Positions 1-28,899 of a stretch of 28,899 nt of DNA are shown piece after piece (position 1 is the stretch's first letter; each line of letters begins with the position of its first letter). The notes under the pieces are model-generated. The model was not told where the DNA came from and ran no database searches. It saw nothing but the letters and a program-made list of their open reading frames with translations. This DNA comes from a virus. The position numbers and the translations under genes are program-made. Location: positions 1-28,899 of the IMG/VR virus record IMGVR_UViG_3300031841_004006; one strand, given 5' to 3'.

Positions 1-707
1 GGTTTGTTTTTTAAATTAGGATCACCAAAATATTTTACTGTACCATCAGGTCCAGTTACTTTATGAGTTTTACCTTTTCGTTCATTTGATTTTGTAACTA
101 CATAACCTCCTTTTCCATACATGTATCCTCCATCCATGTAACTATTTACATACTCATCAGCAGCTTCTTTAGACATATGAGATTCTGCTCTAGCTCTTAA
201 AACTTCTTTTGGTATCTTACCTCCATACGCATACATATCTCCACCATACCCCATACTAGAATTATCCATCATTCCTCCATATGCGTTTTTAGATCTTTCT
301 AACGCTTCATCTGTAGGAGCACCTTTACTACCAGGACTTCTCATTGTCTCTCCTGAACCAGCTGCTATTCTTTTTCTTTTTGCGTGTATGTTTGCCCACA
401 ATCCTCCGTTTTTATATTCTGTAGTATCACCGTGGTACGCACCAGGCATCATAGAACCATCTGGCATTTGATGCATTGGCATTTGATCTCCCATCATTCC
501 AGGAGCTTGTGGCTCATTATATCCTAAAGAATTTAATGTGTCCATTGCATCTCTAGCCATTTGTTCACGTTCCATTTCTTGCTGTTCTTTTAAAGCTTGT
601 AGCTCTCTATTCATAGCTGTTTTAGAAGCATTGTCATCTGGACGATTCCCATACTTTTTGATTATTGCTTTTGCTTGATCTGCAAACGATGTAACTCTTT
701 TAGCCAT
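1..707 (-). CDS. GG-motif phage protein, 3' end outside window (partial)
   Basis: The first 235 codons of a gene whose 3' end lies beyond position 1. The ATG at 705-707 follows the upstream gene's TAA after two bases, so the two are translationally linked. Residues 1-75 are charged and Q/E-rich. Around residues 99-132 is a basic module beginning NGGLWANIHAKRKRI and ending GSKGAPT, which I remember as a recurrent stretch in unrelated environmental phage proteins of unknown role. After it come several glycine-pair motifs: NAYGGMM, GYGGDM, YAYGGKI, YMDGGYM and YGKGGYV. The last two patterns also occur in the neighbour at 710-3415 and in the lysin at 24101-25822. No enzyme domain is visible in this part. 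Position after the muzzle gene suggests a capsid cargo or ejected protein; this is inference. The reading frame is certain, the function is not. Confidence 0.75.
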   Translation of the reverse strand, partial: MAKRVTSFADQAKAIIKKYGNRPDDNASKTAMNRELQALKEQQEMEREQMARDAMDTLNSLGYNEPQAPGMMGDQMPMHQMPDGSMMPGAYHGDTTEYKNGGLWANIHAKRKRIAAGSGETMRSPGSKGAPTDEALERSKNAYGGMMDNSSMGYGGDMYAYGGKIPKEVLRARAESHMSKEAADEYVNSYMDGGYMYGKGGYVVTKSNERKGKTHKVTGPDGTVKYFGDPNLKNK

Positions 708-709
708 AA

Positions 710-3415
710 TTACTTCTTTTTAGAATTTATGTAAGGTATTCTATCTGAGAATATGTAAGATTCGCCATCGGGTGTATCCCATCTTATTTCACCATCCTCT
801 ACTTCATTGTTTGTATCTCCTAGTGGAATTCCGCCCGTTTCATGTCTATTGCCATTGTACTCTGTTAAGTCTCCTCCTGCTTGATACATTTTATCCATTT
901 TACCACCATAGGCAAAACCAGAACTATATCGTCCACCTTCAGCTTCAATTTTTCTTGTTTTTGTAAACATGTCGCCTAACGGATTAATGAATTTTCTTTC
1001 ACCTGTAGTTAGATTTGTTCGAGTAGATCTTCCTGCATTTCTTTGAGGATTGTATACTCTTTCCATGTATCCTTGTAAATATTCTGGATCATAGTTTACA
1101 TGTGACTGTACCCCAGGTGTATTTACTGGTAAAGGTTGAGGAGCCATCATTGGCATTTGTTTTAATGGATCTCCATAGTAATCCATATCTCCACCATAAG
1201 CCATTTGAATGTTGGGTATAATACCCGTGCTTTCTGATTCTGGAATATACATTTCAGGTGCAGGAGGTGTTTTTCGAGGAGTAATCATAACTGGAGGTAA
1301 CTCTTGAGTTTGAAATCCAGGATACTTAGACATATCAACGTATTTTCTTTTTTCTTTATACGCATCAAATTCTGATTCAATCTGAGATAATTTCTCTGGA
1401 TTTATATCAGGTGATAGTTCTTTGTATTTTTTCTTGAATTCAAAATGATGATGAGGTGCAGTTCCTTTACTTCCTACTTTCTTTCTTTTTGCTGCAGATG
1501 TTTCATCTAAGTACTTTACACCAAAATCACTCATCCATTTTTTACCTTGATCAGTATTTACCCAATCTATAAATCCTTTACTATCTTCTTTAGCAGATAC
1601 GTCAAAAGCTTTACCTACATTATGCTTAGATCCTTTTTTGTATACTTTATCTTTTTTTCCTCTAAGCATTGAAGTTAATACAGCTGGATCTCCCTGATAA
1701 CCATAATCTCCAATTGAACTTAAAGCCGTAAATGCTTCTTTTCCTAAGTAAGGTTTACTTACACCTCTAAGCTTCATGCCTAATATGAAATCTCTGATTC
1801 GTCCTGGATTTTCATTCATAGGTCCACCATTTGCATATAGATTGCCTCCATATGCACCATAGTTAAATTGTGTTGTATCTGTAGGCATTGGTATATCTTT
1901 TCCTTTGTCTTTGTATAATCCATAGAAGTCATCTCCTGCACCTGCCCATCCTAAAGCAAGATTGCTTGCTAGACCCATAGCTTTGTCACCTGCTGTTTTT
2001 CTTGGATCTGAAACTACTTCCATTTTCCCTGCCATTGGATCAGCTATATACGATAAAGCGTCACCAGCTGGTCCTCCCATTTGTTCTCCTGCTTTTTTAG
2101 CTCCTTTTCCAATAGCAGCAAATCCTTGTACAGCTTGACCCCAACCAGGAATTGCTCCCATTGCACTAACTACTGCATCTTTACCTGCTTCATACTGACT
2201 CATTGTTTTTCGTTGTTCTTCAGTAAGATCAGTTCTTTGTTGTTCAGGTAGTGCACTTGACGCTATATTTGCAGCCATCGCACCATATCCTAATGCATCG
2301 CTTCCTGACATTTTATTTTCGTCTGTGTTACCATAATCGTCAGCATAATAACTCATATCAAGTTCTGGTGCTTCACCATAATTTGTGGCAAGTGTACCAG
2401 TTGGTGTTTGATAATAATTTGTAGGAATAGCAGTTAGTTCGCCACCGTATGCATTCCACTTAGATGCATTGCGTGCAAAGTTTGCTTGTTTTCTTGTAGC
2501 AGGTGAATAAGTTCCTTCTTTAGCACTAAGAACTTTAGATGCAAATTCTTGAACTCCCATTCCTGCCGCATTAGCTTTAGCTGTAAACTTACCACGATTC
2601 TCAGGCTTAATACGTATCTTTCCACCATATGCAAATGGTGATTGATCCATTAGTACTTTATCAGCCCATTGTTGTTTTGGTGCAGTCATTTCATCTACTG
2701 TTGTTGCACCTTGAACTTCTTCAGCTGCTTCAATATCATATCTTTCAGGATCTCCAGCAACTGCACCTCTTTGTTCTGCAACACCTTGTTCCCAAGGAAT
2801 AGTAATCCTACCTTCATCAAAAGCTTTCTTATATGCATCATATGCTATTTGACCGCTTTGTCTGTAATCAAACATGCCAGGTCTTCCAGGTACTGGAAAT
2901 TGCATTTCGAATGTTCTTCTACCTGTTCGATCTATATCTACTTTTTCAGGTGACCATTCAAAGCTACCATATGTTGTTGATGCATGCTGTGGACCTAATA
3001 ATTGTTGTCTTAGTGGCGTACTCAAACCTTCTTTAGCTCCTGCTAATCCTATTTGAAAATCATTAAGGTTTTTTGTTAGTGGTGCAACATTTTCACTCAT
3101 CCATTCTAAAGACGTGTAGTAATCTTCAGGATCATATCCTTCTCTTTCAGCAAAGCTTGCAAATTCTTCAGGTGTTAGTTCTGTGTCTCTTTTTCCTACC
3201 TGATAATACGGAAGCCCTGTGTTTTCAATACCTGCCTGCTCATACAATCCCAAGTTCTGTATTTCTTGCCCTCTTTTGATTATATCCATTCTTCTTTGAT
3301 ATTCATCATAATCAAAGTCTTCTGGTGCTGCTATTTGAGCAGTTCTATAATCAGTTATACTATCTGGTTGATAAGCACTTAAGGAGAGTATTCTATATTT
3401 ATCGTTCTCAGGCAT
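710..3415 (-). CDS. Cargo-type virion protein with embedded M15-like peptidase and GG motifs
   Basis: A 901-residue protein encoded just after the muzzle gene, where crAss-like phages keep large capsid cargo proteins. Residues about 540-665 look like an M15-type zinc peptidase (D-Ala-D-Ala carboxypeptidase / L-Ala-D-Glu endopeptidase group): GSKHNVGKAFDV supplies H598 and D605, and APHHHFEF supplies H655, H657 and E659. Such enzymes cut peptidoglycan cross-bridges. Around it lie at least five A-Y-G-G motifs (Ala at 262, 322, 521, 739, 835) and NGG/AGG variants. Residues 858-896 hold a compact C-terminal block: HETGGIPLG, then VEDGEI, then YIFSDRIPY. The N-terminal 250 residues are charged, with no recognised fold. 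The region at 440-500 is Ala/Gly-rich and could be amphipathic. A candidate Bacteroidota-type promoter lies directly upstream. Peptidase call fairly sure; ejected-cargo role inferred from position. Confidence 0.85.
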   Translation of the reverse strand: MPENDKYRILSLSAYQPDSITDYRTAQIAAPEDFDYDEYQRRMDIIKRGQEIQNLGLYEQAGIENTGLPYYQVGKRDTELTPEEFASFAEREGYDPEDYYTSLEWMSENVAPLTKNLNDFQIGLAGAKEGLSTPLRQQLLGPQHASTTYGSFEWSPEKVDIDRTGRRTFEMQFPVPGRPGMFDYRQSGQIAYDAYKKAFDEGRITIPWEQGVAEQRGAVAGDPERYDIEAAEEVQGATTVDEMTAPKQQWADKVLMDQSPFAYGGKIRIKPENRGKFTAKANAAGMGVQEFASKVLSAKEGTYSPATRKQANFARNASKWNAYGGELTAIPTNYYQTPTGTLATNYGEAPELDMSYYADDYGNTDENKMSGSDALGYGAMAANIASSALPEQQRTDLTEEQRKTMSQYEAGKDAVVSAMGAIPGWGQAVQGFAAIGKGAKKAGEQMGGPAGDALSYIADPMAGKMEVVSDPRKTAGDKAMGLASNLALGWAGAGDDFYGLYKDKGKDIPMPTDTTQFNYGAYGGNLYANGGPMNENPGRIRDFILGMKLRGVSKPYLGKEAFTALSSIGDYGYQGDPAVLTSMLRGKKDKVYKKGSKHNVGKAFDVSAKEDSKGFIDWVNTDQGKKWMSDFGVKYLDETSAAKRKKVGSKGTAPHHHFEFKKKYKELSPDINPEKLSQIESEFDAYKEKRKYVDMSKYPGFQTQELPPVMITPRKTPPAPEMYIPESESTGIIPNIQMAYGGDMDYYGDPLKQMPMMAPQPLPVNTPGVQSHVNYDPEYLQGYMERVYNPQRNAGRSTRTNLTTGERKFINPLGDMFTKTRKIEAEGGRYSSGFAYGGKMDKMYQAGGDLTEYNGNRHETGGIPLGDTNNEVEDGEIRWDTPDGESYIFSDRIPYINSKKK

Positions 3416-3428
3416 GGCTATAATTTTA

Positions 3429-3460
3429 TAAAAATAATTGATAATCTAACATCGTTCAAA
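3429..3460 (-). promoter_or_regulatory. Candidate Bacteroidota-type promoter for cargo genes
   Basis: In the 59-base gap between the muzzle stop and the cargo start, the minus strand reads ATTTGAAC (TTTG at 3460-3457), a 20-base spacer, then TATTTTTA (3436-3429) followed by TAAAA. The Bacteroidota consensus is TTTG at -33 and TAnnTTTG at -7, so this matches all four -33 bases and all but the last base of the -7 box. A very similar element precedes the scaffold gene. The implied 5' leader would be only about 10-15 bases, normal for this phylum. A/T-rich gaps give chance matches, so confidence is low. Confidence 0.35.
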
Positions 3461-3474
3461 TAATTTATCTAACG

Positions 3475-6400
3475 TTACATATTAGCTGGTCTAAAACTTA
3501 CTTCAATATCGTGTAATACGAGTCTTCTATTATTCGCATTATTCTCAAACTCAAGCTCTAAGAATATGTACGAATCTCTCATTCTTGGCTTTGGAGATGC
3601 AGCTGGGTCTGTTGCATCTCTAGGTATAGTTGATCTGTACTTACGCATTCTTCGTATTACATTTGTTCCAAGCGTAAGTGGTATTATTCCAGTATCTTGA
3701 TAGTCATTGTAGAATCGCATTTGTTTTAATGCTTCATTTGGTGCATCAATGTCATCTATTGATATCTCTGCATTGTACTCTATGTTATCGAATACTTTGA
3801 TAATGTCAGCTCCAGGTGCAAGTATTAAAGTTATTTTCGAGTTGTAATAGTCATTATAGAACTTTCCATAATCATCTACATCGTGTTCAAATACTTCACC
3901 GTCGTTTGTGAATGAGTTTACAGATAATAATCTCCTGCCCGTGTGCAGGTAGATATTTGGTTTGTAATCATGAAAGGATTCAAATGCATTCATCATTTCA
4001 TTGTACGATAGAGTAAATCCATTTAGGAATGTATTGTTTCCAAATTTATCTACAATAGGTTGGAGATTAGGATCAGTTGATGGAACTAATGGAGGATCTG
4101 GAGCAGTAAATGCTGTAGTTACTCTGTAGTATATTCCACCAAAAAATATGATATCTCCTACTTCATATGTTTTATTGGCTATGGTTGAATCATAGATCTT
4201 ATAGTTCAGGAATGTCATTAGCACTCTATTGTGCCTTCTATCGTACATTCCATGTACGCCTAGATTCTTAAGTGTAACATCATTCTCTTCAAGACTCCCG
4301 TCTATTTTACCAAAGAATGCAGATAGTCCTTTTATGTCACTTATTGGTTGCATTCCTTCAGAAAGTCTGAACATTTTCTTTAATCTATCATCGTAGTGGT
4401 AAATACTTCCGCCAGACGTAACTACTGAATGTTGATGTATACTTCCAGTCTCCGTAGTCATGTAGCTGTAATCACTTATTACTTCACCTGTACCCAATAC
4501 GATTTCTACTCCTGATTCGGATACCTGAGTTACACGATCGTTTATTGCTGCAACACCTACAGCTGAATCCTGGTAGAAGAAAACATTACTTCTTAGGTTG
4601 ACTATTTTATTGATTTGACCATGAATTCCTTCTACAGGTAGTTCATTTAACGGCAAGAATATTTTCCAGTTATCTATTAGCTCACCATCTACTTTTGCGT
4701 TAGATACCTTAATAGTAAATCTTTGTTCTTCTGAAAGATTGACTAATGCGTCTTTTGCAAAGAATTGAGTCTTTACGTTATTTTCTTGATTGTAAGCATA
4801 GAGTATCTTATAATCTTCAAATTGATATGCTCCCATATCAGGCGTAACATTATCTCTATCTGTAGAAAAATGCTTCCCAAATCGTAATTCAGTATTGATG
4901 CTACTTTCACACGGATACATAAGACCAACTGCAAGTTTTGAATTAGCAGGACCATCATATGGATTTACTTGACTCCAGTATTGAGTTATGTATTCTTCAT
5001 CGTAATAGGTTACGAACATGTCTCCACCAAATACTTTGAAGGTAAAATTAGAACCAAGGCTTGATACTTCAGCTGTTGCTTGGAAATGACCTGTAGATAT
5101 GTATACAGATTTACTTCTATCTATGTACGCATCCCCACCATATTGCTTTAGTAGAAATCTGTTATAAGATGCTTCTTTAAACTTTAGAAAGTTATCACTT
5201 CTTCCTGCAGTAGTACCACCTGTTAGATTAAGAAATTCTTGTTTTCCGTCAATTGGAAGACTTGCTCCAGCTGTATCATAGAACATTCCTGATACAGAAC
5301 CTGTTGGATATTGTGCAGCATCCCACCAATTATCAGGAATAAGACCTGTACTACTACCATCAGTATTTAATACTAATAATTGTTTAGTGTTACCCATCCC
5401 CAAAGGAACATTAGTTCCAGAACCAGATTTTCTTGAATATGATGCATTGATCAGAAAGTTCTGACCATTTACTCTACCTCCAGCATTATCAAATGCGGGA
5501 TTAGTTGTTCCAATTGATTGAGCTGCAGTCATTTGTATTTCTGCGTCAATTAAGAATTTTTGATAACCGTCTGGATTATTTGTTGGATATACAGCACTAT
5601 TTATTAATGTAGCTGGGGCATATTCTCTCATCTTATACCATGCTCCCATACTTTTATTACCAAAATCATCATAGAATACTTCTGCGTATCCATTATAATA
5701 ACCCGTAGTTTGTATGTAATCTCTTCTTCTAAATTTATAGTTTGAAGCTAATCTAAATGGACCAAGTGGAGAACAGAATGTAGCAAGTGATCTACTATGA
5801 CTGTCATCGCTTAAAGGTGTTCCTGCTGAATGCCAATCTGTAAATCCAGGTCTATCCATTAATGTAATACAAGGTTCACCACTACCGTCTATATCAATAT
5901 TGGTTGATTTAACATCTTGACTGTATTGTGCATTAAATACACTTGTTAATGAATTACCATTGTCTTCATGATTAAAATGCATTACCAATCCAGTACCCAA
6001 TCTTGTTTTATCTTCCTCTTCTCTTTGAACTCGTACAATAGAGAACCCAGATATCTTATCAGCAATGCTTGATATGTCTACTGAAAACTCTATCCCTAAT
6101 GAAAATAGATTAGATACTCCCGAATTAAAGTTTATAAGCTTATAAGTATTTGTTATCCCTGATGTAGCATCATCTGTAGTATCAAATATTTCAGGGAACT
6201 TAATATCACCTATCCATTTTACAAAGCTTGGATTACCTTTGAGATCATAGAACGTAATTCCAAATCTATATACTTCACCACGAGCGTATCCTCTTAAGAC
6301 TCCATTTATTTTTGCAGAAGCCATGTTTTTAATTTCTCCCCCTCTTGGATACTCTACATTACTTCCATCTAAGTTTTTATCTCCTAATAATAATGGAGAA

Positions 6401-8103
6401 TCTGATGCTAGATATCTATCTACTTTAGTAAATGGTCTGTATACAGGTGTAGGATTAGCATATAGGTCATTGCCTGAATAACCTTGGGTAACAAATTTGT
6501 AGCTTACATTTGGACCTGAACCACCAAGATAACTTTGACCTGGAGCATATTTATATTGATCTGCAGTTGCCCAATCAGCATTTACATCTGGGTCTTGTTG
6601 ATTGTAAGGATTTATTGCATCATGTTCTTCTGGAATTGTATCCCAGTTTCCAGTATTGTATGAATTAGATGTACCATCGCTATTATAAATATCAAATGAT
6701 GTACCTCCTGCAACTTTACTTCGATAAGCCCTTGCATCAAAATCAATATCAAATATGGGTTCTTTGATATTTGCCGCAACTAATCTATCATCTTTGGATG
6801 TTAATGTTTTGGCTACTAATGGATTGGTTAATGCGTTGTATTCTACTGTTGTTATTGGAAGATCGTCTTCTGATCCATCATGTATTACAGTAAGTGTTCC
6901 ATTACTTGGTACAAATTCTTCTTTGAACTTATATACTACTGGATTGTCTCTTGTGCTCCATAGTATGTAGTAATGCTCAATTACATCGTAGTCAGTATCA
7001 ATTCCTTCGATCGTATATGTAACTGGTCCACCAGATGCATTGTTTATACTATCTGCTCCTATAAATGCTGTACCACCACCTGCTCCGTGATGAGTTGTCG
7101 AAGGTGAATCATTTTTCGTAAGCGTAACTAATGTTGATGCAGGTGAGAATATTGTAGTATTTCCTTGGGTTTGATTGATAAGTCTGTATGCATATTGTAC
7201 AGTAGAACCTGCAGGAATAGATCCTGTTCCAACACCCAATGATTGTATTACAGGTTTTGATAAACTTACATCTGATACTATGTCCAGGTTTCCAGGAGGT
7301 AGTATCCATAAGTTATCATCGAATATATTTATCGATCTAAGCGGATTGTAATTATCAGTGAAATATACACGTCCTATCTTATCTGTTTCATACCGTGTAA
7401 TTGGTTCTTCTATACGATGATGAGTGGATAATCTTAGCTGATTGTTATAGATGAGGTGTGTAGATGGTACAAGTAATCCACCTACTACGCCTTCAACTGC
7501 ATTTGAATACTCATTGTATTTAAGCTTCCATATCTGATCTCCCGTACTTGATGTAGGATTTTCTGCAGTTTCAGATGTTGTAAATACAACTATCCATTGA
7601 TCCAGATATCCCATTCCACATATCTTAAGATTGCTTTGAGCTTCAGCTACAGTTGTCAATGTACAGTCTGTACCTACTACAGTTACAGTGAGTGGTGAAT
7701 TTAATCCGATGAAGTATACAAAGTTATCATCTTCTATCAGCTTAAGTGTATTTGCTGTAATCAATGCTTGTATAGTAGCATTAGCATTCAGGAATGCAAA
7801 TAGGTCTGCATTTGTTAGAATATTATCTGAAGCTGTATACGATATTGGTGTTCCAAGAACATCTATTGTTTCACTACCAGCTACTGCATCTACATCAGTT
7901 CGTCTTAGCTTATACGATCTGGATGTACTAGGAATCTTAAATGTCAGTTTGTTACCTCTTTCATTTTCAAGAGCTCCTGTAGAAGAACCGTCTTCAGTAA
8001 CTACTTTAAAGTTATGTGCTTCAAAGTAAGAAGTTTGTTTGTATTTCAGTTTAGACGTGTCCTGATCAATACCACCTATATATGTTTGTTTTGCTTTAGG
8101 CAT
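3475..8103 (-). CDS. crAss-like muzzle / tail stabilisation protein
   Basis: At 1542 residues this is the largest gene in the window. It matches the crAss-like stabilisation protein that forms the 'muzzle' closing the short tail (crAss001 gp44 type). Diagnostic features are the N-terminal GGIDQDTSKLKY followed by STGALENERGNKL, and a region near residues 230-275 with RIGRVYFTDNYNPLR-like sequence (here KIGRVYFTDNYNPLRSINIF), typical of this family. The rest is beta-rich with many Asn, Asp, Gly and Tyr. Around residues 1310-1345 is a small insert, YEVGDIIFFGGIYYRV, resembling a CBM5/12 carbohydrate-binding domain, which recurs in the spike at 13195-14637. Its start overlaps the preceding ring-protein stop as TAATG, so the two are co-translated. 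It should sit at the distal end of the tail and gate DNA release. Family assignment is confident from memory of the conserved motifs. Confidence 0.88.
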   Translation of the reverse strand: MPKAKQTYIGGIDQDTSKLKYKQTSYFEAHNFKVVTEDGSSTGALENERGNKLTFKIPSTSRSYKLRRTDVDAVAGSETIDVLGTPISYTASDNILTNADLFAFLNANATIQALITANTLKLIEDDNFVYFIGLNSPLTVTVVGTDCTLTTVAEAQSNLKICGMGYLDQWIVVFTTSETAENPTSSTGDQIWKLKYNEYSNAVEGVVGGLLVPSTHLIYNNQLRLSTHHRIEEPITRYETDKIGRVYFTDNYNPLRSINIFDDNLWILPPGNLDIVSDVSLSKPVIQSLGVGTGSIPAGSTVQYAYRLINQTQGNTTIFSPASTLVTLTKNDSPSTTHHGAGGGTAFIGADSINNASGGPVTYTIEGIDTDYDVIEHYYILWSTRDNPVVYKFKEEFVPSNGTLTVIHDGSEDDLPITTVEYNALTNPLVAKTLTSKDDRLVAANIKEPIFDIDFDARAYRSKVAGGTSFDIYNSDGTSNSYNTGNWDTIPEEHDAINPYNQQDPDVNADWATADQYKYAPGQSYLGGSGPNVSYKFVTQGYSGNDLYANPTPVYRPFTKVDRYLASDSPLLLGDKNLDGSNVEYPRGGEIKNMASAKINGVLRGYARGEVYRFGITFYDLKGNPSFVKWIGDIKFPEIFDTTDDATSGITNTYKLINFNSGVSNLFSLGIEFSVDISSIADKISGFSIVRVQREEEDKTRLGTGLVMHFNHEDNGNSLTSVFNAQYSQDVKSTNIDIDGSGEPCITLMDRPGFTDWHSAGTPLSDDSHSRSLATFCSPLGPFRLASNYKFRRRDYIQTTGYYNGYAEVFYDDFGNKSMGAWYKMREYAPATLINSAVYPTNNPDGYQKFLIDAEIQMTAAQSIGTTNPAFDNAGGRVNGQNFLINASYSRKSGSGTNVPLGMGNTKQLLVLNTDGSSTGLIPDNWWDAAQYPTGSVSGMFYDTAGASLPIDGKQEFLNLTGGTTAGRSDNFLKFKEASYNRFLLKQYGGDAYIDRSKSVYISTGHFQATAEVSSLGSNFTFKVFGGDMFVTYYDEEYITQYWSQVNPYDGPANSKLAVGLMYPCESSINTELRFGKHFSTDRDNVTPDMGAYQFEDYKILYAYNQENNVKTQFFAKDALVNLSEEQRFTIKVSNAKVDGELIDNWKIFLPLNELPVEGIHGQINKIVNLRSNVFFYQDSAVGVAAINDRVTQVSESGVEIVLGTGEVISDYSYMTTETGSIHQHSVVTSGGSIYHYDDRLKKMFRLSEGMQPISDIKGLSAFFGKIDGSLEENDVTLKNLGVHGMYDRRHNRVLMTFLNYKIYDSTIANKTYEVGDIIFFGGIYYRVTTAFTAPDPPLVPSTDPNLQPIVDKFGNNTFLNGFTLSYNEMMNAFESFHDYKPNIYLHTGRRLLSVNSFTNDGEVFEHDVDDYGKFYNDYYNSKITLILAPGADIIKVFDNIEYNAEISIDDIDAPNEALKQMRFYNDYQDTGIIPLTLGTNVIRRMRKYRSTIPRDATDPAASPKPRMRDSYIFLELEFENNANNRRLVLHDIEVSFRPANM

Positions 8104-9011
8104 TATCTTGCATTATATATTCTACGTTCTTCACCTTCATTAAGGCTTCTAAATCCACTTCTATGTTCTTCAATGTTTGGTATAGTTCTAAGCCATTGGT
8201 TCTTTAATGCTTCCATTTGATCAATGGATGGAATTCTAGCTTTGATATTTGCAGATGCACAATAGAACAACCATTCCTGTTCTAGCTTATCAGCTATTGC
8301 TCCAGGCAATCTTCCTTGTATTGAAAGCTTTAAGGATATTCTATGTGCAAGATAATTCTTGCATGCTTCCTGATATCTTGTATCTGCAGGTATAAGCGGT
8401 AAGCCGTTTTCTGCAGTAGGTACTGCCCAGTATGCCATTTCTACCTGACCTTCTTTAAATGATGTGAAGATCTTACCTCCATTTACTGTGTAGCTCAATT
8501 CCTTGTTATAATCTATTGTTTGCACTGATGGTTGATTCGCACCAAATGCTGTATTAGATGTAGGATTAGGATTGAAGTTGAAAAACGGATTACAATGTTT
8601 ATTGTCATCTATTTTTGTTGATGGAGAAGCATCAATTACTTTATCTACACATCCACTACTAGTTGTGCAGTTGACCGTGTCTGGAGAATTCGAGATGTAC
8701 AATCCCGCATGAAAATTATCTGTATTATGCAGCATTGGTATCTTAGAACAGAACTCTCTTGTTTGTACAATTACATGTAGGTCACAAGGAAGATCTCCTC
8801 TGTGATTTTTTATTACAATAGGATCAGGATTACCAAGTGCAGTAGAACCATCTGTTACTTTTGGCATATATGCTCGTGGAGCTCCTATGAGATCTAATGC
8901 ATCTGCAACCCATTCGATTGCATCATTCCAATCAAAATCTTCTTCAAATCCATAATCCCTGTATACTCTTTCTATAATCCCTTCTATGGGTACATATCTA
9001 CCATTTAACAT
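8103..9011 (-). CDS. crAss-like neck/tail ring protein (302 aa)
   Basis: One of the most conserved structural proteins of crAss-like phages, related to P22 gp4/T7 gp11-like tail tubular or ring proteins that stack between portal and muzzle. Visible hallmarks are RDYGFEEDFDWNDAIEWV near the N-terminus, IVIKNHRGDLPCDL at about 65-80, IFTSFKEGQVEMAYWAVPT at about 180-200, and a helical C-terminus with DQMEALKNQWLRTIPN at about 265-280. The middle (about 105-165) is a Cys/Asn-rich insertion that looks variable. It is followed directly by the muzzle gene (TAATG overlap), fitting a ring that contacts the muzzle. I am sure it belongs to the crAss-like ring/tubular set, but not which of rings R1-R4 it corresponds to. 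Confidence 0.85.
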   Translation of the reverse strand: MLNGRYVPIEGIIERVYRDYGFEEDFDWNDAIEWVADALDLIGAPRAYMPKVTDGSTALGNPDPIVIKNHRGDLPCDLHVIVQTREFCSKIPMLHNTDNFHAGLYISNSPDTVNCTTSSGCVDKVIDASPSTKIDDNKHCNPFFNFNPNPTSNTAFGANQPSVQTIDYNKELSYTVNGGKIFTSFKEGQVEMAYWAVPTAENGLPLIPADTRYQEACKNYLAHRISLKLSIQGRLPGAIADKLEQEWLFYCASANIKARIPSIDQMEALKNQWLRTIPNIEEHRSGFRSLNEGEERRIYNAR

Positions 9012-9021
9012 AACTTACGTT

Positions 9022-9324
9022 TTAATACATTGAATCACCTCCGCCAAGGTTATTAAATATTCCTTTTAAACTATCAATTGGTCCTTTCTCTTCTTTCTCT
9101 TCTTTTTCATCGTCAGCTAATGGATTTTCTGTAGATATCCATTCTTCTTGTTCGCTGAAGTATTCACCATCTTCTTTAGAACCGTATTTGGTTTTACATA
9201 TAATAAAGCCATTCGACACTTCTCTTACTTCTATCGAAGTACAGACACCGTCTTTTTCAGTTTTTACGGACCAAGACTTTTTTTTGTCTTTGTTTCCTTT
9301 CATCATACCATGCATAATTATCAT
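9022..9324 (-). CDS. Small conserved crAss-like virion-region protein
   Basis: About 100 residues if translation begins at the ATG at 9322-9324, seven bases after the upstream stop. An upstream TTG at 9339 is also in frame but would give a poly-Asn leader and overlap the preceding gene, so I prefer the ATG. The start is Met-rich (MIIMHGMMKG); Met codons at residues 4 and 7 are other possible starts. The core TSIEVREVSNGFIICKTKY followed by EEWISTENPL resembles a small protein I recall between ring genes of crAss-like phages. The C-terminus is highly acidic (KEEKEEKG) and ends in NNLGGGDSMY. It may be a chaperone or minor tail component. Function unknown; the gene call is supported by tight packing in the neck operon. 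Confidence 0.7.
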   Translation of the reverse strand: MIIMHGMMKGNKDKKKSWSVKTEKDGVCTSIEVREVSNGFIICKTKYGSKEDGEYFSEQEEWISTENPLADDEKEEKEEKGPIDSLKGIFNNLGGGDSMY

Positions 9325-9331
9325 ATTATTA

Positions 9332-9823
9332 TTATTCAAAAAAATCTATTTCAATATCTTCATCCTTAAGAGCTTTAGCTAAAGTTCTCTTGTTGAATCT
9401 AGACGGTATAAAACAATACGCAGAATGATTAGGAATGTTTGATGTTCTTTTTTCCCAGAACCATCTGTGCTGGTATCCGTTCGTATGATCGTTCAGATGA
9501 AATACTAGTTTCTTATTTTCTTTGGCTTCTTCGTTAGTAGACCATAGTTTCTTAGTACTTGCATAATCAATAAATAACCTGCTTTTATCTATAGTACCAT
9601 CCGCATTTACTTTGATTTTTGGTTTGTATTTTCTTATGCGAAGTCTTCCTAACCTGTAAGGCATTCTGAATTCAAACGTGTTGAATATTATCATGTTTGA
9701 AATCTCTTTATAGAATTCCTTAATGATCTGTGTGAAGACACTATAACTAATAGGATTATCACTTGTATCTTCATAATACAAGTAAGCATCCTTTATTCCA
9801 AAATGTGTTTTATGCTTGGACAT
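9332..9823 (-). CDS. Conserved crAss-like neck-region protein (163 aa)
   Basis: I place the start at the ATG 9821-9823; an in-frame TTG two codons upstream is less likely. The gene overlaps the end of the ring protein upstream by 14 bases. The sequence has a basic middle, EFRMPYRLGRLRIRKYKPK (about residues 50-68), a segment with KLVFHLNDHTNGYQHRWFWEKR (the WFWEKR is striking), and an acidic C-terminus ending DEDIEIDFFE. I remember proteins of this type, with a 'LGxLRIRK' block and an aromatic W-x-W-E-K block, next to the ring genes of crAss-like phages and related Bacteroidota phages. The role is probably structural (neck or tail assembly), but no enzymatic or known-fold signature is visible. 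The gene is solid; the function is inferred from position. Confidence 0.75.
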   Translation of the reverse strand: MSKHKTHFGIKDAYLYYEDTSDNPISYSVFTQIIKEFYKEISNMIIFNTFEFRMPYRLGRLRIRKYKPKIKVNADGTIDKSRLFIDYASTKKLWSTNEEAKENKKLVFHLNDHTNGYQHRWFWEKRTSNIPNHSAYCFIPSRFNKRTLAKALKDEDIEIDFFE

Positions 9824-10514
9824 TACCAACTACTTTACCGTCTCCATCATTTACGCTATCGCTTGGAGCCATTAATTTAAATCTTAAATCACTTTTTACT
9901 ATCTCAGCTTTCATGTAGTTTACCATACTTCTACTTACTGGATATTTTGAATCTTTTGAGTAACATACGTTTCCGTTCTCATCTGTAAATGCTGCTACTT
10001 CTGTTGGATCTTCAAATACTCCTCTGATATTTACATGTGTGAGTAGTTTTGCTAATTCGTTATCTGTATTGAATTTTAAATGAATTCTATCATTGAGTAA
10101 GAATGCATATACAGTACTTTGTGACAATCTGCCGTTTCCTGAGAAGATGGCTCGATTGTATGGTACAAAAGAGAATGGTCGTTGAGTTCTATTTACTGGA
10201 CCTACTCTGGTAATTGCAGACGTATGATGCAGATCTATAGTATCAGGTATAGTTTTCTTTGTTCTAAGAATGCTACATCCTACAGGAAAATCTGTACAGC
10301 TTGATGCATCTGCTAATTCTAATTCAACACAACCCAGGTCTTGTACAAGATCATCATCTATAGATCTGAAACGATTCATTTCATTCTTTAACCATAATGC
10401 TCTTTGATTGTGTATCCAGTATTCTATCTGTCTTAAGTCCAATTCATCATCATCGGTTATATTACCTCTGATGAGCTCAAGCAAATCGTATGTGAGTTTA
10501 TTTAGTGTAATCAT
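9810..10514 (-). CDS. crAss-like portal-proximal ring / head-tail connector protein
   Basis: A 234-residue protein with the recognisable pattern of a crAss-like ring protein: YDLLELIRG and DDDELDLRQIEYWIHNQRA at the N-terminus, a Cys-containing segment ending in SILRTKKTIPDTIDL at about 80-95, and PFSFVPYNRAIFSGNGR at about 110-130, followed by a beta-rich C-terminus. Family members form a dodecameric ring in the neck between portal and tail. The N-terminal helices resemble head-completion/adaptor proteins. It starts with a 4-base ATGA overlap with the preceding spanin-like gene and itself overlaps the next gene, so it is part of one polycistron. Exact ring number (R1 type is my guess) is uncertain; membership in the conserved crAss set is confident. 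Confidence 0.82.
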   Translation of the reverse strand: MITLNKLTYDLLELIRGNITDDDELDLRQIEYWIHNQRALWLKNEMNRFRSIDDDLVQDLGCVELELADASSCTDFPVGCSILRTKKTIPDTIDLHHTSAITRVGPVNRTQRPFSFVPYNRAIFSGNGRLSQSTVYAFLLNDRIHLKFNTDNELAKLLTHVNIRGVFEDPTEVAAFTDENGNVCYSKDSKYPVSRSMVNYMKAEIVKSDLRFKLMAPSDSVNDGDGKVVGNVQA

Positions 10515-11113
10515 TTCTTAAACGGGTTTGTTATCTTAAAAGATACGCCAATATTATGAGTATTCAGTATAACATCATACCTATAGTTGTATAGGATATC
10601 TTTTTTGGTTTTTAAACTGATCTTAGGACCTATTGAGAAGGTATTCATGTTTCCACCTACCTCTGCACCAACAAATACTTTATTACGTATTTGTTCTTTG
10701 ATAGTTTCTTTATCAACTATCAACGTATCAACTCTTGTTATGTATTTTGGAAACTTTGGTGTGTAATCGAAATTCTGATCTATAATAGTACATTTAGGAA
10801 GCTCGATTGTCGTACTCAGGTCCCCTGAAATTAAAGAATCGTCTATTTCTGAATGATAGATTCTTACAGATAGATTGTCTTCTGTTGTAGTATCAATGTA
10901 CTTGTATTTTACTATCTGTGTTGAGATAGTATCTGTGAATCGAATAGTATCTGTTTTACCTTTTCTGAATACTGTGTCTACAGTGTGTATTACAAAATGA
11001 CCATCAGTGCCATCTGGTTTAGGTTCGGATGAGCATTTTTCAAGTAGAAATAATATGAACATTCCTACTAGCATTGCCAGGAATAATATTCTTTCTCTTT
11101 TTCTTGCAATCAT
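10511..11113 (-). CDS. Envelope-spanning spanin-like protein
   Basis: 200 residues. Residues 9-26 form one hydrophobic membrane segment (ERILFLAMLVGMFILFLLEK) after a basic start MIARKR, so the bulk should face the periplasm. The middle is rich in short 'DTI/VDT' beta-like repeats (TVDTVFRKGKTDTIRFTDT), as I recall for DUF6808-type proteins of Bacteroidota phages. The last 60 residues look like four amphipathic beta strands separated by turns (VFVGAEVGG, FSIGPKISLK, YNYRYDVIL, IGVSFKITNPF) ending near an aromatic residue, which resembles an outer-membrane beta-barrel piece. The Cys at 27 does not sit in a lipobox (LLEKC). The gene directly follows the endolysin gene, the usual place for spanins. 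I infer a lysis role in joining inner and outer membranes; a plain structural role remains possible. Confidence 0.55.
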   Translation of the reverse strand: MIARKRERILFLAMLVGMFILFLLEKCSSEPKPDGTDGHFVIHTVDTVFRKGKTDTIRFTDTISTQIVKYKYIDTTTEDNLSVRIYHSEIDDSLISGDLSTTIELPKCTIIDQNFDYTPKFPKYITRVDTLIVDKETIKEQIRNKVFVGAEVGGNMNTFSIGPKISLKTKKDILYNYRYDVILNTHNIGVSFKITNPFKK

Positions 11114-11138
11114 CCATATACAGATTATTAAATTGAAA

Positions 11139-11606
11139 TTAGTCTTCCCAATTTAAATATTTAGTTCTTCCATTTATTTTACACGCCTTCAATATGTTTT
11201 TTCTATTTCCTTCTTCTTTGTATGATACATGTATCCAGTTTGGATTATCATCAGTACCAAACTCCCAGATTAGCTGATCAAAATCCAGATTGTCCTTAAT
11301 ATAGTGAAACATTTGTGCATTAGTCTTATGACCATAGGTATCATCCAAGTCCATAGCCGCACCATTGTTTGCCATATGTTGTGACGATTTTGATCCACCA
11401 ATACGTGTGTTAAGTTCTTCACTTCTAAAGCAACTATTAATTTTTATAGGTCCGCCAACCCATTCTCTTAATGGCTCAAACAAATTGTTAGCCAAAAGAA
11501 TGATCCTATCCATTTGACTTCGGTTAGGATCATTCTTTATGTCATTTCTTATAGCCGTTTGGCTATATGTAACTTCTTTATAACTTACGTGGTTACTAAC
11601 CTTCAT
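11139..11606 (-). CDS. Endolysin, peptidase M15A family
   Basis: A 155-residue, single-domain peptidase of the M15A type, a zinc enzyme cutting D-Ala-containing peptide bonds of peptidoglycan. The signature is clear: NSCFRSEELNTRIGG at about 55-70, then SKSSQHMANNGAAMDLD with the zinc ligands H77 and D86, and NWIHVSY with H126 near the C-terminus. It has no signal peptide, so access to the wall should need a holin, and a holin candidate gene ends inside its first codons (11-base overlap). The downstream neighbour is the spanin candidate. Length is normal for compact phage M15A endolysins. This is the soluble lysis enzyme; a separate M15-like domain in the 901-residue cargo protein is a different branch. 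Confidence 0.88.
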   Translation of the reverse strand: MKVSNHVSYKEVTYSQTAIRNDIKNDPNRSQMDRIILLANNLFEPLREWVGGPIKINSCFRSEELNTRIGGSKSSQHMANNGAAMDLDDTYGHKTNAQMFHYIKDNLDFDQLIWEFGTDDNPNWIHVSYKEEGNRKNILKACKINGRTKYLNWED

Positions 11607-11793
11607 CTCCTTCTTTCTTAGGAGTTAGTCCAATTAAAGAATCTTTAGATCTCAAAAAGATCAAAGCTACTGCTCCAAGCTCCGCTGCTTCCATCTTTGT
11701 ATGTTCTTTCGACATATACAAATAGACAGTGCCAGCTAATAGCAATACACCAATAATTGTAGTTATTAATCCACTTTTAAATAATCGTTCCAT
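11596..11793 (-). CDS. Small membrane protein, holin candidate
   Basis: 65 residues with a hydrophobic segment at about 9-27 (LITTIIGVLLLAGTVYLYM), a short charged linker KEHTKMEA, and a second weaker hydrophobic stretch at about 38-47 (ELGAVALIFL), then a charged tail KKEGDEG. Small size, one or two membrane spans, charged C-terminus and a position directly before and overlapping the endolysin gene are the usual features of a holin. The terminal segment FLRSKDSLIGL is distinctive; I recall similar sequence in small membrane proteins of Bacteroidota phages. There is no sequence motif unique to holins, so the function is inferred from topology and context. Confidence 0.6.
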   Translation of the reverse strand: MERLFKSGLITTIIGVLLLAGTVYLYMSKEHTKMEAAELGAVALIFLRSKDSLIGLTPKKEGDEG

Positions 11794-11815
11794 GATTTTT
11801 AGTTTAATTAATCCT

Positions 11816-12124
11816 TCATAAAGTTAATAGATATTCTTCGAATTCCAGTATAACTTTATGTTTGAATCTCCAAGGTTGCTTGGAACATTCAACAATTTTT
11901 TTTATTTCAGCCTCTTCAAACTCTATTATTTCATCTGCTTTTGCTGCTTCAACTTTCTCTTCAATCTTTATACGAGATCTCATTTCAGAAGTTGTCCAGG
12001 CTCCATTTGCAGGTGGAGTATTCATACAGATCACTACTAGATCTCCATAAGTCATTTGTTTTAAATCTTGGTCATTTTCGCCTGCCATGACCAGCTCCGT
12101 AGATTTATTTTTGAATTTTACCAT
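11816..12124 (-). CDS. Small conserved phage protein of unknown function
   Basis: 102 residues, soluble. It starts VKFKNKSTELV and has a central pattern (YGDLVVICMNTPPANGAWTTSEM) followed by a charged helical part with RIKIEEKVEAAKADEIIEFEEAEIKKI and a C-terminal helix. The overall shape, a short helix, a 'TPP..G' loop, then two acidic helices, recalls a widespread family of roughly 100-residue phage proteins of unknown role that I cannot name. It lies between the coiled-coil membrane protein and the holin candidate, with gaps of a few bases on one side and 22 on the other. I do not assign a function. Confidence 0.65.
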   Translation of the reverse strand: MVKFKNKSTELVMAGENDQDLKQMTYGDLVVICMNTPPANGAWTTSEMRSRIKIEEKVEAAKADEIIEFEEAEIKKIVECSKQPWRFKHKVILEFEEYLLTL

Positions 12125-12128
12125 TTTA

Positions 12129-12572
12129 TTAATTTTGACTTTTATTCATTAAAATTTGTACCATTCCCTTAATCTCAGACGTATCAGTCTTGATTGCGGT
12201 GATTTGGTCGTTAATGTTCTTTATCTCAGTAGCGTTTTCTTTTTGAAACTCCTTTAGGTCGGTCTTTACTATGTCTACCCTTTTGTTCATAAGTTCAGTC
12301 AAATCTTTCATCTCTTCTTGAAGCTGCTTTCTTATACCAACCCTGCTGTGTTTAGCTGCTAACTGTTCTTCTTTAGCATCTGCTTGACAAGTATCAATAT
12401 GTTTGTCAACCACTACCATTCTGTCTTTTAGCTTTTCTACAGAACCTTTCAGAGTAAACCAACCAGCTAATGCACTAACTAATAGCGTAACAATATAAAT
12501 GACATCCTTCATGTTGAAATGAACATCATCCATTCCATTAACAACTTCTCCTGTAGCCTGTAGTAAATCCAT
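12129..12572 (-). CDS. Membrane-anchored coiled-coil protein, possible holin/spanin component
   Basis: 147 residues. An N-terminal membrane segment (about 22-42: MKDVIYIVTLLVSALAGWF) is followed by about 100 residues of charged heptad-rich helix (SVEKLKDRMVVVDKHID through EIKNINDQITAIKTDTSEIK). This architecture, one N-terminal span plus a long coiled coil, fits an inner-membrane spanin subunit or a holin-like protein of the kind often found beside endolysins in Bacteroidota phages. It starts inside the stop of the 72-residue gene (TAATG). No partner lipoprotein with a clear lipobox is visible nearby. The context is lysis, but the exact job is inference. Confidence 0.6.
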   Translation of the reverse strand: MDLLQATGEVVNGMDDVHFNMKDVIYIVTLLVSALAGWFTLKGSVEKLKDRMVVVDKHIDTCQADAKEEQLAAKHSRVGIRKQLQEEMKDLTELMNKRVDIVKTDLKEFQKENATEIKNINDQITAIKTDTSEIKGMVQILMNKSQN

Positions 12573-12790
12573 TATTCTTCTTCTTCAGAAAATAAACATT
12601 CAGCAGACCATTCAGTGAACAGTATTATTTGTTCAGGTATCCATATTTCGGGGTCTGCTATACCCAATACTGTTACCATACACTCCAATATTTTTGTCCA
12701 ATTGTGTTTGGTAATTCCGTCAACACATTGCTCTACTTCAGAGCCATAGTGATTGACTATCTTCTTTTGCATGCACTTAGTCCAACTCAT
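12572..12790 (-). CDS. Small hypothetical protein (72 aa)
   Basis: An acidic 72-residue protein (MSWTKCMQKKIV start, C-terminal SEEEE) with four Cys (6, 22, 37, 69), several Trp and no membrane segment. It is tightly packed: three bases after the upstream stop, and its own stop overlaps the next start as TAATG. That coupling is the main support for it being real. I do not recognise the family. It is the first gene of the small-protein/lysis cassette after the fibre genes. Confidence 0.6.
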   Translation of the reverse strand: MSWTKCMQKKIVNHYGSEVEQCVDGITKHNWTKILECMVTVLGIADPEIWIPEQIILFTEWSAECLFSEEEE

Positions 12791-12793
12791 ATC

Positions 12794-13180
12794 TTACAAC
12801 AATACTGTACTTGGGATGATTGCTATATCATCATCAGTCAAGTACCCATTAGAATTAGCTACTATTTCATCTTTAAGCCATCCCTCTACTTTAGAGAATG
12901 CTCCAGCTTCTGCTTCAAGAGATGCTTGTTCTTCAACAGTCATTTCTCTAAAATAAGCAGATAACATATCTTTTATCTGGCCTGACATTGTTGGTTCAGG
13001 TGCTCCCTCTACTCCATTCCAGTAGTCATCTCTATCTGAAGGAGATAGAAAAACAAATAGAGGTCTGAACTCTATTCTTCTGCTACCAGCTATGAAACAA
13101 GTAGTCCAAGATATTGCAGCTCCTGATGGTATTGTTAAGCCATCAGTTCTGTTTAATTGTTTATTTATTTGTAATCCCAT
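12794..13180 (-). CDS. Fibre-associated structural protein, putative
   Basis: 128 residues. The beginning, MGLQINKQLNRTDGLTIPSGAAISW, followed by a beta-rich stretch (RRIEFRPLFVFLS) and a helical second half (MSGQIKDMLSAYFREMTVEEQASLEAEAG), recalls a small protein that follows tail-fibre genes in Bacteroidota phages, which often starts M-x-L-Q-I-N-K. I believe it is a minor virion or fibre-attachment protein, but cannot name a fold. The leader is A/T only (AAAAATAAATAATAAA), with no Shine-Dalgarno. Its gap to the spike gene is 14 bases. Confidence 0.6.
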   Translation of the reverse strand: MGLQINKQLNRTDGLTIPSGAAISWTTCFIAGSRRIEFRPLFVFLSPSDRDDYWNGVEGAPEPTMSGQIKDMLSAYFREMTVEEQASLEAEAGAFSKVEGWLKDEIVANSNGYLTDDDIAIIPSTVLL

Positions 13181-13194
13181 TTTATTATTTATTT

Positions 13195-14637
13195 TTAAAA
13201 CTGATACCCATTTAATACTAAGTCAGTAACTGTTACATCACTTGCAGTGCTACTTTCAAATTCTATATCAAATACATCTCCTTGTGATGCAACTCCTAAA
13301 ACACTAAATGATAATACCTGAGAATTACCAGATCTAATTTCAACTACTCCTACAGGAGCAGATATAGGTACACCATTAGCTCTTAACCTGCAAGTAATAA
13401 TAGCATTACCTATTTGAAGTACAGTTGCAGTTACAGCAACAAAAAAATTAGCTTGAATCCTACTATTATATGTAAATGAGCAATTAGCTTGACTTGTTAT
13501 AACTCTTTGAGCTACAGGAAATGTAGGGTTATTTGTAAAACTACCTCCTACATTTGCTTCATTCAATACTGCTGGATTAGTTGTTGAGTTATTTAATGCA
13601 TTTGCATTTCCAATAATAGACAAAGTTCCTTTTGCATTACCATTTTGTATCTTCTGATTAGCTTGTACTATAGTAGTATTTTGAATATCATAATCAAAAT
13701 TAGTTACAAGACCCGTGGATAAACCTACATCTACCCCTGTATTTGCAGATATAGTTCCAAATCCTATAGTTGTTGTATTATCTATTTTTAAACCATCTTG
13801 AGTTTGTTGAGGATGCCATAATGATCCAGAAATATTAACTGCTCCAAAACCAGGCCCTAATCCATTTGGTATTAAATCAATCATTGGAACAGTAGCATAT
13901 CCTGTTACTTCCCAATCAACACCTAAAGAAGTTGTTGGAATAACTCCTGTATTTGCAGTTAATGCCTTATAGAAGATTCCTCCAAATATTACAACATCTC
14001 CAATAGAATAAGCGGTAACACCACTCCACGCAACAGCACTTGTATTTGTTTCATCAAACCATCTTACATACTCACAAGAGCTAATTTGTAATTTAGATAC
14101 ATTTTTAAAATGACATCCTATACTTGTTGCTTGGATGTACCAAGTAAGTGTATTCTGAAAATCTACTAAATCAAAGCCTTCAATAAACATCATATCAAAG
14201 CAGTTTCTAAACTGGCAATTAATAATAGTAAGCACTTTATTTCTTCCTGCATTATAAACTCCAGGAGTATAATCAAAGTTAGTAGCTCTTAATACTACAT
14301 CACCTGCAGTATCATTTGTAGAAGAAAATTTTAGATTAGAGATCTCACAATTTACATCTGTAATTGTAATAAAATCTCCTGCACCTGCTGCACCTGTATA
14401 AAGTAGTCCATCTTTTTCTCTATCTGAACCTACTAATGCTACATTATCTGCTGTAATAGAAATAAGATTGGTAATAGATACGTTACCTCTAATAACGTAA
14501 GTAGTATTAGCAACCAAGTCTATTTCTCCACCTACAGGAGCAGGGAAGTCAGATTCATCTCTGATTTCTTTAATAACAACCCCATTGACTGAAAGTGTAG
14601 AGTTACCTGTAGCTTGTCTTGTAAATAGTGTTCCCAT
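13195..14637 (-). CDS. Beta-helix tail spike with inserted carbohydrate-binding-like domain
   Basis: 480 residues. Residues about 35-200 read like a right-handed parallel beta-helix of the pectate-lyase/tailspike type: repeated short strands such as ITADNVALVGSD, FITITDVNCEISNLKF, VLTIINCQFRNC and SIGCHFKNVSKLQISSCEY. Residues about 202-244 (AWSGVTAYSIGDVVIFGG then YKAL..NTG.IP, ending W-E-V) match the pattern of a CBM5/12-type carbohydrate-binding domain, with W203, Y210 and a distal W. The helix appears to resume at about 250-350 (SANTGVDVGL, IQNTTIVQANQK). The last 110 residues are a beta-sandwich-like tip. No catalytic residues can be identified, so it may bind or degrade surface polysaccharide. 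Its partner fibre lies directly upstream; the stop and start are two bases apart. Spike call fairly sure; enzymatic activity unknown. Confidence 0.75.
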   Translation of the reverse strand: MGTLFTRQATGNSTLSVNGVVIKEIRDESDFPAPVGGEIDLVANTTYVIRGNVSITNLISITADNVALVGSDREKDGLLYTGAAGAGDFITITDVNCEISNLKFSSTNDTAGDVVLRATNFDYTPGVYNAGRNKVLTIINCQFRNCFDMMFIEGFDLVDFQNTLTWYIQATSIGCHFKNVSKLQISSCEYVRWFDETNTSAVAWSGVTAYSIGDVVIFGGIFYKALTANTGVIPTTSLGVDWEVTGYATVPMIDLIPNGLGPGFGAVNISGSLWHPQQTQDGLKIDNTTTIGFGTISANTGVDVGLSTGLVTNFDYDIQNTTIVQANQKIQNGNAKGTLSIIGNANALNNSTTNPAVLNEANVGGSFTNNPTFPVAQRVITSQANCSFTYNSRIQANFFVAVTATVLQIGNAIITCRLRANGVPISAPVGVVEIRSGNSQVLSFSVLGVASQGDVFDIEFESSTASDVTVTDLVLNGYQF

Positions 14638-14638
14638 T

Positions 14639-15928
14639 TTATCCTAAAATTACCCAAGATGTGCCGTCATAACCCATCCATTGATTAGTTGTTATATCAT
14701 ATATCATTAATCCAGTTGCTGGAGTTGCAATGTTATTCATTTCTACTGTTGTCATTCTTGGTGGTAAGAATCCTCTTGTTGTAGAATTAATTTGTAACAA
14801 TGCACTTGCATCCATTGTTTGTTGAGCTATATTAGTAGCACTTGTAGGAAGTGCTACATCATCAATTACTAAACCTAAAGCAGGTGCTCTGCTTACAAAC
14901 TTAGCTATGACTCCTGTACTACTAAGAGGGGAAATTGATAATCCTGCAACATTGGACCCATCATTTCCTGAAGTATATAAAGTATAACCTCCTGATACTC
15001 CCGATGCTATTGTTGTAGCAGTACCCGAAGATTTACTTCTATAATAAGTAGAACCAAACAAGTTCATGTTAAGAAAACAATTAGAAGAATTTCCAAAACT
15101 ATAAGTGTTACCTGTGCCTGTTGAAGGGTTGCCATTATCTGCTCTAATAGGAATAATTTGTTTTCCACCTGCGCCCCAAGTCCATTTTAAAGGGCCGTAG
15201 CTAAGTCCATTTAATCCTGTTCCAGCTCTTACTGATGCAATGTAGTTACTATTATCTGAAACACTACCACCATAATTACCAACTTCATTTTTTACTGAGA
15301 ATCTACCAACTGGAACCCATCCTTCAGTTGAATGATTATAATAAGGAGCACTTATTGTACCATCTTCTATATGAACTTGTAGTCCATTAGCAGGAGCAGC
15401 TATAGCAGTTTGTTGAGCAACAGTCATTGTAGGTAAAGTGAATCCTTTATCTGTAACACTATCTAAAGCAAATACTGCTGAAGTTGTTACTCCTCCAACA
15501 CCTATCTGCCCTCCTGTTTCTTGAAGAATAGATGCAACAAATGCACCAGAGTTATCTGTTATCTGATGTTCATTTGAAGTTCCTGCTGATCCTGCTCCAG
15601 CAGAACCATTAGCTGCTGCAGTAATTCTACCTTGAGCATCTATTGTGATATCTGCATTAGTATAACTTCCAGGAGTTACTGTAGTGTTTTTAAGTGAGAT
15701 TGTACCTTGAGTAGTAATTACTCCTCCATCAAGACCTGTTCCTGCAGTTATTTGTGTAACGTGCCCTACATTACTTCCTATAATGTCAAGTATTTCTGGA
15801 GATTTAAGAAAATCTTCGATTCTTATAAATACCTCCCTATCTCCGTATTCAGGTTCAGTTACGAAGAGTTTTCCTGATGCTTTTGTCAGATTGACTCTAT
15901 TTATTTTATTACTGCGGATTCTACCCAT
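14639..15928 (-). CDS. Tail fibre protein with duplicated tip module
   Basis: 429 residues. The N-terminal 60 residues are charged (RSNKINRVNLTK) and probably attach to the tail. Residues about 55-110 contain the common phage-fibre pattern VTQITAGTGLDGG and PGSYTNADITIDAQGRITAA. A Gly/Ser/Asn-rich shaft follows. Two related modules are present: residues 160-209 (DKGFTLPTMTVAQQTAI, APANGLQVHIEDG, WVPVG) and residues 384-429 (TRGFLPPRMTTVEMNNI, TPATGLMIYDITT, GTSWVILG). The second is the kind of C-terminal block often found in fibres of Bacteroidota phages and in surface proteins of their hosts. Likely the receptor-binding fibre. Followed two bases later by the spike gene. Confidence 0.8.
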   Translation of the reverse strand: MGRIRSNKINRVNLTKASGKLFVTEPEYGDREVFIRIEDFLKSPEILDIIGSNVGHVTQITAGTGLDGGVITTQGTISLKNTTVTPGSYTNADITIDAQGRITAAANGSAGAGSAGTSNEHQITDNSGAFVASILQETGGQIGVGGVTTSAVFALDSVTDKGFTLPTMTVAQQTAIAAPANGLQVHIEDGTISAPYYNHSTEGWVPVGRFSVKNEVGNYGGSVSDNSNYIASVRAGTGLNGLSYGPLKWTWGAGGKQIIPIRADNGNPSTGTGNTYSFGNSSNCFLNMNLFGSTYYRSKSSGTATTIASGVSGGYTLYTSGNDGSNVAGLSISPLSSTGVIAKFVSRAPALGLVIDDVALPTSATNIAQQTMDASALLQINSTTRGFLPPRMTTVEMNNIATPATGLMIYDITTNQWMGYDGTSWVILG

Positions 15929-15940
15929 TTTCTTTTAGCT

Positions 15941-16513
15941 TTAACAATTTACACCCAAAAGCTCATATGTTTTATTGAGTATATCACATACTTGTTTTGT
16001 AGTAAGACAATTAATCAAATCTAAGATTGCACAAGGAGAAGATTCTATATCTTCAGTTGTTACTCCCGTAGTTGCTGAAATTGTCAATACAATTGAAGGA
16101 TAACTCCAAAAGTAAAGTATACTTCCATCTAACACCATGTCTACTAATCCTGCTACTTTTTGTGTGATAAAATCACTATTGCTTAGTAGTCCATTATAAG
16201 CTTCCAATGCTCGTGCCTCACCTGTTGTTCCATTCAATGCAATATTGAATGCATTTCCGCCAATTGTACCTTCAAAAGTAGAAGGTGTTGTTCCACTTGC
16301 GAATGTTATCTTGAATGCGTTTTCAAGTGTTGTTGTAAAAGGAGAATAATCACATAACAACCTTAAGAACGCTGTTACCTGATTATTTGTTTCAATAACA
16401 CATTCGCTGTTTTTACCATACAGACTTACTGCTGTATTTAATGTTTCCGCATAGGTTGACTGCAGACATTGAATCGCTCTAATATGATTATCTCTACATT
16501 CTACAGTTGTCAT
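15941..16513 (-). CDS. Cys-containing fibre-module protein, unknown
   Basis: 190 residues, starting four bases inside the preceding gene (ATGA overlap). The ends are helical and Cys-bearing (VECRDNHIRAIQCLQS; CAILDLINCLTTKQVCDILN; final C), while the middle (about 65-145) is beta-rich with a repeated-looking 'TFEGTIGGNAFNIALNGTTG' strand pair. Eight Cys residues are unusual for a protein assembled in the cytoplasm. I do not recognise the family. It sits between a collagen-like protein and the tail fibre, so it may connect fibres to the virion. Confidence 0.65.
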   Translation of the reverse strand: MTTVECRDNHIRAIQCLQSTYAETLNTAVSLYGKNSECVIETNNQVTAFLRLLCDYSPFTTTLENAFKITFASGTTPSTFEGTIGGNAFNIALNGTTGEARALEAYNGLLSNSDFITQKVAGLVDMVLDGSILYFWSYPSIVLTISATTGVTTEDIESSPCAILDLINCLTTKQVCDILNKTYELLGVNC

Positions 16514-17025
16514 CCTACTTTATATATTTGCCATTGGATTTTTCGTGAAGTTAATGCTCCGCCTCCACTACTTCCAATGTCTCTTACTTTTAACTCTATT
16601 AGTTGTCCAGTATTTACTGTTCCTTTCCAGTTGATACTTAATGGGATTGTAAGTATCTCCACCACATCTGTAGATACTGAAAAAGTTATTGGGGTAACTG
16701 TATCTACTAATACACTATTTACAAATATCTGAATTTCTCCGTTAGCATCCGAGCCCATTTGCGTAAGAATATCTGCAATCATCATATATTCTCCATTTGA
16801 TCCCGTAAGCGTATGGCTTCCACTAGGAAGTGTTGTTGCAACCCCAGGCCATGCATAATCTATATCAGTACTAATATAATGTTCTAATGTAAGTGTACCA
16901 TCAGCACCATCAGCACCGTCTGCCCCATCCGCACCTGCAGGTCCAGCTGGTCCCGTAGCTCCAACAGGAATCGTAATAGGTATATTACATTCGTTTGAAC
17001 ATGTACATCCGCAATTGCAACTCAT
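16510..17025 (-). CDS. Collagen-like fibre protein A with Cys-rich leader
   Basis: 171 residues. The first 18 residues, [18 protein letters not shown], are Cys-rich and nearly shared with the gene at 17399-17746. Residues about 23-43 are Gly-X-Y collagen repeats (GATGPAGPAGADGADGADG). The remaining 125 residues are a beta-rich head ending in QWQIYKVG, which differs completely from the paralogue. Collagen repeats in phages form trimeric stalks on the virion surface, so this is probably a trimeric fibre or decoration with a globular tip. The Cys leader may crosslink or bind metal; that is inference. The start is preceded by AATAGATAATT and no Shine-Dalgarno. Confidence 0.75.
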   Translation of the reverse strand: MSCNCGCTCSNECNIPITIPVGATGPAGPAGADGADGADGADGTLTLEHYISTDIDYAWPGVATTLPSGSHTLTGSNGEYMMIADILTQMGSDANGEIQIFVNSVLVDTVTPITFSVSTDVVEILTIPLSINWKGTVNTGQLIELKVRDIGSSGGGALTSRKIQWQIYKVG

Positions 17026-17031
17026 AATTAT
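16961..17031. repeat. 71-bp leader repeat, copy A
   Basis: This segment covers the start codon, the Cys-rich leader and the first residues before the collagen repeat of collagen-like protein A. It aligns without gaps over 71 bases to positions 17682-17752, where the same part of the paralogue lies; most differences look like third-base or single substitutions. The repeat includes a few bases 5' of the ATG, so it could carry a shared initiation region as well as coding sequence. Confidence 0.8.
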
Positions 17032-17035
17032 CTAT

Positions 17036-17389
17036 TTAATAGTCTTCTACGTATGCTACAACATCTATTGCGTTTCCACCTAAAATTGATACAGTTACTG
17101 CATAACTTCCTGCAATATTTACGTATGGATTTGTATTTCCATCAACAGGAGCTGCCTGCAATAATGTATCTCCAGCAGAAATTCCACCAGTTTTTATGTT
17201 GTAGGTTTGTGTGTTTATTTTTACAGTTGCATCAGTAACACCACCACTAACTGATAATACTTTCAGTATAAGTAGTTTAGAACCGTCAGCACCCGTGGTA
17301 ATTACTGTTACATCTCCTGCAGCAAGATTTACAGTTGTACTTTCAGTTCTACCTTCGCTACCGAAAAATAATAATTCATTTTTTGCCAT
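17036..17389 (-). CDS. Small beta-rich virion protein, unknown
   Basis: 117 residues with no Cys, predicted all beta by eye (alternating short strands: ESTTVNLAAGDVTVIT, LLILKVLSVSGGV, ATVKINTQTYNI, YAVTVSILGG, AIDVVAYVEDY). It sits between the two collagen-like genes, 10 bases from each. A compact beta-sandwich in this position could be the tip or a decoration partner of the collagen stalks. I recognise no specific family. Confidence 0.65.
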   Translation of the reverse strand: MAKNELLFFGSEGRTESTTVNLAAGDVTVITTGADGSKLLILKVLSVSGGVTDATVKINTQTYNIKTGGISAGDTLLQAAPVDGNTNPYVNIAGSYAVTVSILGGNAIDVVAYVEDY

Positions 17390-17398
17390 GACACTTTT

Positions 17399-17746
17399 TT
17401 AAAATTTTGTAAATCCGTAAAGTTTTTCGTGTATTGCTACTATTCGTCCAATACTTGCATCTTTTCCTGCTGGTCCTTGAAGTCCTTGAACACCTGCAGG
17501 TCCTTGTGGACCAGTTGCTCCATCTACACCGTCAACACCGTCAGTTCCAGCTGGGCCTTGTGGACCTTGAATTCCTTGCAATCCATTTGTACCATTTGTA
17601 CCTGCTGGACCTTGCGGTCCTGTTGCACCCGTTGCACCCGTGGGACCTGCTGGTCCAGTCGGGCCTGCTGGTCCTGCTGGACCAACTGGTACAGTAATTG
17701 GAATATTGCATTCATTTGAACAGCTATTTCCGCAACTACAACTCAT
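17399..17746 (-). CDS. Collagen-like fibre protein B with Cys-rich leader
   Basis: 115 residues. It begins [18 protein letters not shown], almost the same as paralogue A, then carries about 70 residues of Gly-X-Y repeats (residues 22-93, e.g. [13 protein letters not shown] and [10 protein letters not shown]), far longer than in A. The C-terminus is only about 20 residues ([18 protein letters not shown]), too short for a globular head. The start codon is two bases after the preceding stop. It could be a stalk whose tip is supplied by the next gene, the 117-residue beta protein. Repeat number in such genes changes easily by recombination. Confidence 0.78.
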
Positions 17747-17752
17747 AATTAT
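17682..17752. repeat. 71-bp leader repeat, copy B
   Basis: The counterpart of the segment at 16961-17031, in direct orientation and with no gaps. It covers the start region and the Cys-rich leader of collagen-like protein B. The two copies lie about 720 bases apart, so homologous recombination between them would delete or duplicate one collagen gene together with the small beta protein. Confidence 0.8.
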
Positions 17753-18324
17753 TTACACTTACAATCGTTATAATCAAATATTCTTTTTAGTCGTGCAAGT
17801 AGTTTATCTGCCGTTGCAGTATTACCACAACTAGCTGCACTTACCATTGCACGATATAATCCTTCTGCTAATAATGCAGTTTCCAATAGTTCATTACCTG
17901 AACATGGATCACATCCACATTCTTCTTCAGCAGTTTTTGCCCATAAGCTTGCCAAGCTACACTTAGTAACACAATCGAAATAAATACACTTTTCAGTTGA
18001 ATTTACTGTTGTACTTGGGAGTGCAAAATCAAGGGTATATTTTATCTTGTACAATCCATCTGGAAATGTGGAAGTACCATTAGTTAATGTATAACTAAAT
18101 TTTCCTGTTATAGGATTTGGTATCTGACTTAATACGTCATAGGTTGTTACAGTTCCGTCTGGAAAAGTTACTTCAATTTCCGCACTATCTAGTGCAGTTA
18201 CTCCAGTCGGATCCCATCCATCAGGGTTTGTAACAGCATCAAATAAACCAGATGTATCCTCAACAGTTAATGTTTTACATTTGTCTTTTTGACATACAGT
18301 AAATAAGGCTAAAGGCTCTGCCAT
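17749..18324 (-). CDS. Conserved Cys-rich phage structural protein, putative
   Basis: 191 residues. The N-terminal half is beta-rich ([29 protein letters not shown]) like an Ig or jelly-roll domain; the C-terminal half is helical and Cys-rich ([29 protein letters not shown], final NDCKCK). I recall a similar 'C-I-Y-F-D-C ... L-W-A-K' pattern in proteins of Bacteroidota phages near collagen-like fibres, without a known role. It is the first gene after the terminator at 18357-18417, so it heads the fibre operon. About 11 Cys suggests metal binding or disulphides outside the cell. Confidence 0.68.
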
Positions 18325-18356
18325 TGGTTATCGGTTTAGGATTAGACATTAGGTAA

Positions 18357-18417
18357 TAAAATATACGCAAAAACGGGGACAACTTAATGCCCCCTTTTTC
18401 ACAATATGTATATTTTA
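18357..18417 (-). terminator. Nested inverted-repeat terminator between head and fibre modules
   Basis: An inner hairpin has stems 18369-18373/18395-18399 (AAAAA:TTTTT) and 18375-18378/18390-18393 (GGGG:CCCC), separated by one C-C mismatch, with an 11-base loop. On the minus strand it reads A5-G-G4-loop-C4-G-T5, i.e. a GC stem followed by a T run, as in intrinsic terminators; because the arms are A5/T5 it would work in both directions. Outside it is a perfect 10-base inverted repeat (18357-18366 and 18408-18417); its right arm contains the TAA stop of the upstream gene. This is the only strong G+C hairpin I saw between genes. Confidence 0.72.
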
Positions 18418-19686
18418 TATGTTACCTGTCTGTGCAGTTCCTACACCTTTGGCAACAGCATATGCATCAAGAACATTCATGATGTCTGTAGCAGCACCTG
18501 TAACCTGACCACCGAATCCAGCACCTTCAATACCTTTATCAAGCAATAGAATTAATTCTATTTTTGAATCAGGAGTACCTTGGATACCTGCGTATGATCT
18601 GTCAGCAAATGAAACGTAAAGTGTAGAGAAAGATCGACCGTCACCTACATCCTTTTTGAATTCTGGTGGAGGAGTTCCAATTCTTTCAACTTTACCGTTA
18701 GCTGCTTCTGAAGCAAACCATTCTAGTTCTTGAGATCGTTCCCAAGTACCGTTTCCTTCACTAGCTTCTGTAGCACTAGTAACAACAGTAGTACCGAAGT
18801 TATCAAGAGTTACAACAAATCGAACTTTGCTGAATTTAAATACTCCTCTTTTAAACTTTCGAGCTACACCAGTCATTTTGATACCCATGTCACCAGCAGC
18901 AACGTTTGCAGCAGTAACAAATCTGAAGTTAGCAACAGCTAATGTTCCTGATGCTCCTTGATAAGCAACATCTAGTACAGCTGTATTTGCAACAGCATCT
19001 ATTGATACAATTTCATAAACTGCATCTGTCAACGCAGTACCAAATCGAATGTAGTCTCCAACAACTGCAACAGCGTCAATATCAGTTGCTGCTGAAACAG
19101 TAGTGCTACCTTTAGTAAATGTAAGAGTACCTGTTCCTGTAGCAGCTGTGTTAGCTCCTGAAGAAACTCTTTCGAATTTGATCTCTTGTTCTGGCTCTCG
19201 TGAGAAGTTAGCGATCAATGAATCAACCAAACCTTTAGCAATTAGCTCTTGAGTAGTTGTTGCTAGTGATCGGTAAGCACCAAACTTAAGCATTTCTTTG
19301 TTCAAGTAGGTAGCTTGAGTATCTTGTCGAACTATACGAACAAGGTAATCATTTGATGTAATTGCATCAATTGCACCAGATGTTCCATTGTAGCCAACAT
19401 AAGAGACTTGCTCTACATCAGTAGCGTATGCAGAACCTTTATAGCTCGCAATATCGGATCCTTTGATTGTGGGTGAATAAAAGACCTGATCTCCGCTTCT
19501 TTGAACAATACGAATTTTATCTTCAGCTAAAACAGTTGTACTGTCAAGTACAGTTCCAGCACTAGATACAATAACTACCTCACCATCAGCGATGTAGTTT
19601 GCAGAATTAGGGTCAATGCTTGCACTAGCTGTTCTTGCAACATTTCCTGCTACTAGTACATGTTTTGCATTTGTTGTCGTAAACAT
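18415..19686 (-). CDS. crAss-like virion structural protein with barrel/Ig-like insert
   Basis: 423 residues, rich in Ala, Thr and Val. The N-terminal region has SPTIKGSDIASYKG and EQVSYVGYNG; a helical block QELIAKGLVDSLIANFSRE lies at about 145-165; then comes a beta domain at about 175-265 with GTLTFTKGSTTVSAATD, VVGDYIRFGT and AVYEIVSIDA, which reads like an SH3-barrel or Ig-type fold; the C-terminus carries GNGTWERSQELEWFASE and a Gly/Ala tail. I recall this arrangement in a conserved structural gene of crAss-like and other Bacteroidota phages, between capsid and neck genes. It may be a capsid auxiliary or tail-tube-like protein. It is not the major capsid protein, which is at 21359-22840. 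The terminator follows directly. Confidence 0.72.
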   Translation of the reverse strand: MFTTTNAKHVLVAGNVARTASASIDPNSANYIADGEVVIVSSAGTVLDSTTVLAEDKIRIVQRSGDQVFYSPTIKGSDIASYKGSAYATDVEQVSYVGYNGTSGAIDAITSNDYLVRIVRQDTQATYLNKEMLKFGAYRSLATTTQELIAKGLVDSLIANFSREPEQEIKFERVSSGANTAATGTGTLTFTKGSTTVSAATDIDAVAVVGDYIRFGTALTDAVYEIVSIDAVANTAVLDVAYQGASGTLAVANFRFVTAANVAAGDMGIKMTGVARKFKRGVFKFSKVRFVVTLDNFGTTVVTSATEASEGNGTWERSQELEWFASEAANGKVERIGTPPPEFKKDVGDGRSFSTLYVSFADRSYAGIQGTPDSKIELILLLDKGIEGAGFGGQVTGAATDIMNVLDAYAVAKGVGTAQTGNI

Positions 19687-19712
19687 TTTTTTACTTTTTA
19701 AATTAAACTTAC

Positions 19713-20441
19713 TTATTCTATTTCAACGTTATCGATCTTTTTAGATTGAAATCTAGGATCCATAATAGTTTCTAAAGCTATTTCAACTGCAACATCTACA
19801 ATTTCTCTATGAACTGTTTCATCCAGTTCGCAGTTAACTGCAGTGTCGATATCAATTTCAACAGGTCTTTTCAAATATCGCAAAAAATATTTTAATGGCG
19901 AATATGTACCATCAGTAACTATTTCATGCCTTTTTCTCTGACCTGCTCCAACTACTTCTTGACTGTAATCAATTCTCCAAGCTGCCTCACTGTATGGCTT
20001 CTTGAAGGGATTGTCTTTGTTTGCATTATACTCGTCATGAGTAATTGGTGAAACATCTATAATCTTATTTACATTATCACATACGATATCAGATTCAATA
20101 CGCTCTGTAATGCTGTACATAAAATCAGCTGGTAAATCAAAGAACGTTCCATTCGGAAGTGTTCCATTTTGGTTTGATGAAATTGACGTATTCAATGTGC
20201 CCGTTCCATCAACAGCATCTCTGATCAATTCAGAAAAATCTTTTCTTCTTTTCTCAGTCTGCTCAAACGCCTCTCTATATTTATTGAGTTGGCGATATCT
20301 TGTTTTAATGATTCTTTCTTGTGCTTTATTTAGAAATAGTGATATTTCACTGTTATCATAACCTGGAGCCGCTGAATTGGATACGCGATCGTATCCAATC
20401 AGAAACTCAGTTTTCATATCAGCAGCAGTAAGAAAGATCAT
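19713..20441 (-). CDS. Putative head-tail connector / neck protein
   Basis: 242 residues. The N-terminal helices carry DNSEISLFLNKAQERIIKTRY, a pattern seen in a family of Bacteroidota-phage neck proteins ('E-x-S-x-F-L-x-K-A-Q-E'). A linker (DGTGTLNTSISSNQNG) leads to a beta part with FFDLPADFMYSITERIES and a segment PLKYFLRYLKRPVEIDID, then a helical C-terminus VHREIVDVAVEIALETIM that resembles head-completion proteins. It starts with a 4-base ATGA overlap with the gene behind the capsid gene. Its place between the post-capsid protein and a structural protein fits a connector. Which ring it forms cannot be told from sequence. Confidence 0.7.
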   Translation of the reverse strand: MIFLTAADMKTEFLIGYDRVSNSAAPGYDNSEISLFLNKAQERIIKTRYRQLNKYREAFEQTEKRRKDFSELIRDAVDGTGTLNTSISSNQNGTLPNGTFFDLPADFMYSITERIESDIVCDNVNKIIDVSPITHDEYNANKDNPFKKPYSEAAWRIDYSQEVVGAGQRKRHEIVTDGTYSPLKYFLRYLKRPVEIDIDTAVNCELDETVHREIVDVAVEIALETIMDPRFQSKKIDNVEIE

Positions 20442-21331
20442 TTACTAGTACTTAAATCTATTTGGTTCTTAATCTTCAAATAAATATCCTGATTTACAGC
20501 ATCTTTAAAGAAGTCAATAACATCGTTCAGTACTCCACCAATTTTATCTCCACCTGGGAGTGTGTATCGAGTACCATCTTTTAATATTGCTCCAACACTT
20601 AATGCATCTTCTATGAAGATCTTCATCTCGAAGTTAGGATCATTGATGACTGCCAATAACTTAGGCAATGATTTATCATCATCGATCAACTCTTCAATAG
20701 TAGTGTACATTACATTTGCTGGTGTATTTGGTGCTACCTTATTGCCATATACTCGTAATACATTACGCATTCTATCTGGGTTGTTTTCAACTCTTCCTAA
20801 GAATTTGTATGCATCTTTTTTCTTATTGGCTTTGGTAACTTTTTCTTGTACAATTACCTCTTCGTCCTGTAGTGCAAACTGAAATGAAGCAGATTGATAT
20901 CTTGACTCCCAGTTTGGTGCTACGTGTGGAGATACTACACATACTCTGTAGCATAAATTATCTATTGGATCTGAAAGATCAAAGATTCTTTCTTCCTTAT
21001 CAAGTTTTACCTTGAAGGTATGCCAATAGTTATCTTTCTTCTTGTAGATAGAAAGATCTCCAGGGTTTAAAAACAATTCTTTTTCAAAGAACGCTTGTTC
21101 TTCTTTTGTTAAAATGTTTACCAGTCTTCCAGTTTTCGTACTAATCGGTAGATCAAATTCACAAACTGTACCTGTAAACATAAATTCTCCGTCATGCCCT
21201 TGGGGCAGCCATCCGCCATTCCTATACACAGGAACCACCTTGACCTTTTTATCGGTCAAGATGGATTCCTTTGTAGTATAGTCTATTGCAACAGTGGATG
21301 AGTCTTTGGTATTCTTATCTTTTGTTGCCAT
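20438..21331 (-). CDS. Conserved crAss-like post-capsid protein (297 aa)
   Basis: The gene directly after the major capsid gene. In crAss-like phages a protein with the same layout is found in this place: VKVVPVYRNGGWLPQGHDGEFMFTG near the N-terminus, LTKEEQAFFEKELFLNPGDLSIY at about 75-95, then FKVKLDKEERIFDLSDPIDNLCYRV, a Lys-rich helix (KVTKANKKKDAYKFLG) and a helical C-terminal domain with a segment DPNFEMKIFIEDALSVGAI. The N-terminus is Lys/Asp/Thr-rich. Probably a head-assembly or head-associated protein; no catalytic motif. I am confident of its conserved position, less so of its role. Confidence 0.75.
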   Translation of the reverse strand: MATKDKNTKDSSTVAIDYTTKESILTDKKVKVVPVYRNGGWLPQGHDGEFMFTGTVCEFDLPISTKTGRLVNILTKEEQAFFEKELFLNPGDLSIYKKKDNYWHTFKVKLDKEERIFDLSDPIDNLCYRVCVVSPHVAPNWESRYQSASFQFALQDEEVIVQEKVTKANKKKDAYKFLGRVENNPDRMRNVLRVYGNKVAPNTPANVMYTTIEELIDDDKSLPKLLAVINDPNFEMKIFIEDALSVGAILKDGTRYTLPGGDKIGGVLNDVIDFFKDAVNQDIYLKIKNQIDLSTSK

Positions 21332-21341
21332 GTTTATTTAT

Positions 21342-21361
21342 TAATTATTCGATAATAATTA
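21342..21361. other. A/T-only hairpin at end of capsid gene
   Basis: A perfect 8-base inverted repeat, TAATTATT and AATAATTA, around a CGAT loop. It begins in the gap and its right arm covers the TAA stop of the major capsid gene. The stem has no G or C and no T tract follows on the minus strand, so it is a poor terminator; it may slow RNA decay at the 3' end of the capsid gene or be chance in A/T-rich DNA. Confidence 0.4.
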
Positions 21362-22840
21362 GGTTAAGATGTTAGGAATGTACTCAGCCATTCTCATTGG
21401 GTTCTTAACCATGATTCCACCGATAAACGCCTTATGAACTTCATATCCATCTACAGAGCTTGCAGCCATTGTAGGTGAAGTTTGTTGATCATATGGAGAG
21501 AATGGATCACGTAGTCCAGGAATATATCTGAAAATTTCAGAATCTCCTTTCATACCTACTTGCTTGATGTTCGCATCTCCATCAGCAGTACCGAAATCCA
21601 TAATTGTATATCGACGAGATTCAGCAAGACCACCATCTGGGTGATAAATCTTGTTACGAACTGGATCATCGTATTGTGGAATGTGCATCAACTCAACAGT
21701 AATACCGTTAACAGTTTTGTACTCCAAGAACTGTCCTTTGTATCCCATTTTGTTTTTGCCACTGTGAGTAATTCGACCTTGATCGAAGTTTGGAGTGTAG
21801 TTAGATGCTTTTTCTTCCGCAGCTTTGTGGAACTGGAACATTCCATACTCTCCTGTACCAAGAACGAATCTACGCTTATCTTCAGGAAGTTTACCAACAG
21901 AAAGACCAAGAAGTGTTTCAGTCAAGTAATCTAAGTTGAAGTTGTTGTAGAAGAACTTGTTAGAAGGAGCGATTTGCTCACGAAGTCCTGCACCTGATCG
22001 GATTTCATATCCTGAATCTCCAAGGTTACCGTAAGTACCATCAGCTTTCTTGTTAGATGTTCCGAACATCAACAATTTAGCGATCTCTCTACGACACTGT
22101 ACCATAAAGTCATAATCAAGCTTCTTGATCCATGCAGTTTGAACTTTACCACTTTGATCTTTCCAAGAGAAAGCCATTGGCTTGTTCTTACCTTTTCGAA
22201 TCATGTTTCCAGGAACAGTATACTGCTTACGGATCATACTCATTACATTCTGCATTCTGAATGGAGAAGTGTGGTGAGTAAGACCACCTCTTTTAGAAAG
22301 AGTTTGTTCTACAAGCGAGTATTCTTTTGACCATCGTGTTCCAACTGCTAGATCTTGAGTAGGAACAGAAAGGAAGCTATCTCCAGTAACAAGCTCAACC
22401 TGATACATCCAGTTGTCAGTTCCTGCGTTTACAGGATCAGATACAATTCGTAGTTTGTAAAGGTCTACTTTATTACCAACAATTACATCGGTAGCTTCAA
22501 AGTATCTTTCAGGAAATTCGAGAACGAATCTTGTGAAGTTAATACCTGGAGCTGCTGGCAATGCATTCTTGTCGAAGTCAGCATATGCTGCGATTAGAGG
22601 AATATTTTTTTCGTCTGCTCCCTGTAAGAACCACTCATAAGGTCTATCGTCATCAATGTATTCCATAGGAAATTGATTCATAAAACTAATAAGATCGTCT
22701 CCAAGGTTAACTTTGTAAATATTCTCAATCAAATTTGAAACCAGTTGTGGTTCCAAAGCAAAAAGAGAACCAAGATGATTTTCAGTCGTTAGACCTGTCC
22801 AATCCTTCGGTTCATATTTTTGAAGAGGTGAAATTAACAT
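21359..22840 (-). CDS. Major capsid protein, crAss-like HK97 fold
   Basis: 493 residues. The sequence carries the recognised blocks of crAss-like major capsid proteins: DDRPYEWFLQGADEKNIPL (about 63-81), GTRWSKEYSLVEQTL and PFRMQNVMSMIRKQYTVPGNMI (about 165-210), then CRREIAKLLMFGTSNKKADGTYGNLG, RFVLGTGEYGMFQFHKAAEEKA (about 305-325), DDPVRNKIYHPDGGLAE (about 380-395), YIPGLRDPFSPYD (about 437-450), and KAFIGGIMVKNPMRMAEYIPN at the C-terminus. It follows the scaffold gene after 27 bases, and the 297-residue crAss-like protein follows it, the usual order. No separate protease gene is visible. The leader CAATAACCA has no Shine-Dalgarno. Strongest identification in the window. Confidence 0.93.
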   Translation of the reverse strand: MLISPLQKYEPKDWTGLTTENHLGSLFALEPQLVSNLIENIYKVNLGDDLISFMNQFPMEYIDDDRPYEWFLQGADEKNIPLIAAYADFDKNALPAAPGINFTRFVLEFPERYFEATDVIVGNKVDLYKLRIVSDPVNAGTDNWMYQVELVTGDSFLSVPTQDLAVGTRWSKEYSLVEQTLSKRGGLTHHTSPFRMQNVMSMIRKQYTVPGNMIRKGKNKPMAFSWKDQSGKVQTAWIKKLDYDFMVQCRREIAKLLMFGTSNKKADGTYGNLGDSGYEIRSGAGLREQIAPSNKFFYNNFNLDYLTETLLGLSVGKLPEDKRRFVLGTGEYGMFQFHKAAEEKASNYTPNFDQGRITHSGKNKMGYKGQFLEYKTVNGITVELMHIPQYDDPVRNKIYHPDGGLAESRRYTIMDFGTADGDANIKQVGMKGDSEIFRYIPGLRDPFSPYDQQTSPTMAASSVDGYEVHKAFIGGIMVKNPMRMAEYIPNILT

Positions 22841-22867
22841 TGGTTATTGATTTATTTGGTTAAACTT

Positions 22868-24025
22868 TTAATCTCTATTAAACATTTTCAAACCTTGCAT
22901 AATACTATCTGACAATTGAGATTGTCTTACTCCTTTTCCTGGAGTCATTGTAGAAGTATTGCTGTTCAGTTTTTCAGTCAATTCTTTCATTGCGTTTGAT
23001 TTGGAAACATTTCGGATCTTACTCCAGTCTCCATCAAATACACCAAGGCTATGTAAATAGTGCAATGTTGTTTCAAATTTTAATGGATCCTCTGTCCGTG
23101 TTTTCATTACGGCATTCATTGGTCTTCCATTTTTATCTGTCTCAACTACACTGGTCATAGACTTGTAAATATTTTCTCTGGAATTATCATTTAAAGGAAT
23201 TCCAGGTATAATCTCTTGAAGTTTACCTATACTAGTCTTAATGTTAGATAGGTTTTCTTCGTTCTTTTTAGCAGCAAGCTCTTTTTCTTCTTCAGTCTTT
23301 TTCTTCAACTGCTCTTGATGATATTTTTCAACATTTACTAATGCAGCTTGTGCATCTTTTGCTTCGCTTGCTAATACATCATTTGATTCGAACATTTGAA
23401 TTCGCTCATTGATCTTTTCCTGCGTATATCCTCTATTCTTTAGGTCTTCAGCAATCAATGCTTTTTGGAGATCTACATTACCATCAATAGCTTCTTCAGT
23501 TATTGTTGAGTATTGAATCTCTCTTGACTTTGTATCTATCAGATCTTTTAATGGAACATTCTCTTCGTAATTATCTACCAGATCCTTAATTACTGGTGGC
23601 AGATCATTTTTATACGCTTCAATTCCACTATTAACAGTATTCTGCATTAGCTTGATCAAACCTTCAGTTGTACCGTCAAAGTCTTCAGGTAGGTCAGAAA
23701 GCACACCCTGCTCGGATAACGCTTTGGCGAATGCGATAATATTACTATCAGACGGAGATGCTGTCCCAGCAGAGTGTCCAGTGCTTTCTTGACCTTGAGG
23801 CGAATCTTCAGTGTCCTCAATTTCTATTAAGTCGTTTGAATCTTCTTTACTTTCAATTGTCCCTGAATCAGGGGAGGGCTCGTTTGCCGCTTCTTCTTTT
23901 ATCTTTTTTGCCTCTTCAATTATTGTTGGATTCTCTATTTTTCCGTCGGAATCCTCTACGTTCACCTCAATCATTTCGCCTTCAATTGAGTTCAGGTCTA
24001 CTTTGCCAAAATCTAGTCCGTCCAT
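22868..24025 (-). CDS. Capsid scaffolding protein
   Basis: 385 residues, directly before the major capsid gene, the normal position. The first 95 residues are very acidic and low-complexity (IEIEDTEDSPQGQESTG); helical segments follow (FAKALSEQGVLSDLPEDFDG), with a Lys/Glu coiled-coil region at about 225-265 (EKYHQEQLKKKTEEEKELAA). The C-terminal 100 residues are more compact (LKFETTLHYLHSLGVFDGDWSKI, then KGVRQSQLSDSIMQGLKMF) and probably bind the capsid protein. Length, acidity, helicity and position all fit scaffolds of crAss-like phages. It is expected inside procapsids and removed at maturation. A candidate promoter lies directly upstream, so scaffold and capsid may be transcribed at higher levels. 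Confidence 0.82.
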   Translation of the reverse strand: MDGLDFGKVDLNSIEGEMIEVNVEDSDGKIENPTIIEEAKKIKEEAANEPSPDSGTIESKEDSNDLIEIEDTEDSPQGQESTGHSAGTASPSDSNIIAFAKALSEQGVLSDLPEDFDGTTEGLIKLMQNTVNSGIEAYKNDLPPVIKDLVDNYEENVPLKDLIDTKSREIQYSTITEEAIDGNVDLQKALIAEDLKNRGYTQEKINERIQMFESNDVLASEAKDAQAALVNVEKYHQEQLKKKTEEEKELAAKKNEENLSNIKTSIGKLQEIIPGIPLNDNSRENIYKSMTSVVETDKNGRPMNAVMKTRTEDPLKFETTLHYLHSLGVFDGDWSKIRNVSKSNAMKELTEKLNSNTSTMTPGKGVRQSQLSDSIMQGLKMFNRD

Positions 24026-24040
24026 CTTTTTTTATTTTTA

Positions 24041-24071
24041 CAATATTAATATTAGTTACGTGATGTTCAAA
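24041..24071 (-). promoter_or_regulatory. Candidate Bacteroidota-type promoter for scaffold/capsid block
   Basis: On the minus strand: ATTTGAAC with TTTG at 24071-24068, a 19-base spacer, then TAATATTG at 24048-24041, followed by TAAAA. It matches the Bacteroidota consensus TTTG / TAnnTTTG in all but one defined base with standard spacing, and shares ATTTGAAC and TAAAA with the element at 3429-3460. Transcription would begin about 10-15 bases before the scaffold ATG. Confidence 0.42.
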
Positions 24072-24100
24072 TTTTTTGTTAGACATTCTAACACCAAAAA
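24072..24100 (-). other. Hairpin after lysin gene, abutting candidate promoter
   Basis: Perfect stem TGTTAGA (24077-24083) / TCTAACA (24087-24093) around a 3-base loop, extended by T5 (24072-24076) and A5 (24096-24100) with a two-base CC bulge. It lies right after the lysin TAA at 24101-24103 and right before the candidate -33 box. On the minus strand it is followed by A-rich sequence rather than a U tract, so it is not a classic intrinsic terminator; it may end or stabilise the upstream transcript, or bind a regulator. Confidence 0.5.
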
Positions 24101-25822
24101 TTAGTTCTTTATAGCTTTTATTTTTTTTCGTGATACATAGGGTTCAAATCGCATAGGATTATTTTCTTCAGGTTGAGGTAAACTCAAATCAATTATTTCT
24201 CCCATGTCAGAATTGTAGGGTACGTTATCTCCAGATGCATTTAAATATGCATTAGACATAAAGTAATCTGTTGCTCTTTGTCCTACTGAGCTAATGTCTT
24301 TTTTAGGTTTTCCAGAATTAGAACCACTCAATGGTCCACCATATGCTTTTTGAAATGCGGGTGCTATATTTTTATAATTCTTTGCAAAATATCTAGCATC
24401 TTCTTCTGTTTCAAATCTCATTTCTTCGTTTGCTATAGGACCTGTCATTTCTAATCTACCGTTTACATCTTGTATATTAGGAACAGCATAATTACCATAA
24501 CTACCCATATAGTGTGTACCACGTTCTCCTGAAGGAAATATATAAGGATTGTCCGTAGGACTTACCATTCTTTTAGCAGCAGGATTGCCATGCATTTCTT
24601 CATAAGCAAATCTTGCTTTCATCATACCATCTGCATTATAATCATTATTGATTTCTTCAGCTTTAGGTCCACCTTCTGGAGATAATTTTAGTGGTCCACC
24701 TTTAGCCATAGAATACATATTCAGATCACCTTCCATAAAACCTGCATGATGTTTTCTATCCTGATACGCTTTTCCTACATATCTTTGAGGAGCCCGTGTT
24801 TTTATTAAACCTCCATATGCCTTTTCTCTTTCTTGATAGAGCTCATCTCTATAATTTTCTATTGTAGTTTTTTCAAAATCTTCTAAAGACATTGGTGGAG
24901 TTGCACCTCCAGGCATTCTTTGCATTGTATCTTCACCTACTACAACTTTTTTAGCTTTTTTAGCTTTTTTAGATTTATTATCATCATAATCTAGTTTTTT
25001 AAGTTGCATTTTTAGATTTGCAGCATATGTTGGAGATGTAGCATAACCAGCTTCAGAAAGTATGTTAGCTAATTCTAAATCTGATTTATCTTTTCCATAA
25101 CCTTTCTTTCTATATCTTCCTTTGGCTTTTTTAGTAAAAGCAACTCTTGCTTTAAATCCTTCTAATGGTGATGAATAACCTTCCCATCCAGCTTTTTCTG
25201 AAGTAAGTTTTCCATCTCTTACTTCATGAGTACCCATAGAAAAATCATCACCTTTTATGCCAAAATAAGCATAATATTTTTTAGCTGATTTGGATCTTCC
25301 TCCACCTGATTCTACAGCCCATTGAGCAGCAATAACTCTTGCTTCTGCATCTGTTTCAGCTCCTGCCGCAAGTGCCATATGGTAAGCATCACGTAAAGTT
25401 TTTGGTGGTTTAGTTACATCAAAATTTTCAGGAACTTCAGATAAAACTCCTGCCCCAACTCCACCTTCAGTAGAAACTTTAATTTTACCTTTTTTACCCC
25501 AGCTAGGTATAAACATGTCTCCTTCTAAGTAGTCTCTTTTAGAATATTTTTTTATTGATTTATCATCCCAAATTTCTGGGTCTGTAAACCAACCCATATC
25601 TGCATAAGTTTTGTTTTTACCTTTTTTTATTTTTGGTATACTAGCAGAAAGTGGTGCTGGTGTTGTAGGCATTCCTGTATTAAGAGTTCCCCCAAGATCA
25701 TATTGCCTAGGTTCTTCTTTATTTGCGTTTTCAATCTGAGCAATAATATCTCCGTAATAACCATTATAGCCTAAATTCTTAAGCTTTTTAATTATTTCTA
25801 ATTTTTCAGAAGGTCTAAGCAT
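24101..25822 (-). CDS. Virion lysin: GH73-type glucosaminidase with GG motifs
   Basis: 573 residues, overlapping the portal gene by 8 bases. Residues about 145-285 form a glucosaminidase domain of the GH73/FlgJ type, which cleaves glycan strands of peptidoglycan: AAQWAVESGGGRS with catalytic-type E171, YYAYFGIKGDDFS, EGYSSPLEGFKARV, and AGYATSPTYAANL. The N-terminus starts with a short helix (SEKLEIIKKLKNLGY) and YDLGGTL. A-Y/K-G-G motifs follow the enzyme (Ala at 335, 373, 493) as in the proteins at 710-3415 and 1-707. Residues about 420-490 form a module with GERGTHYMGSYGNYAVPNIQ and FETEEDARYFAKNYKNI that I recall from internal or lysin proteins of many phages. Position between portal and scaffold suggests it is packaged in the virion. 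It likely opens the wall at infection rather than at lysis. The enzyme call is strong. Confidence 0.84.
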   Translation of the reverse strand: MLRPSEKLEIIKKLKNLGYNGYYGDIIAQIENANKEEPRQYDLGGTLNTGMPTTPAPLSASIPKIKKGKNKTYADMGWFTDPEIWDDKSIKKYSKRDYLEGDMFIPSWGKKGKIKVSTEGGVGAGVLSEVPENFDVTKPPKTLRDAYHMALAAGAETDAEARVIAAQWAVESGGGRSKSAKKYYAYFGIKGDDFSMGTHEVRDGKLTSEKAGWEGYSSPLEGFKARVAFTKKAKGRYRKKGYGKDKSDLELANILSEAGYATSPTYAANLKMQLKKLDYDDNKSKKAKKAKKVVVGEDTMQRMPGGATPPMSLEDFEKTTIENYRDELYQEREKAYGGLIKTRAPQRYVGKAYQDRKHHAGFMEGDLNMYSMAKGGPLKLSPEGGPKAEEINNDYNADGMMKARFAYEEMHGNPAAKRMVSPTDNPYIFPSGERGTHYMGSYGNYAVPNIQDVNGRLEMTGPIANEEMRFETEEDARYFAKNYKNIAPAFQKAYGGPLSGSNSGKPKKDISSVGQRATDYFMSNAYLNASGDNVPYNSDMGEIIDLSLPQPEENNPMRFEPYVSRKKIKAIKN

Positions 25823-28250
25823 TTTTGGTATTATTTTGACTTAATGCTTTTTCTTTTAACCTAAGATCTTTTTCCTTTATCTCCTTATCATTTTGCATTT
25901 TTTGCTGTTTAAGGTTATAATCATTATCGATCTTTTGTTGCATCTGCATTAACTTTTGCAATTCAATATCATCAGGAATTCTATTGTTATTCTGATCTCT
26001 ATCAAATTCCTTATCTGCAGAATTAATATAAGCTACTTCCAGTTTGGTATTATTATCCATCATCTTCAGCTCTTTCTCATGGATCTGTCTGTCCTCCCTA
26101 TCAGCAGTTGCAATTTCAAGTGCTCTCTCTTGAGCTTGTTGTTGCATCTGTTGCATCTGTTGTTCATGCTGCTGCTGTTGTTGAACTTGCTGTTGTTGTT
26201 GCTCAAGTTGTTCTTGTTCACCTTGTTCGATCTTTCTTCGAATAGATGTTATAGAATCACTGTAATAGATATCCATCAGCTGACTCCACTTCAATTTATC
26301 ATTCTGTATACCAGCGTGTGCAAGTTGTTTCAATGATTGTTCAAGTGCTGCATCATTAGTGCTATTCGACATAAACAATCCATATTCAGATTCATTGAAC
26401 TGCTTACCATCAACTTCAAACATTACAGTTGTCAGATCATCTGTAACATACTGCAACTTCTTATTTTTATTCCGCCATGCAAACTTTGCAGTTTCAAGCA
26501 ACGTAGCCATTGCTCTAAGTTTTGTATTATCGTGTGCAGAGAACCATTTTTCAGTAATATGACTTGACTGTACTACAGCTCTTTCTACATTACCTACCAA
26601 TTCACTTGAACTTACCTGACCTTGTCGTTGCTTTGTAACACCTGCTATTTCACCTAGCTGATTTTCCAAATAACTCAACATTCCAATGTGTTGTTGAATA
26701 TAGCTTCCTAGCTCCAGGTCAAGAACTTGATGACCAGAAGCACCAGTCATATTTCCTCTCAGTTTTCCTGTTGCAGCACCTTTATTACCAACTTTAAAGT
26801 AATCTACAGGGGCCCATCCTAATACTTCAGCATAGTACAACCACTTCTCTACTTCCCATTCATCAGGTACAAGTGATAGATCCAATTGTGCTATTTTACC
26901 TTTAGACTTAGCAAATGCAAGTTCAGTTCTATACATAAACACATTGTACAAATACTGATAAGGCTTCATTCGATCCATTAGTGATTTTACACTAGAATCA
27001 TTAGTAGCATATAGCGTTCCTACATATCCAGGTGCACAATAACTAGGATTAGTCATCTTTCTGAACTGAATAGGTCGAGGTTGCATCTTCACATAAATAT
27101 CTTCACCGATCTTAGTTCCTTCCCACCATTCGTTCACCCATATCCATTCTATTTCTTCTCCTTTATCTACGTTAGGTTTGTACTTCTCATCTACTATCTC
27201 CTCTTGTGCATCTCCATCTGCATCATAATACTTTAACTTCCCAACTTTCCTTCTGGATTTCCAAACAGTTCGTACAACCTTAATGTTTCCTTCTTCGTCA
27301 TAGCTTCCACCAAAATATCTTGTAGCACTATCGTTTACTTCGATCAATCCACCATTTCCATTCTGTCGTACAAAGTCCCCAATATCAAATACAGGATTGT
27401 ATCCTTTATGTGCAAGTACACTATTAGCTGCAGTGTTCAATTCACTTCCAGCTTCAATATCATCTATCTGTTTATCCGTAAGATACTCGTAGTAAAAATC
27501 TATAACCTTACCTACGGGCTCATATGAATACTCAACAATAATATCCGAATCTTCAATGTGATGACTATCACCTGACCTTATCGTAAATAAGTTCAATGGA
27601 TTTACTCTCCTTAAAATAGGTTCTCCAGATATAATATCTGCACAATAGATCTCTTCTCCTGCTATTAACGCATCAGTAAAACCTTGATTGAATTTCAATT
27701 TCAAATCTTGCTCATTGTACAGATACGTAAGTATTCTTGTAGCATTCAGCTCTCTAAGGTCCTGATATTCGTAATTCAAATACTTGTTTAATCTTCTAAG
27801 CTCGTTCTGCAGATCTTGCTCATTCATTGCATCACCCTGTATCTGCTGCATAAGAAGATTCATTATTCTTTCCTTCTTATAATTCTCTTTTTCAGAGATT
27901 GCACTATCATTTACAGACCTTACTCTCCATTCAAATTTCCTTTTGAACTCTTCGCCAATAAGTAGATCAATTTTAGGATTTGCAATAGGATAGTTCTGCA
28001 TCTTAGCAGGGAATGTAGCATTCTGTAGGTTCAACGGATTGCATACTGACTGCATATCTCTTTGGTCAAGTATGTCATTGTACAGATCGTAGTTTATCTT
28101 TTTGTTGTATTGAGACTGCCTTATTCGATTATCTTTGAACACTGTAAAGTTTTCTGCAGCGTCCATGCAGTCCTTCATCCACTTCTCATTTTTTTGTGAA
28201 GTTGCCTTTTTCTGGCTTGGAAAGAAAGTCACATTGGCGGATCCTTTCAT
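25815..28250 (-). CDS. Portal protein, crAss-like
   Basis: 811 residues, directly after TerL. Blocks typical of crAss-like portals: a start rich in Lys/Asp, YDLYNDILDQRDMQSVCNPL at about 50-70, PKIDLLIGEEFKRKFEWRV at about 93-112, YLYNEQDLKLKFNQGFTDALIAGEE at about 175-200, and REMTNPSYCAPGYVGTLY-like sequence (here FRKMTNPSYCAPG). A helical wing/stem domain follows, with SYLENQLGEIAGVTKQRQGQVS. Residues about 675-710 are glutamine-rich (QQQQQVQQQQQHEQQMQQM) and lead into a long C-terminal coiled coil. At residues 750-763 is a calcium-loop-like motif, DRDQNNNRIPDDIE. It forms the dodecameric DNA gate at one capsid vertex. A candidate promoter element precedes it. Very confident. Confidence 0.92.
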   Translation of the reverse strand: MKGSANVTFFPSQKKATSQKNEKWMKDCMDAAENFTVFKDNRIRQSQYNKKINYDLYNDILDQRDMQSVCNPLNLQNATFPAKMQNYPIANPKIDLLIGEEFKRKFEWRVRSVNDSAISEKENYKKERIMNLLMQQIQGDAMNEQDLQNELRRLNKYLNYEYQDLRELNATRILTYLYNEQDLKLKFNQGFTDALIAGEEIYCADIISGEPILRRVNPLNLFTIRSGDSHHIEDSDIIVEYSYEPVGKVIDFYYEYLTDKQIDDIEAGSELNTAANSVLAHKGYNPVFDIGDFVRQNGNGGLIEVNDSATRYFGGSYDEEGNIKVVRTVWKSRRKVGKLKYYDADGDAQEEIVDEKYKPNVDKGEEIEWIWVNEWWEGTKIGEDIYVKMQPRPIQFRKMTNPSYCAPGYVGTLYATNDSSVKSLMDRMKPYQYLYNVFMYRTELAFAKSKGKIAQLDLSLVPDEWEVEKWLYYAEVLGWAPVDYFKVGNKGAATGKLRGNMTGASGHQVLDLELGSYIQQHIGMLSYLENQLGEIAGVTKQRQGQVSSSELVGNVERAVVQSSHITEKWFSAHDNTKLRAMATLLETAKFAWRNKNKKLQYVTDDLTTVMFEVDGKQFNESEYGLFMSNSTNDAALEQSLKQLAHAGIQNDKLKWSQLMDIYYSDSITSIRRKIEQGEQEQLEQQQQQVQQQQQHEQQMQQMQQQAQERALEIATADREDRQIHEKELKMMDNNTKLEVAYINSADKEFDRDQNNNRIPDDIELQKLMQMQQKIDNDYNLKQQKMQNDKEIKEKDLRLKEKALSQNNTKNA

Positions 28251-28266
28251 AATTTTTTTATTTACA

Positions 28267-28274
28267 CAATATTA
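28267..28274 (-). promoter_or_regulatory. Possible promoter -7 box before portal gene
   Basis: The minus strand has TAATATTG followed by GTGTAAATAAAAAAA before the portal ATG. The same TAATATTGT..AAATAAAAAAA arrangement stands before the scaffold gene, where a good TTTG box lies 19 bases upstream; here the nearest TTTG is 25 bases away, longer than usual. The shared sequence may be a promoter or just an initiation-friendly A-rich leader. Confidence 0.25.
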
Positions 28275-28291
28275 GTCAAAAATTGAAATTT

Positions 28292-28899
28292 TTATCTTCC
28301 AAATATATTTCTGCTATAGCCATAATTCTTCTTAAAAGGACGGTCCCAAAAAGAATCTGTTGCTATACTTTTAATCTTCTTTTCTGTTTCAACTACGTGC
28401 TGTACTCTTTCTTGTTTCAAAATAAGTACCATTCCTAATGCTGAAACTCGGTCAAAGTTACCATCTTTATTCCAATAAATAAGCTCCTTTATAAGAGGCA
28501 TGCATCTAATTTTCTGCAGGTTCATAAAATCCTCATCATCTGGCGTAGGCGTTATTAACCATTGCTTAATCAATTCTCTTGCCCACTTATTTATCGCAAC
28601 TGTTGCAGGAGTACCTTTTTTCCTACTCATCATAGTTGAGCTCATCATTTCTCTGTCTACCAATACTTCAGGTGTATCAGCCAACAGATGCAACGAGTTC
28701 ATCTTCTTAAAATAATTGAACATTCCCCTTAGTGCATTCTCATAATTACAATCCGCATTAAAGAACATCAACAATCTTCTCACATTCTCATAATACTCAT
28801 CTGCCGTAGCTGGTCTTCCTGTATATTCCGCTACAATTCTTTCAGTCAATACATTCATCACAAATGTACTTCCCAACGACGTAGTTTGTGACTCATCAT
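28292..28899 (-). CDS. Terminase large subunit, C-terminal part (5' end outside window)
   Basis: 201 codons of an open frame that runs off the right edge; reading in frame to the end gives DESQTTSLGSTFVMN before the first internal Met. The sequence continues LTERIVAEYTGRPATADEYYENVRRLLMFFNADCNYENALRG and SLHLLADTPEVLV, the pattern of the RNase H-like nuclease domain end and C-terminal tail of crAss-like TerL, followed by RVSALGMVLILKQER and a basic end YGYSRNIFGR. TerL is the motor/nuclease that packages DNA into the procapsid at the portal, whose gene comes next after 41 bases. The ATPase part is outside. An internal TTG at 28876 is not the true start. Confidence 0.87.
   Translation of the reverse strand, partial: DESQTTSLGSTFVMNVLTERIVAEYTGRPATADEYYENVRRLLMFFNADCNYENALRGMFNYFKKMNSLHLLADTPEVLVDREMMSSTMMSRKKGTPATVAINKWARELIKQWLITPTPDDEDFMNLQKIRCMPLIKELIYWNKDGNFDRVSALGMVLILKQERVQHVVETEKKIKSIATDSFWDRPFKKNYGYSRNIFGR

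Follow-up and report, generated by a model that had tools for sequence, protein, structure and literature searches.

Why does one short peptide, AYGG with its close variants, recur in three proteins of a phage virion region and stay out of the structural proteins encoded around them? The question is raised by the window, a stretch of 28.9 kb which is an IMG/VR fragment of a Crassvirales phage, and in which the earlier note on this DNA took the motif to mark packaged or ejected proteins, whether as a capsid-targeting tag, a binding site for DNA or portal, or a flexible hinge. We propose, with a probability of roughly 0.7, that AYGG is a conserved joint between modules of mosaic and probably ejected virion proteins, namely cargo protein 1 (C1) and a portal-side lysin. 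The motif is best read as showing where probably injected proteins were cut and re-joined in the course of evolution, and not as an address label. Relatives differ by the exchange, loss, insertion or re-ordering of modules whose ends lie at the motif, and the C1 gene position is its main carrier. The portal of the window is ~40% identical to the portals of named crassviruses, so that the window represents a distant environmental crassvirus; the material consists of metagenome contigs, and cultured relatives are few. One contig (L006) is a near-identical strain variant, with the same genes and few substitutions, and it completes the partial gene at the edge of the window to 557 aa (L006 12709-14382).

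The motif was counted as [AM][YFWHKNEDQ]GG.[LIMVFWY], the joint in its generalised form being x-A-[Y/D/E/N/K]-G-G-x-[L/I/M/V]. The three carrier proteins (1,709 aa) hold 13 copies, whereas shuffles that keep their composition yield a mean of 0.29 and a maximum of 3, none of the 2,000 reaching 13. The copies that the earlier note had placed in the 901-residue protein (Ala 262, 322, 521, 739 and 835) and in the lysin (Ala 335, 373 and 493) are all correct, and the several copies it saw in the partial gene are found at Ala 142 and 160, together with degenerate ones (Table 1). Its statement that capsid, portal, ring and muzzle proteins lack the motif also holds, since the remaining proteins of the window (7,762 aa) contain 0 copies against 0.48 expected. 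The muzzle has two near-misses, QYGG 989 and VFGG 1026, both without the alanine.

Table 1. Genes, modules and motif copies in the window (positions in the 28.9 kb stretch; strand where assigned).
Feature	Position	Strand	Remark
Terminase, end of gene	28292-28897
Portal	25815-28250		phrog_6547, E 2e-142
Lysin, 573-aa glucosaminidase protein between portal and scaffold-position gene	24101..25822	-	PF01832, E 1e-19; carries the motif
Conserved N-terminal segment of lysin-position proteins	25688..25822	-	ends at LGG
Glucosaminidase domain	24995..25378	-	GH19/endolysin-like domain instead in L064 and L009
AYGG, residues 335-338 of lysin	24809..24820	-	start of module A
Module A (LIKTRAPQRYVG...NMY)	24710..24808	-
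AKGG, residues 373-376 of lysin	24695..24706	-	start of module B
Module B (PLKLSPEGG...APAFQ)	24350..24694	-
AYGG, residues 493-496 of lysin	24335..24346	-	start of module C
Module C (PLSGSN...PYVS)	24131..24334	-
Scaffold-position gene			adjoins the lysin, between lysin and capsid
Capsid	21359-22840		named from position and size
Ring protein 1	8103-9011		PF24228
Muzzle	3475-8103		PF25731, E 5e-142
901-aa protein, assigned as N-terminal part of split C1	710..3415	-	directly downstream of muzzle; shares 264-328 and 847-893 with gp45-type C1
AYGG, residues 262-265 of 901-aa protein	2621..2632	-	left edge of IKP box
IKP box, residues 266-321	2453..2620	-	mobile module
AYGG, residues 322-325 of 901-aa protein	2441..2452	-
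AYGG, residues 521-524 of 901-aa protein	1844..1855	-	L017/L018 homology stops ~9 residues further on
ANGG, residues 528-531 of 901-aa protein	1823..1834	-	left edge of swapped slot
Swapped slot, residues 532-738	1202..1822	-	lysozyme-like module there in L017 and L018
AYGG, residues 739-742 of 901-aa protein	1190..1201	-	right edge of swapped slot
AYGG, residues 835-838 of 901-aa protein	902..913	-
C1 portal-bound domain, first half (residues 847-893)	737..877	-	own profile: gp45 441-487, E 1e-21
Partial gene, assigned as C-terminal part of split C1	3..707	-	complete as 557 aa in L006
C1 portal-bound domain, second half (residues 4-52, next gene)	552..698	-	own profile; Pfam below cut-off
GGLWANIHAKRKR basic peptide module (residues 101-139)	291..407	-	phrog_16028, 64 bits
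AYGG, residues 142-145 of partial gene's protein	273..284	-
AYGG, residues 160-163 of partial gene's protein	219..230	-

The three carriers had been regarded as otherwise unrelated. This is true of the lysin, which has no detectable similarity to either of the others, but the 901-residue protein and the partial gene are, to judge from profiles and gene order, consecutive halves of one C1, broken within its portal-bound domain. Both lie where C1 lies, directly downstream of the muzzle and followed by the C2 and RNA-polymerase genes, the order in the window and L006 together being muzzle, 901 aa, 557 aa, 988 aa and then a very large gene. For residues 261-328 of the first protein, matching proteins occur in 58 named crassvirus records, crAss001 gp45 being one of them. 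Pfam gave no match for the first gene, and residues 6-52 of the second align with PF25725 (crAss_CARG1, 79-125) at 22 bits, under the 27-bit cut-off. Our own profiles group both halves with gp45 (E about 1e-17 to 1e-21), residues 850-893 of the first gene corresponding to gp45 441-487 and residues 4-50 of the second to gp45 500-546, so that the pair covers the two halves of gp45 domain 425-552. In marine T7-like phages the basic peptide module of the second gene forms a small ORF of its own. Sequence searches of the PDB with both cargo halves returned no believable match, and phrog_20603 and other weak matches were set aside as weak.

The break itself consists of TAA, two bases and ATG. An assembly frameshift was rejected as its source because the same two-base gap is present in L006, L017 and L018 and because the C1 halves lie on separate consecutive genes at 14 sampled loci, L052 being counted among these with only the second half recognised; at 10 loci both halves are in one gene. 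A single origin of the split was likewise rejected, the muzzle tree requiring at least three changes, with the reservation that C1 may travel separately from the muzzle. In many environmental crassviruses the portal-bound domain of C1 is spread over two genes.

The gp45 protein of crAss001 was detected in virions by mass spectrometry and cryo-EM, with segments 214-245 and 425-552 resolved and the sequence between them not; the latter segment, seen on the portal wing, was modelled as one compact domain (PMC10172136). In phage phi14:2, gp080 and gp081, a pair which corresponds to the split C1 halves, are both virion proteins by MS/MS. By analogy with these two phages, the C1 halves of the window would also be part of the virion, and the proposal that the motif marks internal virion proteins is borne out for its main carrier. 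The lysin may be an internal virion protein too; a BLAST search against named phages gave no match for it. In the window its modules are ordered A-B-C, in L064 B-A-C, and every join falls at A-x-G-G. Module A has xxGG ahead of it in six proteins, at positions ranging from 46 to 956, and in L009 an extra stretch with an HExxH motif is found ahead of module C.

Among relatives, the motif marks the borders of modules that are swapped, deleted, inserted and permuted. Between ANGG 528 and AYGG 739 the window carries a 200-aa module that is unique within the compared set, and L017 and L018 have in the same slot a lysozyme-like module (weak PF00959 matches), with conserved flanks bounded by the motif. 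The window's version looks like an M15 peptidase by eye (SKHNVGKAFDVS...PHHHFEF), a resemblance to which profiles give no support, and a PDB sequence search with slot 533-735 found no believable match. L017 and L018 also lack the IKP box that lies between AYGG 262 and AYGG 322. Other pairs behave similarly: L067 and L068 share 99% identity along 1,149 aa from YA[QN]GG onward, one of them having ~100 extra residues ahead of it; L051 and L058 are unrelated in DNA before, and identical from, the exact codons of KAMGG; and L053 carries, at the site of the AYGG in L058, an inserted IKP box flanked on both sides by a copy of the motif. When clean homology breaks were collected over all pairs, 58 of 213 at the C1 position fell within 7 residues of [AMQ]xGG (13.9 expected), as did 24 of 52 at the lysin position (2.7 expected) and 57 of 2,999 in other genes (19.5 expected), the expectations assuming uniform placement, and an earlier set of nine proteins gave 24 of 83 within 5 residues of the motif (4.2 expected, p about 2e-4); these ratios are guides and not strict tests, since break ends are non-independent and a conserved motif may itself attract alignment ends. 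The junctions seen in DNA are less exposed to this concern. Many breaks fall at a weaker xGG or at no motif.

The 54-residue IKP box allows the joint to be followed beyond the window. Its profile has 344 relatives in IMG/VR. The box stands at the start, middle or end of a protein, before or after the C1 portal domain, or next to phage lysozyme or peptidoglycan-binding domains. The 80 best loci supplied 74 distinct complete boxes. A left neighbour is present for 69 of these, 58 of which have GG no more than nine residues from the left edge, and a right neighbour for 53, of which 50 have GG equally close to the right edge; of random 10-aa windows in the same proteins, 11.8% hold GG.

We hypothesise that each joint would act as a short, flexible Gly-Gly hinge, which would let the modules fold and unfold independently while C1 is stored along the capsid and tail, and while it passes by way of the portal and the tail barrel, as a thread, into the host. 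The ~12-15 conserved DNA bases of the joint may at the same time offer a common patch, at which in-frame recombination between modules would leave a working protein. C1 reportedly lies stretched out between capsid and tail and is unfolded in part for its ejection (PMC10172136, PMC10136315), and it is proposed to be ejected ahead of the DNA and to form an envelope channel (PMC10172136). Of the two resolved segments of gp45, the first begins four residues after SAYGG (GG 209-210) and the second at the alanine of AFGG (GG 427-428); the latter copy opens an ordered domain, and therefore not every copy need be flexible. AlphaFold models built from three-row alignments were discarded (pLDDT 28.6 for the 901-aa protein and 33.5 for the lysin). 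The hinge put forward in the earlier note agrees with these findings, its part in threading being what we infer. The data fit both recombination taking place at the motif and survival of hinge joins only, and do not separate the two.

It may be objected that the motif persists since its DNA seeds exchanges, and not for any function in the protein. The sharp DNA junctions at the motif agree with this, as does the skew of its glycine codons, with GGC in 13 of 59 cases at the second glycine against a background of 4%. However, third bases vary, the hydrophobic position is written with unrelated codons and a strict DNA consensus is absent. Since the alanine, both glycines and the hydrophobic position are kept, with an aromatic or charged residue in the middle, while synonymous codons vary, a constraint at the protein level is suggested, and matching of DNA alone does not account for the conservation; we consider a purely DNA-level signal unlikely.

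The GG-X sequence is a known viral processing site, at which adenain-type proteases cut. The resemblance of the residue pattern to such sites raises the question of whether C1 and the lysin are cleaved at the motif during maturation into separate peptides, which would agree with breaks at module borders, as in polyproteins, and with the large distance between the tail-bound and portal-bound pieces of gp45. Yet AFGG 425-428, TQGG 434 and NEGG 447 all lie inside the compact gp45 domain, which implies that no cut was made there in the resolved copies, and no responsible protease was identified; cleavage is accordingly improbable. An equally small chance is given to the motif being a leftover of tandem duplication in glycine-rich sequence, with no role of its own. 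Modules do bring their own edges along, and DAC15 has a tandem IKP box, but the shuffles described above produce almost no copies, the motif residues outlast their codons, and the flanks have no common sequence. The statement that shared descent does not explain the motif nevertheless needs amending, given that two of the three carriers are one split C1 and that modules are inherited and exchanged together with their borders.

The distribution of the motif over genes bears on the tag. For a set of 36 loci the muzzle served as anchor. The first gene after it holds 55 matches in 27.6 kaa (1.99 per 1,000 aa; 3.7 on shuffling) and the second 23 in 19.2 kaa (1.20 per 1,000 aa; shuffle 2.6), while the third (3 in 22.7 kaa; shuffle 1.3) and those beyond it (1 in 25.3 kaa; shuffle 1.2) are at about shuffle level. 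The muzzle has 1 match (shuffle 1.8) and all other genes together 1 in 84 kaa (0.01 per 1,000 aa; shuffle 4.5); the other class with several matches is the gene after the portal, at the lysin position, in relatives of the window. The early halves of three genomes contain 1 match in 34.7 kaa, and the expected enrichment beside the muzzle, rarity in non-virion genes and excess over shuffled controls are thus all observed. The gp45 protein has five matches, AYGG and AFGG among them, and up to seven occur in one protein. C2 (gp46) and the polymerase proteins gp47, gp49 and gp50 of crAss001 have almost none, although they are packaged (PMC10172136), and for this reason the motif is no general tag for packaging. 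That it brings proteins to the capsid, or is a binding site for portal or DNA, is the least probable reading of all, for although its carriers adjoin portal and muzzle and the portal-bound segment of gp45 opens with AFGG, the copies are many per protein and sit at the borders of modules that differ between phages, and not in one binding domain.

As a more tentative extension of the joint reading, against which we would still place the odds, Gly-Gly joints may amount to a general code by which Bacteroidota phages shuffle the modules of their injected virion proteins, each joint being both a shared, self-propagating patch for in-frame recombination and an unfolding hinge. With such a code, very different phages could put together cell-wall enzymes and small effectors in new sets; the occurrence of the IKP box on contigs of ~410 kb is cited here for its possible reach. 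Crassvirales dominate many gut viromes. As a sequence mark, the motif can be used to annotate unnamed enzyme and effector modules in C1 and the lysin and to predict module borders for expression, and it gives a way to test the need for Gly-Gly joints in tail threading.

Comparison with known systems places these findings closest to C1 of crassviruses (crAss001 gp45, PF25725), with which the window shares the gene order after the muzzle, the IKP box, AYGG/AFGG and, to judge from our own profiles, both halves of the portal-bound domain. It differs in being split in two inside that domain and in its other modules, and the published account of gp45 does not treat the motif as a joint; nor was any description of the motif found in a literature search of limited journal coverage. 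The ejection proteins of podoviruses (T7 gp14/gp15/gp16, P22 gp7/gp16/gp20) are likewise internal, leave before the DNA and are mosaic, with peptidoglycan hydrolases moving between proteins (PMC8954989), but no conserved short joint motif is described for them and their likeness to C1 may be one of analogy. Exchangeable hydrolase domains are predicted in our material as well, where glucosaminidase, GH19, DUF2272, tail-lysozyme and weak lysozyme matches fall in the same protein classes. In gp38 of T-even phages, recombination takes place between glycine motifs. These conserved motifs alternate with variable segments (PMC6851490, PMC12529663); they form a polyglycine type II sandwich at the fibre tip, unlike the GG joints of C1, which are isolated, tens to hundreds of residues apart and in internal proteins. 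Polymorphic toxins also join variable modules by a short conserved peptide, VENN in CdiA (PMC3482391, PMC5371414), but at one junction before one C-terminal toxin, whereas the proteins studied here have many joints each and several internal modules, which permute (A-B-C and B-A-C). The glycine motifs of gp38 and VENN of CdiA are analogies and not relatives. Mosaic ejection proteins with travelling peptidoglycan hydrolases (PMC8954989) were already known, as was C1 itself; what is new is a short conserved joint from which module borders can be predicted in C1, in the portal-side lysin and in other phages, together with the finding that the portal-bound domain has repeatedly been split over two genes.

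Codon use at the A-x-G-G motif was examined in the genes of the crassvirus cargo protein 1 (C1) and of the lysin, whose motif copies are non-independent: the first glycine is preferentially encoded by GGT, and the second is GGC in 13 of 59 copies, against a background of 4%. Another recurring short module, GG-MIKRADGSYS..., also has GG at its start and is found in several very large proteins at the C1 position. The division of C1 between two genes, with its junction at 707-712 in the window, requires at least three changes on the tree of muzzle genes from the sampled loci.

Location of the features
Feature	Window	Related loci
GG-MIKRADGSYS... module		C1-position genes of L051, L053, L055, L058, L024, L025
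C1 split junction	707-712	
GGLWANIHAKRKRIAAGSGETMRSPGSKGAPT peptide	291-407	
Lysin-position N-terminus	25688-25822	L063-L068, L070, L009
155-aa protein	11139-11606	
Collagen-like protein	17399-17746	
Collagen-like protein with different domain	16510-17025	

Proteins at the lysin position retain about 45 N-terminal residues while the remainder is swapped, and this conserved segment is a candidate for virion anchoring. The 155-aa protein, which by eye has the appearance of an M15-type cell-wall peptidase, is possibly the true lysis enzyme. Two further proteins share an N-terminus followed by collagen-like Gly-Pro-Ala repeats, after which one of them carries a different domain.

The basic peptide GGLWANIHAKRKRIAAGSGETMRSPGSKGAPT is incorporated in the cargo protein; in marine T7-like phages, it is a stand-alone small ORF (phrog_16028) close to the scaffold and capsid genes.
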